Shown: piece by piece, positions 1 to 64,000 of the stretch | Layout of the letters: each line of letters starts with the position of its first letter | Numbering within the stretch: the stretch's first letter is position 1 | From: Nonomuraea angiospora | GTDB lineage: Bacteria > Actinomycetota > Actinomycetes > Streptosporangiales > Streptosporangiaceae | Assembly: GCF_014873145.1 (NCBI RefSeq) | Contig: NZ_JADBEK010000001.1 | Location: forward strand, 10,540,001 to 10,604,000 | DNA length: 64,000 nt | Reading direction: 5' to 3' | Translations under genes and position numbers: made by a program | The notes under the pieces: model-generated | The model's input: the letters and a program-made list of their open reading frames with translations, nothing else | Database searches by the model: none | Told to the model about the DNA's origin: nothing

Positions 1-3000
1 GGCCTGGCCAGGCCCGGGTCAGAGATGTCCCAGAGCTTGACGGTCCGGTCGCCGGAGGCCGTGGCCAGGATCCGGCCGTCCGGGGAGATCGAGAGCGCGT
101 TGACGGGGCCGGTGTGCTCGGTGAGGCCGGCGCGGTAGGAGACGCGGGCAGGATCGGAGACGTTCCACAGCCTGGCCATGCTGTCCGCCGACGAGGTGGC
201 GAGCGTCCGGCCGTCCGGGCTGAACGCGGCGGCGGTCACCGTGTTCGCGAACCCGGTCAGGGCGGTCGTGCGCCGCGGCTCGGCCGGGTTCGAGACGTCC
301 CACAGGGTGACGGAGGCGTCGGTGGCGGCGCTGGCCAGCAGCTTGCCGTCGGGGCTGAACGTGACGTCGTACACGAAGGAGCCCCGGCCCCGCGCGGTGC
401 CGACGCGCCTGGCCGCGGTGACGTCCCAGAGGTAGAGCGTGCCGGTGGTGGAGGCGGTGGCCAGCCGGCGGCCGCCGGGGTCGAAGGTCACGCTCCAGGT
501 GCCGCCGCCGTCCGGCGCGCTCAGCACCGTCGAGCCGCCGGGCCGCGCCGGGTCCAGCACGTCCCAGATCGTGGTGCTCCCGTCGCCCGCCGCGATCGCC
601 AGCAGCCGCCCGTCGGGGCTGAAGGCGACGTCGTTGAGCACGTACTTCTGCCGCAGGAGGGCGATCTGGGCGGGGCGGGCGGGGTCGGCGATGTTCCACA
701 GGCGGGTCGTGCCGTCGTAGGAGACGGTGGCCAGGACGCCTCCCTTGGGGCTGAACGCCACCGAGGCCACCTTGTTCGTGTGGCCCTTGAGCGTGGCCAG
801 GGCCCGTGGCCTGGCCGGGTCGGAGACGTCCCAGAGCCGGGCGGTCCGGTCCACGGACGCGGTCGCGAGCACCCGCCCGTCCGGGCTGAACACCGCTCTC
901 ACCACGCTCGCGGTGTGGCCCTTGAGCTCGCTCACGGCCTTGGGGCGGGCGAGGTCGGAGACGTTCCAGAGGCGGGCGGTGGCGTCGCTGGAGGCGGTGG
1001 CGATCATGCGGCCGTCGGGGCGGTAGGACACCCACTCGACCGGGCCCCGGTGGCCGATCAGGCGGGCGCCGACCGGGTGCGCGAGCGTGCCGAGCAGCGC
1101 GCCGCGGGCCTCCGGGGTGTCGGCGACGCGGTAGGAGACCAGGGAGAGCTGGGCGCCGAGCGAGGCGTCGGCGGCGCCGTTGGCGGAGCCGGCGATCCGC
1201 GTGGAGACGGCCTGGTCACGTTGCCTGGTCACCTCGCCGGTCTGCCGCAGGGCCAGGACGCCGGCGGTCACCGCGGCGAGGAGGAGGACCGTGAGGGCGG
1301 CGATCACCTGGCGGACGACCCAGGTCCGCCGCCTGCGCCGCCGCAGCGCCGCGTCCAGGAACTCCCGCTCCGTCCCCGATCGCGCGCCCTGCGCAACAGC
1401 CTGTGCCGCTGCCAGACGGCTGTCCGCGTACAGGTACGCCGGGTCCCTGCCGTGCCGCTGCCACGTCTCCGCGTCCTCGGCCAGGCGCTGGCGGACGAGC
1501 AGGTCGACCCGGTTGCCCTCGATCCAGTTCCGGAGCCTGGGCCAGGCGCGGATGAGGGCCTCGTGGGCGATCTCCGCCTCGTCCTCGTTCACCGTGAGGA
1601 GCCGCGCGCGTACGAACTCGTCCAGGACCCGCCGCGGGACGCCCGCGGGCGCCAGGTCGGCCAGGGCCACCCGCTTCCTCGTGTCGCCGGTCTGCTCGTC
1701 GAGGTGCACCAGCCGGACCATCAGGTCTCGCGCGATCGGCTCCACGTCCGCGCCGAGGCGCCGCAGCGTCTCCTCGGCGCTCGTGGCCAGCGCCCGCGCG
1801 ATGCCGCCCGAGGCCCGGTACGCGGCCATCGTCAGCGTCCCCTGCGTACGGCGCTGCCAGGTGGCCAGCAGCGCGTGGGACAGCAGCGGCAGCACGCCGC
1901 CCGAGTGGTCCACGTCGCCGGCCCCGACGTCTTCGAGCAGCAGGTCGGTCAGCCCCGGCTCCAGCGAGAGCCCCGCCCGCGCGGCCGGCCCCTCGATCGC
2001 GGCGCGCAGCTGCGTCACGGTCATGGGGCCGACGATCGCGGGCCGCTGCATCGCCTCCAGCAGCCCCGGGTACGACGCGCAGTGCCCGAAGAAGTCGGCC
2101 CGGACGCAGGCCACCACGGCCGCCGACCTGGAGAGCGCGACCAGCTCGGCCACGAAGCGCCGCCTGGCCGGCTCGTCCGCGCACGTGGTGAAGACCTCCT
2201 CGAACTGGTCCACCACCAGCAACAGTCGCCGCCCCTCCGGGGCCGGCCTGCGGGCCAGCTCCGCCGACGGATCCGCGCCCGGGGCCAGCACGACGCACGA
2301 CAGCTCCTCCGCGAGCTGGTGCCGCAGCGCCGGGATCAGCCCGGCCCGCAGCACCGACGACTTCCCCGCCCCCGAGGGACCCGTCACGATCAGCGGGCGT
2401 CCGCTCCCGAACGCCTCCCGCACCCGCGCCACCAGCGACCTGGTCAGCTCCTGCCGCCCGAAGAACACCTCCGCGTCCTCGGGCCCGTACACGGCCAGCC
2501 CCCGGTACGGGCCGGCCTCGTCGCCGCCCTCCGCGACCGGCGGGACCGGCCGGGAGCGCGGGGCCACGTAGGCCGGGTTGACCGCGAACGCGCGGCGATC
2601 GCCCAGGTCGGTGGCCTGGCGGCGGGGCCGGGGGAATCCGGCGTCGGGGAGCCTGCGGGCGAGGCTGTGGTAGACGTGGTCCAGCGTGAACACCGAGGGC
2701 CCCGCCGGGTCGCCCGCGTTCAGCAGCCGCAGCAGCGCGCCGCTGAAGGCCGTGTGCCGGACGCCGGGCAGCGCCCAGGAGTTCTCGTCCCTGCTCGACG
2801 ACGTGATCAGGTACGCGCCCTGCCACATCGAGTCGAACACCCGCTCCACCGCCTGCGACGACGCCCCGCGGGCGCGGCCGGCGAAGCAGCAGTCCAGGAC
2901 CACGACGACGAGCTCGGCCCGCGACGCGGACAGGATCTGGCGCACGACCCCGTACGGCAGCGCCTGGTACCCGGGAGCGCCCCGGCCGAGGTCCACGGTG

Positions 3001-3362
3001 GCGCGGGTGGCCAGGTGCAGGTCGTTGTCCGGGCCGATCAGGCCGTGGCCGACGTAGTAGAACATCAGGACGGACGTCGCCTCCTGGGCCAGCCGGTCCA
3101 GCGCCTGCCCCAGGTCGGCGGGGGTCGCCGGGTCCAGCCGTACGGTCAGGTGGGCCGGCGCCAGCCCGCCACGCTCGACCAGGCATCGCCCGACGTCCGC
3201 GACCGTCGCCGGCACGGCGGGCACCGCCGGCAGCGGCGACTCGGGCCGATGCGTCCCCGTGCCCGCCACCAGGACGCGGGCGCCACCGGAGGACAGCAGG
3301 AGAGGTGGACCGTTCCAGCGCGGTCGGGGCCTCTCGACGGTTGCGGATTCGTCGTCGGTCAT
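1..3362 (-). CDS. Caspase-like / nSTAND NTPase / WD40-repeat protein (C-terminus beyond window)
   Basis: I read an uninterrupted frame from an ATG at 3362 to the left edge (1120 residues, no stop). Residues ~25-265 look like a caspase/metacaspase-type peptidase: a strand ending in FYYVGHG (His106) and VVVVLDCCFAG (Cys159) give the expected His-Cys dyad. Residues ~285-700 resemble an nSTAND1 module: Walker A GPSGAGKSS (~328-336), Walker B LLLVVDQFEEVF, then a winged-helix part containing IAHEALIRAWPRLRNWI. A basic stretch and hydrophobic helix (VIAALTVLLLAAVTAGVLAL) follow, then WD40 blades with repeated FSPDGRxLATAS...LWDV signatures to the edge. In this family the propeller is thought to sense a ligand, STAND to oligomerise and the peptidase to act; that is inference here. 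No SD was judged decisive. No defence genes are visible beside it on the right side. Confidence 0.9.
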   Translation of the reverse strand, partial: MTDDESATVERPRPRWNGPPLLLSSGGARVLVAGTGTHRPESPLPAVPAVPATVADVGRCLVERGGLAPAHLTVRLDPATPADLGQALDRLAQEATSVLMFYYVGHGLIGPDNDLHLATRATVDLGRGAPGYQALPYGVVRQILSASRAELVVVVLDCCFAGRARGASSQAVERVFDSMWQGAYLITSSSRDENSWALPGVRHTAFSGALLRLLNAGDPAGPSVFTLDHVYHSLARRLPDAGFPRPRRQATDLGDRRAFAVNPAYVAPRSRPVPPVAEGGDEAGPYRGLAVYGPEDAEVFFGRQELTRSLVARVREAFGSGRPLIVTGPSGAGKSSVLRAGLIPALRHQLAEELSCVVLAPGADPSAELARRPAPEGRRLLLVVDQFEEVFTTCADEPARRRFVAELVALSRSAAVVACVRADFFGHCASYPGLLEAMQRPAIVGPMTVTQLRAAIEGPAARAGLSLEPGLTDLLLEDVGAGDVDHSGGVLPLLSHALLATWQRRTQGTLTMAAYRASGGIARALATSAEETLRRLGADVEPIARDLMVRLVHLDEQTGDTRKRVALADLAPAGVPRRVLDEFVRARLLTVNEDEAEIAHEALIRAWPRLRNWIEGNRVDLLVRQRLAEDAETWQRHGRDPAYLYADSRLAAAQAVAQGARSGTEREFLDAALRRRRRRTWVVRQVIAALTVLLLAAVTAGVLALRQTGEVTRQRDQAVSTRIAGSANGAADASLGAQLSLVSYRVADTPEARGALLGTLAHPVGARLIGHRGPVEWVSYRPDGRMIATASSDATARLWNVSDLARPKAVSELKGHTASVVRAVFSPDGRVLATASVDRTARLWDVSDPARPRALATLKGHTNKVASVAFSPKGGVLATVSYDGTTRLWNIADPARPAQIALLRQKYVLNDVAFSPDGRLLAIAAGDGSTTIWDVLDPARPGGSTVLSAPDGGGTWSVTFDPGGRRLATASTTGTLYLWDVTAARRVGTARGRGSFVYDVTFSPDGKLLASAATDASVTLWDVSNPAEPRRTTALTGFANTVTAAAFSPDGRTLATSSADSMARLWNVSDPARVSYRAGLTEHTGPVNALSISPDGRILATASGDRTVKLWDISDPGLAR

Positions 3363-3507
3363 CCGGCGCTCCACGGCGAGGAAGGTCGGCAGGCGGCACG
3401 AGCTAGGAGGCGCCACCTCGAGCGCGCCTCGTGATCCCCCGACAACTCCCGGTTGCCAGGGTACGCACCTGTCCGACCTTCCGTCGAGATCCCGTGCCGG
3501 GCCGGGG

Positions 3508-4752
3508 TCACCAGTTGGCGGGCAGCCCCGGCGTCGTGGCGGGCAGCTCGTGGCCGGGCGGGTGGATGATGTACGTGACGCCGCCGCTGCTGGAGCTCCG
3601 CAGCCACACGTTCTCGAAGTCCGCCCGCGGATAGACGTGCCGCACGGCGGCGTTGGAGGACGACGCCGGGTCGTTGGCGATCACGTCACCCGACGAGGTG
3701 AAGCCCACGATCGCCATGAGGTGCCCGTTGGTGCCGTAACCGGCGCCGGGCAGCTCGCCCTTCTTGAACGACTGCGACGTGATGACCGGGATGCCCGCCT
3801 TGATCAGCAGCTCCAGCTCGGTCAGCGACCGCAGCCGCGTGACGAACCCGTCCATCCCGTAGCGTCCGGCGTAGGCGGTGTTGAACGGCCAGTTGCCGGC
3901 GCCCTGGTAGGCGTGGTCGTAGGTGTAGCGGGCGGCGTAGTCGACCTCGGGGTTGGGGTCGGAGGGGTCGACCCAGGCGGTGTCCTGGGCGCTCGGCCAC
4001 CTGTCCCAGTAGCCGAGGACCATGGTGGTCGAGGTGGGGCTGCACCAGGCCTCGCCGCCGCCGTCCCATTCGGGGTAGTGGCCCTGGTGGACGTTCTGGG
4101 AGCGGCGTGGCACGGCGAGCTCCGTCCCCCAGGCGCCCCCGCCCGGGCTGACCGGCACGGTCTTGCGCTCGGGCACGTTGGAGGCCATGACGCCGGAGGT
4201 GCGCACGCGCGGCGTGACCGCGGAGCCGGGCGCGCGGTAGAGGGTGAGGCGCAGCTGGTAGGCGGTGATGGGCTTGCCCGCCGCCGCGACCAGCGTGTCG
4301 ACCGAGACGTTCGCGTCGGCGTCGCCCTGTCCCGCCACGGAGGTGCGGCGGATGTCGCCCTCCGCGTACGCCCAGCGGCCGAGCGAGAACCACTTGGTCA
4401 GCCCTCCGGCGTTCCTGGCCCGGGCCTCGACCTGCATCCAGCTGCCCTGGGGCACGTCCGCGGTCCAGGAGGCGATCAGCTCGGTGGCGTCGAACCCGAT
4501 GGTGCGCTCGGGGCCGGTCCAGCGGGCGTACTCCCAGGTTTTGGCGCCGAGCGCGTCGGTGTAGGAGACGGTGCCGGCGGCCGTGCCGAACGACAGGCCG
4601 TCGCCGGCCGTGGTGCCCTCGTACGTGCCGGTGGCGAAGTCGGCCCGCTGGAAGACGACGTCGGACGTCAGGGCGAGCGGTTTCGCCCCGGCGGGTGCGG
4701 AGAGCGTCGTGGCGAGGAGCAGGCTGGACAGGAACACGGTCAGCGCGCGCAT
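3508..4752 (-). CDS. Secreted C39-like cysteine peptidase domain protein
   Basis: Protein of 414 residues. The ATG at 4752 is chosen because GGAAGGTG lies just upstream and it begins a classical signal peptide (MRALTVFLSSLLLATTLSAPAGA); an in-frame start 36 bp earlier lacks these. The central part is a beta-rich region of unknown role. The C-terminal ~190 residues match the peptidase C39-like family: a QNVHQGHYPEWDGGGEAWC stretch holds the probable nucleophile Cys in CSPTSTTMVLGYW, followed by the GIPVITSQSF core strand and a GHLMAIVGFTSSGDVIANDP His/Asp region. It is probably an extracellular peptidase or cell-wall-associated amidase; the substrate is unknown. It is divergent from adenylate kinase across a 300-bp AT-richer spacer, and 145 bp separate it from the caspase-like gene. 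Confidence 0.85.
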   Translation of the reverse strand: MRALTVFLSSLLLATTLSAPAGAKPLALTSDVVFQRADFATGTYEGTTAGDGLSFGTAAGTVSYTDALGAKTWEYARWTGPERTIGFDATELIASWTADVPQGSWMQVEARARNAGGLTKWFSLGRWAYAEGDIRRTSVAGQGDADANVSVDTLVAAAGKPITAYQLRLTLYRAPGSAVTPRVRTSGVMASNVPERKTVPVSPGGGAWGTELAVPRRSQNVHQGHYPEWDGGGEAWCSPTSTTMVLGYWDRWPSAQDTAWVDPSDPNPEVDYAARYTYDHAYQGAGNWPFNTAYAGRYGMDGFVTRLRSLTELELLIKAGIPVITSQSFKKGELPGAGYGTNGHLMAIVGFTSSGDVIANDPASSSNAAVRHVYPRADFENVWLRSSSSGGVTYIIHPPGHELPATTPGLPANW

Positions 4753-4977
4753 GGATCCACCTTCCGGCACAACCATTGTGTGAAGCATCCGAAAATCTAC
4801 GTATCAACTCACGCTGCGCAAGTTTCACGCGCACTGAAATGTTTCGGTAAGAGTTTCCCCACGTTATGACAGATAATCACGCTTGGTAGCGTCCTCGGTC
4901 GCCGATAGATTTCCATGATTTATTGACACATTTCGGAAATTTCCCCAAACTGGCAGTTCACCCCCTCGGTGATGGAC

Positions 4978-5019
4978 GTGTGTGGTGTGGTGTGCTCCGG
5001 GTGCCGCCACACCACACAC
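4978..5019. promoter_or_regulatory. 13-bp perfect inverted repeat upstream of adenylate kinase
   Basis: The arms at 4978-4990 (GTGTGTGGTGTGG) and 5007-5019 are perfect reverse complements around a 16-nt spacer, ending 32 bp before the adenylate-kinase ATG. A TTGACA hexamer (4923-4928) lies ~50 bp upstream, with only a poor -10 match near 4946, so the repeat probably lies in the transcribed leader. It could be an operator or an RNA hairpin. Nothing in the sequence decides. Confidence 0.55.
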
Positions 5020-5051
5020 CTTGATGAGCCGACCGTGGGAACGTGGGTCAT

Positions 5052-5705
5052 ATGCGCAAATACGTGATCCTCGGCGTTCAGGGCAGTGGCAAGGGCACCC
5101 AGAGCGCCATGCTCGCCGGCGACCTCGACCTCGTGCACATCAGCGTCGGCGACATCTTCCGCTGGCACGTCAAGAACCACACCAAGCTGGGCGCCCAGGT
5201 CCGCCGCGTGGTCGCGGCCGGCGAGCTGGTGGGGGACGACCTGGTGGAGTCCGTGGTCAGGGACCGGCTCCAGCAGCACGACTGGAACTACGGCTTCATC
5301 ATCGACGGCTTTCCCCGCAACCGCCGCCAGGCGGAGTTCTTCCTGGAGAGCTACGACATCGACGGGGTGATCCACCTGGACCTGCCGGACGAGGAGGTGC
5401 GCCGCCGCGTCCTGGCCCGCCGCCTGTGCTCACGCTGCGGCATGGACTACAACCTGATCGCCCACCGGCCGGCGGAGGAGGGCCGGTGCGACGTGTGCGG
5501 CGGTGAGCTGGTCTCCCGCGCGGACGACACCCCGGACGCCCTGGCCAGACGCCTGCGCGAGCACCACAGCAAGATCGACCCGGTGGTGGAGCTGTTCCGG
5601 CGCAAGGAGTACGTGATGACCGTCGACGCCCGGGCGGACAAGGCGACGGTCCAGCGGAGCATCCGCACCCGCTTCAACCTCCCGCCCTACATCCCGCCTC
5701 AGTGA
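5052..5705 (+). CDS. adk: Adenylate kinase / nucleoside monophosphate kinase with Cys-type LID
   Basis: 217 residues, close to the usual ~215 for adenylate kinase, which interconverts ATP + AMP and 2 ADP in the cytosol. The P-loop GVQGSGKGTQ starts at residue 8, the GFPRN motif with the AMP-site Arg follows a IIDGF strand, and the LID carries CSRCG...CDVCGG, the four-cysteine zinc-binding form. The ATG at 5052 is preferred over an in-frame GTG at 5043 because MRKYVILG is the usual N-terminus. This may be a second, specialised copy, because the gene is not in the ribosomal-protein/secY context typical of the housekeeping adk. It stands alone and is preceded by an unusual perfect inverted repeat. 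The 104 bp after it hold no gene. Confidence 0.88.
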   Translation: MRKYVILGVQGSGKGTQSAMLAGDLDLVHISVGDIFRWHVKNHTKLGAQVRRVVAAGELVGDDLVESVVRDRLQQHDWNYGFIIDGFPRNRRQAEFFLESYDIDGVIHLDLPDEEVRRRVLARRLCSRCGMDYNLIAHRPAEEGRCDVCGGELVSRADDTPDALARRLREHHSKIDPVVELFRRKEYVMTVDARADKATVQRSIRTRFNLPPYIPPQ

Positions 5706-5809
5706 GTGACCAGGGTGGTGAACCGGTAGAGGTCGACGGCGAGGAGGAGGGAGAAGAAGACGAACGCCGACGTGCGCCGCCGCTAACTGTCCCGAGGTCT
5801 CCGGATTTT

Positions 5810-6541
5810 TCACGACGACGCCCCCGTTTCCCGTAATTCCTTGACGCACCTTATGACGAGGAACACGGGAAATCGGGCCGCTTCCGGCCGATCCGCCGCC
5901 CATTCAGGGGCGGGCTCGGGCTCGGCGAGCTCGTCCACCCACAGGCCGTGGCGGCGGAAGGTGTTGACGTACGTCGAGAGCGTACGGTGGTTGGCGCCCA
6001 CCTGGCGGCGCAGCGTGGAAAGCTCCCCGTCGGCGCGCCACCAGCCCTCGGCGTGGTAGCGCGCGTCCCCCGGCCAGGAGCCGGACACCCCCGGGCCGCC
6101 GGGAAAGCACGGGTGCAGGATCGAGCAGGCGAAGACCCCGCCGGGCCGCAACGCGCCGGCGGCGGTCGCGACGGCGCCTTCGAGGTCGTCGATGTCGGAG
6201 AGGCCGAAGCTGCAGACCACCGCGTCGAACGGGGGGAGATCCCGCAGGCCGGGCCGGGAGGCGTCCGCGTGGAGGTAGCGGATGCCCAGCGGCGCGTCGC
6301 GCTCGGCGGCCCGGGCCTTCTCGATCAGGGCCCGCGAGACGTCCACGCCCACGACGGCGGCGCCCCGGCGGGCCAGCTCGCGGCTGATCCGGCCGTGGCC
6401 GCAGGCGATCTCCAGCACCCGCCCGCCCGCGACCGGCCCCAGCAGGTCGAGCAGGCGGACGGAGGCCGGGTCGTCGATGGCGTCGGTCCAGCCGGCGGCG
6501 TAGAAGTCGGCGATCTCGTCGTAGCGCGCGACATCGGGCAT
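5810..6541 (-). CDS. Class I SAM-dependent methyltransferase
   Basis: 243 residues from the ATG at 6541 (MPDVARYDEIADFYAAGW). Motif I is VLEIACGHGRISRELA (about residues 45-60), the acidic end of strand 2 is VVGVDVS, motif II-like FDAVVCSFGLSDI and a LRPGGVFACSILHPC motif III/post-III follow. This is the Methyltransf_11/25 type, with a small-molecule substrate that cannot be inferred. The frame stays open for more than 1.2 kb upstream, but the residues before MPDVARY have no family character and would overlap the next gene, so the short start is used. It is divergent from the LPXTG protein gene with 195 bp between them. Confidence 0.85.
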   Translation of the reverse strand: MPDVARYDEIADFYAAGWTDAIDDPASVRLLDLLGPVAGGRVLEIACGHGRISRELARRGAAVVGVDVSRALIEKARAAERDAPLGIRYLHADASRPGLRDLPPFDAVVCSFGLSDIDDLEGAVATAAGALRPGGVFACSILHPCFPGGPGVSGSWPGDARYHAEGWWRADGELSTLRRQVGANHRTLSTYVNTFRRHGLWVDELAEPEPAPEWAADRPEAARFPVFLVIRCVKELRETGASS

Positions 6542-6736
6542 GACCCCGACGGTACGCGTCCTCGATCCCCGGCGGGCGCATGTTCGTCGAGCGCGGAACG
6601 CCCGCCGGCGGGCAGGCGGGCAAAGGGTTCGCCATGGCGGCGCATGGTTCCGGTCGGGCCGCCACGGGGGCGGGGCGGGTGAGAGGAGGATCGTCCCCGG
6701 TCGAGCGGCACGGCCGCGGTCAGGCGGGAGGACGAC

Positions 6737-7906
6737 ATGGGCATGCCCGGGATCGCGGCGGTCATCGCGCTCCTCGCCGTCGGCGGGTGGACGGGGGTGT
6801 ACGGCTCCGCCCCGCCACCGCTGTCCGGCGCCGTTCCGGCCGCGTTCCACGTGCCCGGGAGCCCGGATCTGCGGATCGTCGGGACCGTCAGCCCGGAGCC
6901 GATGCTCATTGGCGGCGAGTCGGTCTACTCGGTCACCGTCACGAACGCCGGAGACCGGGCCGCCCAGAGCGTGACGGTCATCGACACCCTGGACCGCAAC
7001 GCGATCCCGGGCCCGATCCCCGACGACTGCGCCCTCGTCAGGCGCGGCGGCGCCGTCGCCTGCGGCGGGCCCGGGGTGACGCTCCCCCCCGGGCAGAGCG
7101 TGAGCTACGAGATCCCGGTCACGATCGACCCGGGGGTCCCGGAGGGCGCGCACGTCCTCAACCGCGTCGAGGTCACGGCCTGGGGAATGGGCAGCGGCAC
7201 GACCCGGATGGTCAGCCCGACCCGGGAGCGGGTCAGGGGCCGTCCGGAGGCCGCGGGCCCGGACGGCGGCGCCGTCGACGACTGCGGCCCCGGCAACACG
7301 GGCGGTTCCGAGGACGCGCCGGTCGAGGGCCACGCCGGAGGCGGCGGCTGCGCGTCCGCCATCCCCGATCCGGCCCCGGCTCCGCGGCCGACGCCGAGCC
7401 CCGACACCCCCACCGAACCGGCCCCGGGGCCCACGGCCGATCCGGTGCCGTCCGCCACGGCGGAGCCCGGACCGGCTCCGGGCCCCACGGCGGGCGACGA
7501 GGCCGGGCCCGAGCCGCCCGTCCCCGGCGAGGATTACCTTCCGCCGGCGCCCGGCCCCGGTTCGCTCCAGCCCGTCCCCGGTCAGGGCCTGCTCCAGCCG
7601 AGTCCCGGCCAGCCGGGCTCCGACGAGGAGGCCGTCCCCGGCCGGCTGCCGTACCCGGAAGGTCTCCATGAGGGCGGCTACCAGGTGGGGGTCGGCGGGG
7701 GACCCGCCCATCGCGGGCCCCGGCCGGCCTCCGGCGACGAGGACCCGGAGCCGGAGGGCGACGACCTTCCCCTGACCGGCGTGTCGGGTTGGGGGCTCGG
7801 CCTGGGCCTGGCCGTCCTGCTGGCGATCAGCCTGCTGGTATGGCACTTCTCCCGCCGCGAGCAGGCCCGCGACCGGGCCCCGGCCGGAGCGGGCAAGAAG
7901 CGGTGA
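6737..7906 (+). CDS. LPXTG-type cell-wall-anchored protein with DUF11 domain
   Basis: 389 residues. A GGGAGGACGAC ribosome binding site precedes the ATG. An N-terminal hydrophobic export segment (residues ~1-25) is followed by a DUF11/conserved-repeat domain (~40-150: GGESVYSVTVTNAGDRAAQSV, then LPPGQSVSYEIPVTI). A ~180-residue Pro/Gly/Glu-rich spacer containing PTPSPDTP- and PGPGS-type repeats comes next. The C-terminus is a textbook sortase signal: LPLTG, a hydrophobic helix (GLGLGLAVLLAISLLV), and a basic tail (RREQARDRAPAGAGKKR). A sortase should attach it to peptidoglycan. No sortase gene is present in this window, so a housekeeping sortase elsewhere is implied. It is convergent with the Lrp gene, with 3 bp between stop codons. 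Confidence 0.88.
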   Translation: MGMPGIAAVIALLAVGGWTGVYGSAPPPLSGAVPAAFHVPGSPDLRIVGTVSPEPMLIGGESVYSVTVTNAGDRAAQSVTVIDTLDRNAIPGPIPDDCALVRRGGAVACGGPGVTLPPGQSVSYEIPVTIDPGVPEGAHVLNRVEVTAWGMGSGTTRMVSPTRERVRGRPEAAGPDGGAVDDCGPGNTGGSEDAPVEGHAGGGGCASAIPDPAPAPRPTPSPDTPTEPAPGPTADPVPSATAEPGPAPGPTAGDEAGPEPPVPGEDYLPPAPGPGSLQPVPGQGLLQPSPGQPGSDEEAVPGRLPYPEGLHEGGYQVGVGGGPAHRGPRPASGDEDPEPEGDDLPLTGVSGWGLGLGLAVLLAISLLVWHFSRREQARDRAPAGAGKKR

Positions 7907-7909
7907 GGG

Positions 7910-8368
7910 TCAGCGGGCGCGAGGGGACAGCGCGTCGCGGGTCCACGAGCCGAGCACCAGCAGCGTCTTGGTCCCGGTCACGTCCCCGGCCCGCCGCAGC
8001 CGGTCGATGACCTGCTGCAGGTGCCCGAGGTCGCGTACCCGCACGTGGATGAGGGCGTCCGGGTCGCCCGCGATCGTGAACACCGCCTGCACCTCCGGCA
8101 CGTCCGTGGCGGTGCGGACGATCTCGCTCACGGGCGTCGTGCCCGGATAACGTAGCTCCGTGAACGCCTCGATGCCCCACCCCAGCTTGCCGTAGTCGAT
8201 CTGCACCGTGAACCCCGTGATCACGCCGAGCTCCCTGAGCCGGTCGACCCGCCGCTTCACCGCCGCGACCGACAGCCCCACCAGCTCGGCCATCTCCGAG
8301 AACGTCCTGCGCCCGTCCTCCCGCAGCAGCCGGAGGATGCGGTGATCGACGTCGTCCACATCAGGCAT
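7910..8368 (-). CDS. Lrp/AsnC family transcriptional regulator
   Basis: 152 residues, the normal length. The ATG at 8368 (MPDVDDVDHRILRLLREDGR) has AGGGGT 7 bp upstream; an open extension of 26 codons before it looks non-coding. The N-terminal winged HTH (about residues 5-60, EMAELVGLSVAAVKRRVDRL) is followed by a RAM/AsnC ligand domain (~70-145, VPEVQAVFTIAGDPDALIHVRV). It is transcribed away from the indolepyruvate oxidoreductase/acyl-CoA dehydrogenase genes across 155 bp. Local control of that amino-acid-breakdown pair, and autoregulation, are the obvious inferences. Confidence 0.92.
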   Translation of the reverse strand: MPDVDDVDHRILRLLREDGRRTFSEMAELVGLSVAAVKRRVDRLRELGVITGFTVQIDYGKLGWGIEAFTELRYPGTTPVSEIVRTATDVPEVQAVFTIAGDPDALIHVRVRDLGHLQQVIDRLRRAGDVTGTKTLLVLGSWTRDALSPRAR

Positions 8369-8484
8369 GCGAGAACCCCTTCGTCCGGCGCAAAGAACCT
8401 CAGCCGCCAAGCCCAAGTGTTCACATAGTTTGCGTCTTCCGGGCACTTTCTCATCTAATACTTGCGCATATCATCCCGCGTTGC

Positions 8485-8497
8485 TGTGCTTGGCACA
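8485..8497. promoter_or_regulatory. Inverted repeat in Lrp/oxidoreductase intergenic region
   Basis: TGTGC-TTG-GCACA is a perfect 5-bp inverted repeat lying 26 bp before the oxidoreductase GTG. CGCAAA (8389) and TTTGCG (8429) form a second, wider pair in the same spacer. Either could bind the divergent Lrp protein; this is inference only. Confidence 0.35.
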
Positions 8498-8523
8498 CAC
8501 GTACGAGGCCAGGAGGTTCGAGC

Positions 8524-11500
8524 GTGAGCGAGCCAACAGTGTCGCTCGGCGATAAGTACACGGCACACGACGGCCGGGTCCTCATCTCCGGCATCCAGGC
8601 CCTGGTGCGCCTGACGCTGGAGCAGCGCCGGCTGGACGAGGAACACGGGCTGGACACGCGCGTGTTCGTCACCGGCTACCAGGGTTCGCCGCTGGGAGGC
8701 GTGGACCTGGAGATGAAACGGGCGGCGCGGTTCCTGGAGCCGGCCGGCGTGGTCTTCCAGGCGGGCCTGAACGAGGAGCTGGCCGCCACGGCGGTGGCCG
8801 GCACCCAGCTGCTCGACCAGGTGCCGGGCCGCCGTCACGACGGCGTCACCGGCTTCTGGTACGGCAAGAACCCCGGCCTCGACCGCGCCGCCGACGCCAT
8901 CCGGCACGCCAACACGGCGGGCACGGCGCCCCTGGGCGGCGCGGTGGCCTGGATCGGCGACGACCCCGGCTGCAAGTCCTCCACGCTGCCCAGCACGTGC
9001 GAGCCCATGTGCCAGAGCCTGTCCATGCCGCTGCTCGCGCCCGGCTCGGTCGCGGAGATCGTCGAGTTCGGGCTGCACGCGGTGGCCCTGTCGCGCGCCA
9101 CCGGGCTCTGGGCCGCGCTGAAGATCGTCGCCGACATCGCCGACGCGTCCGCCACGGTGGACCTCGGCGCGCTCCGCGACGGCATCCCGATGCCCGACAA
9201 GAGGGATCGCGGCGCCCCGCCCCTCCTGCTCGGCGCCGCCGCGCTGGACGCCGAGCACGACCTGCTCACCCGCCGCCTCGACCTGGCCCGCGAGTACGCC
9301 CGCGAGCACCGCCTCAACCGGGTGATGGCGGGAGCGGGCAACACCGCCCTGGGCATCCTGGCCTCCGGCACCACGTACGCGGTGGTCCTGCGCGCCCTGG
9401 CCGACCTCGGCCTGGACGAGGCGGCGCTGGACGAGCGCGGGATCCGGCTGATCAGGCTCGGGATGCCGTTCCCCCTCGCCTACGACGACCTGGCCGCCAT
9501 GACCGGCGACCTGGACAAGGTGCTGGTGGTCGAGGACAAGGTGCCGTTCCTGGAGGGACAGCTCAAGCAGGCCCTGTACGGGCGGGAGCGGACGCCGGCG
9601 GTCGTGGGCCGGGACCTGCTGACCGCCCGCGGCACCCTGGGCGCGGAGGACGTGGCCAAGGCCGTCGCCACCTGCCTGGGCATCGAGCCGGCCCCGCGGA
9701 AGAAGGCCCGGCCGGGGCGCATGCTGCCCCTGGTGGCCGCGCGCACCCCGTACTTCTGCTCCGGCTGCCCCCACAACACCTCCACCCGCACCTCCGACGG
9801 CACGCTGGTCGGGGTCGGCATCGGCTGCCACGCCATGATCGCCCTGGACGGCCACGGCCGCGGCACCCAGGTGGGTCTCACGCAGATGGGCGGCGAGGGC
9901 GCGCAGTGGTTCGGGCTGGCGCCGTTCACCGACGACCGGCACTTCGTGCAGAACCTCGGCGACGGCACCTTCCACCACTCCGGCTCCCTGGCGATCAGGG
10001 CCGCCGTCGCCGCCGGGGTGACGATGACGTACAAGCTGCTCTACAACGACGCCGTGGCCATGACCGGCGGCCAGCGCGCCGAGGGCCGGCTGGACGTGCC
10101 GGCGCTGACGCACGAGCTGGCCATCGAGGGCGTGCGCCGGATCGTGGTCACCTCGCCCGAGCCGGAGACGTACCGGGGGGTGCGGCTGGCGGGGATCGCG
10201 TCGGTGCGGCACCGCGACGACCTGCCCGAGGTGGAGAAGGAGCTGGCCGCCCTCGACGGCGTGACCGTGCTGATCCACGACGACCGGTGCGCGGCCGAGG
10301 AGCGGCGGCTGCGCAAGCGCGGCAAGCTGCCCACGCCCACGGAGAAGGTCGTGATCAACGAGCGGGTCTGCGAGGGCTGCGGCGACTGCGGCGAGGTGTC
10401 GACGTGCCTGTCCGTGCAGCCGGTCGAGACCGAGTACGGCCGCAAGACCCGCATCCACCAGGCCTCCTGCAACTCCGACCTGAGCTGCCTCAAGGGCGAC
10501 TGCCCGTCGTTCCTGCTGGTGGAGCCGGGCACCGTGCGCCGTCGCCAGGCCCCGCCGCCGCCCGCCGAGCTGCCGGAGCCCGCGAGCCGGCCCGCCGAGG
10601 CCCTGATCCGGATGCCCGGCATCGGCGGCACCGGCGTCGTCACCGTCTCGCAGATCCTGCAGATGGCGGCCCACCTCGACGGCCTGCACGCGTCCGGGCT
10701 CGACCAGACCGGGCTGGCGCAGAAGGGCGGCCCCGTGGTCAGCGACGTGCGGATCTCGGCGCGGCCCCTGGAGGGCTCCGTGCGGGCCACGCCGGGGAGC
10801 GCGGACGTGCTGATCGGGTTCGACCTGCTGGGCGCGGCGGCCGAGCCGAACCTGGCCACGGCGTCGCCCGAGCGCACCGTCGCCATCCTGAACACCGCCG
10901 TCGTCCCGACCGCCGCCATGGTGACCGGGCGCGCGGCCGTGCCGGGGCACGCCGACGCGGTCGCCCGCGTCGAGTCCGCCACCAGGCGCGTCGAGTGCCT
11001 GGACGCCCAGGGGCTGTCGGAGGAGCTGTTCGGCGACCACATGCCGGTCAACCTGCTCCTTCTCGGCGCCGCCTACCAGCACGGCTGCCTGCCGGTCTCC
11101 GCCGCCGCCGTCGAGCGGGCCATCACGCTCAACGGTGCCGCCGTCGAGCAGAACCTCGCCGCCTTCCGCTGGGGCCGCGCCACCGTAGTCGCGCCCCCCT
11201 CTCCAGATGTCGCGGTCCCCGAGGGATTGGACGAGGTGGTGGCCACCCGCGTCGCCGACCTGACCGGCTACCAGAACGCCGCCTACGCCCGTTCGTACGA
11301 GGAGGACGTGCGGCAGGTGGCGGCCACCGCGGTCGAGCGGGCGGGCGAGGAGGCGGGCAACCGGATCGGGCTCGCGTACGCCCGCGCCCTGCACAAGCTC
11401 ATGGCCTACAAGGACGAGTACGAGGTCGCCCGCCTGCACCTCGACCCCGCGGAGAAGGAGCGCAGGGAGCGCGAGTACGGCCCGGACGCGGTCGTGTCGG

Positions 11501-11874
11501 TGCTGCTGCACCCGCCGCTGCTGCGGGCCATGGGGCTCAAGCGTAAGATCAAGGTACGCCGTTCCGCCGGGGTCCTGTTCCGCGGGCTGCGGGCCGCCAG
11601 GGTGCTGCGCGGCACGACGTTCGACGTCTTCGGCCACGCTCGCGTGCGACGGGTCGAACGCGAGCTGGTCGTCGAATACCGCGACCTGATGCGGACCGCG
11701 CTGGAGCGGCTCACGCCCGGCAGCGCCGCGACGGTCGCGGAGATCGCGGGCCTGCCCGACCTGATCCGGGGGTACGAGGACATCAAGCTCGCCCGGGTCG
11801 CCGAGTTCCGCGACCGCGCCAGGGTCGCGCTCGCGCGGCTGGACGAGCCCGTTACGAGCCAGGAGAGATCGTGA
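8524..11874 (+). CDS. Indolepyruvate ferredoxin oxidoreductase, fused alpha-beta type
   Basis: 1116 residues, with a GTG start behind a perfect AGGAGG. This thiamine-diphosphate enzyme family oxidatively decarboxylates aryl-2-oxo acids (indolepyruvate, phenylpyruvate) to the acyl-CoA. Residues ~10-400 are the pyrimidine-binding alpha N-terminal domain (VFVTGYQGSPLGGVDLEM). A thiamine-diphosphate-binding domain follows, with CSGCPHNTS and GIGCHAM...MGGEGAQWFG (~410-480). A ferredoxin-like cysteine cluster is CEGCGDCG...SCLKGDCPSF (~618-660). The beta/gamma-type domain (GIGGTGVVTVSQIL, ~698) forms the C-terminal third. In many archaea these are separate iorA and iorB; here they are one chain. 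The start of the acyl-CoA dehydrogenase overlaps its stop by 4 bp. Confidence 0.92.
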   Translation: MSEPTVSLGDKYTAHDGRVLISGIQALVRLTLEQRRLDEEHGLDTRVFVTGYQGSPLGGVDLEMKRAARFLEPAGVVFQAGLNEELAATAVAGTQLLDQVPGRRHDGVTGFWYGKNPGLDRAADAIRHANTAGTAPLGGAVAWIGDDPGCKSSTLPSTCEPMCQSLSMPLLAPGSVAEIVEFGLHAVALSRATGLWAALKIVADIADASATVDLGALRDGIPMPDKRDRGAPPLLLGAAALDAEHDLLTRRLDLAREYAREHRLNRVMAGAGNTALGILASGTTYAVVLRALADLGLDEAALDERGIRLIRLGMPFPLAYDDLAAMTGDLDKVLVVEDKVPFLEGQLKQALYGRERTPAVVGRDLLTARGTLGAEDVAKAVATCLGIEPAPRKKARPGRMLPLVAARTPYFCSGCPHNTSTRTSDGTLVGVGIGCHAMIALDGHGRGTQVGLTQMGGEGAQWFGLAPFTDDRHFVQNLGDGTFHHSGSLAIRAAVAAGVTMTYKLLYNDAVAMTGGQRAEGRLDVPALTHELAIEGVRRIVVTSPEPETYRGVRLAGIASVRHRDDLPEVEKELAALDGVTVLIHDDRCAAEERRLRKRGKLPTPTEKVVINERVCEGCGDCGEVSTCLSVQPVETEYGRKTRIHQASCNSDLSCLKGDCPSFLLVEPGTVRRRQAPPPPAELPEPASRPAEALIRMPGIGGTGVVTVSQILQMAAHLDGLHASGLDQTGLAQKGGPVVSDVRISARPLEGSVRATPGSADVLIGFDLLGAAAEPNLATASPERTVAILNTAVVPTAAMVTGRAAVPGHADAVARVESATRRVECLDAQGLSEELFGDHMPVNLLLLGAAYQHGCLPVSAAAVERAITLNGAAVEQNLAAFRWGRATVVAPPSPDVAVPEGLDEVVATRVADLTGYQNAAYARSYEEDVRQVAATAVERAGEEAGNRIGLAYARALHKLMAYKDEYEVARLHLDPAEKERREREYGPDAVVSVLLHPPLLRAMGLKRKIKVRRSAGVLFRGLRAARVLRGTTFDVFGHARVRRVERELVVEYRDLMRTALERLTPGSAATVAEIAGLPDLIRGYEDIKLARVAEFRDRARVALARLDEPVTSQERS

Positions 11875-13010
11875 CCGTTGACCGGCTGCTGCCCGACCAG
11901 GACGCCAGGGATCTCATCGAGCTGACCCGCGAGATCGCCGACAAGGAGCTCGCCCGCCGGGTCGACGAGCACGAGCGCGCCGAGACGTACCCGGAGGGGC
12001 TGTTCGCCACGCTGGGCGCGGCGGGGCTGCTCGGGTTGCCGTACCCGGAGGAGCTCGGCGGCGGCGGGCAGCCGTACGAGGTCTACCTGCAGGTGATCGA
12101 GGAGCTGGCGATGCGGTGGGCGGCCGTCGCGGTCGCCACCAGCGTGCACACCCTGGCCTGCTTCCCCGTCTCCGCCTACGGCACCCCGGCGCAGCGCGAG
12201 CGGTGGCTGCCCGACATGCTGGCCGGGCGCCTGATCGGCGGCTACAGCCTGTCGGAGCCCCAGGCCGGCTCCGACGCCGGGGCGCTGACCTGCAAGGCCG
12301 AACGGGTGGAGACCGGCTACCGGATCACCGGCAACAAGGCGTGGATCACCCACGGCGGCCTGGCCGACTTCTACGCGCTGTTCGTCCGCACCGGGGAGGG
12401 GTCACGGGGCATCTCCTGCTTCCTCGCGCCGGGGGCCGCCGACGGGCTGACGTTCGGGCGGCCCGAGGAGAAGATGGGGCTGCACGCCGTGCCGACCACC
12501 AGCGCCCACTGGGACGGGGCGGTCCTGGAGGAGGAGCGGCTGATCGGCGAGGAGGGCCAGGGGCTGCAGATCGCCTTCAGCGCGCTCGACTCGGGCCGCC
12601 TCGGCATCGCCGCCTGCGCCACCGGCCTCGCCCAGGCCGCGCTCGACGAGGCCGTGGCCTACGCCAAGGAGCGCCAGACGTTCGGCAAGCGGATCATCGA
12701 CCACCAGGGGCTCGGGTTCCTGCTGGCGGACATGGCGGCGGGGGTGGAGAGCGCACGGGCCACCTACCTCGACGCGGCCCGCCGCCGGGACGCGGGGCTG
12801 CCGTACAGCAGGCAGGCCAGCATCGCCAAGCTGGTCGCTACGGACACGGCGATGAAGGTCACTACGGATGCGGTGCAGGTGTTCGGCGGGTACGGGTATA
12901 CGCGGGAGTTCCGTGTTGAGCGTTACATGCGCGAGGCCAAGATCATGCAGATCTTCGAGGGCACGAACCAGATCCAGCGGCTGGTGATCAGCAGGCACCT
13001 GGCCAAGTAG
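11871..13010 (+). CDS. Acyl-CoA dehydrogenase
   Basis: 379 residues. The GTG at 11871 overlaps the previous stop (GTGA), so the two are translationally coupled. The family hallmarks are present: GGYSLSEPQAGSDAG (FAD/substrate loop), GNKAWITHGGLADFY, the RQTFGKRI-type helix (AKERQTFGKRIIDHQ), and the C-terminal VQVFGGYGYTREFRVERYMREAK with FEGTNQIQ. It oxidises an acyl-CoA to the 2-enoyl-CoA with FAD, passing electrons to ETF. Coupling to the indolepyruvate oxidoreductase suggests a role in breaking down acyl-CoAs from amino acids. The last 22 codons are duplicated 4.6 kb downstream at 17593-17658. Confidence 0.93.
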   Translation: MTVDRLLPDQDARDLIELTREIADKELARRVDEHERAETYPEGLFATLGAAGLLGLPYPEELGGGGQPYEVYLQVIEELAMRWAAVAVATSVHTLACFPVSAYGTPAQRERWLPDMLAGRLIGGYSLSEPQAGSDAGALTCKAERVETGYRITGNKAWITHGGLADFYALFVRTGEGSRGISCFLAPGAADGLTFGRPEEKMGLHAVPTTSAHWDGAVLEEERLIGEEGQGLQIAFSALDSGRLGIAACATGLAQAALDEAVAYAKERQTFGKRIIDHQGLGFLLADMAAGVESARATYLDAARRRDAGLPYSRQASIAKLVATDTAMKVTTDAVQVFGGYGYTREFRVERYMREAKIMQIFEGTNQIQRLVISRHLAK

Positions 13011-13025
13011 CCCCTGACGCGCGAA

Positions 13026-13060
13026 AACCCCGCTTCCCTGTGCCGGGAGGCGGGGTTCTT
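13026..13060 (+). terminator. Rho-independent terminator after acyl-CoA dehydrogenase
   Basis: The stem arms at 13026-13038 (AACCCCGCTTCCC) and 13045-13057 pair over 13 bp with one G-U, have a 6-nt loop, and are followed by TTCTTT. The hairpin lies 15 bp after the stop codon. Confidence 0.85.
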
Positions 13061-13089
13061 TATCTTGGGATCGGGTCCTGGATGATCGC

Positions 13090-13112
13090 TGTTCCGTCCC
13101 TGTTCCGTGAGA
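13090..13112. repeat. Dispersed motif copy 1: two TGTTCCGT octamers 11 bp apart
   Basis: TGTTCCGT occurs at 13090 and again at 13101, one helical turn later, followed by GAGA. Near-identical double octamers occur at 14180 and 17464 on the same strand. This copy lies 110 bp before the DUF6928-like gene. A GGTCTC-TC-GAGACC palindrome follows at 13139-13152. It could be a protein-binding site or a mobile-element remnant. Confidence 0.5.
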
Positions 13113-13221
13113 CGCGGCGCAGAGAGCAGTCCTGGTTGGGTCTCTCGAGACCAGCCGACTCGTGTCGTCCTCGGCGGATAAGGTGCAGGCCTTTGCTGAT
13201 CGGAGATTCTGGAGGGGCGGG

Positions 13222-13983
13222 ATGGGCGCGAAGACAGCATTGCTGGCGTTCGCTGAGGGCGACATCCGACCCGCGTTGTTGAGCGCGACGCGCTCGGAGC
13301 GGGCTGAGACCGAGGCATTGGTCCGTCGGGTTCACCCAGATTATGCGGTCGCACCCGCCGAGGACGGCACGTTGTGGGACTGTGTCTACCCGCCTGACGA
13401 CGTCACCTACGCCACCGCACTGGCCGGGGCCGAGCTGTTCTGCGATCGCAGGCTCGTGCTCGATCGTCCGTCTGAGTTGCCTGAGCATCTGCTCAAGGCC
13501 GGTGCGGGCAGGCGGATCATCATGCATGCGATGCACTCGGTGGTGGACTGGCTTGCTTTCGCGGTCTGGGAGGACGGGGTGCTGGTCCGCTCGCTGAGCC
13601 TGTCGCCCGATGGCGGTATCCAGGAGAACATCGGCGAGCCGTACGACTTCGAGCTGCCGTACTGGGCGGGCGAGCATCCTGTCGAGCGCGTGCCGGGCTG
13701 GCCGGATCAGGATCCCTACCCACTGCCGTTCCATCCCCTTGAGCTGGGCGAGGATGCGTTGCACGCGTTGTTCGGCTTCGTGATAGAGGGAGCTCCCGAC
13801 CCCGGCCACATCGATGCGGCCGGTCTTCACCTGCACGGGTTCCGGGTGACCGACCCGTCGGGCAGGGAACAGGCCGAACGGGAAGCCAGGTACGCCGAGG
13901 CACGGCGGGCCATGGGTCCACCGCGGATATTCCGGATGGGACCGAACGGGACGATGCACGAGGTTAGCTTCGACAGCCTCTGA
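13222..13983 (+). CDS. DUF6928-like hypothetical protein
   Basis: 253 residues from the ATG at 13222, which follows GGAGGGG. The N-terminus MGAKTALLAFAEGD resembles the actinobacterial DUF6928 family, whose members start MGAKT and whose function is unknown; I rely on memory for this assignment. Recognisable features are a compact alpha/beta body (HAMHSVVDWLAFAVWEDGVLVRSLSLSPDGG), an acidic aromatic stretch (YPLPFHPLELGEDALHALFGF) and a short charged tail. It has no signal peptide or membrane segment. It is the only intact-looking gene in the first part of the mosaic region, with clearly more A/T at wobble positions than the neighbouring operons. Confidence 0.7.
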   Translation: MGAKTALLAFAEGDIRPALLSATRSERAETEALVRRVHPDYAVAPAEDGTLWDCVYPPDDVTYATALAGAELFCDRRLVLDRPSELPEHLLKAGAGRRIIMHAMHSVVDWLAFAVWEDGVLVRSLSLSPDGGIQENIGEPYDFELPYWAGEHPVERVPGWPDQDPYPLPFHPLELGEDALHALFGFVIEGAPDPGHIDAAGLHLHGFRVTDPSGREQAEREARYAEARRAMGPPRIFRMGPNGTMHEVSFDSL

Positions 13984-14056
13984 CCATCTGTGCCTGGCCG
14001 GCGCTCTGCTCTCTTCGGCAGGACAACACGCCGCAGGTGAACGCCCACACACATAC

Positions 14057-14099
14057 AAACGCGACCCCTGCCTGGTTGATCGGCAATGGGCTCGCGTTT
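14057..14099 (+). terminator. Possible terminator after the DUF6928-like gene
   Basis: AAACGCGA (14057-14064) and TCGCGTTT (14092-14099) are perfect 8-bp arms 74 bp after the stop, followed by CTGTGATC. The 27-nt loop is long, so this is tentative. Confidence 0.4.
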
Positions 14100-14179
14100 C
14101 TGTGATCAAGGCCGCCCCAAAAGGCCGCACGCGCCGCCGTCTTGGCGCGCGTCGCCTTCGTAGGGCTTAAATGGTCAAT

Positions 14180-14202
14180 GGCTCCGTCCCCGTTCCGTGA
14201 GA
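14180..14202. repeat. Dispersed motif copy 2 of the double TGTTCCGT element
   Basis: This copy matches copy 1 at 20 of 23 positions (first half degenerate: GGCTCCGT; second half CGTTCCGTGAGA). It lies ~40 bp before the recognisable part of the broken regulator gene at 14244. Confidence 0.45.
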
Positions 14203-14243
14203 GACCTCGCGTGGACGGAACAGCCGGTCGTCGAGGGCCCTGC

Positions 14244-14581
14244 AGGCGCCTCGGCGATCCCGACAGCCCTCGGGTCGCCAGGCGCGGCATCGACGAGGGC
14301 ATCGGCCCGCCGTCATGGCCGCCCGCATCAAGAATGCGATCACCCTCTACCGCCGGCTACACAACGTTCCCAACGTAGAGATCCGGCTCCACCGCACCGT
14401 GCTCTACAACTCCATCTTTCGGGCAGACAGCGAACTCCTGGTCAACCTCCACGCCTACGCCACCCCAGCAGCCGACGCCCCCGTCATGCACCTCCGCCAT
14501 AGGGAGGAGCAAGGGGCATCCGCGATCTACCTCACCAGCTTCGAGCGCATCTGGACCAGCGCTACGCATCGAGGGCGATAG
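14244..14581 (+). pseudogene. Broken XRE/DUF5919-type transcriptional regulator (3' part)
   Basis: Two adjacent frames together recreate the C-terminal part of a family of actinobacterial HTH regulators with a DUF5919 domain. The segment RRLGDPDSPRVARRGIDEG is read from 14244. After a frame change near 14303-14315 the reading continues MAARIKNAITLYRRL, VEIRLHRTVLYNSIFRADSE, LLVNLHAYATP, ending at 14581. The N-terminal helix-turn-helix is absent. In relatives the regulator is usually ~250 residues and next to a Nudix gene; neither is preserved here. The family assignment is from remembered consensus, so a homology search would be needed to confirm it. A short open frame (14585-14749) directly after it has no recognisable character. 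Confidence 0.6.
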
Positions 14582-15009
14582 AGCCATGCCAGATGAACCT
14601 AGCGTTCCGGCCGAGGATGTCGGGCCCACCACACGAATGCGACCCTTACGATCGCCACGGCATGGCGGGTCACCGTACGTGGCTGGGGGGCGATCGAAGG
14701 TCCAGGGCTTCGTTCCTCAGCCCCGTCCCACCGAGGATCACGGCTGATCACCGTAAGTGCAAGCTGCAACTGTGGGCGGTCAGGAGTCTCTCCAGTTAGG
14801 CGGCCAGCCTGATCCAGGCTGGTGACCATGAAATCTCCAGGTGGGCGGACACGTAGAGTCCTGCCCGGCGGTCAGGTGTCGGCGTACAGCCTCAGGTGCA
14901 GAGCTGTGTGCGTGAACATACACAGGTGGAAGCGGGGCACGGTGTTGCTGGTGGGCTCCTCGCTAAAGAGGTCCTGTCCGGTCAGAGAGCCACCTCGTTC
15001 AGCTGCACG
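14582..15009. other. Gap without a convincing gene
   Basis: 428 bp between the broken regulator and the HEAT-like gene. It contains only a 54-codon open frame from an ATG at 14585 with no SD and no recognisable family. I see no strong hairpin or repeat. It is probably decayed DNA of the mosaic region. Confidence 0.5.
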
Positions 15010-16167
15010 TCACGGGGCAAGCGCCGCTGCGGCGTTGAGCGCTGCCTCGATCTGCTTGCGCTCTCCCGCGTGGTGGATTCTCGTCAGCAACCGCTGCAGC
15101 GCCGCGGGGGCCTGCGGGCCGGGGATGGTCCCCAGGGCGTGCACCGCCGCCGTGGCCACCTTGGGCTCGGGAAAGTAGGCGAAGGTGTCGTATGAAGTCC
15201 GCAACACCACCGCCTCCAGTGCTGTCACCGCTGAGGGCCCTTCAGTCAGCGCCGCCATCCAGACGACACCTCTCGCCAGATCGTCGTTGCGCTCGTCCAG
15301 TAGCACCCGTTGCTGCTTTCCGTGGCGCCGCATCGTGGTGGGGCCGCACTCCAGCAGCCCGGCCAGCGCTCGTCGGCCGAACTCCCGGGTGCCCTCTCGG
15401 AGCGCCAAGTCCATGCACGTCCGCCGCCACGCGGCCGTCGGAAGACCCGACGCCAGGGTGGCCAGATGAATGATCAGCTGGACCAGGTGCGGCATCGGTT
15501 CGATGCCGAGCCACTCCCTCAGGTCCCCTGCCCATCGATCGCGGGGCACGAGCACCGAGTCGGGCAAAGCCGTCGGCGGCCCGTCGACCAGCGCCAGGTA
15601 GGACCGCATGGCCTGAGGCAGGCGAGCGCGGTCGGCGCCACGGATTCCCCACGCGGATGGCAGCGTCTCCTCAACGGCGCGTAGCAACGGAGCAAGCTCT
15701 CGAAGTTCCGGCTCTTCGAGCCCTTTGAGTGAGGCCAAGGCCAGCTTGACGCATGTGACCCATCGAAAGCCTCGCTTCTGGTCAGTGGCGGCCAGACGCC
15801 ACAAGACGCTCGCCTGCTCGGCAGTCCAGCCCAGACGCCGCCTGGTGGCGCGTTTCAGTATGTCGTCGAAATCCGCGTAAGGGTCCTCTGGCCACAACAC
15901 CACGCAGAGCGCCGCGGCGCTAAGGGTGGCGTCATCCGCTTTCTCCAGCCGCCGGGTGACGTCCTCTTTGATCCGCGCCCGGGTGGCCCAGCATTCGTCC
16001 CAGTCGTCCTTATGCTGAGTCCGCAGAGCATGGGCTGTGGCGGCCCGCTCGTCGCCAAGGTGGTCCACGAGCCAACGGGCAAGGTCCACCGCCGAAGTCC
16101 GAACGTGATCGAGACCGTCATCACGGCGAAGAACTTGCTTCAACTCGTCCAACTCGTCGTCGCGCAT
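15010..16167 (-). CDS. Hypothetical HEAT-like helical repeat protein
   Basis: About 385 residues. The ATG at 16167 is chosen because GGAAG lies 10 bp upstream; an in-frame GTG nine bases earlier would leave almost no spacing. The protein is almost entirely helical in appearance (LARWLVDHLGDERAATAHAL, TLSAAALCVVLWPEDPYADF), with a C-terminal HEAT-like pair (KVATAAVHALGTIPGPQAPA, ALQRLLTRIHHAGERKQIE). No enzyme motif, signal peptide or membrane helix is seen. The function is not known to me. It lies in the mosaic region between the acyl-CoA dehydrogenase gene and its 3' copy, next to an IS relic. Confidence 0.6.
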   Translation of the reverse strand: MRDDELDELKQVLRRDDGLDHVRTSAVDLARWLVDHLGDERAATAHALRTQHKDDWDECWATRARIKEDVTRRLEKADDATLSAAALCVVLWPEDPYADFDDILKRATRRRLGWTAEQASVLWRLAATDQKRGFRWVTCVKLALASLKGLEEPELRELAPLLRAVEETLPSAWGIRGADRARLPQAMRSYLALVDGPPTALPDSVLVPRDRWAGDLREWLGIEPMPHLVQLIIHLATLASGLPTAAWRRTCMDLALREGTREFGRRALAGLLECGPTTMRRHGKQQRVLLDERNDDLARGVVWMAALTEGPSAVTALEAVVLRTSYDTFAYFPEPKVATAAVHALGTIPGPQAPAALQRLLTRIHHAGERKQIEAALNAAAALAP

Positions 16168-16322
16168 GAGGTGCACTCTTCCAGGCAGGACCGACAGTCG
16201 CAGCCACGAGTGCCGCGAGGTGGCGTCTTCGGAGCGGTGTAAATCGCTCGACGAGGTAGGTGCCGTGAGTGGATCTTAGGCGGCCTCGGTAGCGAGTTCC
16301 AAGGCCGGGTCGTCGGTAGGGC

Positions 16323-16360
16323 GGAGCAGCGCCCGGCGGGTGGAGCAGCGCCCGGCGGAG
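16323..16360. repeat. 19-bp tandem duplication at the end of the IS relic
   Basis: GGAGCAGCGCCCGGCGGG is repeated with a 19-bp period at 16323 and 16342. It lies where the transposase reading frame stops resembling its family, consistent with a small tandem duplication during decay. Confidence 0.6.
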
Positions 16361-16399
16361 GTCGTGCAGGATCCGCAGGCCCTTGCTGGTCAGGCTTTG

Positions 16400-17075
16400 G
16401 CGGTCGGTGAGCAGGCACTTGACCGCCGCCGGGTAGCGGCCGGACCAGGTGTCGGCGAAGGCGTCGATGCGCCGCTGGACGAGGTCGACCAACCCCTGGC
16501 CGGCCGTGATGTCATCGCCCGGCTCGCTGAGGTCGAAGATCTGCCAGTAGGCGGCCTTCACCTCGGCCTGGTCGCCGGCGCTGACCTTCGCGAGCACGTT
16601 TCTGGCGCGGTGAACGAGACACCTCTGGCGCAGTGAGGTGGGGAAGACCTGCTCGGCGGCGCTGATCAGGCCGGGCGCGCCGTCGGAGATGATGAGCAGC
16701 GGCGGGCGCAGACCGCGGGCGACGAGGTCGGACAGGAAGTCGTGCCAGGCGTCGGTGGACTCGGCCGCGGCGGCGGCCAGGCCGACGAAGACGGGCTTGC
16801 CGGCGGTGGTGATGCCCCGGGCGGCCAGGATCGGCTCGGCCCGGCTGCCGTCGTGCATCTTGAAGTGCGAAGCGTCCAGGAACAGGTAGTCCAGATCGAC
16901 GTGCGTCAGGTCGCGGCGGCACCAGGCGTCGTACTCGGCCACGATGGCCTGGCAGATGGTCGAGACCGTGGACTTGCTCAGGGCGGCCTCGGGGCCGAGC
17001 GCGTCGGCCAGTGCGCCCTCGACGTCACGGACGGACAGGCCACGCACGAATCGGACGCGACCATCATGCCAGAGG
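16400..17075 (-). pseudogene. IS256-family transposase relic, truncated at both ends
   Basis: The frame reads RGLSVRDVEGALADALGPEA, then LDYLFLDASHFKMHDG (first catalytic Asp), LIISDGAPGLISA (second Asp) and RCLVHRARNVLAKV, all characteristic of IS256/MULE-type DDE transposases. Family members are ~400 residues. Here ~100 N-terminal residues are missing (no homologous reading upstream of 17075), and after LLTDRQSLTSK the reading loses the family pattern. The usual ER-containing segment with the third catalytic residue is therefore not found, and a 19-bp tandem duplication sits there. A 308-codon frame stays open to 16121 but its last third is unrelated. No terminal inverted repeats were found. 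Confidence 0.75.
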
Positions 17076-17090
17076 CAGGGGAAGCTCAGA

Positions 17091-17441
17091 TCAGGTACTG
17101 AGGCGGTTCGCCCGGGGCACGATCAGTTCGTCCTCAGTAACGGTGAGGGCGAATCCCGGGCCCGGTTGCCCCGAGTTCCATCCTTGTTCGACGGCTCGCC
17201 GGATGCATTCGACGACCAGGGCAGGACGGATGGCGATCGCTCGCTCTCCTAGCCAGTTGTCCGGGCGGGCGCAGGGGAGTGACACCACGAGAACGCGTCC
17301 CGGCTTCTCGGCTCGTTCGACGGCGAAGCTGAGCGGTGCCCAGGCCATGCCCTGGCAGTAGGTCGGCTTGTGGCGGACGCGCCAGCGGAAGACGGTGCCG
17401 TCGACGGTGATGAGCCGCGAGCCCCTCCTTGGTATGGCCAT
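17091..17441 (-). CDS. Small conserved hypothetical protein
   Basis: 116 residues from the ATG at 17441, which has GGAGGAAG six bases upstream. The sequence begins MAIPRRGSRLITVDGTVFRW and contains RVRHKPTYCQGMAWAPLSFA, RVLVVSLPCARPDNWLG and GFALTVTEDEL. I associate this pattern with a small, widely scattered actinobacterial family of unknown function, often found near other accessory genes. There is no signal peptide, membrane segment or catalytic motif. The third copy of the TGTTCCGT double motif lies 23 bp upstream of its start codon in the opposite orientation. It abuts the N-terminal edge of the IS256 relic. Confidence 0.7.
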   Translation of the reverse strand: MAIPRRGSRLITVDGTVFRWRVRHKPTYCQGMAWAPLSFAVERAEKPGRVLVVSLPCARPDNWLGERAIAIRPALVVECIRRAVEQGWNSGQPGPGFALTVTEDELIVPRANRLST

Positions 17442-17463
17442 GGCTTCCTCCAAGCTCTGCCCT

Positions 17464-17486
17464 TGTTCCGTCGCTGTTCCGTGGGA
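17464..17486. repeat. Dispersed motif copy 3 of the double TGTTCCGT element
   Basis: TGTTCCGT at 17464 and again at 17475, followed by GGGA. It differs from copy 1 at 2 of 23 positions and lies in the leader of the small hypothetical gene at 17091-17441. Confidence 0.5.
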
Positions 17487-17591
17487 GCATTGGAACCAGG
17501 GAGAAGCGACGCGAGGCGCCCGCAAGCGTAACCGCTGCTCACCGACATGATCGAGCTGTTTTCGCGAGTGACTGGATCGCGCATCGGAGAA

Positions 17592-17658
17592 CATGCAGAT
17601 CTTCGAGGGCACCAACCAGATCCAGCGCCTGGTCATCAGCAGGCACCTGGCGAAGTAG
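17592..17658 (+). pseudogene. Second copy of the acyl-CoA dehydrogenase 3' end
   Basis: From 17593 the sequence encodes MQIFEGTNQIQRLVISRHLA, then K and stop, the same 21 residues that end the gene at 12945-13010. Of 66 bp, 62 are identical; the four differences (ACG/ACC, CGG/CGC, GTG/GTC, GCC/GCG) are all third-position and silent. Similarity stops abruptly at both ends. No other part of an acyl-CoA dehydrogenase precedes it. This looks like an attachment-site-type duplication of a target gene's 3' end. Confidence 0.85.
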
Positions 17659-17750
17659 CCTGGTCGGCGTGGCCGAGGTATTCGGCGAGTTCTCCGACCG
17701 AGACACCACCGGCCAGCATGACGCTCGCGTAATACGCCGGAGCTGGTGCG
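17659..17750 (-). pseudogene. Tyrosine recombinase (integrase) C-terminal relic
   Basis: On the minus strand HQLR (17737-17748) is followed, after a frame change of one or two bases, by YYASVMLAGGVSVGELAEYL and GHAD (17663-17674). This is the box II HxLRH...GH region of actinobacterial phage-type integrases. The catalytic tyrosine segment that should follow is missing because the reading runs straight into the reverse of the acyl-CoA dehydrogenase 3' copy. Upstream sequence to about 17860 is not recognisable. The gene is dead, but it marks a former site-specific integration. Confidence 0.75.
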
Positions 17751-17893
17751 GCCCCTCCTCGCGGGAGGTGGTGTAGCGCCTCCGCCGGCGTGGGTCTTTC
17801 TTCGGCGGCGGGATCGCAGGAGACCGAGCAATCGTAACTGCTCAGGTTCTTTGTGATCATGAGGTGGCGTGAGCCGGATGGGCTACCTGATCG

Positions 17894-18988
17894 TCATCTG
17901 CCGGTGTGCGGTGGTGCGGCGGGTAGCTGCACCGTGACGCGGAGCCCGCCGGCGGGGCGTGGGGTGAGGGCGAGGGCTCCGTCGTGTGCTTGGGCGATGC
18001 TTTTGACGATCGCCAGGCCGAGGCCGACACCTGCATGGTCGGCGTGTATGCGTTCGTTGCCGCGCTGAAACGGCTCGACAAGCGTGGAGACCAATTGTGG
18101 GGCGAGCTTCTCGCCGGTGTTCTCGACAGTGAGCACCACAGTCTCGGGGTGAACGGTGGTCGTGACCCATACGGTGCCCTGTTCAGGCAGGTTGTGGACG
18201 ATCGCGTTGTGCACGAGGTTCGTAGTCATCTGCAGGAGGAGCGCGTGTGAACCGTTGGTGGGGGTGATGTCGCCGGAGGTCTCGATGGTGAGGCCGCGTT
18301 TTTCTGCGAGGGGGAGGAGCGTTTCAGCGGCTTCTTCCGCTATCAGGGACAGGTCGACGTGTTCTCGGGTGTAGGACCGTCGGTCGGCGCGGCTGAGCAG
18401 GAGCAACGCTTCTGTGAGGTCGATCGCTCGGGTGTTGACGGCGTGGAGGCGGTCGACGAGTTCGCCGGTGTCGCGGTTCGGATCGTTGCGGGCCACGTCG
18501 AGAAGTGTTTGCGTGATCGCCAGTGGGGTGCGCAGTTCGTGGGAGGAGTTGGCTGCGAATCTCTGCTGTTCGGCGACGTGTGCTTCGAGCCGTAGGAGCA
18601 TGGTGTCGAAGGCGTCGGCGAGTTCGCGGAACTCGTCTTTGCGGCCCTCCAACTGGATCCGGTGGGAGAGTGACCCGTTCGCGGCCCTGCGTGTGGCGTC
18701 TGTGATGCGAGTCAGAGGGGTGAGCATGCGGCTGGCGAGAAGCCACCCTCCCGCGACACCGAACACCAGCAGGAACGCGAACACTGCGGCTGCCACCGGA
18801 GCGAAAGCGTGCAGCGGGTCGGGCCGGTTGGGAACAAGACGACTGAAGGTGAAGAGCACACCGTCGGACAAATAGCACCGAAGGAACACCAACACGGCCG
18901 CGAGTACCAAGGAACCTGCAAGCGTGACGAACCCGGCATAGCTGAGCGCGAGTTTGAGACGAACACTCAAACCAGGCGCCCTATCCAC
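17894..18988 (-). CDS. Two-component sensor histidine kinase
   Basis: 364 residues. The GTG at 18988 is chosen: GGGAGGG lies just upstream, and it overlaps the end of the response-regulator gene by 8 bp. There are two N-terminal membrane helices (~residues 10-37 and ~62-85) flanking a short external loop, then HAMP (SRMLTPLTRITDATRRAANG), the HisKA box SSHELRTPLA, N-box LVHNAIVHN and G-box GVGLGLAIVKS. The small external loop suggests sensing in or near the membrane, as in cell-envelope/antimicrobial-peptide sensors. It is paired with the OmpR-type regulator and divergent from an ABC transporter of the matching kind. Confidence 0.92.
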   Translation of the reverse strand: MDRAPGLSVRLKLALSYAGFVTLAGSLVLAAVLVFLRCYLSDGVLFTFSRLVPNRPDPLHAFAPVAAAVFAFLLVFGVAGGWLLASRMLTPLTRITDATRRAANGSLSHRIQLEGRKDEFRELADAFDTMLLRLEAHVAEQQRFAANSSHELRTPLAITQTLLDVARNDPNRDTGELVDRLHAVNTRAIDLTEALLLLSRADRRSYTREHVDLSLIAEEAAETLLPLAEKRGLTIETSGDITPTNGSHALLLQMTTNLVHNAIVHNLPEQGTVWVTTTVHPETVVLTVENTGEKLAPQLVSTLVEPFQRGNERIHADHAGVGLGLAIVKSIAQAHDGALALTPRPAGGLRVTVQLPAAPPHTGR

Positions 18989-19676
18989 GGTTCCCTCCCT
19001 CACGTCCGGTGCCGGGTACTGTGTCGATGCGGTAGCCGACGCCGGCCACGGTGGCGATGATCCCGGGTTCGCCGAGCCGTTTGCGCAGTGCCGAGACAGT
19101 GATGCGCACGGCATTGGTGAAGGGGTCGGCGTTCTCATCCCACGCTCGCTCCAAGAGTTCTTCGGCGCTGACGACACCGCCCTCGGCAGCGACGAGGACT
19201 TCGAGCACGGCGAACTGTTTCCGGGTGAGCGCGACATAGCGGCTGTCGCGGTAGACCTCGCGGCGGAACGGATCCAGACGCAGCCCTGCGATCTCTCGCA
19301 CGGGTGGTCTGTTGTGGGCGCGCCTGCGGTCGAGTGCTCGGAGACGGAGCACGAGTTCTCGGAGTTCGAAGGGCTTTGTGAGGTAGTCGTCGGCGCCGAG
19401 TTCGAACCCGGAGGCCTTGTCGTCGAGCCGGTCGGCAGCGGTGAGCATGAGGATAGGCATGCCGCTGCCGGAGGCGACGATGCGTTTGGCGATCTCGTCG
19501 CCGGAGGGGCCAGGGATGTCGCGGTCGAGGACGGCGATGTCGTAGGCGTTGATGCTCAGCAGCTCCAGAGCGGTGTCACCGTCACCGGCGATGTCGGCGG
19601 CGATCGCTGCCAGGCGTAGGCCATCGCGGATGGCTTCTGCCAGGTAGGGTTCGTCCTCGACGATCAACACGCGCAT
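18981..19676 (-). CDS. OmpR-family response regulator
   Basis: 231 residues from the ATG at 19676 (MRVLIVEDEPYLAEAIRDGL). The receiver domain has the acidic pair at EDE, the phosphoacceptor in IAVLDRDIPG, and the conserved Lys in DDYLTKPFEL. The C-terminal winged helix (~residues 130-220) ends in the typical ADPFTNAVRITVSALRKRLG and VAGVGYRID. It is co-transcribed with the kinase, whose start overlaps its stop. The likely target is the divergent ABC transporter promoter, where spaced GCATATC repeats occur. Confidence 0.93.
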   Translation of the reverse strand: MRVLIVEDEPYLAEAIRDGLRLAAIAADIAGDGDTALELLSINAYDIAVLDRDIPGPSGDEIAKRIVASGSGMPILMLTAADRLDDKASGFELGADDYLTKPFELRELVLRLRALDRRRAHNRPPVREIAGLRLDPFRREVYRDSRYVALTRKQFAVLEVLVAAEGGVVSAEELLERAWDENADPFTNAVRITVSALRKRLGEPGIIATVAGVGYRIDTVPGTGREGGNRG

Positions 19677-19698
19677 GCTCTTGATGCTAGGAGCCGGA

Positions 19699-19728
19699 GC
19701 ATATCCTCGGCATATCAAAAACCGCATA
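19699..19728. promoter_or_regulatory. Direct GCATATC repeats, likely response-regulator site
   Basis: GCATATC at 19699-19705 and 19710-19716 are exactly 11 bp apart, and a partial GCATA follows at 19724. They sit in the 87-bp spacer between the response-regulator and ABC-transporter starts. Direct half-sites one helical turn apart are the usual binding pattern of OmpR-type regulators. Confidence 0.6.
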
Positions 19729-19763
19729 CGTGCTGACAACGCCACGCTGCCTTGACTGGCGGC

Positions 19764-20467
<704 letters not shown>

Positions 20468-20468
<1 letters not shown>

Positions 20469-22882
20469 TGCGCACCGTCTTCCTCGCGTCGCTGCGCACC
20501 CACACCCGCAGGTACGTCGCAGCGGCCATCGCGGTCATCGTCTCGGTCGCCTTCGTCGTCGTGATCGGCGTGATCACGTCCGGGGCACGCGCCGGATTGA
20601 TGGAGAACGCCGGGGCGCCGTTCCGCAATGCCGACCACGTGGTCGACGCCGCCCACGTGGACGACACCCTGGACACGTCAGTCGCGATCGAGATCGCCGA
20701 GCGCCTTGGCGAGAACGCATCCGGGCTCGGCCGGGTCCTGCTGCCGACGCGCACGGGCGACAGGTCGGCCTCCGAGATGACCGTGGGGCCGATCGCGCCT
20801 GCCAAGGAGATGCGCTGGCAGAAGCTCATCTCAGGCCGCTTCCCGGAACGCACGGGCGAGGCGGTGGTGCACGTGTGGGACGCCCAGGCCAGGGGAATCG
20901 CGATCGGCGACCGGATGCGGATCGGCGAGGGCGCCACCGCGACCGACCTAGTAGTGGTCGGCCTCGTGGAGTCGCCCTCTCCCACGGTCCAGGCCTCGGT
21001 GTACGTCACCTGGCCGCAGTTCCTGCACTGGCGCGACCACCCCTCCTTCCACGTGAGCAGGGTGGCGGTACGCGGGGAGGTAGGCCAGCTCCCGGAGGGC
21101 GCCGCGCTGTACTCGCCGGAGGAGTACGTCAGGGTCGGCCAGGCCAAGCTCAGCAACCACACGGACATGATCGCGTTGATGCTGCTGGTGTTCGCCGCCA
21201 TCGCGGTCTTCGTCTCGGTCCTGGTCGTCGCGAACACGTTCTCCGTCATGTTCGCGCAACGCCTGCGCGACTTCGCACTGCTGCGCTGCGTCGGCGCGAC
21301 CCGGCGGCAGGTGGTGGGTTCGGTACGCCGCGAGGCGGCCGCCGTCGGCGTGCTCGCGTCGCTGACCGGGACACTGGTCGGCGTCGGCCTCGGCTACGGG
21401 CTGATCGCCCTGATCAACACCCTCGCACCCACCACCCCGATGGGCGCCGCCGGACTGCCCACGCCCTGGCTGTTGGGCGGGTTCACCGTCGGCCTGGTCG
21501 TCACCATGCTCGCCTCCTTGTTGCCGACCCGGCGTGTGGTCCGGGTGAGCCCGCTGGCGGCACTGCGCCCGGATACCGCGGTCGACGGACACACGGCCAC
21601 CGGCCGGGTACGGCTGGCGCTCGCTGCACTCCTCCTGGTCACCGGGCTGGCCCTGCTCGGGGCGGCGATGGTCCAGGACAGCACGGCGCTCATGCTGGCC
21701 GGCGGCGGATCGGTGTTCACCGGCGTGCTCCTGTCCGGGCCGGCGCTCGTTCCCCGCCTGGTCCGGATCACCGGCGCGCTGCTCGGCCCCGCAGGGCGGC
21801 TGGCAACCAAGAACGCCGTGCGCAACCCCCACCGGACCGCCGCCACCACCGCCTCCCTGCTGGTCTGCGTCACCCTGACGACCGCAGTGCTCACCGGATC
21901 GGCCACGACACGTACGGCCGTGGACGAGGAACGCGACAGGGATCACCCCATCGATGTCGCGCTCACCTCGCTCGAGACGCCGGTCACCACCGACCTCCTC
22001 GACCAGGTACGTCGCACTCCCGGTGTGGAGCAGGCCATACCGGTGGAGGGCGCCATGGCTCAGGTGGCGGGGCTCGACGAACCGGTCCTGGTCGTCACCG
22101 CGCCGGACGCGGAGCAGGTGGCCCGCGACGGTGGGTCGTTCGCCCGCGTGGAGCCGGGGAAGATCAGACTCGATGATGCGGCCTTTGGCAAGAACCTGAG
22201 CTGGCGGCCCGGTGACCGGGTCACGGTGCACGTCGGCGACCGGCGAGCCCAGTTGCAGGTCGTCGCCGGCACCGACTGGGGCCAGGTGGGCGTGGTCGCG
22301 CCCGGGACCCTGGCGCAGCTCACCGACTCCCCCGAACCGCACGTCATCTGGGTCCGCGCCTCCGCAGGCGCCGACCCGCTCGAGCTCGTCGGCGATCTGG
22401 CCGGGCTGGCGAATGCGGCCGGCGCGGAGATCCGCGATGACCTGCAGGCCCGGGCGACGGAGGACCAACTGCTGCGAATCCTCACCTGGTCGGTGCTCGG
22501 CCTGCTCGCAATCGCCGTGGTGATCGCCCTGATCGGGATCGCGAACACCCTGGGGCTCTCCGTCCTCGAACGCGCCCGCGAACACGCGATGCTGCGCGCG
22601 CTCGGGCTCACCCGCAGGCAGCTGCGGCGGATGCTGGCGACCGAGGCAATGCTGCTGTCGGTGGTGGCCACCCTGCTCGGCACCGTGATCGGCGTCGGGT
22701 TCGCCTGGGCCGGCTACGAGACGGTCGTGAAGTCGGCTCTCAGCGACGCCACCATGCAGGTCCCCTGGCCATCACTCGGCGTCGTTGCCCTCATCGCCGC
22801 TCTGGCCGGACTCCTCGCCGCTGTCCTCCCGGCACGCCGGGCCGCTCGGGTGACTCCGGCCGCAGGGCTGTCCCTCGACTGA
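20468..22882 (+). CDS. FtsX-like ABC transporter permease
   Basis: 804 residues. It has one N-terminal membrane helix (AAIAVIVSVAFVVVIGVITS), a ~200-residue external region, and then two FtsX blocks with three helices each: one around residues 235-370 (LMLLVFAAIAVFVSVLVVAN, then MLASLLPTRRVVRVSPLAAL) and one at the C-terminus (~680-800, LLAIAVVIALIGIANTL, ending LLAAVLPARRAARVTPAAGL). A second external region lies between them. This duplicated-FtsX layout is typical of actinobacterial export/resistance permeases partnered with a LolD-type ATPase. The substrate is unknown; antimicrobial peptides or lipids are the usual guesses. Confidence 0.92.
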
Positions 22883-22942
22883 TACCTTCATCAATCGCTT
22901 GTGCCCGGCGATCGTTCCGGCTCTTTCGGAAGTCGGCGGGTG

Positions 22943-22999
22943 GGCCTTCCGGTGGGTGACGGGGCTGGGATAGCCGTCATTGCCGCCGGAAGGCCGCTT
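22943..22999 (+). terminator. Possible terminator after the permease
   Basis: GGCCTTCCGG (22943-22952) pairs perfectly with CCGGAAGGCC (22986-22995), followed by GCTTTTG. The 33-nt loop could fold internally (GACGG...CCGTC). It lies between convergent transcription units. Confidence 0.45.
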
Positions 23000-23082
23000 T
23001 TGTCCGGGATCGAGCCCGCGCAGCAAGCGCAGGTCTGCGCACGGGTTGCTCGGGGGTACCCGAGCGGGCCCGTGTCACGTGA

Positions 23083-24513
23083 TCAGTGCTGCAGGGTCAG
23101 CAGTCCCGGCCGGTAGGGGAGGAGGCCGTAGTCGCCGCCGGAGCTGGGGTTGCGGCCCTGGTAGAGCAACTGCAGGTTGCAGGGGTCGACGGTCATGGTC
23201 TGATCAGGGTTGCTGCGGACCAGGTCGCCGTGGCTGATGTCGTTGGTCCAGGTGGCGCCGCTGTTGGCCTTGCCGGCGAAGGGGTTGCTCTCGGTCGCGG
23301 CCTGCGGGGTCCACGAACCGTCCAGGCTGGTGGCCGTGAACGAGCGGAAGTAGCGGCCCTGCGCGCCGATCGCCTCGACGAGCATGAGGTATCGGTTCTG
23401 GCCTTGGAGCTTGTAGACCTGAACGGCTTCAAAGAGGTTGTTCGTCGAGTCACTCATGATCACCGTGGATGTGGCGCCGAAATTGCCCGGGAAGTTCCCG
23501 ATGGGCATGCTGGCGCGGTAGATCTTGCCGTTGTCCCCGGCGAAGAACAGGTACATGTTGGTGCTGTCGCCGATGAGGGTCTGGTCGATGGGGCCCGTTC
23601 CGGAGCCGGAGATGCTTCCGGAGAAGAGCGCCTGTGGCGAGGACCAGCCGTTCGGGTTGGTGGGGTCGCTGGAGGTCCGGTAGGAGAAGGCGGTCGCGCC
23701 CCACTGGTAGGCGAGCACCCAGATGTTCTTCGGGGCGAAATAGAAGAGCGTGGGCGCGACGGTGGAGGAGGACATCGTGTTCTGGCTGGCCGAGGCCATG
23801 TCGGACCAGTTGGTGAAGAGGCCGAAGTTCATCGAGCCCCACGCCGTTCCCGTGTCGTGCGTCGTGCCGTAGACGAGGTGCCTGCCGTTGTAGACGACGG
23901 TGCTGAAGTCCTTGAGCGAGACCCACCCGGACTTCGGGTTCGCCAGCGGGCCGGTCGAGGTCCAGCGGTACGTCGACGGAAGGGCGCACGTGCCGGTCGG
24001 TGTGGGGGTGGGGGTGGGAGTTGGGGTCGGTGTGGGGGTGCCGGGGTTACCGCAGGTCACGCCGTTCAGGGCGAACGAGGTGGGCACCGGGTTGCTGCCG
24101 CTCCACGAGCCGTTGAACCCGAAGCCGGCGCTGCCGCCGGAGGGGATGGAGGCGTTGTAGGAGACGTTGGTGGCGGTCACCGACGAGCCGGACTGGGTCT
24201 GGGTGGCGTTCCAGATCTGGGTGATCTGCTGGCCGGCGCCGAAGGACCAGGTCAGCCGCCAGCCGTTGACCGCGTCACCGAGGTTGTTGATGGTGACGGT
24301 GGCGTTGAAGCCGCCTGCCCAGCTCGAACTGATGGCGTAGTCGACCCGGCAGGCGACGGCGGCCTGGGCGGGCTGGATGGTGAGCAGGCCTGCTCCGGCG
24401 AGCAGGGCTGCGATGGCGCCGATCACCAGGCCGCGGCGTGGGGCCCGCCGGGTCGGCGCCGCGGTCGTGACGGCGGAGGGGCGCGGTGACCGCGCTCGCC
24501 AGGGCAGACGCAT
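23083..24513 (-). CDS. Secreted GH62 alpha-L-arabinofuranosidase with N-terminal CBM2
   Basis: 476 residues. The ATG at 24513 has AGGAGA seven bases upstream; earlier in-frame ATGs lie within that SD. A long twin-basic leader and hydrophobic core end at AQA (about residue 50). CBM2 follows ([20 protein letters not shown], cellulose-binding Trp pattern), then a PT-repeat linker and a GH62 catalytic domain beginning [20 protein letters not shown] and including [22 protein letters not shown]62 enzymes remove arabinose side chains from arabinoxylan outside the cell. It is 30 bp downstream of the GH10 xylanase gene on the same strand, so the two are probably one transcript. Confidence 0.92.
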
Positions 24514-24543
24514 CTGTCTTCTCCTCATCATGTCCAACCGCCG

Positions 24544-25959
<1,416 letters not shown>

Positions 25960-26118
25960 TCACGGAAAAGCGGGACACGCGGGGTCACCCCACGCGATCG
26001 ACGCCGCGTCCCGTGATCGGGAACGCACACCACCAGGGCATCGTGAACGGCGTTCCTCACCGCGCACCACCACATGGCAGGAGGAAGCCTTCTCAGGGAC
26101 ACAGTCTGGAAACCGTGC

Positions 26119-26148
26119 CGAAAGTTGTCAAGCTTTGGCGAAAGTTTC
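26119..26148. promoter_or_regulatory. Paired CGAAAGTT operator-like sites upstream of xylanase
   Basis: CGAAAGTTGT at 26119 and CGAAAGTTTC at 26139 start exactly 20 bp apart, two helical turns. CGAAA-based palindromes are a known feature of Streptomyces xylanase promoters. A matching full site lies before the GH30 gene at 46648. Confidence 0.65.
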
Positions 26149-26331
26149 AGAGAGACGCTCTCGCCGTCGCGGGGGGCGACCCCCGATAACGCCTGATGAG
26201 CGCGCACGCCCCTCTATCGCCCCTCTATCGGCGCGAGGTGCCGTCCTTGACGTCGCCTCGCCGTCTCGTATTGGCTCGACCTGCCACCACGGCCATCTGA
26301 CAGAGAAGGAAACGCGACAGGGAAGAGGATG

Positions 26332-26345
26332 TGTGAGCGCTAACA
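26332..26345. promoter_or_regulatory. LacI-type palindrome TGTGAGCGCTAACA
   Basis: A 14-bp inverted repeat with central GC and one mismatched pair, typical of LacI-family sugar repressor operators. It is ~390 bp from both the xylanase start and the peptide start, so its target is uncertain. Confidence 0.5.
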
Positions 26346-26428
26346 GCCGACCGGGGGCCACCACCCGGCGGCCATGGCGCGGGGCGGTCCGGCGGACAGA
26401 CACCACGTCCCTGGAGCCGCCCTTTCGG

Positions 26429-26484
26429 AGGTTCACCGAGGAGGAGGTTCACTGAGGAGGAGGATCGCCGAGGAGGAGGTTCAC
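26429..26484. repeat. 16-bp tandem repeat, 3.5 copies, SD-like
   Basis: Units AGGTTCACCGAGGAGG, AGGTTCACTGAGGAGG, AGGATCGCCGAGGAGG and the half-unit AGGTTCAC follow each other exactly. Each contains GAGGAGG. No gene is in frame with it. Confidence 0.8.
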
Positions 26485-26595
26485 GGCGGCGAAGCCGCCG
26501 GCGACGGCCTGCGGTGGTGGCGGGCTGCGGCGGTGGTGCCCCGGCTCAGGGATGGGGACTGCAGGAACGGTCGTCACCGAGCCTTGTCATCGGCC

Positions 26596-26613
26596 GTCAC
26601 CTAGCCAGGTGAC
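26596..26613. promoter_or_regulatory. Perfect 7-bp inverted repeat upstream of Cys-rich peptide gene
   Basis: GTCACCT-AGCC-AGGTGAC, 121 bp before the peptide start. No T-tract follows, so an operator is more likely than a terminator. Confidence 0.4.
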
Positions 26614-26734
26614 CCCCTGTCAAGATCCTGAACCGCCGAACGATGCCCCCCAGCGTCGGCCAATCTCTCCCTTAACAGGATGCTCTTGCTGGGTGACCGT
26701 GAGCGCGTAAAGATCCCCATGCAAGGAGGTCGCC

Positions 26735-26908
26735 ATGATCCGCGCACTCAACAAGCTGGGAGACCGACTCCTCGACAAGTTCCTGCCGTCGGCGAACGCC
26801 TCGGCCGCGTGCTGGACCGACTGGTGCTGCCAGGGCAAGTTCTGCCGGACCTGCTGCTACCACGACTCCACCGGCACGACCAACTGCGGCAGCTTCGACT
26901 ACTGCTGA
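26735..26908 (+). CDS. 57-residue cysteine-rich peptide, probable RiPP/bacteriocin precursor
   Basis: The ATG at 26735 is preceded by AAGGAGGT six bases upstream, a near-perfect ribosome binding site. Residues 1-25 form a Cys-free amphipathic helix (MIRALNKLGDRLLDKFLPSA, then NASAA) resembling a leader rather than a Sec signal, since it has no hydrophobic core. Residues 26-57 contain all eight cysteines (26, 31, 32, 37, 40, 41, 51, 57) with Trp27, Trp30 and several Thr/Gly, ending FDYC. ASAA before Cys26 resembles a signal-peptidase-type or leader cleavage site. Downstream genes on the same strand encode a membrane thioredoxin-like protein and an ABC exporter. The most economical reading is a secreted disulfide-rich peptide; whether it is further modified is unknown. 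No LanB, LanM, YcaO or radical-SAM gene is nearby. Confidence 0.8.
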   Translation: MIRALNKLGDRLLDKFLPSANASAACWTDWCCQGKFCRTCCYHDSTGTTNCGSFDYC

Positions 26909-27013
26909 CGCGCCCTCCGACAGCCCCCAGGACAGTGCGGGCCGGCTCGGTGCCGGCCGGCGCCGTCCTGGCGGGTTCTCTGTGCTTCGCCGCCCACCCC
27001 CTGAGGAGCTCGC

Positions 27014-27541
27014 ATGCCGTATCTCGTCGCCGCCGTCGTCGTCGTCGGATTGCTGTGCCTGGTGGACCTGGTGCTGACCCTGGCGGTGATCCGCCGGCTG
27101 CGCGTGCACACGCTGCGGCTGGCCGAACTGGCGCCGGCGGGCGCCCCGATGGTGCAGCCGGGAACGACGCTCGGCGAGTTCAGCGCGACCGCCCTCAGCG
27201 GGGAGACCGTGTCGCGCGCGTTCTTCTCCGGGCCCTCCGTGGTGGCGGTGTTCTCCACCGAATGCGCGTCCTGCCACGAGCGGCTGCCGGAGTTCGCGTC
27301 CTACCTGGCCGACACCCGCCCACAACGCGTGCTGGCCGTGGTCGCGGGCGACCCCGACGCGGCCCGGTCGTTCACCGGCGAGCTGACCTCGGCCACCGTC
27401 GTGGTCGAGCCGATGGGCGGCCCGGTGGGCAGGGCCTTGCGGGTCTCCCGGTTCCCCAGCTTCTACCTGGTGGACGGTGACGGGGTGGTCGTCGCGGCCG
27501 ACACCGCCCCGGGCAGGCTGCCGGCGGCCACGCGCCGATGA
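27014..27541 (+). CDS. Membrane-anchored thioredoxin-fold (TlpA/MauD-like) protein
   Basis: 175 residues; GAGGAG precedes the ATG. One N-terminal membrane helix (residues ~3-26) is followed by a short linker and a thioredoxin-like domain (~55-170). This contains GTTLGEFSATALSGETVSRA, the redox motif FSTECASCHERLPEF (CASC) and the strand RFPSFYLVDGDGVVVA, whose Pro after RF is in the cis-Pro position. The layout resembles MauD, which helps form disulfides in the methylamine dehydrogenase light chain, and other TlpA-type proteins. With the eight-cysteine peptide 105 bp upstream, its likely job is oxidising or isomerising that peptide outside the membrane. Its stop overlaps the ABC exporter start (ATGA). 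Confidence 0.85.
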   Translation: MPYLVAAVVVVGLLCLVDLVLTLAVIRRLRVHTLRLAELAPAGAPMVQPGTTLGEFSATALSGETVSRAFFSGPSVVAVFSTECASCHERLPEFASYLADTRPQRVLAVVAGDPDAARSFTGELTSATVVVEPMGGPVGRALRVSRFPSFYLVDGDGVVVAADTAPGRLPAATRR

Positions 27542-29409
27542 CCTCTAGCGGCGCCACGCCGCGGCGGCGCTTCCGCGCGGCCGCGGCGTCGGCCTGGCGG
27601 GCGCACCCGGCCGCCGTCCTGGCATCCGGGATCACGGTGCTGCTCATGGGCCTGGTCCCGGTGGTCACGGCGTGGCTGACCAAGCTCGTGCTCGACGGGC
27701 TGGCGGCCGGGGCGGGCCTCGCCGAGCTGCTTCCGTACGGCGTGGCTCTCGGCGTGACCGGCCTGGCGGGCGCGGCCCTGCCCGCGGTCGCCGAGTACGC
27801 CCAGGAGCAGCTGCGCCGCGCGCTCCAGGTGCTGATCCAGGACCGGCTCTTCCAGGCCGTCAACGCCCACCCGGGGCTGAGCCGGTTCGAGAACCCGGCC
27901 TTCCACGACCGGGTGCGGCTGGCGCAGGAGGCCGGCCAGAACGCGCCGCAGCGGATCGTCCGCTCCGGCCTGGGGATCGCCCAGGGGGCCGTCACCCTCG
28001 CCGGGTTCACCGCGGCGCTGGCGGTGCTGGCGCCGGGGATGATCCTCGTCGTGGCGCTCTCCGCGGTCCCCTCGGTCCGCGCCCAGCTCGACCTGTCCCG
28101 GCGCCGCGCCGGCATGATGTGGGGCGTCAGCTCGAGGAGCCGTCGGCAGATCTTCTTCGCCGGCCTGCTCACCAGCCCCGACGCGGCCAAGGAGATCCGG
28201 CTGTTCGGCCTCGGCGACTTCCTGCGCGCCAGGATGCTGGGCGAGCTGCGCGCGGTCAACGCCGCCGAGCAGGGGCTCGCCCGCAGGACCCTGCGTACCC
28301 AGGGGTCGTTGTCGCTGCTCGGGGCGGCCGTCGCCGCGCTCGGCCTGCTGTGGGCGATCAGCGGCGCCGCGTCGGGCACGCTGAGCGTCGGCGACGTCGC
28401 CGTGTTCGTCGCGGCCGTCGCCGGGGTGCAGTCCGCGCTCGCGTCGGTCGTCGGCCAGTCCGCCGACGCGCACAACGCGCTGCTGATGTTCGGGCACTAC
28501 CTCGACGTCGTGGCCGACGCGCCGGACCTGCCCGTCCCGCGGCGGCCGCGCCCCGTCCCCGCGCTGCGCGAGGGCATCGAGGTGCGCGACGTGTGGTTCC
28601 GGTACGACGACGCGCATCCGTGGGTGCTGCGCGGAATCGACCTCTTCATCCCGCGCGGCGGCTCCCTCGCCCTGGTCGGGCTGAACGGCGTGGGCAAGAG
28701 CACCCTGGTCAAGCTCATCTGCCGGCTGTACGACCCGGTACGCGGCTCCATCCACTGGGACGGCGTCGACCTGCGGGACCTGGACCCCGCCGAACTGCGC
28801 GGCCGCATCGGCGCGGTGTTCCAGGACTACATGTCGTACGACCTGACCGCGGCCGAGAACATCGGGCTCGGCGACGTCGCGGCGCTCGACGACCGGGACC
28901 GGGTCGAGGAAGCCGCCAGGCTGGCCGGTGTCCACGAGACGGTCGCCGGGCTGCCGCGGGGCTACGAGACGCTGCTGAGCCGGATCTTCTTCGGCGACCG
29001 GGACGACCCGCAGGCCGGAGTGGTGCTGTCCGGCGGGCAGTGGCAGCGCCTCGCGCTGGCCCGTGCCCTGATGCGCAAGGGGCGGGACCTGCTCGTGCTC
29101 GACGAGCCGAGCTCCGGCCTGGACGCGCAGGCCGAGCACGCCATCCACCAGAGCCTGCGCCGCCACCGCGCCGGGCGGACCAGCCTGCTGATCTCGCACC
29201 GGCTCGGCGCGGTGCGGGAGGCGGACGTGATCGTCGTGCTCGCCGAGGGGCGGATCGCCGAGCGGGGCTCGCACGCGGAGCTGATGGCGCTGGGAGGTGA
29301 GTACGCGGGGCTGTTCACCCTCCAGGCCCAGGGCTACGAGCCGGCGGATTCGGGGGAGGTGTCGAGCCGGCGGACGACGACGCCGAGCACGCGGTCGAAG
29401 GGCACGTAA
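27538..29409 (+). CDS. ABC exporter (fused membrane and ATPase domains), probable peptide exporter
   Basis: 623 residues with a 4-bp start overlap with the thioredoxin-like gene. The N-terminal ~310 residues form the transmembrane domain, with the AKEIRLFGLGDFL motif typical of lanthipeptide and other actinobacterial peptide exporters. The C-terminal ATPase has Walker A GLNGVGKST, the Q-loop FQDYMSYDLTAAENI, signature LSGGQWQRLALARAL, Walker B LLVLDEPSSGLD and LLISHRLGAV. There is no N-terminal C39 peptidase domain, so precursor cleavage must be done by another protein. The last 76 bp overlap antisense with the 3' end of the signal peptidase gene. The tight coupling to the thioredoxin-like protein and the peptide gene points to the peptide as substrate. 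Confidence 0.9.
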   Translation: MTSSGATPRRRFRAAAASAWRAHPAAVLASGITVLLMGLVPVVTAWLTKLVLDGLAAGAGLAELLPYGVALGVTGLAGAALPAVAEYAQEQLRRALQVLIQDRLFQAVNAHPGLSRFENPAFHDRVRLAQEAGQNAPQRIVRSGLGIAQGAVTLAGFTAALAVLAPGMILVVALSAVPSVRAQLDLSRRRAGMMWGVSSRSRRQIFFAGLLTSPDAAKEIRLFGLGDFLRARMLGELRAVNAAEQGLARRTLRTQGSLSLLGAAVAALGLLWAISGAASGTLSVGDVAVFVAAVAGVQSALASVVGQSADAHNALLMFGHYLDVVADAPDLPVPRRPRPVPALREGIEVRDVWFRYDDAHPWVLRGIDLFIPRGGSLALVGLNGVGKSTLVKLICRLYDPVRGSIHWDGVDLRDLDPAELRGRIGAVFQDYMSYDLTAAENIGLGDVAALDDRDRVEEAARLAGVHETVAGLPRGYETLLSRIFFGDRDDPQAGVVLSGGQWQRLALARALMRKGRDLLVLDEPSSGLDAQAEHAIHQSLRRHRAGRTSLLISHRLGAVREADVIVVLAEGRIAERGSHAELMALGGEYAGLFTLQAQGYEPADSGEVSSRRTTTPSTRSKGT

Positions 29410-29813
29410 CCCCATGCCCGCGAGTCCTCGCTGACCGGCCCGTCACCGAGGACGACCAGCCGGCCCGCCGGGACCGGGTCGCCCGGCGACGCCTCCACCC
29501 GAGCCGCGACCTGGCCGGGCACCGGATCGCCCGGCACGGCCACCGCCCGCTTGATGAACCACCTGGCCGCCCCCGGCCGGGGCAGCGGCCCCGTACGCCA
29601 CTTCCCTCCGGGCAGCGCGGTCTGCAGCACCACGACCTGGCCGCGCCTGACACCCGCCCCCGTGGTCCTGCGGACGAGCACCCGGTCGCCCGTCCGGTAG
29701 GTCGGCAGCATGCTCGCCCCGCTGATCCGGACGACGACGAACCGCCTCCGGGCGACGACCAGCCCGGCGGCCAGGGCCGCGATCGGGGCCAGCAGGATCA
29801 TGACGCGCCGCAC
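29334..29813 (-). CDS. Type I signal peptidase-like protease (S26)
   Basis: 159 residues from the GTG at 29813, which has GGAGGG four bases upstream; a TTG 12 bp earlier would sit on that SD. One N-terminal membrane helix is followed by the S26 motif SGASMLPT with the catalytic Ser (residue 34) and the general base Lys (residue 88) in FIKRAVAVPGD, then LGDGPVSEDSRAWGYVP, the conserved GD..DSR..G box. It is short but complete. It would cleave exported precursors on the outer side of the membrane. It faces the peptide cassette and overlaps the ABC exporter 3' end by 76 bp; a role in maturing the Cys-rich peptide after ASAA is attractive but unproven. Confidence 0.85.
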   Translation of the reverse strand: MRRVMILLAPIAALAAGLVVARRRFVVVRISGASMLPTYRTGDRVLVRRTTGAGVRRGQVVVLQTALPGGKWRTGPLPRPGAARWFIKRAVAVPGDPVPGQVAARVEASPGDPVPAGRLVVLGDGPVSEDSRAWGYVPFDRVLGVVVRRLDTSPESAGS

Positions 29814-29854
29814 GGCGCCCTCCAAAGTCGATCACCACCAGTGGACTGCCGACA

Positions 29855-30637
29855 CTAACGCCCGATCTCCTCCTCCGGGGAAGGGGAGGGGGCTCGACGC
29901 AGCCGTACCGCGAGCACGATCAGGACGACGGGCAGGAGCGTGTAGAGCGCCCACGCGAGCGTGACCGGATCGGCCGCCGCCCCCTCCTCCGAGGACTGCG
30001 CGCACCCGAGCACCGGCATCCAGTTCATCGCCAGGTCCCTGAGCACCATGGGCGCCACCGTCAGCCAGCCGACGAGCCGGCCCAGCGGCCGGCGGCCGGT
30101 GCGGGCCAGCAGTGCCCACAGCCCGAAGCCCACCGCGACCACGATCGGCTGCGGGATCAGGACCAGGACGGCCGTCGCGAACATGATCTCCTCCGTGCCG
30201 CCGAAACAGTCGCCGTTCATGATCATGATCGAGTACTCCCTCGTCTCGCCGGCCAGGGGCGCCAGGAGCATCGCCAGAGGAATGCTCACCAGCACCAGCG
30301 CGACGCCCCACATGACCAGCGGCCATCGCAGGCGCGGCGGAGGCATGCCCTCCCCACGGACGGCCTGACCGAGCGTCAGGAGCAGCGCCGCCGTGGCGAG
30401 GCAGGCGAGGGCGATCAGCAGCAGGTCGTCGGTGTCCCAGGGCAGGATTCGCAGATCCCCGAAGTCGATCGGTCCGCCGCCGGCGCTCCGGCCCGCGACA
30501 TAACGCACGACCTCCTCCTGGCTGGGCTTGTCGAGCCCGCTGATCGGCGTCGCGGCGGCGGCCACGGCGAGCAGGGCCAGCAGCGCGGCGCCCAGCCGTG
30601 GCGCCCAGCGCCGGTGGCGCAGCACCACGACGGGCAC
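29855..30637 (-). CDS. Multi-pass membrane protein of unknown function
   Basis: About 260 residues with six or so predicted membrane helices (e.g. LGAALLALLAVAAAATPI, LLLIALACLATAALLLTLG, WPLVMWGVALVLVSIPLAML, TLAWALYTLLPVVLIVLAVRL) and a charged tail. The first external loop carries VRYVAGRSAGGGPIDFGDLR. The GTG at 30637 is the first accepted start, but the reading frame stays hydrophobic and open back to the stop codon of the TauE gene (30704). The true start may therefore be slightly earlier with a rare codon. It is 41 bp upstream of the signal peptidase and probably co-transcribed with it. I recognise no family. Confidence 0.65.
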   Translation of the reverse strand: MPVVVLRHRRWAPRLGAALLALLAVAAAATPISGLDKPSQEEVVRYVAGRSAGGGPIDFGDLRILPWDTDDLLLIALACLATAALLLTLGQAVRGEGMPPPRLRWPLVMWGVALVLVSIPLAMLLAPLAGETREYSIMIMNGDCFGGTEEIMFATAVLVLIPQPIVVAVGFGLWALLARTGRRPLGRLVGWLTVAPMVLRDLAMNWMPVLGCAQSSEEGAAADPVTLAWALYTLLPVVLIVLAVRLRRAPSPSPEEEIGR

Positions 30638-30703
30638 GACCAGGAGGGCGGCGACGGCCGCACCGGCGACGACGTTGGCGGTGCCGGGCGCGATGGCGGC
30701 GCT

Positions 30704-31450
30704 TCAGCGGACGAGCAGGTGGACGAGGGCGATCCCGCCGACGGCCACGATCAGGAAGCGTAGCGTCGCCGGGCTGAAGCGCCGGCCCGCCTCGGCGCCG
30801 AGCCGGCCACCGAGGGCGGAGCCGGTCGCGATGAGCGCGACGGCCGTCCAGTCGTAGTCCGCGACGAACAGGAAGAGGAGCGCGGCGGCCGCGTTGACCA
30901 CGGCGACCAGGACGTTCTTGGCGGCGTTGAGCCGCTGGGGCGTCTCGTCGAGGAGCATGCCCATGAGGGCCATGTAGATGATCCCCTGGGCGGCGGCGAA
31001 GTAGCCGCCGTAGACGCCGGCGAGCAGCAGCCCGGCGAAGAGCCCGCGACCGGACGTCTCGCGGCGGCGGTGGCTAAGGAGCTTGGTGATGCGGGGCTGC
31101 AGGACGACCAGGACGAGGGCCAGGGCCACCAGGACGGGGACGATCCGTTCGAACGCCGTGGCCGGCAGGGTCAGCAGCAGCACGGCGCCGCACAGGCCGC
31201 CGAGCAGGGCGGCGACGCTCAGCCTCAGCAGGCGCCGGGACTGGCCGCGAAGCTCCCTGCGGTAGCCGATGGCGCCGCTGATGGAGCCGGGGATCAGGCC
31301 GAGCGCGTTGGTGACCGTGGCGGTGACGGGCGGCAGGCCGATGGCGAGCAGCACGGGGAAGGTGATGAGGGTGCCGGAGCCGACGACGGTGTTGAGGGCG
31401 CCGGCGCCGATGCTCGTCGCGAAGACGGCGAGCATCTCCCAGGGGGTCAC
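30704..31450 (-). CDS. TauE/SafE-family (TSUP) permease
   Basis: 248 residues with a GTG start after GGAGGCG. The typical twofold TSUP pattern is visible: the N-terminal GAGALNTVVGSGTLITFPVLL and the second-half LLAGVYGGYFAAAQGIIYMA, with eight or so membrane helices and a final LRFLIVAVGGIALVHLL. The family moves small anions such as sulfite or sulfoacetate, or other organic anions; the substrate is not deducible. It is upstream of the unknown membrane protein on the same strand, without clear functional linkage. Confidence 0.88.
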   Translation of the reverse strand: MTPWEMLAVFATSIGAGALNTVVGSGTLITFPVLLAIGLPPVTATVTNALGLIPGSISGAIGYRRELRGQSRRLLRLSVAALLGGLCGAVLLLTLPATAFERIVPVLVALALVLVVLQPRITKLLSHRRRETSGRGLFAGLLLAGVYGGYFAAAQGIIYMALMGMLLDETPQRLNAAKNVLVAVVNAAAALLFLFVADYDWTAVALIATGSALGGRLGAEAGRRFSPATLRFLIVAVGGIALVHLLVR

Positions 31451-31575
31451 GACGCCTCCGCGGGGGAGGCGCTGCTCATGGCCGGCGGGGTCGGCGTCAT
31501 GCGGCCGACGTTAGGCGGGAAAAGCTTCGACGCCCGGCGAAGTGTCGGCGCCCACGCCGTGACGAGGAGCGACGG

Positions 31576-32538
31576 TCACCTATGCCCGCGGTCCCGGTCG
31601 AAGCGGCCGGAGAGGGCGGGGAGCAGGCCGCGGGGCAGGAAGAGCACGACCAGGATGAGGACGAGCGCGTACACGGCGTACGACAGCACGCCGGGCGCGT
31701 ACGACGGCATCCCCGGCAGCGCGGCCAAGCTGTTCAGCCCCTGCACGAGCAGCGTGATCGCGGTCGCGCCGACCACGGCGCCCCAGATCGTGCCCAGCCC
31801 GCCGACCACGGCCATCACGATGTACTGGATCGAGATGAGCACGGGGAACGAGCCCGGCGCCACGTACCCCGTGTAGAAGCAGTAGATCCCGCCCGCGAGC
31901 CCCGCGAACGCCGCCGACAGCGCGAACACCACCAGCTTGTACCGCCCGACGGGGATCCCCGAGGACGCGGCGGCGGTCTCGCTGGTGGCCAGCGCGCGCA
32001 GGGCGCGGCCCGGCCGCGAGGTGATCACGTTCCGGGTCACCAGCATCACCAGCGCCAGCCCGATCCAGGTCAGGTACGCGTACGCGGACGCGCCGCCCGC
32101 CTCGAACGACCCGACCGAGAACTGCGGGATGGCCTGCAGCCCGATGTCCCCGCCGGTGACCTCCAGCTGCCCGGCCAGCGAGAGCAGGATGAGCTGCATG
32201 GCCAGCGTCGCGAACGCCAGGTGGTGCCCGCGCAGCCGCAGCAGCGGCACGCCGATCACCAGCGCCGACGCGGCCGCCACCACCGGAGCGGCGACCAGCC
32301 CGGCCAGCGGTGGCACGCCGTGCAGGGACAGCAGCGCGGCGGTGTAGGCGCCGACGGCGTAGAAGGCGCCCTGGCCCAGCGACACCTGCCCGGCGTAGCC
32401 CATCAGCAGCGACACCCCGACGGTGACCATCGCGGCCAGCCCGAGCAGGATGTACACGGCCAGCGCGCTGTCGTCGAGCACGGCGGGCAGCGCCAGCGTC
32501 ACGGCCGCGACCGCCGGCCCGGCCACCCGGCGGATCAT
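31576..32538 (-). CDS. livM: Branched-chain amino-acid-type ABC permease LivM
   Basis: 320 residues. The ATG overlaps the livH stop by 4 bp. It has the family core MGYAGQVSLGQGAFYAVGAY, then LRLRGHHLAFATLAMQL, ALATSETAAASSGI and GGLGTIWGAVVGA, ten or so helices and a short charged tail. It is the second permease of a high-affinity importer. It is last in the operon. Confidence 0.92.
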   Translation of the reverse strand: MIRRVAGPAVAAVTLALPAVLDDSALAVYILLGLAAMVTVGVSLLMGYAGQVSLGQGAFYAVGAYTAALLSLHGVPPLAGLVAAPVVAAASALVIGVPLLRLRGHHLAFATLAMQLILLSLAGQLEVTGGDIGLQAIPQFSVGSFEAGGASAYAYLTWIGLALVMLVTRNVITSRPGRALRALATSETAAASSGIPVGRYKLVVFALSAAFAGLAGGIYCFYTGYVAPGSFPVLISIQYIVMAVVGGLGTIWGAVVGATAITLLVQGLNSLAALPGMPSYAPGVLSYAVYALVLILVVLFLPRGLLPALSGRFDRDRGHR

Positions 32539-33395
32539 GCCGGTTCCTGCGAGATGGCCGAGCGCCGGCTCGCCTGTACGATCATGACGACGATCATGAG
32601 ACCCAGCGCCACCTCCAGCTGGTGCGATCCGTAGCCGTACCCGGCGGCCATGGTCTCGGCCACGCCCAGCAGCAGCGCTCCGGCCAGCGTGATCACGGGC
32701 CGGGTGAGCGCGCCGAAGACGGCCGCGGCGAAGGCGTTCACGATGAGCGTGACGTCGGTGTCGAACGAGATCGGCCGCAGCGGCGTCACCAGCACCCCGG
32801 CGATCCCGCCGAGCAGCCCGCCCAGCGCGAACGCCAGCAGCCCCATCAGCCGCGTGTCGATCCCGACCACGCGGGCGGCGTACGGGTTGGAGGCGCACGC
32901 CGTCAGCGCCTTGCCCAGGTAGGTGCGCCCGAAGAAGAGCGCCAGCAGCACGAACGCGGCCGCCGTCACGCCGATGACCAGCAGGTGCTGCGTCTGGACG
33001 CGCGCGCCCGCCAGCGTCACCGAGCCGGCCAGGCCGGGCGCCGAACGCGGCTGGTCGCCCCACAGGACGATCTCGACGGCGTACGCGAGCACGCCCACGC
33101 CGAGCGTCACGATCAGGGACGACAGCGGCGTGGTGCCCCGCCGGCCGATGGCGGCCAGGCCGGTCAGCAGCCCCGCCAGCGCCGCGACCAGGATGGCGGC
33201 CAGCTCGCTCAGCCCGTGCGGGAACCCCAGCCCGAGCAGCGACGACGCGCACAGCCCGGCCACGACCGCGAACGTGCCCTGCGCGAAGTTCACCACGCCC
33301 GTGACGCGGTGGATCACGACCAGGCCGCTGGCGATGAGCGCGATCGCGCATCCGACCGCGAGCCCGTTCAGCAGGTACGTGAGGAAGGCGCTCAT
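32535..33395 (-). CDS. livH: Branched-chain amino-acid-type ABC permease LivH
   Basis: 286 residues from the ATG at 33395, overlapping the livF stop by 4 bp. Motifs are VNFAQGTFAVVAGL near the N-terminus, LTACASNPYAARVVGID and VFGALTRPVITLAGALLLGV. A longer open frame upstream overlaps livF and is not used. It forms the transmembrane pore together with LivM. Confidence 0.92.
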   Translation of the reverse strand: MSAFLTYLLNGLAVGCAIALIASGLVVIHRVTGVVNFAQGTFAVVAGLCASSLLGLGFPHGLSELAAILVAALAGLLTGLAAIGRRGTTPLSSLIVTLGVGVLAYAVEIVLWGDQPRSAPGLAGSVTLAGARVQTQHLLVIGVTAAAFVLLALFFGRTYLGKALTACASNPYAARVVGIDTRLMGLLAFALGGLLGGIAGVLVTPLRPISFDTDVTLIVNAFAAAVFGALTRPVITLAGALLLGVAETMAAGYGYGSHQLEVALGLMIVVMIVQASRRSAISQEPA

Positions 33396-34051
33396 GTGAT
33401 CGCCCCGCCCAGGTACGCGCTGGCCACCCGAGGGTCGCCGGCCAGCTCCGCGCACTCGCCCTCGGTCACCACCCGCCCGGACTCCAGCACGTACGCCCGC
33501 CCGCACAGGTCGAACGCCAGCCGCGCGTTCTGCTCGATGAGCAGCACGGTCAGCCCCTGCTCCCGGTTCAGCTCGGCGAGGTGGGCGGCCAGGCCGGCGG
33601 TCACGTTCGGGGCCAGGCCCAGGGAGAGCTCGTCCACGACGAGCGCCTCGGGCCGCGACATCAGGGCGCGCCCGAACGCCACCATCTGCTGCTCGCCCCC
33701 CGACAGCACCCCGGCCCGCCGCCCGGCCAGCTCCGCCAGCCGGGGCAGCAGCTCGTACACCGAGGAGGGGTCCCGCAGGCCCGACCGCCACCCGCCCAGG
33801 GCCAGGTTGTCGGCGACCGACAGGTCAGGGAAGAGCTGGCGGCCCTCCGGGATGAGGGCCAGCCTGCCCCCGATCCGCACCGTGCCCGAGGCGGGCCGCA
33901 GCAGCTCGGCGAGGGTGTTGGCCAGCGTGGACTTGCCCGCGCCGTTCGGGCCGAGCAGGGCGACCATCTCGCCCCGCCCCACGGTGAGCGTGACGTGGTC
34001 GAGCGCGGTCGCGGTGCCGTACGAGACGACCAGGTCCTTGACGTCGATCAT
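33392..34051 (-). CDS. livF: Branched-chain amino-acid-type ABC ATPase LivF
   Basis: 219 residues from the ATG at 34051. Walker A is GPNGAGKST, the signature LSGGEQQMVAFGRAL (LivF-specific EQQM), Walker B ALVVDELSLGLAP and H-loop LIEQNARLAF. It is slightly shorter than the usual ~235. The start overlaps the livG stop by 4 bp. Confidence 0.93.
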   Translation of the reverse strand: MIDVKDLVVSYGTATALDHVTLTVGRGEMVALLGPNGAGKSTLANTLAELLRPASGTVRIGGRLALIPEGRQLFPDLSVADNLALGGWRSGLRDPSSVYELLPRLAELAGRRAGVLSGGEQQMVAFGRALMSRPEALVVDELSLGLAPNVTAGLAAHLAELNREQGLTVLLIEQNARLAFDLCGRAYVLESGRVVTEGECAELAGDPRVASAYLGGAIT

Positions 34052-34803
34052 GCGCTCTGCCCGAGGTAGGCGGCGAGCACCAGCGGGTCGGCCCGCACCT
34101 CGGCGGGCGGGCCGTCGGCGATGACCCGGCCCAGGTCGAGCACCACCACGCGGTCGGCCAGCCGGGTCACGAACGCGACGTCGTGCTCGACCAGCAGGAT
34201 CGTCAGCCCGTCCGCGCGCAGCTCCTCCACCAGCGCCGCGAGCCGCTCGCGCTCCTGACCGCGCAGCCCCGAGGCGGGCTCGTCGAGCAGCAGCAGCCGG
34301 GGCCGGGCGCACAGGGCGCGGGCGAGCTGGAGCGCCCGCTGCTGCCCGATGGGCAGCAGGTCGGCGGGCCGGTCCGCCCACTCGGCCAGCCCCACGCGGC
34401 TCAGCACGGCCTCCGCCTCGGCGGTGATCTCGCGCTCGTCGCGCCGGTGCCGCGGCAGCCGCAGCGCCGCCGACACGAACCCCGCACCGGTACGGCCGTG
34501 CATCCCGACCATGACGTTCTCCCTGACCGTCATGCCGCGGAACACCCTGGCCGCCTGGAACACGATCGACATGCCGAGCCTGGCCCGCCGGTGCGGCGCG
34601 AGCCGCTCCACCCGGTGCCCGCGGAAGGAGATCTGGCCGTGGTCGGCCTCCAGATGCCCGGTGATGAGGTTGAACAGCGTGGACTTGCCCGCCCCGTTCG
34701 GCCCGATGACGCCGCAGACCTCGCCGTCCGCGACGGCCAGGGACACGTCGCGGACGGCGTAGACGCCCCCGAAGGAGCGCGAGAGCCCGGTGACCGTCAG
34801 CAC
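34048..34803 (-). CDS. livG: Branched-chain amino-acid-type ABC ATPase LivG
   Basis: 251 residues with a GTG start, 3 bp downstream of the livK stop. Walker A is GPNGAGKST, Walker B LLLLDEPASGL and H-loop LLVEHDVAFV. The signature is altered: instead of LSxGxQ it reads LLPIGQQRALQLARAL. The C-terminal LGRVIADGPPAEVRADPLVL is the standard LivG tail. It pairs with LivF as a heterodimeric ATPase. Confidence 0.92.
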   Translation of the reverse strand: MLTVTGLSRSFGGVYAVRDVSLAVADGEVCGVIGPNGAGKSTLFNLITGHLEADHGQISFRGHRVERLAPHRRARLGMSIVFQAARVFRGMTVRENVMVGMHGRTGAGFVSAALRLPRHRRDEREITAEAEAVLSRVGLAEWADRPADLLPIGQQRALQLARALCARPRLLLLDEPASGLRGQERERLAALVEELRADGLTILLVEHDVAFVTRLADRVVVLDLGRVIADGPPAEVRADPLVLAAYLGQSA

Positions 34804-34806
34804 CGG

Positions 34807-35988
34807 CTACCCCGCGCCGACGGTCTTGGCGAGCTGCTCCTTGGCCCAGTCGGTGGGAACGAACTTCCCGTTCTGCACCGTGTTGACCGAGATGAACTCG
34901 GGGGAGAGGCCGGAGTGGTCGGTGGGGGAGTAGCGGAAGCGGCCGTTGGGCGTGACCAGGTCCATGGTCTCCAGTGCCTGCTGGACCTTGGCCTGGTCGG
35001 TGCTGTTCGCCTTCTTGATCGCCTCGAAGAGCAGCAGGCTCGCACTGTAGCCGTCCTGCGCGAACTGCGGCGGTGGATAGCCGTGTTTCTGCTGGTACGG
35101 CTTGGCCATCTGCTCGATGACCTGCTTCTGCTTGCCGTCGGGCAGATATTCGCCGACGACGCCGATGGCGCTCTGCACCGTCATGCCCTCGGCCGCGCCG
35201 CCCATCGGCTCCAGCCACAGCTTGCTGGCCTGCGAGGCGGTCAGGAACAGCGGCGTCTTGAGCCCCGAGGCCACGTACTGCTTGGCCGCCGTCACGCCGG
35301 GCGCGCCCGAGCCCCAGAACACCAGCGCCTCGGCGGCGGAGTCGCGCACGTGGGTGAAGAGCGGGCTGAAGTCCGAGGTGGTCGTCTCGTACGGCTCGTC
35401 CACGGCGACCTTCACCCCGTACTTCGGCGCGAGCGCGATCATCGACTTGTGGCCGGAGACCGAATAGGCGCTCTTGGAGTCCCAGGCCACGGCGATCGTC
35501 TTGATGCCCTTGGCCTGGAGGTACTGCAGGTAGCGCTCGGCGTACATGCTGGACAGGGCGGGGGTGACGAAGATGTACGACTTGATCGGCTCGACCTGCT
35601 CCTGCGCCGGGGCCAGCGACAGGTACGGCATCTTGTCGCGCTGCGCGAGCGGCTCGACCGCCAGCGCCGAGTTGGAGAACACCGGGCCGATCAGCACGTC
35701 GATGTCGCCCTTGATCTGGTTGTAGGCCACGATGCCCTGGTCGGGGGCGGTCTTGTCGTCGCGCGTGACCAGCTCCACCTTGCGGCCGAGCAGGCCGCCC
35801 TGCGCGTTGACCTGCTCGACGGCCAGCTCGACGGCCTTCTTGTCCTCGCTGCCCAGCGGCGTGTAGTTGCCGGTGAGGGAGACGATGAGGCCGACCTTGA
35901 TCGGGTCTTGGGCGCCGCCGCCGGAATCACCGCCGCAGGCGGTCGCGGCCAACGCGAGACAAACCAGAGACGGGAGCAGCCTGCGCAT
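34807..35988 (-). CDS. livK: Substrate-binding lipoprotein of the Liv-type transporter
   Basis: 393 residues. The ATG at 35988 follows GGAGGG and starts a lipoprotein signal with lipobox LAATAC. The rest is a type I periplasmic binding fold (VGLIVSLTGNYTPLGSEDKK, AVELAVEQVNAQGGLLGRKV, DVLIGPVFSNSALAVEP). It is first in a livKGFHM operon. The divergent PaaX gene and downstream acyl-CoA ligase suggest the ligand may be an aromatic or other organic acid rather than Leu/Ile/Val; that is inference. Confidence 0.9.
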   Translation of the reverse strand: MRRLLPSLVCLALAATACGGDSGGGAQDPIKVGLIVSLTGNYTPLGSEDKKAVELAVEQVNAQGGLLGRKVELVTRDDKTAPDQGIVAYNQIKGDIDVLIGPVFSNSALAVEPLAQRDKMPYLSLAPAQEQVEPIKSYIFVTPALSSMYAERYLQYLQAKGIKTIAVAWDSKSAYSVSGHKSMIALAPKYGVKVAVDEPYETTTSDFSPLFTHVRDSAAEALVFWGSGAPGVTAAKQYVASGLKTPLFLTASQASKLWLEPMGGAAEGMTVQSAIGVVGEYLPDGKQKQVIEQMAKPYQQKHGYPPPQFAQDGYSASLLLFEAIKKANSTDQAKVQQALETMDLVTPNGRFRYSPTDHSGLSPEFISVNTVQNGKFVPTDWAKEQLAKTVGAG

Positions 35989-36191
35989 CAGGACCCTCCA
36001 AGCCGTGCTTATGGCCTCCACTCCGTGGAGGCGGCTCGGTCGCCGGGGAGCCGTCGCCTTCCCTCGTCACTCCGGTCGCTGCGCTCCCTGCGTTCCTCAG
36101 TCCAGGCGACGGCGCTCCCTCACGTGGCCCTGAATGTAGGCAGATATATTACGGCTGTCAATAGAATGCCCAAGATGCGGGGAGGGCTGAG

Positions 36192-36998
36192 ATGCGGCCT
36201 CAGTCGGTGATTCTGACGTTCCTCGGCGATCACGTGTACGGCCGCGGGATCTGCGTGTCCTCGGGCAGCTTCATCGAGGCGTTCGCCAAGGTCGGGATCT
36301 CGGAGGAGGCGACGCGTTCGACGCTGACCCGGATGGTCCGCCGCGACCTGCTGCGCCGCCAGCGCTCGGGCCGCCGCATGTACTTCGGGCTCACCCCGAC
36401 GAGCACCGAGGTGCTCAAGGACGGCGAGCGGCGCATCTGGCACAGCGGCGTCGTCAACGACGCGGACGAGGACCGCTGGACGCTGATCGGCTTCTCGCTG
36501 CCCGAGTCCTGGCAGCGGCAGCGGCACGAGCTGCGCTCGCGGCTGGTCTGGGCCGGGTTCGGGCCGCTGCAGAACGGCCTGTGGATCGCTCCCGGCGACG
36601 TGGACGCCGCGCGCGTGATCGAGGACCTCGGCGCGAACGTGAAGGTCTTCGCCGCCGAACCCCGGCACCCCACCGACATGCAGGCGCTGGTCGGGGACGC
36701 CTACGACCTGTCGGGCCTGGGCGAGCGCTACCGGGAGTTCCTGCGCCGCTGGGACCGGGCCGACCCGGCGCCGGACGCGCCCGACGACCTGGCGCGCTCG
36801 CTGACGCTGCTGACCGACTGGCTGCAGGTCATCAGGGCCGATCCGCGGCTACCGCTGCGCTACCTGCCGCACGACTGGCCGGCGGAGAAGGCCCAGCGGG
36901 TCTGCCACGCGCTGCACGAGCGGTTCAGGCCGGAGGCGGGGCGGATCGCGGAGCGGCTCCTCGACGTCGTCCCGGATGAAACTTGGGCAGAACGGTGA
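36192..36998 (+). CDS. PaaX-family transcriptional regulator
   Basis: 268 residues; GGAGGG precedes the ATG. The N-terminal winged HTH (MRPQSVILTFLGDHVYGRGI, then EEATRSTLTRMVRRDLLRRQ) is followed by the PaaX middle domain (WTLIGFSLPESWQRQRHELR and LVWAGFGPLQNGLWIAP) and the C-terminal PaaX_C segment. PaaX proteins bind aryl-CoA thioesters such as phenylacetyl-CoA. It is divergent from the liv operon with 203 bp of A/T-rich spacer and followed by an acyl-CoA ligase, so it probably controls both. Confidence 0.9.
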   Translation: MRPQSVILTFLGDHVYGRGICVSSGSFIEAFAKVGISEEATRSTLTRMVRRDLLRRQRSGRRMYFGLTPTSTEVLKDGERRIWHSGVVNDADEDRWTLIGFSLPESWQRQRHELRSRLVWAGFGPLQNGLWIAPGDVDAARVIEDLGANVKVFAAEPRHPTDMQALVGDAYDLSGLGERYREFLRRWDRADPAPDAPDDLARSLTLLTDWLQVIRADPRLPLRYLPHDWPAEKAQRVCHALHERFRPEAGRIAERLLDVVPDETWAER

Positions 36999-37049
36999 CA
37001 GCGATCGCCCAGTGGCCTAACTTGATGGCTTGAGCGTCAAGGAGCGCCG

Positions 37050-38540
37050 ATGCGGAATCAGGGGATTGGCTCATGGCCCGCACGCCGGGCCCGCATGACG
37101 CCCGGACGGGTGGCGGTGACGTACCGGGGACATGACCGCACGTACCGTGAGTTGAGCGAGCGGACGTACCGGCTGGCCTCGGCGCTCGGCGTGGGCCGCG
37201 GCGAGCGGGTCGCCTTCCTCGGCGTCAACCAGCCCGCGATGGTGGAGACGTTCTTCGCGGCGGGGCTGGTGGGGGCCGTGTTCGTGCCGCTCAACGCCCG
37301 GCTGGCGCGGCCGGAGCTGCGCTTCATCCTGGAGGACGCGCAGGCGTCGGTCCTCGTGCTGGGCGAGGAGCAGGACGGCGAGGGGCTGCCGGGGCGGCAC
37401 GTCAGGGCCGCCGAGTACGAGGCGCTGCTCGCCTCCGGCTCGCCCGAGCCGATCGACGAGCCGGTGCGCCCGGACGACGTGTGCCTGATCATGTACACGT
37501 CGGGGACCACGGGCCGCCCCAAGGGGGCCATGCTCACCCACGCCAACCTGACCTGGAACACCTTCAACCTGCTGGTCGACGTGCCGCTCGCGCACGACGA
37601 GGTCACGCTGGTCAGCGCGCCGCTGTTCCACATCGCGGCGCTGGCCCAGACGCTGGTGCCGACCGTGCTCAAGGGCGGCCGGGTCATCCTGGAGCCCTCC
37701 TTCGACGTGGACCGGACGTTCGACCTGATCGAGGCGGAGCGGGTGACGGTGATGTTCGGGGTGCCGTCGATGTTCGGCTTCCTGACGCGGTCGCCGCGCT
37801 GGGCGGGGGCGGACCTGTCGAGCCTGCGGCACCTGCTGTGCGGGGGCGCGCCGGTGCCCGAGCCGCTGATCCGGGTCTATCAGGAGCGGGGGCTGACGTT
37901 CCTGCAGGGGTACGGCATGACCGAGACGGCGCCCGGCGCCCTCTTCCTCGGGGCCGAGCACTCGATCGACAAGGCGGGCTCGGCCGGCGTGCCGTGCTTC
38001 TTCTCCGACGTGCGGCTGGTCGCGCCCGACGGCTCCCCGGCGGGTCCCGGCGAGCCGGGCGAGGTGTACGTACAGGGGCCCAACGTCATGACCGGCTACT
38101 GGCGGCGGCCGGAGGAGACCGCGAAGGTGCTGTCGGCGGACGGCTGGTTCCGCTCGGGCGACGTCGGCGTCGCCGACGAGGACGGCTACGTGCGCATCTC
38201 CGACCGCCTCAAGGACGTGATCATCTCCGGCGGCGAGAACATCTACCCGGCCGAGGTGGAGAGCGTGCTGTTCGGGCACGACGCGGTCGCCGAGTGCGCG
38301 GTGATCGGCGTGCCGGACGACAAGTGGGGCGAGGTGGGCAAGGCGCTGGTCGTGCCGGCCCAGGACGCCGCGATCGAGCCCGAGGAGCTGCTGGCGTACC
38401 TGGACGGCCGCCTGGCCCGCTTCAAAATCCCGAAATATCTGGAATTCGTCCCTGAATTGCCGAAGAACGCAGCGGGCAAGCTGCTCAAAGCCAACCTCAG
38501 ACAGCTCTACGGGCACGACCTCGACGACCAGAGGAGATGA
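37050..38540 (+). CDS. Acyl-CoA synthetase (AMP-forming)
   Basis: 496 residues behind AAGGAGCG. The AMP-binding motif is MYTSGTTGRPKGAMLTHANL; A5 is QGYGMTETAPGALF, then GWFRSGDVGVADEDGYVRIS, DRLKDVIISGGENIYPAEVE, and the C-terminal Lys motif in PKNAAGKLLK. It activates a carboxylic acid (fatty or aromatic) with ATP and CoA. Its position between the PaaX regulator and a MetE-like gene, opposite a Liv-type importer, suggests the imported acid as substrate. Confidence 0.93.
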   Translation: MRNQGIGSWPARRARMTPGRVAVTYRGHDRTYRELSERTYRLASALGVGRGERVAFLGVNQPAMVETFFAAGLVGAVFVPLNARLARPELRFILEDAQASVLVLGEEQDGEGLPGRHVRAAEYEALLASGSPEPIDEPVRPDDVCLIMYTSGTTGRPKGAMLTHANLTWNTFNLLVDVPLAHDEVTLVSAPLFHIAALAQTLVPTVLKGGRVILEPSFDVDRTFDLIEAERVTVMFGVPSMFGFLTRSPRWAGADLSSLRHLLCGGAPVPEPLIRVYQERGLTFLQGYGMTETAPGALFLGAEHSIDKAGSAGVPCFFSDVRLVAPDGSPAGPGEPGEVYVQGPNVMTGYWRRPEETAKVLSADGWFRSGDVGVADEDGYVRISDRLKDVIISGGENIYPAEVESVLFGHDAVAECAVIGVPDDKWGEVGKALVVPAQDAAIEPEELLAYLDGRLARFKIPKYLEFVPELPKNAAGKLLKANLRQLYGHDLDDQRR

Positions 38541-38547
38541 TCTGCGA

Positions 38548-39648
38548 ATGCGCACCTCGCCGCCGTTCCGCGCGGACCACGTCGGCAGCCTGCTCCGCCC
38601 GCCCGCGCTGCTCCGCGCCCGCGAGACCCTCATGGGTGACGCGCTGCGGGAGGCCGAGGACGAGGCCATCAGAGAGGTGGTACGCCGCCAGGAGGAGATC
38701 GGGCTGCAGAGCGCCACCGACGGCGAGTTCCGGCGGGCCTCGTGGCACATGGACTTCATCTACCGGCTCGGCGGCATCGGCCAGGCCACCGACGAGCACA
38801 TCACGGTGCGCTTCCACAACGAGCAGGGGGACATCGAGTTCACCCCGGCGGCGCTGCGCGTGCACGAGCGGATCCGGCTGAACGAGCCGATCTTCGCCGA
38901 CGACTTCGCCTTCCTGCGCGACACCGCCACCAAGGTCGTGCCCAAGCTGACGATCCCCTCGCCGAGCATGGTCCACTACCGGGGCGGGCCGGCGGCCATC
39001 GACCCCGGGGTCTACCCGGACGTGGAGGAGTTCTGGCGCGACCTGAGCGCGGCCTACGCCGAGCAGGTGCGCAGGATCGGCGCGCTCGGATGCACGTACC
39101 TGCAGTTCGACGACACCAGCCTGGCCTACCTGAACGACCCGGCCCAGCGGGCGGAGCTGAGCTCGCGCGGCGACGACGCCGAGCACATGCACCTGCGCTA
39201 CATCAGGCAGATCAACGCCGCCCTGGCCGCCAAGCCCGCCGGGATGACGATCACCACCCACATGTGCCGGGGGAACTTCCGCTCCTCCTGGGCCGCCTCG
39301 GGCGGCTACGACTTCGTGGCGGAGGCGCTGTTCAGCGAGCTGAAGGTGGACGGGTTCTTCCTGGAGTTCGACGACGAGCGGTCCGGGGGCTTCGAGCCGC
39401 TGCGCTTCGTGCCGCCGGGGAAGATGGTGGTGCTGGGGCTGGTCACGACCAAGCGGGGCGAGCTGGAGTCGAAGGACACGCTCAAGCGGCGGATCGACGA
39501 GGCCGCCAAGTTCGTCGACCTCGACCAGATCTGCCTGTCGCCGCAGTGCGGGTTCTCCTCGACGGTCGAGGGCAACCAGCTCACGGCCGACGAGCAGTTC
39601 GCCAAGCTCCGCCTGATCGTCGAGACGGCCCAGGAGGTCTGGGGCTAG
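38548..39648 (+). CDS. MetE-C-domain (cobalamin-independent methionine synthase-like) protein
   Basis: 366 residues, starting 8 bp after the ligase stop. It corresponds to only the C-terminal catalytic half of MetE: RADHVGSLLRPPALLRAR, QSATDGEFRRASWHMDF, FDDTSLAYLN, and the zinc-ligand-type residues in TTHMCRGN...GFFLEFDDER...LSPQCGFSST. Stand-alone proteins of this kind (YxjG/YxjH-like) are often annotated as methionine synthases; some instead act on other thiol/methyl donors. Coupling to a CoA ligase and PaaX suggests a catabolic methyl- or thiol-transfer role. Confidence in the fold is high and in the reaction low. Confidence 0.85.
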   Translation: MRTSPPFRADHVGSLLRPPALLRARETLMGDALREAEDEAIREVVRRQEEIGLQSATDGEFRRASWHMDFIYRLGGIGQATDEHITVRFHNEQGDIEFTPAALRVHERIRLNEPIFADDFAFLRDTATKVVPKLTIPSPSMVHYRGGPAAIDPGVYPDVEEFWRDLSAAYAEQVRRIGALGCTYLQFDDTSLAYLNDPAQRAELSSRGDDAEHMHLRYIRQINAALAAKPAGMTITTHMCRGNFRSSWAASGGYDFVAEALFSELKVDGFFLEFDDERSGGFEPLRFVPPGKMVVLGLVTTKRGELESKDTLKRRIDEAAKFVDLDQICLSPQCGFSSTVEGNQLTADEQFAKLRLIVETAQEVWG

Positions 39649-39694
39649 CCCCCGCCCGCCCGCCGCGCCCGCCGCGCCCGCCCCCAGCGGTGCT

Positions 39695-40978
39695 TCACCC
39701 GTGGGGGCGGAACGTGACGACCGAGCCCGTGAGGCGGGCCTGCTCGGCGGCCCACACCACGCGGTGGGTCATGAGGCTCTCGAACGCGTCCGAGCGCAGC
39801 GGCGACGGATCGCCCGAGGCGACGGCGGCGAGGAAGGCGTCCACCAGGCCCTCGTCCCCGCCGCCGTGCCCGTCCGCCGCCGAGGGCCCCTCCGAAGCTT
39901 CCGGCGCGCCCGCGTCGGCGGCGGTCGTGTCGACGACCTCCTCCTCGCCCGTGCGGAAGTCCACCACGCGCAGCGTGCGGCCGTCGCCGTCGACGTAGCC
40001 GTGGGTGCCGAACAGCCGCGTCCGCCGGTGCTCCATCGGTGTGAACGCGCTCATCGTGAACGAGCACGTCGCCCCGTCGTCGAACTCCATCACCACCTCC
40101 TGGTGATCGACCACGTCGTTGTCGCACGCGTACACGCACCGCCCGTACGGCCCCACCCGGAGCGCCTCCAGCACGGCCTCCGGCGTGCGCCCGGGCGTGA
40201 CGGCCGACAGCGGCCAGAACTCGCTCTCCGGGTCCCCGAGGCACCCGAGGTACAGCCGCGGCGCCGAGTACGGGCAGGACGCCTCCAGGAGGCAGTCCAC
40301 GCACCGGTCCGCGGCCGACGCGGGGCGGTCCTCGGCGCGGAAGTGGGACAGGGAGCCGAACGACGACACCCGCGCGGGCGGCCGGCCGAAGAGGTGCACG
40401 AGCCAGTCGATGTCGTGGCACGCCTTGGCCAGGAGCATCGGCGCCGAGGTGTCCTGGCGGCGCCAGTGGCCGCGGACGAAGGAGTGCGCCTGGTGCCACC
40501 ACCCCACCGGTTCGAGGTGCTGGACGCTGATCAGCCGCCCGATCCGGCCCGAGTCGAGCAGGTCCCGCACGGCCCGCGTGTAGGGCGTGTACCGCAGCAC
40601 GTGGCACACGGCCAGCATGATCCCGTTGCGCCGGGCGGCCTCGGCGATCCGCGCCGCCTCACCCTCGTTCGGCGCCATCGGCTTCTCCAGGAGAATGTGG
40701 TAACCGAGGTCCGCCAGCGCCACCGCGGGGTCGGTGTGCAGCTGGTCCTGCGTGGCGATGACGGCCGCGTCGGCCAGCCGGTCCGCCGCCGCCAGCTCCT
40801 TCCAGCCGGGGAACGCCGCCCCGGCCGGGACGCCGAACTCCGCCGCGAACGCGGCGCGGCGCCGCGGGTCGGGCTCCGCGACCGCCACCACCCGTCCCGC
40901 GCCCGTGGCGTGCGCGTGGCGGGCGTAGGTCAGCCCTCGCAGGCCGCCGCCGACGACGGCTAGAGTCACCTCAGTCAT
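39695..40978 (-). CDS. Gfo/Idh/MocA-family oxidoreductase
   Basis: 427 residues from the ATG at 40978, behind GGAAGG; 21 further codons upstream overlap the divergent promoter and are not used. The Rossmann start is VAVVGGGLRG-like (TLAVVGGGLRGLTYARHA), with the EKP motif HILLEKPMAPNEGEA and the active-site HDIDW region (ACHDIDWLVHLFGRP). An unusual Cys-rich insertion (CVDCLLEASCPYSAPRLYLGC) lies near the middle, found in some larger family members. It probably oxidises or isomerises a sugar with NAD(P). It is divergent from the ROK regulator, with the same short promoter element as the sugar ABC operon. Confidence 0.88.
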   Translation of the reverse strand: MTEVTLAVVGGGLRGLTYARHAHATGAGRVVAVAEPDPRRRAAFAAEFGVPAGAAFPGWKELAAADRLADAAVIATQDQLHTDPAVALADLGYHILLEKPMAPNEGEAARIAEAARRNGIMLAVCHVLRYTPYTRAVRDLLDSGRIGRLISVQHLEPVGWWHQAHSFVRGHWRRQDTSAPMLLAKACHDIDWLVHLFGRPPARVSSFGSLSHFRAEDRPASAADRCVDCLLEASCPYSAPRLYLGCLGDPESEFWPLSAVTPGRTPEAVLEALRVGPYGRCVYACDNDVVDHQEVVMEFDDGATCSFTMSAFTPMEHRRTRLFGTHGYVDGDGRTLRVVDFRTGEEEVVDTTAADAGAPEASEGPSAADGHGGGDEGLVDAFLAAVASGDPSPLRSDAFESLMTHRVVWAAEQARLTGSVVTFRPHG

Positions 40979-41007
40979 GGAACCTTCCCGACGAAATATC
41001 ATGGAGA

Positions 41008-41019
41008 CCATCATTATTC
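41008..41019. promoter_or_regulatory. CCATCATTATTC element, copy 1
   Basis: It lies in the 72-bp spacer between the divergent oxidoreductase and ROK genes. It matches copy 2 (42213) at 11 of 12 bases, with GGA a few bases upstream in both. It is a candidate binding site for the ROK protein. Confidence 0.5.
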
Positions 41020-41050
41020 GGAGTCGGCTGACTGACGGCAAGGGGTGTCC

Positions 41051-42178
41051 ATGGGCGAGGATCTGAGCGGCGGCGACCTGTCACGGCTCAGGCAGCTCAA
41101 CGCGCTCGCCGTGATCAAGGCGCTGCAGGGCAGGCCCTCGCTCACGCTCACCGAGGTCGCCAAGCGCACCGGCCTGTCGCGCGCCTCCGCCGAGGACGTG
41201 GTCCGCGAGCTGCTGCAGAAGGGCTGGGTCGCGGAGGCGGGCGCCACCGCGGGCGGCGTGGGCCGCCCGGCCAGGCGCTACCGCTTCAGGGCGGACGCGG
41301 GGCGGGTGCTCGGCGTCGACATCGGCGGCCACAAGATCCGCGCCGTCGTCGCCGACCTCGACGGGAACGTCGGCGAGCGGGCCTCCGTCCCGGTGACGCC
41401 GGAGATGGGCAGGCCGGAGCGGCTGGAGGCGGTGGACGCCGCGGTGGCCGCATGCCTGGAGGGCGCCGGCCTGGCCGCGGGCGACGTCTGGGCCGCGGGC
41501 GTCGGCACGACGGGCCTGGTGGACGGCTCCGGCCGGGTGATGCTGTCGGAGGCACTGCCCGAGTGGACCGGCGTCGACCTGGCCGCCCACGTGCGCCGGC
41601 TGGTCCCCGGCCCCGTCCTGGTCGAGAACGACAGCAAGCTCGCCGCCAGGGCCGAGTGCTGGCGCGGCGTGGCCCGCTACGCCAAGGACATGGTGTTCCT
41701 GCTGGCCGGGCTCCGCACCGGCGCCGGCCTGGTCATCGACGGCAAGGTGCACCGGGGCTTCGCCAACGCCTCCGGCGAGGTCGGCGCGCTGCCCGCGCTC
41801 GGCTGGATCCGCGCCCAGGAGCACCTCAAGGCCGCCAGCGGCGAGGCGGGCGACGTGTTCGCGGCGGCCAGGGCGGGCGAGCGGGCGGCCGTCACGGCCG
41901 TGCGCCGCTACGTCAGGGACCTGGCGCTCGGTGTGTCCGCCCTGGTCCTGGCGCTCGACCCGCAGATGGTCGTGGTCGGCGGCGGCTACTCGCGCTCGGC
42001 CGACGTGCTCATCGAGCCGCTCAAGCGCGAGCTGGACCGCTGGTGCATCCGCACGCCGGAGGTCCTCATGTCCGCGCTGGGCGACGAGGCCGTGGTGCTC
42101 GGCGCCGTACGGATCGCGCTCGACGACGTCGAGGACCGCCTGCTCGACGGCCGCACCCCGCTCGTGAGCCATCTGTGA
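41051..42178 (+). CDS. ROK-family transcriptional regulator
   Basis: 375 residues from the ATG at 41051 behind AAGGGG. The N-terminal winged HTH (LNALAVIKALQGRPSLTLTE, VAKRTGLSRASAEDVVRELL) is followed by the ROK sugar-kinase-like fold: GVDIGGHKIRAVVADLDG, ENDSKLAARAECWRG and LRTGAGLVIDGKVHRGFANA. The usual zinc cluster CxCGxxGC after the GE.G motif is absent here (GEVGALPALGWIRAQEHL), as in a minority of ROK regulators. It probably represses the sugar ABC operon directly downstream and the divergent oxidoreductase in the absence of a sugar ligand. Confidence 0.88.
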   Translation: MGEDLSGGDLSRLRQLNALAVIKALQGRPSLTLTEVAKRTGLSRASAEDVVRELLQKGWVAEAGATAGGVGRPARRYRFRADAGRVLGVDIGGHKIRAVVADLDGNVGERASVPVTPEMGRPERLEAVDAAVAACLEGAGLAAGDVWAAGVGTTGLVDGSGRVMLSEALPEWTGVDLAAHVRRLVPGPVLVENDSKLAARAECWRGVARYAKDMVFLLAGLRTGAGLVIDGKVHRGFANASGEVGALPALGWIRAQEHLKAASGEAGDVFAAARAGERAAVTAVRRYVRDLALGVSALVLALDPQMVVVGGGYSRSADVLIEPLKRELDRWCIRTPEVLMSALGDEAVVLGAVRIALDDVEDRLLDGRTPLVSHL

Positions 42179-42212
42179 CAAAGCAAAGCCTTGAAGAAAA
42201 TTTCACTGGACT

Positions 42213-42224
42213 CCATCATTACTC
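42213..42224. promoter_or_regulatory. CCATCATTACTC element, copy 2
   Basis: It lies 27-38 bp before the sugar-binding protein start, just after a GAAAATTTC palindrome (42195-42203). It is the same element as at 41008. Confidence 0.5.
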
Positions 42225-42250
42225 CCACGTTCTAGGAGAGGACACGGGAG

Positions 42251-43504
42251 ATGTGGAAGTCGGCACGGAGCGGTGCTGCGCTCCTTTGCGCGGCGTTGCT
42301 GGCCTCCGCGTGCGCGGGCGGTGAGCAGGCGGGCACGGGCGCGCGGTCGCAGGAGAAGGTGACGCTGTCGTACGGCGTCTGGGACGCCACCCAGCAGGCG
42401 GTCATGCAGGAGCTGGCCGCCGAGTTCACCAAGACGCACCCCAACATCGCCGTCGACGTCCAGGTCACGCCCTGGGCCGACTACTGGACCAAGCTCAAGG
42501 CGGCGGTGACCGGCGGCGCGGCCCCCGACGTCTTCTGGATGAACGGCCCCAACTTCCAGCTCTACGCCTCCAACGGCGTCATCAAGCCCATCGAGGAGCA
42601 GGTCGACACCTCCGTCTACCCCAAGTCCCTGGTCGGCCTCTACACCTACGACGGCAAGCTGTACGGCCTGCCGAAGGACATGGACACCATCGGCGTCTGG
42701 TACAACAAGACGCTCTTCGACGCCGCCAAGGTGAAATATCCGGCAGCCGACTGGACCTGGGCCGACTTCAAGGCCGCCGCCGCCAAGCTCACCGACGCCA
42801 AGAAGGGCGTTCACGCGATCGGCGCGCAGCTCACGAGCTTCCAGGAGTACCAGTACAACACCATCTACCAGGCCGGCGGCCATGTGATCTCGCCCGACGG
42901 CCGGAAGTCCGGCTACGACGACCCCAAGACCATCGAGGGCCTGCGGTTCTGGACCGACCTGATCGCCGCCGGCCAGTCGCCCGACCTCAAGACCATGACC
43001 GACACCGCCCCGATCCAGCTCTTCGAGGCCGGCAAGCTGGCGATGTACTGGGGCGGCTCCTGGGACGTGGCCGAGTTCACCAAGAACGACTACACCAAGG
43101 ACAAGGTGGACGTGGCCCCGCTCCCCAAGGGCGAGAAGCAGGCCACGATCATCCACGGCGTCGCCAACGTCATGTCGGCCAAGACCGAGCATCCGGCCGA
43201 GGCGTGGGAGTTCGTCAAGTTCCTCGGCTCCAAGCCGGCCGCCGATCTGCTGGGCAAGAAGGGGCCGATCCCGGCGTACAACGGCACGCAGAGCGCGTGG
43301 GCGGCCGCCCATCCCGAGCTGAAGCTGCAGGTCTTCCTGGATGCCGTCTCCTACGCGGTGCCGTACCCCGTCTCCAAGAACACCGCCGCCTGGCAGGAGG
43401 CCGAGCTGACCCACCTCACCAAGGCGTGGACCGGCGAGGTGCCGATCGAGAAGGCGGCCGCGGACCTCGCGGCCGGGATGAACGAGCTGCTGGCCAAGGA
43501 GTGA
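42251..43504 (+). CDS. Sugar ABC transporter substrate-binding lipoprotein
   Basis: 417 residues, ATG behind GGGAG. The lipoprotein signal has lipobox LLASAC (Cys at ~21). The mature part is a family 1 solute-binding protein: VTLSYGVWDATQQAVMQELA, GGAAPDVFWMNGPNFQLYAS, YGLPKDMDTIGVWYNKTLFD. It is first in a three-gene importer operon with no ATPase gene. As in many actinomycetes a shared MsiK-type ATPase elsewhere would energise it. The ligand is probably an oligosaccharide, given the adjacent GH30 enzyme. Confidence 0.92.
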   Translation: MWKSARSGAALLCAALLASACAGGEQAGTGARSQEKVTLSYGVWDATQQAVMQELAAEFTKTHPNIAVDVQVTPWADYWTKLKAAVTGGAAPDVFWMNGPNFQLYASNGVIKPIEEQVDTSVYPKSLVGLYTYDGKLYGLPKDMDTIGVWYNKTLFDAAKVKYPAADWTWADFKAAAAKLTDAKKGVHAIGAQLTSFQEYQYNTIYQAGGHVISPDGRKSGYDDPKTIEGLRFWTDLIAAGQSPDLKTMTDTAPIQLFEAGKLAMYWGGSWDVAEFTKNDYTKDKVDVAPLPKGEKQATIIHGVANVMSAKTEHPAEAWEFVKFLGSKPAADLLGKKGPIPAYNGTQSAWAAAHPELKLQVFLDAVSYAVPYPVSKNTAAWQEAELTHLTKAWTGEVPIEKAAADLAAGMNELLAKE

Positions 43505-43505
43505 C

Positions 43506-44453
43506 GTGACCGCCACCGCCGAGAAGCGCCTCACCAGGGCGGCTCACGCGGCGAGGAGACGCCCGTCGCGCACCGAGGCCCTGTGGGGGTACGTGTTCAT
43601 CGCCCCCACCGGGCTCGGGCTCGCGGTCTTCTACCTCTGGCCGGTGCTCCAGACCGCGTACTTCTCCTTCACCGAGTGGGGCGCGTTCGGGGGACACACC
43701 TGGACCGGGCCGGCCAACTACGCCCGCCTCGTCGCCGACCCGGAAGTGGGCCGGGCCGTGCTCAACACGCTCGCCTACACCGGACTGGGCCTGGTGGGGA
43801 TCCCGCTGGCCATCGTGTTCGCCGCGCTGCTCAACCTGCCGGGGCTGCGGGGCGTGGCCGTGTACCGGACGGCCTTCTTCCTGCCCGTGGTCACCATGCC
43901 GGTCGCGGTCGCCATGCTCTGGCGGTGGCTCTACAACGGCGACTACGGCCTGGTCAACCAGGTGCTCGCGCTCGTCGGCGTGGACGGGCCCAACTGGATC
44001 GCCGATCCGGCCACGGCCATGTACGCGCTGGTCGTGGTGGGGATCTGGAGCAGCATCGGCTACAACCTGATCATCTTCCTGGCCGGGATGCAGGCCATCC
44101 CGAAGGAGCTGTACGAAGCGGCGGGCCTGGACGGGGCCGGTCGCGTCCGGCAGTTCTTCTCGGTCACGCTGCCGATGTTGTCGCCGACGGCGTTCTTCAT
44201 CTCGATCGTGTCCGTGATCGGCTCGCTGCAGCTGTTCGACCTGGTCTTCGTGATGACCGGGTCCGGGCAGGCGGCGCGGGCCAACCCGGCGTACTCGCGG
44301 CTCCAGACGGTGGTGCAGCTCTTCTACGAGCGCGCCTTCGTCACCGACGACCGCGGCTACGCCGCCGCCATCGTGATCGCGCTGCTCCTGCTCATCGCGG
44401 CGCTGACGGTCCTGCAGTTCCGGCTCCAGCGCAGGTGGGTGCACTATGTCTGA
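43506..44453 (+). CDS. Sugar ABC transporter permease (MalF type)
   Basis: 315 residues, GTG start 2 bp after the preceding stop. Six membrane helices are visible, and the EAA loop reads ELYEAAGLDGAGRVRQFFSV. The C-terminus overlaps the next gene by 8 bp. Confidence 0.92.
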   Translation: MTATAEKRLTRAAHAARRRPSRTEALWGYVFIAPTGLGLAVFYLWPVLQTAYFSFTEWGAFGGHTWTGPANYARLVADPEVGRAVLNTLAYTGLGLVGIPLAIVFAALLNLPGLRGVAVYRTAFFLPVVTMPVAVAMLWRWLYNGDYGLVNQVLALVGVDGPNWIADPATAMYALVVVGIWSSIGYNLIIFLAGMQAIPKELYEAAGLDGAGRVRQFFSVTLPMLSPTAFFISIVSVIGSLQLFDLVFVMTGSGQAARANPAYSRLQTVVQLFYERAFVTDDRGYAAAIVIALLLLIAALTVLQFRLQRRWVHYV

Positions 44454-45264
44454 GCGTCGTCGGCCGTTCGGCGTACACGTGGTGCTGGCCGCGGCGTCGC
44501 TGGCGATGGTGGCCCCGTTCGTGTGGCAGGCCGTCACCTCGCTCAAGACGCTCAGCGGCGCCACCCGGGTGCCGCCGAGCCTGCTGCCCGAGTGGCGGTG
44601 GGACAACTACGCGAAGGTCTTCGAGCTGCTGCCGTTCGGCGACCAGTTCCTCAACACCGTGGTGATGGCGGCGGGGCGGGTGGCGGGGCAGGTGCTGTTC
44701 TGCTCGATGGCCGCCTACGCCTTCGCCCGGCTGCGCTTTCCCGGCAGGAACCTGCTCTTCGGCGTCTTCCTGTCGGTGCTCATGGTGCCGCCGCAGCTCT
44801 TCGTGATCCCGCAGTACCAGATCATGTCGTCGCTCGGCTGGCTCAACAGCCTGCAGGCGATCATCGTGCCGGGGCTGTTCAGCGCCTTCGGGGTGTTCCT
44901 GCTGCGGCAGTTCTTCCTCGGGCTGCCGCGCGAGCTGGAGGAGGCCGCCCGGCTGGACGGCGCCGGGCCGGTGCGCATCTACTGGTCGATCATGCTGCCG
45001 CTGGCCCGGCCGGGCCTGGTGGCGCTGGCCATCCTGGTGCTGCTGTGGGCTTGGAACGACCTGTTCTGGCCGCTGGTGGTCAACACCGATCCGGACAAGA
45101 TGACGCTGTCGGCGGGGCTGGCCGCGCTCCAGGGCCAGTACCAGACGGACTATCCGGTGCTGATGGCCGGCTCGCTCATCGCCTCGCTCCCGGTGATCGC
45201 CGTCTTCGTGTTCCTGCAGCGGCAGTTCATCCAGGGCATCGCCACCAGCGGCTCGAAGGGCTGA
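44446..45264 (+). CDS. Sugar ABC transporter permease (MalG type)
   Basis: 272 residues. Six helices; the EAA loop reads ELEEAARLDGAGPVRIYWSI and the C-terminal FLQRQFIQGIATSGSKG is the usual MalG-type ending. It is followed by a strong 13-bp hairpin. Confidence 0.92.
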   Translation: MSERRRPFGVHVVLAAASLAMVAPFVWQAVTSLKTLSGATRVPPSLLPEWRWDNYAKVFELLPFGDQFLNTVVMAAGRVAGQVLFCSMAAYAFARLRFPGRNLLFGVFLSVLMVPPQLFVIPQYQIMSSLGWLNSLQAIIVPGLFSAFGVFLLRQFFLGLPRELEEAARLDGAGPVRIYWSIMLPLARPGLVALAILVLLWAWNDLFWPLVVNTDPDKMTLSAGLAALQGQYQTDYPVLMAGSLIASLPVIAVFVFLQRQFIQGIATSGSKG

Positions 45265-45275
45265 CCGCGTCGTGA

Positions 45276-45309
45276 CGAGAGCCCGGGCCGGCACCTGCCC
45301 GGGCTCTCG
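45276..45309. terminator. 13-bp perfect hairpin between convergent sugar operon and GH30 gene
   Basis: CGAGAGCCCGGGC (45276-45288) pairs perfectly with 45297-45309 around an 8-nt loop. There is no T-tract on either side, but its position between two stop codons (45264 and 45318) supports a bidirectional terminator. Confidence 0.75.
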
Positions 45310-45317
45310 CGGCCCGG

Positions 45318-46640
45318 CTACCGGATGACGATCGTGGTGAGCGCCCGCGGCTGCAGCGTCACCGTGCGGCCCGTCACCGCGGACGGGGTGAGCGAGTTGG
45401 CCCCGTCCGTGAGGTACGCGGTCGCCCGGCCGCGCACGCCCTGCCACGTGACCGGCGCGGTGCCCGTGTTGAGCACCTCGACGACGCGAGAGCCGTCCGG
45501 GTTGCGGAAGGCGGAGACCTTCAGCGCCGGGTCCGCCGCCGCCGTGTCCAGCCTGACCGCGCCCGGCCGGATGAACCTGCTGTACGCCGCCAGCGCCCAC
45601 AGCCGCTTCGAGACGCGATACGTCTTCGCCGTGTCGTCGAGCTGCAGCAGCGCCCGGGTCGCGCCGCGCGAGCCGCCCAGCCAGTAGACGTAGCCGCTGA
45701 CGTTCCCGAGCGTGAGCGCGTCGTGGACGGCCTGCGCGATCGCGAAGCCGTCGGAGCCGCTGCCGTCGTCCCAGTTCTCGTTCCAGGTGCTGCCGTTCGG
45801 GTTCCACTCCGACATCCAGGTCTTCCTGGTCGTCGGCAGCGGCGCGTCCACGGGGCTGGCGTAGGTGTGCCCGGTGTGGGTCTTCACCCAGCGGCGGGCC
45901 TCGGGGTCGGCCTCGATCGCGGCCGTGTACGCCTTGGCCTGGTTCCAGCCGAAGGAGTCGCAGCAGACCACGCGCGTGCCCTTGGCCGCCGGGCCCAGCA
46001 CCTTGGCGAACTGGGCGGCCTGCTCCGGGGTGAAGCGCATGGAGGCGTACGAGGCCGTCCAGTCGGGCTCGTTCGTGAACCCCAGGTCGGTGATCTTGAT
46101 GCCTTCCTTGGCGTAGAACTTCGTGTACGCCACCAGGTAGTTCGCGTACGCCCGCTGCCACTCCGGCTTCAGCGTGCCGCCGCCCTTGTCGTCGCCGTTG
46201 TCCTTCATGTAGCCGGGCGCGCTCCAGGCGTCGGCGAAGAACCGCTTCACGCCGTACGCCTGGGCCGCCTTGGCCACCCACACCTGGCTGTTGTCGTCGC
46301 CGTCCCATACGTACTTGGGCGCGGCGTCCGGGCCGCCGGGGTCCTCGGGCTGGATCGACACCATGTGGTCGTACGGGCTGCCGGCGGGGGAGGAGCCGAT
46401 GCCGAGCCGCAGGATGCTGAGCCCGGCGCCCTTCTCGCGGTCGAACCACAGGTCCAGGACCTCGCGCTGCTGCGACTCCGGCAGCGCCTTGAGCAGCTCG
46501 TTGCGCCGGAAGGCCTGGGAGATGCCGAAGCCGTCGATCTCCTGGTGCCTGACGTGCTCGTTCACGGTGATGGCGGGGGGCTGGGAGGGATTCACCGCAG
46601 GGAGGCCGAGCAAGGCGACCGCGACGACTCCACGAAACAT
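45318..46640 (-). CDS. Secreted GH30-family glycoside hydrolase
   Basis: 440 residues. The ATG at 46640 has GGAGGCG upstream and starts a short signal peptide (MFRGVVAVALLGLPAVNPSQ). Earlier in-frame codons overlap the operator. The (beta/alpha)8 catalytic part has the acid/base Glu in LGFTNEPDWTASY and the nucleophile Glu in TWMSEWNPNG. A C-terminal beta-sandwich follows (AFRNPDGSRVVEVLNTGTAP, VTWQGVRGRATAYLTDG). Subfamily is uncertain: glucuronoxylanase, beta-1,6-galactanase or related. The CGAAAGTTTCG site in its leader, like that of the GH10 xylanase, favours a xylan role. Confidence 0.88.
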   Translation of the reverse strand: MFRGVVAVALLGLPAVNPSQPPAITVNEHVRHQEIDGFGISQAFRRNELLKALPESQQREVLDLWFDREKGAGLSILRLGIGSSPAGSPYDHMVSIQPEDPGGPDAAPKYVWDGDDNSQVWVAKAAQAYGVKRFFADAWSAPGYMKDNGDDKGGGTLKPEWQRAYANYLVAYTKFYAKEGIKITDLGFTNEPDWTASYASMRFTPEQAAQFAKVLGPAAKGTRVVCCDSFGWNQAKAYTAAIEADPEARRWVKTHTGHTYASPVDAPLPTTRKTWMSEWNPNGSTWNENWDDGSGSDGFAIAQAVHDALTLGNVSGYVYWLGGSRGATRALLQLDDTAKTYRVSKRLWALAAYSRFIRPGAVRLDTAAADPALKVSAFRNPDGSRVVEVLNTGTAPVTWQGVRGRATAYLTDGANSLTPSAVTGRTVTLQPRALTTIVIR

Positions 46641-46647
46641 GACGCCT

Positions 46648-46660
46648 CCGAAAGTTTCGG
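46648..46660. promoter_or_regulatory. CCGAAAGTTTCGG operator overlapping the GH30 leader
   Basis: A 13-bp palindrome (central base unpaired) 8-20 bp before the GH30 ATG, running into its SD. It matches the sites upstream of the GH10 xylanase, and its position suits a repressor. Confidence 0.7.
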
Positions 46661-46778
46661 ATTCGTATCGATATATTTCACCGATATCGCCGGAACCGTA
46701 AGCGGTCCGGAGTCCTCCCGTCAACCGGCACGCGGAAACGCCGGGGCGCTGTGCGCGCCCCGGCGTCGATGCGGCCGC

Positions 46779-47696
46779 TCAGTGGCTCGGGACCGCCGGC
46801 GGCGGCGGGTCCGGGGCGATGATGAACTCCTCCGGCCACACCGTGAGCTGGAGCCGCTGCCCGGCCCCCTTGAACACGTCGTGCAGGTTGCCGTGTTCGA
46901 GCCTGGTGAGCAGGAACACCTCGTCGTCCCGGTTGACCGGGTCCGCGCGCAGCCAGGCGTCGAAGCCGTCGAAGTCCGTGAAACCGGCCGCGAGGTACGG
47001 CACGATGCGGCGGAACAGCTTCGGCCACATCACCAGGCCCTCGGCGTCGACCAGGCCGGTGACGGTGGCGGCGCCGTTCGGGTCGGCGGTCGAGCCGGGC
47101 CAGATGCCGGCGGCCTTGCCCCTGGCGGCCTGCGACACCTCCGCCAGGTGCGTACGCAGCTCCGCCGGCAGCGTCGCGTAGAACGCCGGATAGACCAGCC
47201 CGCCGGCCAGCAGCGTGCCGTTGACGGAGGCGTCCACGAGCGCCGGGTCGAGGAACACCGAGGCCCCGTCGGCCCCCGAAGGGTCACCGGCGTAGGCGAA
47301 CCCGATCAGCCGGCCGTTCGCGTCGACCCCGTTCGTGAGCACGTGCCCCCGGATGGAGTCCTGGTCCGCCGACTTTACCTTGTTGGGCTGGTCCTCCCAG
47401 TAGCTCACGTTCGTGAACCCGAGCAGGCGCAGCAGCTCGTCCCGGGCCGCATCGGCCCCGGCGAGCTGCTGGTGCGTCTCCTCGAAGTGGGTCTCCAGCG
47501 CGTCGATGGCCTCCAGCCGCACCGAGACGCCGCGGCGGTTGATCTTCGGCGGGTGGCCGGAGCGCCGCGGCAGCGTCTCCACCAGCGCGGGCGAGTCGGG
47601 CAGGAACTTCACGGTGTCGCCGTCGGGCTCGGGGCCCTGCCGGGGGAGATCCGCGTACCGGATCACGAAGTTCCCGCGTAAAAGCGTGTAAGTCAT
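46779..47696 (-). CDS. Staphylococcal-nuclease-like (SNase) domain protein
   Basis: 305 residues from the ATG at 47696, with a G-rich SD. The N-terminal half shows SNase features: PDGDTVKFLPDSP, VSVRLEAIDALETHFEE (matching the VRLxGIDxPE motif) and later VFLDPALVDASVNGTLLAGG with LRTHLAEVSQAARGKAAGIW, the Arg/helix region. It lacks a signal peptide, which is unusual for this family, and there is a long insertion and a ~90-residue C-terminal extension (FRRIVPYLAAGFTDFDGFDA). It may be an intracellular nuclease-related protein; activity cannot be inferred. It stands alone between the GH30 gene and the VOC gene. Confidence 0.7.
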   Translation of the reverse strand: MTYTLLRGNFVIRYADLPRQGPEPDGDTVKFLPDSPALVETLPRRSGHPPKINRRGVSVRLEAIDALETHFEETHQQLAGADAARDELLRLLGFTNVSYWEDQPNKVKSADQDSIRGHVLTNGVDANGRLIGFAYAGDPSGADGASVFLDPALVDASVNGTLLAGGLVYPAFYATLPAELRTHLAEVSQAARGKAAGIWPGSTADPNGAATVTGLVDAEGLVMWPKLFRRIVPYLAAGFTDFDGFDAWLRADPVNRDDEVFLLTRLEHGNLHDVFKGAGQRLQLTVWPEEFIIAPDPPPPAVPSH

Positions 47697-47770
47697 GGAT
47701 TGCCCCCCATCGTGTGGCGAGCGGAGCGTAACCCGCCCACCTCGCGCCGTCCATGGGGGGGCGCGGCCGA

Positions 47771-48208
47771 TCAGTCGAGGCAGAACTCGTTGCCCTCGGG
47801 GTCGGCCATCACGATGTGACCCCCGCTGAGCGGGGGCGCGGGCTCGTGGCGCTGGAGCCGGGTGGCGCCGCGGGAGACCAGCCGCCCGGCCTCCGCCTCC
47901 AGGGCCGCCATCCGCGCCTCGCCCTCGAGCCCGGGGGCGGCCCGCACGTCGAGGTGCACGCGGTTCTTGGCCTGCTTGCCCTCCGGCACCCGCTGGAAGA
48001 ACAGCCGCGGCCCGGCCCCGTCGGGGTCGATCACCGCCGAGGCGTCGTTGCGGCGCTCGGGCGGCACGCCCATCGCCTCCAGGGCCTGCTCCCACGAGTC
48101 GAAGCCCTTGGGCGGGTCCTGCAACCGGTAGCCGAGGGCCTCGGCCCAGAACGCGGCCAGCCCGGCCGGGTCGGCGCAGTCGAAAGTGATCTGAACGTCG
48201 CGGGCCAT
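47771..48208 (-). CDS. VOC/glyoxalase-superfamily protein
   Basis: 145 residues. It begins ARDVQITFDCADPAGLAAFW and has the two-repeat VOC fold pattern with FFQRVPEGKQAKNRVHLDV and GGHIVMADPEGNEFCLD at the end; these are the usual metal-ligand strands (His, Glu). Proteins of this short form in actinomycetes are often of unknown substrate or bind drugs such as bleomycin. It is 1 bp from the DinB-family gene on the same strand. Confidence 0.87.
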   Translation of the reverse strand: MARDVQITFDCADPAGLAAFWAEALGYRLQDPPKGFDSWEQALEAMGVPPERRNDASAVIDPDGAGPRLFFQRVPEGKQAKNRVHLDVRAAPGLEGEARMAALEAEAGRLVSRGATRLQRHEPAPPLSGGHIVMADPEGNEFCLD

Positions 48209-48209
48209 G

Positions 48210-48782
48210 TCAGCTCGCCTCCTGATGGGTGTGCAGGTAGAGGTCGCGCAGCAGGCAGACCTCCGCCAGATGGTGGATCAGCTCGCGGTTGATGTGCAGC
48301 ACCAGCGCCGACAGCGGATATTCGGCGTACGGGCCCTCCGCCTCCCCGCACGGGCGGGCGAGACCGGCCTCGCCGAGGGACTCCACCCCCGCCAGCCACG
48401 TGGCGTATTCGGCGTCGAGCTGGGCCAGCGCCGCACTCGCGGTCGGAGCGTACTCGAACGACTCGTAATCGGTGGGCGTGGCGCCGAAGTGCGAGGCGTT
48501 GCGCATCGCCAGCACGCCGACGATCACGTGCCCGAGCCGCCAGGCGATCGTCGTCAACGGCGGCGGCTCGGGCATCGGGAACGCGAAGTCGATGGTCATC
48601 GCTCCGGACCCCGCCCGCACCGGCGCGTCGCCGGTGCCGCGCGGCCGCACGCTCCAGCAGCCGGGCGCCGGCTCCCAGAAGTACTCGTCATCGGTGAGCC
48701 CGTCGAGGCGGTCGCGCAGCTGATGGGTCCAGTGCCAGGCGATCTGATCTCGGAGCAGGGTGTTCCAGGGCTGGTCGTTCAT
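48210..48782 (-). CDS. DinB-superfamily protein
   Basis: 190 residues, starting MNDQPWNTLLRDQIAWHWTH. The DinB_2/mycothiol-transferase-like four-helix bundle has metal-binding-type histidines in TTIAWRLGHVIVGVLAMRNA and in the C-terminal ALVLHINRELIHHLAEVCLL. Such proteins are putative metal-dependent thiol (mycothiol) transferases. It is co-directional with the VOC gene, separated by one base, and divergent from the WYL regulator. Confidence 0.88.
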   Translation of the reverse strand: MNDQPWNTLLRDQIAWHWTHQLRDRLDGLTDDEYFWEPAPGCWSVRPRGTGDAPVRAGSGAMTIDFAFPMPEPPPLTTIAWRLGHVIVGVLAMRNASHFGATPTDYESFEYAPTASAALAQLDAEYATWLAGVESLGEAGLARPCGEAEGPYAEYPLSALVLHINRELIHHLAEVCLLRDLYLHTHQEAS

Positions 48783-48843
48783 GGCTCAAGCCTCTCGCAT
48801 ATAGCGGACAGGATCGGTCCGTGATCTGTGGAACGATGAGCCC

Positions 48844-49818
48844 GTGTCTGTCGAGTCGACCACCGAGCGGGTGCTGCGGCTGCTGGGGCTGCTGCAGCGC
48901 CGGCCGTCCTGGACCGCTGTCGAGCTCGCCGCCGAGCTGGGGGTCACCGACCGCTCGGTGCGCCGCGACGTGGAGCGGCTGCGCGCGCTCGGCTATCCCG
49001 TCCACGCGACCGCGGGCGTCGGCGGCGGCTACCAGCTCGGCGCGGGCACCCGGCTGCCGCCGCTGCTCCTCGACGACGAGGAGGCGATCGCGACGGCGGT
49101 GTCCCTGCGGCTGGCGGCGGGAGGCACGGTCGCCGGGGCGGGCGAGGCGGCGCTGCGGGCGCTCGCCAAGCTCGACCAGGTGATGCCGCCCCGGCTGCGC
49201 GCCGAGGTCCGGGCGGTGTACGGCGCCACCGAGACCCTGGTCGGCCCCGGGGTCGAGATCGACGCGGAGCTGCTGACGACGCTCGCGCGGGCCTGCCGCG
49301 ACGCCGTCCGGGTGCGGTTCCGGTACGCCGCGCCCTCCTCACCGACGCACGACGGCGGGGAGCGCGAGCGCACGGTCGAGCCGGTGCGGATGGTCTCCAC
49401 CGGCCGCCGCTGGTACCTGATGGCCTATGACGTCGACCGCGACGGCTGGCGCACCTTCCGGCTGGACCGGATGCGCGAGGTGGAGGCGACGACCTGGCGC
49501 TTCCGGGCGAGGGAGCACCCGGACCCGGTCGCCTACGTGCAGCGGTCCGTGGCCGAGGCGCCGTACCGCTATCTCGCCCGGGTGCGCCTGCACGCCCCGC
49601 CCGACCGGGTGCGGGAGCTGGTGCCGCCCCAGGTGGGGCGCGTCGAGGACGATCGCGACGGGTGGTGCGTGCTCGTCGCCGGAGGGCAGGACCTCGACTG
49701 GCTGGCCGTGCACGTGGCCCGGCTGGGCTTCGAGGCGGAGGTGCTGGAGCCCGCCGAACTGCGGCAGGCCGTCGCCCGGCTCGCCCGCCGCCTCGCGGCG
49801 ATGGCCGGGCCCGGCTGA
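48844..49818 (+). CDS. HTH/WYL-domain transcriptional regulator (YafY type)
   Basis: 324 residues with a GTG start. The N-terminal winged HTH (TERVLRLLGLLQRRPSWTAV, ELAAELGVTDRSVRRDVERL) is followed by a WYL domain near residues 140-230 (RWYLMAYDVDRDGWRTFRLD) and a WCX C-terminal domain. These regulators bind small ligands or nucleic acids; in actinomycetes they often control adjacent DinB/VOC genes, which are divergent from it here. A 23-bp repeat follows its stop codon. Confidence 0.9.
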   Translation: MSVESTTERVLRLLGLLQRRPSWTAVELAAELGVTDRSVRRDVERLRALGYPVHATAGVGGGYQLGAGTRLPPLLLDDEEAIATAVSLRLAAGGTVAGAGEAALRALAKLDQVMPPRLRAEVRAVYGATETLVGPGVEIDAELLTTLARACRDAVRVRFRYAAPSSPTHDGGERERTVEPVRMVSTGRRWYLMAYDVDRDGWRTFRLDRMREVEATTWRFRAREHPDPVAYVQRSVAEAPYRYLARVRLHAPPDRVRELVPPQVGRVEDDRDGWCVLVAGGQDLDWLAVHVARLGFEAEVLEPAELRQAVARLARRLAAMAGPG

Positions 49819-49867
49819 GGGATGCGGTCGGATCCGGCTGAGGGATGCGGTCGGACCCGGCTGAGGG
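49811..49867. repeat. 23-bp tandem repeat (2.5 copies) over the WYL gene stop codon
   Basis: Units starting CCGGCTGAGGGATGCGGTC at 49811 and 49834 are near-identical, and a partial third begins at 49857. The first copy contains the stop codon, so the two later copies are just downstream and carry further in-phase-like TGA codons. Confidence 0.75.
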
Positions 49868-49874
49868 GAACGGT

Positions 49875-50600
49875 TCAGCCGAGCCGGGACTGGAGGCCGT
49901 CGAGGACCCGCTGCAGGCCGTACTCGAAGCCGTCCTCGTCGGCCTGGGAGGAGAGCTGGCCGCGCTGCGCGGCGTAACGCGCGCGCAGGCGCGGGTAGTC
50001 CTGCACGGCCCGCTCGGCCGCCGGCCACAGCTGCTCCACCCACTCCTGCTCGGTCTGGCCGCTGCGAGCGATCATCGACAGGACCGCGGCCTCGCTGGTG
50101 GTGACGCCGAGCACGTACGCGACGAGTGTGCTCATCGCCTGGTCGGCCTCGTCGAGCGGGAACCCGGCGGACTCGAAGACGCCGAGCAGGTGCTCCGTCT
50201 GGCGCAGCATGTTGGGCCCCAGGTAGGCCAGCCCCACCTCGCCGAGCTTGGCGGCCATCCACGGGTGACGCAGGATCGTGGCGCGCAGGCCGTGGGCGAT
50301 GCGCGCGATGACCTCGCGCCACCGGGCGGCGTCGGCCTCCTCGGGCAGCGGCAGCTCGCCGTAGACCGCGTCCACGGCCAGCTCGATCAGCTCGTCCTTG
50401 TTGGCCACGTGGCGATAGAGCGAGGTCGCCCCGGCGTTGAGCCGGCTGCCGAGGCGGCGCATGCTCAGGGCGTCGATGCCCTCCTCGTCGAGCAGCCGGA
50501 CGGCCTCGGCCACGATCTGGTCGCGGCTCAGCGCCGGCTGCTCCCGCTCGCGACGGGGCCGCGCCCACACCGACGGGATGGACTGCTCGTCTTTCGCCAT
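49875..50600 (-). CDS. TetR-family transcriptional regulator
   Basis: 241 residues from the ATG at 50600. The HTH covers ~residues 25-70 (IVAEAVRLLDEEGIDALSMR, RLGSRLNAGATSLYRHVANK), and the ligand domain is of the TetR_C-tetracyclin-repressor-like type. A near-perfect 18-bp palindrome lies 22 bp upstream of the start, between it and the multicopper-oxidase stop, suggesting autoregulation. Confidence 0.92.
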   Translation of the reverse strand: MAKDEQSIPSVWARPRREREQPALSRDQIVAEAVRLLDEEGIDALSMRRLGSRLNAGATSLYRHVANKDELIELAVDAVYGELPLPEEADAARWREVIARIAHGLRATILRHPWMAAKLGEVGLAYLGPNMLRQTEHLLGVFESAGFPLDEADQAMSTLVAYVLGVTTSEAAVLSMIARSGQTEQEWVEQLWPAAERAVQDYPRLRARYAAQRGQLSSQADEDGFEYGLQRVLDGLQSRLG

Positions 50601-50621
50601 GCTCCGCACCCTAGCGCACAT

Positions 50622-50639
50622 TGTACGCATATGCGAACA
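50622..50639. promoter_or_regulatory. TetR operator-like palindrome
   Basis: TGTACGCATATGCGAACA, a perfect 10-bp core CGCATATGCG with TGT/ACA arms and one mismatched pair, immediately upstream of the TetR gene. Confidence 0.75.
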
Positions 50640-50642
50640 GTG

Positions 50643-52124
50643 TCAGCGCTTCCGCCTGCGGTTGTGCTCCTGGGGACGGTGACGGGTGTTGCCCCGGGCG
50701 GGGCCGTAGCCGATGGAGCCCATCATGCCCTGCTCCTGGTGATACAGGTTGTGGCAGTGGAACATCCACTCGCCGGGGTTGTCGGCGAGCACGTCCAGGT
50801 GGAGCCGCTGGCGCGGCTTGACGTTCACGGTGTCCTTGCGCGGCCCGCGCCCGTCGGCCAGGCGCAGCTGGAAGGTGTGGCCGTGCAGGTGCATCGGGTG
50901 CCACATGGGCGACTGGTTGTCCACGACCAGCCGGACCGTCTCCCCCCGGTCCACGCGCAGCCGCAGGTGGTCGCCGGCGACCTTGTCGTTCATCGTCCAC
51001 TCGTTGCCGGACGGGCGCATGCCGAGCGTCACCGAGATGGACCTGGACGGGCGGGGCAGATCGAAGGACGACGGCGCTTCCAGGTCCCGGTACGCCAGCA
51101 TCCGCTCGGTCAGCTCCGGCACCTGGACGGTGCTCGCCGGCGACTCCGCCCGCCGATTCGTCCGCACCACCGCGAACGCCCGCCCCCGCTTGCCCTCCGC
51201 CACCGCGACCAGCGGGAACGCGCCCTCGTCGAGCCGGGTCAGGAAGTCGTAGCGCTCGCCCATGCCGATGAGGAACGTGTCCACGTTCACCGGCCGGCAC
51301 GGGAACCCGTCGGTGTGGGTGACGGTCATGCGATGCCCGCCGAGCGCCACCCGGAAGGCGGTGTCGGCCGCCGCGTTGATGACCCGGAACCTGACCACGC
51401 GGCCCGGCGCGGTGCGGAAGGTCATGGGCGTGTCCGGCGCCTGGCCGTTGACCAGGTAGAGCGGGTGCACCATCTCCGCCGCCACGCCGCCGAGCGCCTC
51501 GCTGCGCAGGGTGTCGTCGTGGTCGGTGGAGGCGTTCAGCCGGGCCAGGGCGTCGTCGGGAGTGCCCTCGATGCCGTCCAGCCAGTCGTCGAGCACGACG
51601 GTGAACTCCTCGTCGTACTCGAGCGGCTCCCGCGGGTCGAGGACGACCAGCGTGCCGTACAGGCCGCGGTCGGGCTGGGTGCCGACGTGCGAGTGGTAGA
51701 AGTACGTGCCGGGATCGGGCACGGTGAAGTCGTAGTCGAACGTCTTGCCCGGCTGGGTCGCCTCCTGGCTGAAGCCGGGCGCGCCGTCCATGGGGAAGTC
51801 GAGCCGGATGCCGTGCCAGTGCACGGTGGTCGCCGCGGGCAGGTCGTTGACCAGCTTCGCGCGGACCCGCTCACCGGCCATGACCCTGATCTGCGGGCCG
51901 GGGACCTCGTCGTTGTACGTCCAGGTGCGCACCGTGCGCTGCCCCAGGGAGACCGTCGTGGGCCGGGCCCGCAGCACCATCGCCCGGGGCCGCGCCGCCG
52001 CCGCCGCGGGCGGGGCCCCCAGCAGGGGGACGGCGCCGGCCAGCGCACTGGCGAATGTGCCGGTGACGAACGCCCGGCGGGAGACCCGCCCGCCCGAACC
52101 CCACGAACTCGACCAACCACCCAC
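50643..52124 (-). CDS. Tat-exported multicopper oxidase
   Basis: 493 residues. The GTG at 52124 has GGAGGGAGAGG just upstream; an in-frame GTG 21 bp earlier would overlap that SD. The Tat signal is VSRRAFVTG, then a hydrophobic core and APPAAAAA. All four copper motifs are present: HWHG, HSHVG, HPMHLHGH and HCHNLYHQEQGMM. The last has a Met where a laccase-like type 1 axial ligand sits. The three cupredoxin domains of CueO/CopA type suggest oxidation of Cu(I) or phenols outside the membrane. It is upstream of, and co-directional with, the TetR gene. Confidence 0.93.
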   Translation of the reverse strand: MGGWSSSWGSGGRVSRRAFVTGTFASALAGAVPLLGAPPAAAAARPRAMVLRARPTTVSLGQRTVRTWTYNDEVPGPQIRVMAGERVRAKLVNDLPAATTVHWHGIRLDFPMDGAPGFSQEATQPGKTFDYDFTVPDPGTYFYHSHVGTQPDRGLYGTLVVLDPREPLEYDEEFTVVLDDWLDGIEGTPDDALARLNASTDHDDTLRSEALGGVAAEMVHPLYLVNGQAPDTPMTFRTAPGRVVRFRVINAAADTAFRVALGGHRMTVTHTDGFPCRPVNVDTFLIGMGERYDFLTRLDEGAFPLVAVAEGKRGRAFAVVRTNRRAESPASTVQVPELTERMLAYRDLEAPSSFDLPRPSRSISVTLGMRPSGNEWTMNDKVAGDHLRLRVDRGETVRLVVDNQSPMWHPMHLHGHTFQLRLADGRGPRKDTVNVKPRQRLHLDVLADNPGEWMFHCHNLYHQEQGMMGSIGYGPARGNTRHRPQEHNRRRKR

Positions 52125-52202
52125 GATGCCTCTCCCTCCGCTCACCAGGCGAGATTACGGAGGGTAACGGGCGAAATCCCCTCGCCACGCCGATGGCGAT
52201 CC

Positions 52203-53573
52203 CTAGCGCGTGCCGGGCGGGCGCTGGTGGCCGAAGCGGACCGGCTTGGCGCCGCTCAGCCGCACCTCCGGGTCGGGCATCGCCTGCGGCGGCGCGGGGC
52301 GCTCGACGGCCGGCTCGACGACCGGCTCGGCCCCCTCGGCCTCCGCGATCCGGCGGACGAGCCGCTGCCGCAGCTCCGCCGCGACCCCGGCGTGCGACGG
52401 GAACCCCGCCAGGTTGACCAGCTCGTGCGGGTCGTTCTCCAGGTCGTACAGCGCCTGCTCCCGGTAGAGGCCGGAGCTGGCGTCGTCCCACGGGTGGGCG
52501 TCCTCGGCGACGGCGTAGTACTTCCAGCGCGACGTGCGGATCCCGCGTCCCACCTCCGACTCGCTCACCTGGAAGAACACCTCCTCGGGCCAGGCCGCCC
52601 GGGGGTCACGGATCAGCGGGAGGAACGAGCGCCCCTGCATGGCGTCGGGGACGGGCAGCCCGGCGGCCTCCAGGAGCGTGGGAGGCAGGTCGATGGTGCT
52701 GACCGGGCGGGAGATGGCGCCGCCGCCGTCGAAGCCCGGGCCGCGCAGCGCCAGCGGCACGCGGAGGGAGGCGTCGTGGCACGAGCGCTTGTACTCGCCG
52801 TTGCGGGTCTTGAAGTGGTTGCCGTGGTCGGAGGTGTACGCCACGATCGTGTCGTCCAGCAGGTCCATGCTGCGCAGCGCGTCCAGCAGCCGCCCGAGCC
52901 CCTCGTCCAGCCGCTTGACCTGCCCCAGGTAGCCGCCCATGTGCTGGTGGGCGGTGCCGCCGAGGGCGGCCAGGTCCGGCGGCATCCAGCGGCCCTGGTG
53001 GCGCTCCTCGTAGCCGTCGGGGGCCGGGTAGTTGTCCACCTCGTTCTGGTGGTGCGGCTCCAGGAACGACAGGAACAGGAAGAACGGCTCCTCGTGGTGG
53101 TCGGCGACGTACCTGATGGCCGCGTCCACGAGGGCGTCGGAGCGGTAGCCGGGCAGCAGCACGGGGTCGTTCGCCTCGTCGTAGACGATCGTGCGGTAGG
53201 CGTCCGAGGTGTGTTCCAGCGCGTTCGCGGCCAGCCACGACCGGTAGCCGCCGCGCCGGTCGGCCGGGACCGGCTCGCTGCCGCCGAGGTGCCACTTGCC
53301 GATGTAGCCGGTGGCGTAGCCGGCCGCGCCGAAGTGGTGGGCCAGCGTGCGCTCCTCGGGCGGCAGCACGAGGCCGTTGCGGTGGACGCCGGTCGTGGTC
53401 GGGTAGCGGCCCGTCTGCAGCGCGGCGCGGGCGGGCGCGCACACCGGCTGCGGCGTGAGCGCGACCGTGGCCTGCGTGCCGTGCCTGGCCATCCTGTCGA
53501 GATTGGGGGTGAAGGGGCCGACGGTGTCCCACCGCTGCTGGTCGGTGAAGACGACGATCACGTTCGGACGCAA
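52203..53573 (-). CDS. Sulfatase (type I, formylglycine-dependent)
   Basis: 456 residues. It opens with the metal-binding NVIVVFTDQQRWD; the catalytic motif is PVCAPARAALQTGR (CxPxR), whose Cys would become formylglycine through a formylglycine-generating enzyme not present here. GYIGKWHLGG and YTSDHGNHF supply further active-site residues. It has no signal peptide, so it probably acts on a sulfated sugar after import. It is 10 bp downstream of the sugar ABC operon and belongs to that unit functionally. Confidence 0.92.
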   Translation of the reverse strand: MRPNVIVVFTDQQRWDTVGPFTPNLDRMARHGTQATVALTPQPVCAPARAALQTGRYPTTTGVHRNGLVLPPEERTLAHHFGAAGYATGYIGKWHLGGSEPVPADRRGGYRSWLAANALEHTSDAYRTIVYDEANDPVLLPGYRSDALVDAAIRYVADHHEEPFFLFLSFLEPHHQNEVDNYPAPDGYEERHQGRWMPPDLAALGGTAHQHMGGYLGQVKRLDEGLGRLLDALRSMDLLDDTIVAYTSDHGNHFKTRNGEYKRSCHDASLRVPLALRGPGFDGGGAISRPVSTIDLPPTLLEAAGLPVPDAMQGRSFLPLIRDPRAAWPEEVFFQVSESEVGRGIRTSRWKYYAVAEDAHPWDDASSGLYREQALYDLENDPHELVNLAGFPSHAGVAAELRQRLVRRIAEAEGAEPVVEPAVERPAPPQAMPDPEVRLSGAKPVRFGHQRPPGTR

Positions 53574-53583
53574 GAAATGACTC

Positions 53584-54390
53584 CTATTTGAGGCCGGTCA
53601 GCGCGATGCCGCGCACGAAGTATCGCTGGGTGAAGACGAACAGGACGGCGGTGGGGACGAAGAGGATCACCGAGCCCGCGGCCGTGAGGTGCCACAACGT
53701 GAAGTACTCCTGGTTGAACAGGGTGAGCCCGACGGGAATGGTGCGCATCTCGGGCGTCGTGGTGGCGACCAGCGGCCAGAGGAACTCGTTCCACTGGAAG
53801 ACGAACGTGAACAGCCCGAGCACGGCCAGCGCGGGCCGCGTCTGCGGCAGGATGATCCGCCGGTAGATGCCGAGCTCGGAGGCGCCGTCGATGCGGGCCG
53901 CGCTGATCAGGTCGTCGGGGATGGGCTGGATGAACTGCCGCATGAGGAAGATCCCGAACGCGTCCATGAGGAACGGCGCGATCAACCCCTGGTACGAGTT
54001 GAGCCACCCCAGGTTGGCCATGAGCACGTACAGCGGGATCATCCGCACGAAGAACGGCACCATGAGCGTGGCCAGCAGCGCCACGAACAGGGTGTTGCGC
54101 AGCGGGAAGCGGAACTTGGCGAACACGTACCCGACCAGCGGGTCGAAGATCAGGTGCGCCAGCGTGATGGCGCCGGCCACGACGAGGCTGTTGACGATGA
54201 AGTTCCCGAACGGCGCGCGGGCGAACAGCTCCGCGTAGTTGCCCCACTGCGGCGAGGCGGGCCAGACCACGGCCCGCGCCGACAGCGTCTCGGCCTCGGT
54301 CTGGAGCGACAGCGACACCATGTAGAGCAGCGGCAGTACCGTGACCAGCGAGGCCAGCCCGAGCAGGAGGTAGAGCAGCGTCCTGCGCAT
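53584..54390 (-). CDS. Sugar ABC transporter permease (MalG type)
   Basis: 268 residues from the ATG at 54390, one-base overlap with the preceding gene. Six helices; the EAA loop reads DLISAARIDGASELGIYRRI and the end is RYFVRGIALTGLK. It is second permease of the sulfatase-linked importer. Confidence 0.92.
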   Translation of the reverse strand: MRRTLLYLLLGLASLVTVLPLLYMVSLSLQTEAETLSARAVVWPASPQWGNYAELFARAPFGNFIVNSLVVAGAITLAHLIFDPLVGYVFAKFRFPLRNTLFVALLATLMVPFFVRMIPLYVLMANLGWLNSYQGLIAPFLMDAFGIFLMRQFIQPIPDDLISAARIDGASELGIYRRIILPQTRPALAVLGLFTFVFQWNEFLWPLVATTTPEMRTIPVGLTLFNQEYFTLWHLTAAGSVILFVPTAVLFVFTQRYFVRGIALTGLK

Positions 54391-55262
54391 CAGTACACGA
54401 CCTCTCCGCGCCGCCCCGCCCGGAGCTGGACCAGCGTGAACGCCACGATCACGATCAGCAGCAGCACGGACTGCGCCGAGGAGTAGCCGAAGTCCCTGGT
54501 GCGGAAGGCCACGTTGAAGATGTGGAAGACGGACAGGTCGGTGGCGTCGCCGGGCCCGCCACCCGTGATGATGTACGCCTGCCCGAACGCCTGCAGCCCC
54601 GAGATCACCGCCATCACCGACACGAACAGCGTCGTGGGGGCCAGCAGCGGCAGCGTGATGCGCCAGAAGCGGCGCCACGCGTCCGCGCCGTCGATCTTGG
54701 CGGCCTCGTGGTACGTCTCGGGGATGCCCTGCAGCCCGGCCAGGAACAGCACCATCGTGTAGCCCACGCTCTGCCACAGCGTCACGGCGGCGATCGTGAG
54801 CAGCGGCGCGGTGTTGAGCCACTGCTGCGCGGGCAGCCCGGCCGCGAGCAGCACCCGGTTCAGCACGCCCAGCTCGGGGTCGAGGATGTTGCGCCACAGC
54901 AGGCCGACGATCGCCACGGAGGTCAGGTACGGCACCAGCAGCAGCACCCGGAACGCCACCCGCCCCTTGAGCGGCTGGTCGATCGCCATCGCCAGGGCCA
55001 GCCCGAGCACGATCGAGCCCGCCACCACGGCCACCGCGAAGGCCACGGTGACCAGGAACGAGTGCCGCACCGCCGGGTCGGCCAGCGCCTGCGTGTAGTT
55101 GCCCAGCCCGGCCCACTGGTCGGCCTGCGGCCCGGTGCGCAGGCTGGTGGCCACGACGTTGCCGATCGGCAGGTAGAAGAAGGCCGCGAAGAACAGGATG
55201 GCGGGCAGGAGGAACAGGTAGGCCGTGCGCGCGTACCGGCCCGAAAGGGTGCGGGGCTTCAC
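54390..55262 (-). CDS. Sugar ABC transporter permease (MalF type)
   Basis: 290 residues with a GTG start overlapping the binding-protein stop (GTGA). Six helices; the EAA loop reads TYHEAAKIDGADAWRRFWRI. No ATPase gene is in the operon. Confidence 0.92.
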   Translation of the reverse strand: MKPRTLSGRYARTAYLFLLPAILFFAAFFYLPIGNVVATSLRTGPQADQWAGLGNYTQALADPAVRHSFLVTVAFAVAVVAGSIVLGLALAMAIDQPLKGRVAFRVLLLVPYLTSVAIVGLLWRNILDPELGVLNRVLLAAGLPAQQWLNTAPLLTIAAVTLWQSVGYTMVLFLAGLQGIPETYHEAAKIDGADAWRRFWRITLPLLAPTTLFVSVMAVISGLQAFGQAYIITGGGPGDATDLSVFHIFNVAFRTRDFGYSSAQSVLLLIVIVAFTLVQLRAGRRGEVVY

Positions 55263-56536
55263 CGAAGGAAGCCCTCCGCCGACTCGGCGAACGCCGCGAG
55301 CGCCTCGGCGGCCGGCTGGTTCTGGATGAGCACCTGCTGGTACATGACCTTGAGCTGCTCCTCCCACTTGCCGAGCTGCCCGGTGAGGCGCACCTGCTGG
55401 GAGGAGTCCTTGGCGTAGGGGAGGGCGTCGGCGAAGACCTTGGTGAACTCGTTCGAGGTCACCTCGGGCAGCTTCGTCCAGGAGACGCGCGGCATCAGCA
55501 TGCCGGTCTCCTTGGTGGCGGCCTGCTCGACCTCGATGGCGGTGATGCGCTTGATGAAGTCCCACGACAGGTCGGGCCTGGTGGCCTTGGCGGGCACGAA
55601 CATGCTGACGCCCGCCGCCTGCGTCGCCTGCGTCTTGTGCTTGAGCGGCGGCGCGACGCCCAGCTCGATGTCGGGGCTGGTCTTCCTGATCGGCTCCAGG
55701 TCCCACGGGCCGGTGAAGATCATCGCGGCGCGCTTGGCCGAGAACAGCTTCTGCGGGCCCGAGTAGTCGGTGCCCGACACCGGCACCGGGGCCACCTTGT
55801 GCTTGTGGATCAGGTCGGCCTGGAACTGCAGGGCGGCGACCGCGTCCGCGACCGGCGTCATGACCTTGCCGGTCGACGGGTCGTAGGGGGTGACGCCGGC
55901 CTGGGTCAGCCAGGGCCAGAGGTAGGTGTAGTCCTGGTTGAGCGCGACGCCGTACACGCCGTCCTTGGTGAGCTTCCTGGCGGCGGCCAGGAACTCCTCC
56001 CACGTGGCCGGCACCTCCACCCCGGCGTCCCTGAGCATGGCCTTGTTGTAGAAGAGCGTGTTGCAGGTCAGGTGGAGCTGCACGCCGTACACCTTGCCCT
56101 GGTACGAGTTGCGCTCCACGGTGACCGGCTGCCAGTCGGAGGGGAAGCCCATCGCCTGGCCGTCGCGGTCGACGTACTCCTGCAGCGAGCGGGCGTTGCC
56201 GGAGACGGCGAACTCCTGCACCCACCCGCCGGGCTCCTCGACCAGGTCGGGCACGGTCCCGGAGGCGAAGTCCGCCAGCAGCCGCGTGCGCAGGTCGGGC
56301 CACTGGTACTTCTGCAGGTTGACCTTGACCTTGTTGGCCTGCTCGAACTCGGCGATCACCTTCCGGTAGGCCTGGTAGTCGTGGCCCGCGTTCCAGTAGA
56401 CGGTGAACGTCCCGGGCGCGGCGGCCTGGGTGGTCGGGGCGCCGGCGCAAGCTGAAAGGACGGGTACGGCGGCGGTGGCAGTGGCGGTGGCGGCGGCCAG
56501 GCGGAGCAGGTCACGGCGAGACAGAGGGGAGGACAT
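55259..56536 (-). CDS. Sugar ABC substrate-binding lipoprotein (Tat type)
   Basis: 425 residues. The N-terminus has SRRDLLRLAA (twin arginine) and lipobox LSAC, indicating Tat export plus lipid anchoring. The fold is a family 1 solute-binding protein: FTVYWNAGHDYQAYRKVIAE, FASGTVPDLVEEPGGWVQEF, TCNTLFYNKAMLRDAGVEVP. It heads the importer-sulfatase operon and follows the LacI gene by 15 bp on the same strand. The ligand is probably a sulfated oligo- or monosaccharide. Confidence 0.92.
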   Translation of the reverse strand: MSSPLSRRDLLRLAAATATATAAVPVLSACAGAPTTQAAAPGTFTVYWNAGHDYQAYRKVIAEFEQANKVKVNLQKYQWPDLRTRLLADFASGTVPDLVEEPGGWVQEFAVSGNARSLQEYVDRDGQAMGFPSDWQPVTVERNSYQGKVYGVQLHLTCNTLFYNKAMLRDAGVEVPATWEEFLAAARKLTKDGVYGVALNQDYTYLWPWLTQAGVTPYDPSTGKVMTPVADAVAALQFQADLIHKHKVAPVPVSGTDYSGPQKLFSAKRAAMIFTGPWDLEPIRKTSPDIELGVAPPLKHKTQATQAAGVSMFVPAKATRPDLSWDFIKRITAIEVEQAATKETGMLMPRVSWTKLPEVTSNEFTKVFADALPYAKDSSQQVRLTGQLGKWEEQLKVMYQQVLIQNQPAAEALAAFAESAEGFLR

Positions 56537-56551
56537 CTCGGGTTTTCCCTT

Positions 56552-57553
56552 CTACGAAGAGCCCCGCCGCAGGAAGGTCCAGGAGCGGACGATCTCGCGG
56601 GCGGGTGGCTGCTCCTCGGCCTGGAGGCGGTCGAAGAGCAGGCGTGCGACGTCGGTGTAGTCGTGGCGGAGCGGGCCGACGGTGCTGAGCTGCGGATTGC
56701 TGATGAGACCCTCGTCGATGTTGCCGGCGCCGACGATCGCGACGTCGCCGGGCACGCTGAGCCCGGCGTCCCTGGAGGCCCAGATCGCGCTGATCGCGGC
56801 CCGGTCGGAGGCCGCGAAGATCGCGTCGGGGCGGTCGGGCGAGCGCAGCAGCTCGGCGGCGGTCTGGTAGGCCGCCACGCGGTCGTCCGCGCCCGCGGTG
56901 ATGATCCGCTCGCTCACACCGTGCCGGTCGAGGGCGGTCGTGTAGCCGAGCAGCCGGCCCGCGGGCTGCTCCCGGTGGAGCTCGTGGCGGTGGGCCAGGA
57001 ACGCGATGCGCCGCCTGCCCTGGGCCAGCAGGTGCTCGACCGCCTCCGCGCACGCCTCCGTCTCCGGAGTGCGTACGAGGTCGCAGCCCTCGAGGCCGTC
57101 CTCGTTGCTCAGGACCACCATCGGCAGCCCGGTGCCGGCGAGCCCGGTGACCAGGTCGCGGGTGAGGTGGTCGCCGGCGAGGTTGATCAGCGCGCCGTCG
57201 GCGACGCCGCCGCGCAGCACGTCGACGGCGGCCTTCGCGCGGGCCTCGGAGTAGACGGCGAGCGTCACCACGGAGTAGCCGCGGGCGTCGGCCATCTCGT
57301 GCAGGTCGGTGGCCAGGCGCTCGTCGCTCGGCACGCCGCCGAGCGAGCTGAGCACCAGGCAGATCCGCTGGGTGCGGCGCTTGCGCAGGCTCCTGGCGGC
57401 CTGGTTGGGGGTGTAGCCGAGCTGCCTGGCTGCCTCGAGCACCCGCTGCCTCGTCTCGGCGGCAACGGGGCGATCCCGGCCGCTGAGCACGTAGGAGACG
57501 GTCGCCACTGACACGTTCGCCAGCTCGGCCACTTGTCGCGCTGTAGGTCTCAT
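56552..57553 (-). CDS. LacI-family transcriptional repressor
   Basis: 333 residues from the ATG at 57553 (MRPTARQVAELANVSVATVS). The HTH and hinge (YTPNQAARSLRK) are followed by a periplasmic-binding-like ligand domain (RICLVLSSLGGVPSD, PDAIFAASDRAAISAIWASR, DVAIVGAGNIDEGLISNPQL). No SD is visible before the ATG. Instead TATACG lies 12 to 7 bases upstream, the position expected for a -10 box if the mRNA were leaderless. It is first in, and probably controls, the sugar importer-sulfatase operon. Confidence 0.92.
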   Translation of the reverse strand: MRPTARQVAELANVSVATVSYVLSGRDRPVAAETRQRVLEAARQLGYTPNQAARSLRKRRTQRICLVLSSLGGVPSDERLATDLHEMADARGYSVVTLAVYSEARAKAAVDVLRGGVADGALINLAGDHLTRDLVTGLAGTGLPMVVLSNEDGLEGCDLVRTPETEACAEAVEHLLAQGRRRIAFLAHRHELHREQPAGRLLGYTTALDRHGVSERIITAGADDRVAAYQTAAELLRSPDRPDAIFAASDRAAISAIWASRDAGLSVPGDVAIVGAGNIDEGLISNPQLSTVGPLRHDYTDVARLLFDRLQAEEQPPAREIVRSWTFLRRGSS

Positions 57554-57666
57554 GTTAGTCGTATAACCTAGCATTCCCTATAGAGATAAAGGGAAATATC
57601 TGGCTGGTGATATGGGCGGGAACGTCGGCACGTCGATGGTTCTCACCGGACTGTCCGACGGCGTGT

Positions 57667-57676
57667 TAATCGATTA
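57667..57676. promoter_or_regulatory. LacI-type operator TAATCGATTA
   Basis: A perfect 10-bp palindrome with central CG, the LacI-family hallmark, 114 bp upstream of the LacI gene. A second inverted repeat (TTCCC...GGGAA) lies closer to the start. Either fits autoregulation. Confidence 0.6.
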
Positions 57677-57782
57677 GCACCGTATGCCTCCCGCGTTCAC
57701 CGGATCAACCCCATCGGCTCGGGTTTTCCCCAGGACCTTCCCGGTGGCGCGATGACGTGGGCAATCGCTAGCTTGGGTATCC

Positions 57783-60700
57783 GTGACGCCTCTTCTGCCG
57801 GGCGACCCGGCGCAGCTGGGCGAATACTGGCTGGCGGGCCGGCTGGGCGCGGGCGGGCAGGGGGTCGTGTACGACGCCTACGACGACGCCGGCCGGCGCG
57901 TGGCGGTCAAGGTCATCCGCCCGGAGTTACTGGAGCACGCCGGGGCCCGGGCCGACTTCGTCAAGGAGGTGACGGCCGCGCGGAAGGTGGCCTCGTTCTG
58001 CACGGCCCGCATCATCGACGCCGACCTCGACGCGCCCGCGCCGTACATCGTGAGCGAGCACATCGAGGGGCCCAGCCTGCGCACGGCCGTCGAGCGGCAC
58101 GGGCCCTTCGACGCCGACCGGCTGCACCGGCTGGCCGTCGGGGTGGCCACGGCGCTGGCCGCCATCCACGACGCGGACGTGGTGCACCGGGACCTGAAGC
58201 CGGGCAACGTGCTGCTCGGGCCCGACGGGCCGCGAGTGATCGACTTCGGGCTCGCCAGGACGGGCGAGATGTCGCAGACGACCGAGGGCGGGTTCGCGGC
58301 GGGCACGCCGCCGTACATGGCGCCCGAGCGGCTGGCCGGGCAGCGCGGCGGATCCGCCGTGGACGTGTGGGCGTGGGGCGCGATGATGCTGTACGCGGCC
58401 ACCGGGCGGTCGCCGTTCTCCGGCGACCTCGCCCTCGTGCGTCACCAGGTGGCCGGCGCGCGGCCCGACTTCACCGTGCTGGCGCAGCCGCTGCGGCGCC
58501 TGGTCACCGAGGCGATGTCGCTGGACGCGGAGGCCCGGCCGCCGGCGCGTTCCCTCCTGCTCGACCTCATCGCCATGAACACCTCCGCCAACGGGCCGGG
58601 CCTCTCGCCGGGCGGCCTCTCCGGGTTGCAAGGCGGGCTCTCCGGGTTGCAAGGCGGGCTCTCCGGGTCGCAGGGCGGGCTGTCCGGGCTGCTCAGCAGC
58701 GGGAGCCGGGTCGCCGGCCAGGTCAGGCCGCCCGGCGAGCCGGCGGCGCCGTCGCCGGCCGAGGTCGCCGAGGCCGTCTACGGGCGGCTCAGCCCGGAGG
58801 ACCAGGCGCTCGTCCCCTCGGCCCTGCTGCGCATGGTCCGCTCCGACGAGAGCGCCGAGACCGCGCTCAGGGAGGCGGCGACCCGGGATCTCGTCGACGG
58901 CGCGCGGGACCCGGCCGGCGTGCAGCGGGTGCTGCAGGCGTACACGGACGCGGGCCTGCTCGTCCACAAGGGCGAGACGATCACGCTGGCGGGCGCGGCG
59001 CTGCTGCGGGCGTGGCCGCGCCTGCGGGACTGGGTCGAGGCCGACCGCGCGGCCCTGAGCGTCCACCACGCCCTGAACAGGGCGGCCACCGTCTGGCACG
59101 CGAACGGGCGCCGCCCCGACGACCTCTACCGGGGCACGGTCCTGGACGAGACCGTCGAATGGGCCGCGAACGGGCGCGGACCGCTCCGGCCGAACCAGCG
59201 CGAGCAGGCGTTCCTGGACGCCTCCCGCGAGCGCAGCCGGGACCTGGCCAGGCGGCGCCGGCGCGTCCGGGGCACGATCGCGGCGCTCGTCGCGGTGCTG
59301 CTGGCCGCGATGGGGGTCGTGGCCGTGCAGAACGTGCTGGGCACGCGCCAGCGGGACACGTCGGCCGCCGGCCGGGTGGCCGCGCTCGCGAACCGGACCC
59401 GAGCCGGCGACCCGCTGACGGCGCTGCTGCTGAGCGTGGCCGCGTGGCGGATCGCGCCGGTGGCCGAGGCGCGCTCCGCCATGTACGCCTCGCTGGCCCA
59501 GCGCGAGCGCTCGGCCTTCCGCCCCGGTCCGGTCCCGGGCTCGGCCCGCTTCGACCTCAGCGACGACGGCACGCGGCTGGCCGTGCTGGACGGCGGCAGG
59601 TTCACGCTGTGGGACGTGACCACCGGGCGTCCCGCTCGCGCCTTCGACGGGGTGAGCAACCCCGTCAGCGCGATCGCGCTCAGCGCCGACGGGCGCAGGC
59701 TGGCCGTGGCCGGCGAGCGGTCGATCTCCGTCTGGGACGCCGAGCGCGGGGTGCGGGTCGCCGAGTTCGGGGAGGGCGCGCAGCGGCTGGCGTTCAGCCC
59801 CAGGCGGCTGCTGCTGGCGGCCACCACGGCCGAGGGCCGCGTGCGGGTGTGGGACCTCACCAGCCAGCGCCCGCTGGCCGTCGGCGACGCCACCGAGGTC
59901 GCCTTCTCCGCCGACGACGCCCTGATGGCGACCACCCTGCCCGGCGGCCGGATCGAGCTGCACGACTGGCAGGGCGTGCTGGCCCGGCTCCCCGGCGCGG
60001 CGCTCGCGTTCGACCCGGCGCGGCGCGAGCTGGCCGTACGGACCGGCGGCGAGGTCCGCTTCTGGGACCTCGCCGCGCGACGCTGGCGGCAGCCGGTGCT
60101 GAAGGGGTTCGGGGCCCGTGCGCTGCGCTTCAGCCAGGACGGCCGCTACCTGGCCGCCTACGACGGGTCCGGCCTCGCCCTCTGGTCGCGGAACGGCACC
60201 CGGCTGCTGTCCCACCCGGTCGGCGAGCTCGTGGCCGGGCTCCGGCTGGGCCCGGGCACGCTCGCCTTCGGCCTGCTCGACGGCACGGTCGTGACCCTGG
60301 ACGTCTCCGACCTCACCCGCCCGCGCACGCTGGCGCCCGGCGTCGAGGCCGGGCTGATCGACCCCGCGCGGCGTACGGTGATCGTGCGGCGGCCCCGGGT
60401 GGAGATCTGGCGCCTGGACGAGCCGGCGCGGCAGGAGGCCCTGCCGGTCACCCCGACCGCGATGGCGCTGAGCCCCGGCGGCACGCTTCTGGCCGTCGGG
60501 ACGGCCGATCCCGCGCGGGTCACGCTCTGGAACCTGACGACGGGCACGAAGGACCGGACGTTCCCCGTCAAAGGCGCGAGCGAGGTGGGCGGGCTCGCGT
60601 TCGCCCCGGACGGCACGACGCTGGCGGTGGCGCCCTTCCAGGAGACCGTCACCCCGCCCGCGAGCAACTGGCGCGACGTCCAGCTCTGGGACGTCCGCCG

Positions 60701-61295
60701 GGGGGTCAGGACGCGGACGCTGAGCGTCCCCGGCGGCTCCGGCCTGGTCTTCCGGCCCGACGGGCGGGAGCTGGCGGTGAACGGCGTGGACGGCGCGCTC
60801 GCGTCGCTGGGCGGGGCCGAGGCCGTCACCAGGCCGTTCGGGGAGAGCGCGGACGGCGTGCGGGCCATCGCGTACAGCCCGGACGGCACGGTCATCGCCA
60901 CCGGCGCGCTGGCCGCCGGGGTGACGCTCTGGAACGCCGCCGACCGCCGGCAGCTGGCCCACCTGCCGCTCAAGGGGTTCGGGGCGGTGGACGTGCTGGC
61001 GTTCTCGCCCGACGGGCGGACGCTGGCCGTCGGCGGCTCGAACCGCGTCCAGCTCTGGGACGTCGCCGAACGCGCCCCGCTCGGCGCGCCCGCCGTGTAC
61101 CCGGCGGGCGAGGTGGTGGCGCTGGCCTTCGACGCCGGGCGACTGCGCTGGCTGCGGACCGACGGCACGCTCGGCGACCAGCCCGTCACCGCCGCCGGCG
61201 TGGCCGCCGCCCTCTGTGCCAGGGCCGGGCGCTCGCTCTCCCGGACCGAGTGGGACCGGCTCATCCCCGGCACGCCCTACCGCGAGATCTGCTGA
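57783..61295 (+). CDS. Membrane Ser/Thr protein kinase with nSTAND C-half and WD40 propeller
   Basis: 1170 residues, GTG start. Residues ~14-265 are a PknB-type kinase: GAGGQGVVYDAY, Lys43 in VAVKVI, HRDLKPGNVLL (Asp137), DFGLAR (154), APERL. A ~27-residue Gly/Leu-rich tandem repeat linker (GLSGLQG units) follows. Residues ~327-490 match the winged-helix/C-terminal half of an nSTAND module (LLRAWPRLRDWVEADRAALS; AFLDASRERSRDLARR) without any P-loop or Walker B. One membrane helix (TIAALVAVLLAAMGVVAV, ~residue 500) precedes a C-terminal WD40 propeller (~575-1130; LAFSPDGxxLAVG...LWDV), which would be outside the membrane. Its stop is followed 11 bp later by an unknown gene. Confidence 0.9.
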   Translation: MTPLLPGDPAQLGEYWLAGRLGAGGQGVVYDAYDDAGRRVAVKVIRPELLEHAGARADFVKEVTAARKVASFCTARIIDADLDAPAPYIVSEHIEGPSLRTAVERHGPFDADRLHRLAVGVATALAAIHDADVVHRDLKPGNVLLGPDGPRVIDFGLARTGEMSQTTEGGFAAGTPPYMAPERLAGQRGGSAVDVWAWGAMMLYAATGRSPFSGDLALVRHQVAGARPDFTVLAQPLRRLVTEAMSLDAEARPPARSLLLDLIAMNTSANGPGLSPGGLSGLQGGLSGLQGGLSGSQGGLSGLLSSGSRVAGQVRPPGEPAAPSPAEVAEAVYGRLSPEDQALVPSALLRMVRSDESAETALREAATRDLVDGARDPAGVQRVLQAYTDAGLLVHKGETITLAGAALLRAWPRLRDWVEADRAALSVHHALNRAATVWHANGRRPDDLYRGTVLDETVEWAANGRGPLRPNQREQAFLDASRERSRDLARRRRRVRGTIAALVAVLLAAMGVVAVQNVLGTRQRDTSAAGRVAALANRTRAGDPLTALLLSVAAWRIAPVAEARSAMYASLAQRERSAFRPGPVPGSARFDLSDDGTRLAVLDGGRFTLWDVTTGRPARAFDGVSNPVSAIALSADGRRLAVAGERSISVWDAERGVRVAEFGEGAQRLAFSPRRLLLAATTAEGRVRVWDLTSQRPLAVGDATEVAFSADDALMATTLPGGRIELHDWQGVLARLPGAALAFDPARRELAVRTGGEVRFWDLAARRWRQPVLKGFGARALRFSQDGRYLAAYDGSGLALWSRNGTRLLSHPVGELVAGLRLGPGTLAFGLLDGTVVTLDVSDLTRPRTLAPGVEAGLIDPARRTVIVRRPRVEIWRLDEPARQEALPVTPTAMALSPGGTLLAVGTADPARVTLWNLTTGTKDRTFPVKGASEVGGLAFAPDGTTLAVAPFQETVTPPASNWRDVQLWDVRRGVRTRTLSVPGGSGLVFRPDGRELAVNGVDGALASLGGAEAVTRPFGESADGVRAIAYSPDGTVIATGALAAGVTLWNAADRRQLAHLPLKGFGAVDVLAFSPDGRTLAVGGSNRVQLWDVAERAPLGAPAVYPAGEVVALAFDAGRLRWLRTDGTLGDQPVTAAGVAAALCARAGRSLSRTEWDRLIPGTPYREIC
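58614..58691. repeat. 21-bp tandem repeat coding the kinase linker
   Basis: 3.7 copies of a 21-bp unit containing CTCCGGGTTGCAAGGC, coding GLSGLQG repeats between kinase and nSTAND-like parts. Copies differ at 1-3 bases, consistent with recent expansion; copy number may vary between strains. Confidence 0.85.
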
Positions 61296-61306
61296 CAGGA
61301 GGAGAC

Positions 61307-62251
61307 ATGCAGGCTTCGCCCGACATCGTGGCCATCCAGGTGACGCCGCAGCCGGTCGTCCTGGACACCGGCGAGGTCGCGCTCCGGATCGAGGTGTCCA
61401 CCGCGAACGCCACCCGGTTACGCGGCCGGCTGCTGAGCCCGGACGGGACGCGCGTACCGCTCGAGTTCGCCGCCCAGCCGCCGCCGTGCGACTGGCTGGC
61501 CACGCACACCCTCCGGCCCGCCGACCCGGAGGGGACGTGGCAGGTCGAGGCGCGGGCCGGCCGGGCGACGGCCGTGTACGAGTTCGACGTCGACCGGCGC
61601 GGGGCGAAGGCCGAGGCGCGGTTCGAGTCCTTCGACGCGGAGCCCCGCCAGGTCACCAGAGGCGATCTGATCCGGCTCGTCGGCCGGCTGGAGCTGGTCA
61701 AGAACGGCGCCTCCGGCCCGGCGGCCGGCCTGACCGTCGTGATCGCGTTCCAGGAGCAGGAGACCTGCGGCCGGCGCGAGCTCGCCGGCGCGGTCACCGA
61801 CGACCTCGGCCGGTTCGTCGCGCAGGCGCCCGTCATGGAGAGCGGCGAGTGGCGGGCCGAGGTCCGCAGCGGCCGCGAGGTGATCGGGGCGGTGAGCGCG
61901 GCGGTGTTCGTGGAGGCGACGGCCGAGCAGCGGTACGCGACGCGGCTCGACTACGCGGTACGGCGGGCGGGCGGCAGCACCGTCCACTCGGGACGGCTGC
62001 GCGGCAAGCCGGGCGCGTCCTGGGAGGGGCTGGGGAACCAGCGCATCTGGGTCTTCTACCGCAAGCCGGGAGCGCCGTCCGGGGCGTTCAACTCGGTCGA
62101 CAAGAGCACCCTGACCAGGGACAACCCGATCCTCAGCAAGGGCCGCTTCGAGCTGCGCACCGGGTCGAAGAGCGGGGGAGCGTGGCGGGTGCAGTATTTC
62201 GGCACCAACCTGGCGGCGGGCGTCGTCAGCGACGCGAAGCCCGCACCGTGA
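61307..62251 (+). CDS. Hypothetical protein paired with the WD40 kinase
   Basis: 314 residues from an ATG behind AGGAGGAG, 11 bp after the kinase stop. It has no signal peptide, helix or catalytic motif that I recognise. The sequence alternates strands and turns (IQVTPQPVVLDTGEVALRIE; GTWQVEARAGRATAVYEFDV; LTVVIAFQEQETCGRRELAG), suggesting three or four Ig-like or MG2-like beta-sandwich units. It ends with a basic segment (RIWVFYRKPGAPSG, LTRDNPILSKGRFELRTGSK). The tight spacing suggests it works with the kinase, perhaps as substrate or ligand-binding partner. The same frame is open far upstream within the kinase gene, but that is spurious. Confidence 0.7.
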   Translation: MQASPDIVAIQVTPQPVVLDTGEVALRIEVSTANATRLRGRLLSPDGTRVPLEFAAQPPPCDWLATHTLRPADPEGTWQVEARAGRATAVYEFDVDRRGAKAEARFESFDAEPRQVTRGDLIRLVGRLELVKNGASGPAAGLTVVIAFQEQETCGRRELAGAVTDDLGRFVAQAPVMESGEWRAEVRSGREVIGAVSAAVFVEATAEQRYATRLDYAVRRAGGSTVHSGRLRGKPGASWEGLGNQRIWVFYRKPGAPSGAFNSVDKSTLTRDNPILSKGRFELRTGSKSGGAWRVQYFGTNLAAGVVSDAKPAP

Positions 62252-62326
62252 TTGGGGGTCCCGTGGTGTCCACGGGAAGATGGGAGCTGCGTAAACGGCC
62301 CAGATGACAGCGAAACGGGGAACCGT

Positions 62327-63184
62327 ATGTCCATAGAGCTCCAGTCCACCGGCACGTTCGCCATCGGTGACAAGACCGTCCACCGGCTCGGCTTCGGGGC
62401 CATGAGCCTCACCGGGCCCGGGGTCTGGGGGCCGCCGCGCGATCACGACGAGGCCGTGCGGGTGTTGCGGCGGGCCGTGGAGCTGGGCGTCGAGCTCATC
62501 GACACCGCCGACTCCTACGGGCCGTACGTCAGCGAGGAGATCATCCGGGAGGCGCTGCACCCGTACCCGGAGCGGCTGCTGATCGCCACCAAGGCCGGCT
62601 TCGTGCGGCCGGGGCCGGGGCAGTGGGTGGTCGTGGGGCGGCCCGCGTACCTGCGGCAGGAGGTCGAGATGAGCCTGCGGCGGCTCGGGGTGGAGCGGCT
62701 CGACCTGCTCCAGCTGCACCGCATCGACCCGGAGGTGCCGCTGGAGGACCAGCTCGGCGAGCTGAAGGCGCTGCGGGACGAGGGCAAGATCGGCAGCATC
62801 GGCCTGTCGGAGGTGAGCGTCGAGGAGCTGGAACGGGCGCGGCGCATCGTCGAGATCGTCACCGTGCAGAACCGCTACAGCCTCACCAACGGGCTCTCGG
62901 AGGACGTGCTGGAGCACTGCGAGGAGCAGGGGATCGGGTTCATCCCCTTCAGCCCCATCGCCAAGGGCGCGCTGGCGGTGGCCGGGAGTCCCGTGGACCA
63001 CGTCGCCAAGGCCGTCGGGGCGACGCCCGCGCAGGTCAGCCTGGCCTGGTTGCTGGCGCGTTCGCCGGTGATGATGCCGATTCCGGGCACGTCCTCGGTG
63101 GCTCACCTGGAGGAGAACCTCGCCGCGTCCACTGTGGAGCTGACGGCCGAGCAGGTGAGCGAGCTGACCGCGGCCGCCCGCTGA
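62327..63184 (+). CDS. Aldo/keto reductase
   Basis: 285 residues from the ATG at 62327 (earlier in-frame codons lack an SD and family character). The AKR motifs are LIDTADSYGPYVSEEIIREA (Asp/Tyr of the tetrad), IATKAGF (Lys), LLQLHRIDPEVP (His) and the C-terminal PIPGTSSVAHLEEN cofactor loop. It is an NADPH-dependent aldehyde/ketone reductase of the AKR11/12-like group with unknown substrate. It ends at a bidirectional hairpin. Confidence 0.92.
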   Translation: MSIELQSTGTFAIGDKTVHRLGFGAMSLTGPGVWGPPRDHDEAVRVLRRAVELGVELIDTADSYGPYVSEEIIREALHPYPERLLIATKAGFVRPGPGQWVVVGRPAYLRQEVEMSLRRLGVERLDLLQLHRIDPEVPLEDQLGELKALRDEGKIGSIGLSEVSVEELERARRIVEIVTVQNRYSLTNGLSEDVLEHCEEQGIGFIPFSPIAKGALAVAGSPVDHVAKAVGATPAQVSLAWLLARSPVMMPIPGTSSVAHLEENLAASTVELTAEQVSELTAAAR

Positions 63185-63208
63185 CGGGCCCCTCGCAGGG
63201 GCCCGTCA
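63182..63208. terminator. Terminator between aldo/keto reductase and chitinase
   Basis: TGACGGGCCCC (63182-63192, including the stop codon) pairs perfectly with GGGGCCCGTCA (63198-63208) around a 5-nt loop, followed by GGTTTGGTTC. It serves convergent genes. Confidence 0.85.
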
Positions 63209-63216
63209 GGTTTGGT

Positions 63217-64000
<784 letters not shown>

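Follow-up and report, generated by a model that had tools for sequence, protein, structure and literature searches.

The window analysed here is a stretch of 64,000 nucleotides from the soil actinomycete Nonomuraea angiospora, in which a small peptide gene is followed by genes for a thioredoxin-fold protein and an ABC exporter and faced by a signal-peptidase-like gene. The features of this cassette are as follows:

26723..26729, + strand: SD-like AAGGAGG, 5 bases upstream of the precursor ATG (read in the sequence)
26735..26908, + strand: precursor peptide gene, 57 aa (ORF reading)
26735..26806, + strand: leader, residues 1-24, Cys-free and amphipathic, with Pro18 and Ala22-x-Ala24; predicted cut after Ala24
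26807..26905, + strand: core, residues 25-57, 33 aa with 8 Cys; up to four disulfides predicted
26922..26977, + strand: strong hairpin in the gap between the precursor and TlpA genes (folding versus shuffles)
27014..27541, + strand: TlpA/MauD-like thioredoxin-fold protein, 175 aa, with CASC (AhpC-TSA match)
27538..29409, + strand: ABC exporter, permease and ATPase fused, 623 aa, without C39 domain (Pfam)
29334..29825, - strand: S26 signal-peptidase-like protein, 163 aa, facing the ABC gene (TIGR02227 match)

An earlier note on this DNA had listed the 57-codon gene, its SD word, the CASC motif, the ATGA overlap shared by the TlpA-like and ABC ORFs and the facing S26 gene, and each of these can be seen in the sequence. 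The S26 and ABC genes are convergent and overlap by 76 bases at their 3' ends, and the TTG of the S26 ORF is a mechanical ORF start only. This ORF scored 66.4 bits against the signal peptidase I model TIGR02227 (cut-off 47), which places it in type I (S26), and the catalytic-type motifs SMLP and KRAVAVPGD could be read in it. A Pfam search of the exporter returned ABC_tran and no C39 peptidase domain, in agreement with the earlier note. The TlpA-like ORF matched AhpC-TSA in Pfam (27.5 bits, cut-off 26) and fell below the MauD equivalog TIGR02661 of NCBIfam (23.4 bits, cut-off 188.6); one N-terminal membrane helix was predicted in the protein, with a hydropathy peak at residue 8. The hairpin had z = -2.5 over the 108-base gap, with equal stability in 7 of 200 shuffles and no clear U-tract, and the corresponding gaps of 129 precursors showed a median z of -1.56 and z < -2 in 54 cases. 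A role as attenuator or mRNA stabiliser is possible, and the stability, which is above average but not decisive, is suggestive only. Two further candidates were rejected: a phage-defence identity was dropped because PADLOC matched the ABC protein in a generic way, as an ATPase, and the membrane protein at 29855-30637, considered as an immunity factor, recurs in only one (L045) among 43 loci.

The eight cysteines of the precursor lie at positions 26, 31, 32, 37, 40, 41, 51 and 57 and nowhere else, and are confined to the C-terminal half as had been claimed. The amphipathic, Cys-free nature of the leader was also borne out: residues 1-24 contain no Cys, and the hydrophobic moment was matched by 1% of 500 shuffles. 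In a low-confidence AlphaFold model of the precursor (mean pLDDT 58), a helix spans residues 3-16 and confidence is lowest at residues 18-25. Charges are spread throughout the window leader, which has no uncharged hydrophobic h-region of the kind found in a Sec signal peptide, and no leader has a hydrophobic run of more than eight residues (the longest being eight). The best 19-residue hydropathy in the window precursor was 0.27, with no TMcin-like transmembrane helix. At the leader end, Ala occupies P+4 and P+6 (Pro-x3-Ala-x-Ala) in 126 of 129 distinct peptides, a pattern different from that of double-glycine (GG-type) leaders. Because Ala at -3 and -1 is nearly invariant throughout the family, cleavage is likely to occur after Ala24 and to release a product of 33 residues, whereas the earlier note had placed the cut before Cys26 (32 residues). 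Calculated masses are 3756.285 Da for the 33-mer with four disulfides (3764.347 Da when reduced) and 3685.248 Da for the 32-mer. An SD-like word was present upstream of 130 of the 131 precursor genes examined. Mean identity over sampled pairs (n=2,500) was 0.46 for the leader versus 0.32 for the core (0.27 without Cys columns), so that by sequence the family shows the conserved leader and variable core of a RiPP, with the near-invariant AxA motif as a putative site of removal.

Members of the family were identified in 36 of 197 genomes by single-sequence search and in 159 of 345 genomes of the source organism's order by profile search (own genome counted in both), and a set of 129 distinct precursors, including the window peptide, was examined. 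An identical peptide is encoded in N. jabiensis. Within 6 kb of 103 peptide loci, the TlpA, ABC and S26 genes were found at 86, 92 and 94 loci, respectively, and all three at 79; at least two of them accompanied the peptide at 95 loci, and the remaining 8 loci had at most one partner gene, 5 having none. L055 duplicates the position of L163 and was therefore removed from the sets of 103 loci and 129 peptides; it is still counted in the 124 stretches used for MauE and the 138 hits of the parity set, and a borderline hit (L158, E 0.0097) was excluded from every count. Scattered homologues or a match to a known cytosolic small-protein family would have spoken against the reading of the earlier note, and neither was observed. 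For 23 aligned members, no credible family match was obtained in PHROGs, NCBIfam or Pfam, and such a cytosolic family was rejected; weak matches (E 0.019 to 0.074; for example blaTHIN, 14 of 700 bits, and Toxin_17) fell on one or two of the 23. Of the 92 TlpA matches in the family, 89 carry CxxC; an SMxP-like motif was recognised by simple patterns in 81, and a KRxxxxPGD-like motif in 78, of the 97 S26 matches. Across 76 cassettes, TlpA distances correlated with ABC distances (r = 0.94), as did leader distances (r = 0.74). In the organism's own 13.1-Mb genome, TlpA relatives occur at three places, close ABC relatives at the same three (at least 651 bits; next best 285) and S26 relatives at these three and one more, and a family peptide is present at each of the three. 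Linkage of the cassette in this genome is far above chance.

The cores contain 4 (27 cores), 5 (1), 6 (63), 8 (34) or 10 (2) cysteines. Thus, the number is even in 126 of 127 family cores, two of the 129 peptides (both with six Cys) having been left out for lack of a recognisable AxA; it is also even in 25 of 25 cores of an additional set, and in 90 of 125 control ORFs with 4-10 Cys. The odd member (L120) belongs to a cassette that has decayed, its TlpA gene being split and most of its ABC gene missing, and one database member (P0059) has 7 Cys. These counts are not independent; when the cores were grouped at 50% identity, none of the 19 clusters was mainly odd (p about 0.002 against the control rate of 0.72). 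Cys makes up 17.7% of core residues and its spacing differs from core to core. In a sequence comparison with solved structures, the peptide profile had no match at E ≤ 1. Given the even numbers, full disulfide pairing is favoured, with up to four bridges in the window peptide, which supports what the earlier note had proposed.

That note had named the TlpA, ABC and S26 genes correctly, and could not have seen MauE, a membrane redox protein that lies near the cassettes in 82 of 124 stretches, although not in this one: no match to MauE, a mark of the decRiPPter-type candidates discussed below, was found anywhere in the window. It is present in the sister cassette (L048) and at the other two cassettes of the organism's own genome, which lie at 5.68 and 8.47 Mb. 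On the tree, built from those 92 loci (of 103) that have an ABC gene, MauE was gained or lost in 21 changes and TlpA in 7, the latter all in one clade with 17% of the tree length. Among these ABC-bearing cassettes, when the whole fetched stretch was considered, TlpA was absent from 10 of the 24 with four-Cys peptides and from none of the 68 whose peptides have more Cys. Within 6 kb, the absences among the latter became 1 of 68 (Fisher p = 2.5e-6), this count including a six-Cys cassette (L134) whose TlpA sits about 7 kb away. MauE is likewise missing from all 10 TlpA-less cassettes; an independent-pairs test of TlpA and MauE gave a median p of 0.06, above 0.05. The presence of MauE near most cassettes and the absence of TlpA from four-Cys cassettes only (n=92) are new observations of this study. 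MauE is likely to be the membrane redox partner of the TlpA-like protein in most relatives, and the window cassette, which lacks it, would have to borrow one. Since two-disulfide peptides still require oxidation, the loss of TlpA appears to fit disulfide editing (isomerase or proofreading activity) no less well than primary oxidation.

We also surveyed the 25 most recurrent clusters of neighbouring ORFs of at least 70 aa at the 103 loci, cassette genes excluded. MauE (56 loci) and AfsR/SARP-type regulators (55 loci) headed the list, and most of the remaining clusters were shifted or antisense readings of these two. Other neighbours named by Pfam were nSTAND-WD40 (17 loci), an ABC ATPase (16), response regulators (11 and 11), a histidine kinase (10), LysR (9) and NRPS (6); two clusters (8 loci each) stayed without a Pfam name, and one 14-locus cluster was half unexplained. 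An AfsR/SARP-type ORF of more than 450 aa was found at 51 of the 103 loci, one example having BTAD, NB-ARC and TPR domains, and none was found between 18000 and 38000 of the window. No immunity gene was recognised among the recurring neighbours of at least 70 aa, which weakens a bacteriocin reading. The Pfam-named exemplars of the 25 clusters included no lanthionine synthetase and no metal transporter or chelator enzyme.

Taken together, these data suggest, with a probability of about 0.75, a dedicated cassette that makes, exports, trims and folds a disulfide-rich and probably antagonistic peptide. The precursor of 57 aa begins with an amphipathic leader of 24 residues. This leader has no hydrophobic core of the Sec type and would be recognised by the cassette ABC exporter as the peptide is moved out. 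Outside, as the motif and the gene linkage suggest, the S26 peptidase would cut after Ala24 of Ala-x-Ala to give the 33-residue core, and the TlpA-like protein, tethered to the membrane and accompanied by MauE in most relatives, would form or reshuffle the disulfides (up to four here), a step supported by Cys parity and by the loss of TlpA only where two disulfides are expected. The weakest step is the last, that the product is a secreted antagonistic (bacteriocin-like) peptide; for it we see roughly even odds, on account of the variable core, patchy distribution, tandem arrays and AfsR/SARP-type regulators at half of the cassettes. The interpretation of the earlier note is therefore supported in outline, while export, cleavage and disulfides are what we infer from the genes.

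The peptide might instead be a signal (pheromone or developmental morphogen), maybe tied to the AfsR/SARP-type regulator, with the biosynthesis unchanged. We regard this as unlikely, although it deserves attention: an AfsR/SARP-type ORF is present at 51 loci and no immunity gene was recognised, whereas no such regulator lies near the window cassette, and proteins of this type act in the cytosol and often accompany antibiotic clusters. Moreover, one locus (L163) carries seven different precursors on a single set of machinery, which resembles weapon diversification. It is a good deal less probable that the linkage is real with S26 as a housekeeping enzyme, the leader being cut by another protease or left uncut; the convergent orientation in the window and the varying distance and strand of the S26 gene among loci would agree with it, but S26 lies within 6 kb at 94 of 103 loci, its distances follow those of ABC (r = 0.81) and Ala-x-Ala is nearly invariant.

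The cysteines themselves could be read in two other ways. A metal-binding core (metallophore or metallothionein-like), kept reduced by TlpA/MauE, would suit the high Cys content, and some TlpA proteins can indeed act as reductants; near-perfect even parity (4, 6, 8 or 10 Cys) is expected of disulfides rather than of metal clusters, core Cys spacing varies and the named neighbours offer no metal-related gene, which leaves this reading very improbable. Still harder to credit is a lanthipeptide or other thioether RiPP with its modifying enzyme encoded elsewhere. The organism's own genome does encode a class IV LanL, at a locus that also holds a MauE and the next-nearest ABC exporter, but no Lan enzyme appears among the named neighbours, and a thioether bridge, which joins one Cys to a residue of another kind, would not favour even Cys counts.

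If the folding and export cassette is real, it may represent a large unnamed actinomycete class of disulfide-only exported peptides, with a non-Sec amphipathic leader and ABC exporter, S26-type AxA trimming, and TlpA/MauE editing of topology that is needed for at least three disulfides and dispensable for two, a proposal whose chances we consider evenly balanced. To our knowledge, an ABC-read amphipathic leader, signal-peptidase trimming and TlpA/MauE editing are not known together. Genome mining finds such peptides mainly via modifying enzymes, and since no enzyme of the usual kinds was recognised at these cassettes, members are filed as hypothetical proteins. If the proposal holds, a large number of compact, disulfide-rich peptides that come with their own machinery for folding would become accessible, and a single machinery set serving many cores could act as an all-purpose bacterial producer of knotted mini-proteins. 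In addition, the repeated loss of the TlpA/MauE pair at two expected disulfides, versus no loss of TlpA at three or more (n=68), is a natural experiment that yields a testable claim on when bacteria require a disulfide editor.

The closest known candidates were reported by decRiPPter (2020, PMC7794033), whose filter required a transporter, a peptidase and a regulator, and which described uncharacterised Streptomyces candidates with mauE (one also with mauD) whose precursors have 8 Cys or more. The cassette is therefore not wholly undescribed, as the earlier note had it, since likely kin were flagged there and left uncharacterised. The window precursor has 8 Cys, and all five Streptomyces members of our family (f20; L054 and L208-L211) have MauE nearby, three of them (L054, L209 and L211) with 8 Cys. 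On the other hand, the main text of that paper names neither S26 nor thioredoxin ('s26' occurs once in the entire text), and its section 7 reports no conserved AxA leader (PMC7794033). Compared by description rather than by precursor sequence, the decRiPPter candidates are probably kin of the cassette family. Besides decRiPPter, no direct predecessor was found among the matches listed for open-licence PMC papers, which is weak evidence as most subscription papers lie outside this set. MauE, a further difference, is missing from the window cassette.

The leader and protease of sublancin and other glycocins differ from those of the cassette, at which no glycosyltransferase was recognised. Thiol-disulfide oxidoreductases are nevertheless described as involved in the maturation of sublancin 168 and other glycocins (PMC4919988). 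Pediocin PA-1, as described in the same source, has a small precursor with two disulfides, an ABC exporter and a CXXC thioredoxin-like protein, PedC, that raises potency when co-produced, and the cassette likewise encodes a thioredoxin-like CXXC accessory protein. However, the pediocin transporter takes part in leader excision (PMC4919988), whereas the cassette has no C39 domain and a separate S26 protein; the cassette also has an AxA leader, MauE in many relatives and more Cys, and no gene corresponding to pedB, which confers immunity, was recognised. In methylamine dehydrogenase maturation, MauE has been speculated to serve disulfide formation, the role of MauD being described as unclear (PMC7794033); no mau substrate occurs among the named recurring neighbours and the TlpA protein is under the MauD cut-off, but a PF07291 MauE adjoining a MauD-like thioredoxin-fold protein is common to both systems. 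Finally, TMcin (preprint PMC13252029) comprises a precursor, a leader protease, the DsbA-like TmcD and an ABC exporter with experimentally assigned roles. Its precursor transmembrane helix, one disulfide and S2P protease (PMC13252029) have no counterpart in the cassette, and TMcin may serve as a functional model for the division of labour proposed here.

Domain and sequence searches recovered in the window all features described in the earlier note, which had proposed that a Cys-rich peptide is exported, cut and folded through disulfides with the help of neighboring proteins. The cassette is real, conserved and largely as proposed there. It belongs to a genome of 13.1 Mb in a single contig, with the window at 10.54-10.60 Mb, and begins with the following gene:

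Window 26735-26908, plus strand: precursor peptide, MIRALNKLGDRLLDKFLPSANASA before and ACWTDWCCQGKFCRTCCYHDSTGTTNCGSFDYC after the predicted cut

Next come a TlpA-like thioredoxin-fold gene and an ABC exporter gene, which overlap at ATGA, and then a convergent gene for a signal-peptidase-like (S26) protein. Adjacent GH62 and GH10 enzyme genes (window 23083-24537 and 24544-25938, minus strand), each with a CBM2 domain, probably encode a pair for secreted xylan degradation, as predicted from their domains.

To characterize the precursors, we searched 104 genomic stretches, including the window, with a profile; 138 matches at E <=1e-3 gave 129 distinct peptides (stretch L055, the same place as L163, was left out). 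In 126 of the 129 peptides, the fourth and sixth residues following the leader Pro were both Ala, and by this rule the core had 22-45 residues. The leader lacked Cys in 126 of the 127 peptides with a recognizable Ala-x-Ala at its end. Since its helical moment was above that of shuffles (p <0.05) in 74% of 128 leaders and the longest hydrophobic run in any of them was at most 8 residues, the leader is no usual Sec signal. A low-confidence predicted model of the window's precursor (pLDDT 58) has a helix at 3-16, strands at 39-43 and 49-53, and its confidence minimum at 18-25.

The family was found well beyond the window. An identical peptide is encoded in Nonomuraea jabiensis. A single-sequence search detected the peptide in 36 of 197 genomes; of 345 genomes searched from the order, 159, in 28 of 70 genera, matched a 23-row profile. 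With a 32-row profile (E <=1e-4), 23 of 394 genomes sampled from the class were positive, 18 in the window's family and 5 in that of the Streptomyces members. Two protein database searches yielded 34 and 35 homologs (Nonomuraea, Actinomadura, Microbispora, Planomonospora, Streptomyces, Embleya, Micromonospora, Dactylosporangium and others), those named being annotated as hypothetical or uncharacterized proteins.

Within 6 kb of the peptide, TlpA, ABC and S26 genes were present in 86, 92 and 94 of 103 loci, respectively; 79 loci had all three, 95 at least two and 5 none, with variable gene order and strand. Across 76 cassettes, distances were correlated for TlpA-ABC (r = 0.94), ABC-S26 (0.81) and leader-ABC (0.74), shuffles giving at most 0.09. 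In N. angiospora, three TlpA relatives, three close ABC relatives and peptides coincided at 10.57, 8.46 and 5.68 Mb. In one genome, seven different precursors surround a single set of TlpA, ABC, S26 and MauE genes (L163, 9079-14965). Precursor genes in L039, L060, L117, L138 and L144 (four in a row in the last) had no TlpA, ABC or S26 gene within 6 kb, and a more distant cassette of the same genome may mature their products. An AfsR/SARP-type regulator was nearby in 51 of 103 loci (BTAD, NB-ARC and TPR domains in one example). In one subfamily (L031, L032, L036, L038, L057, L061-L063), S26 lies beyond a large regulator of this type, ~3 kb from the precursor; in L031 and L032, a second S26 gene adjoins the ABC gene. 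Among the 25 most recurrent neighbor clusters (ORFs of at least 70 residues), none was recognized as encoding a peptide-modifying enzyme or an immunity protein.

Neighbor clustering revealed a further partner, the membrane protein MauE (PF07291; two examples scored 71 and 93 bits), which occurred in 82 of 124 stretches, counted anywhere in the stretch; 78 of 84 matches had a CxCFG motif. It had no match anywhere in the window, is present in the other two N. angiospora cassettes, and sits between precursor and TlpA in L048, a close relative of the window. The N. angiospora genome also holds a class IV lanthipeptide locus (L234, 4740-10786; about 10.941-10.947 Mb; LanL NF038150, 751.5 bits) with an SflA-like precursor bearing a Cys-rich tail, the ABC exporter next closest to that of the window, and a MauE protein whose reading frame also contains another stretch with a CxxC motif. 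Lanthipeptides may also be served by MauE-type redox modules.

Core Cys numbers of the 127 peptides were 4 (27), 6 (63), 8 (34), 10 (2) and 5 (1). The sole odd core (L120) has a C-terminus extended relative to L118, and its cassette is decayed, the TlpA match being split across two frames and the ABC match mostly absent. Numbers were even in all 25 additional peptides from L207-L226, and total Cys numbers were even in the 69 database proteins except P0023 (9 Cys, start extended upstream) and P0059 (7 Cys); control small ORFs with 4-10 Cys were even in 90 of 125 cases. Because members are related, a per-sequence p-value would be too strong; among 19 clusters at 50% identity, none was mainly odd (p ~0.002 given the control rate). 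Complete disulfide pairing would be the simplest cause.

In an exporter tree of 92 ABC sequences, TlpA was absent from 10 rows. Seven changes explain these absences, of which at least 6 map to well-supported branches. The 10 rows all fell within one clade of 24 cassettes, every one with a four-Cys peptide; this clade holds 17% of total branch length, and the chance of six changes landing there is about 2.5e-5. TlpA was present in all 68 cassettes with at least six Cys. MauE was also missing from all 10 TlpA-less cassettes; by itself it was less tightly linked, with none in the fetched stretch for 21 of those 68. Since TlpA loss is limited to four-Cys cassettes, and possible pairings rise from 3 for two disulfides to 15 for three and 105 for four, these data suggest that the role of TlpA, and of MauE in cassettes that have it, is to edit disulfide pairing rather than merely to oxidize.

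Among the literature matches listed, none addressed the leader, the association with S26, Cys parity or the spread of the family. In its working, the cassette, whose biochemistry and biological role are predicted, resembles the pediocin system, where thioredoxin-like PedC is reported to increase potency (PMC4919988), and TMcin, for which roles of a DsbA-like protein, a protease and an ABC protein are reported as demonstrated (PMC13252029); however, it departs from each on a defining test. The decRiPPter study describes three candidate families from Streptomyces that include mauE, accompanied in one of them by mauD; their precursors of at least eight Cys were proposed to be modified by the mauE/mauD products (PMC7794033). 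All Streptomyces members of the present family (L054, L208-L211) have MauE, and the decRiPPter candidates, as described, are probably their kin. Judged by its genes, the cassette is a variant of the known leader-exporter-disulfide-catalyst arrangement, with probable relatives already mentioned computationally.
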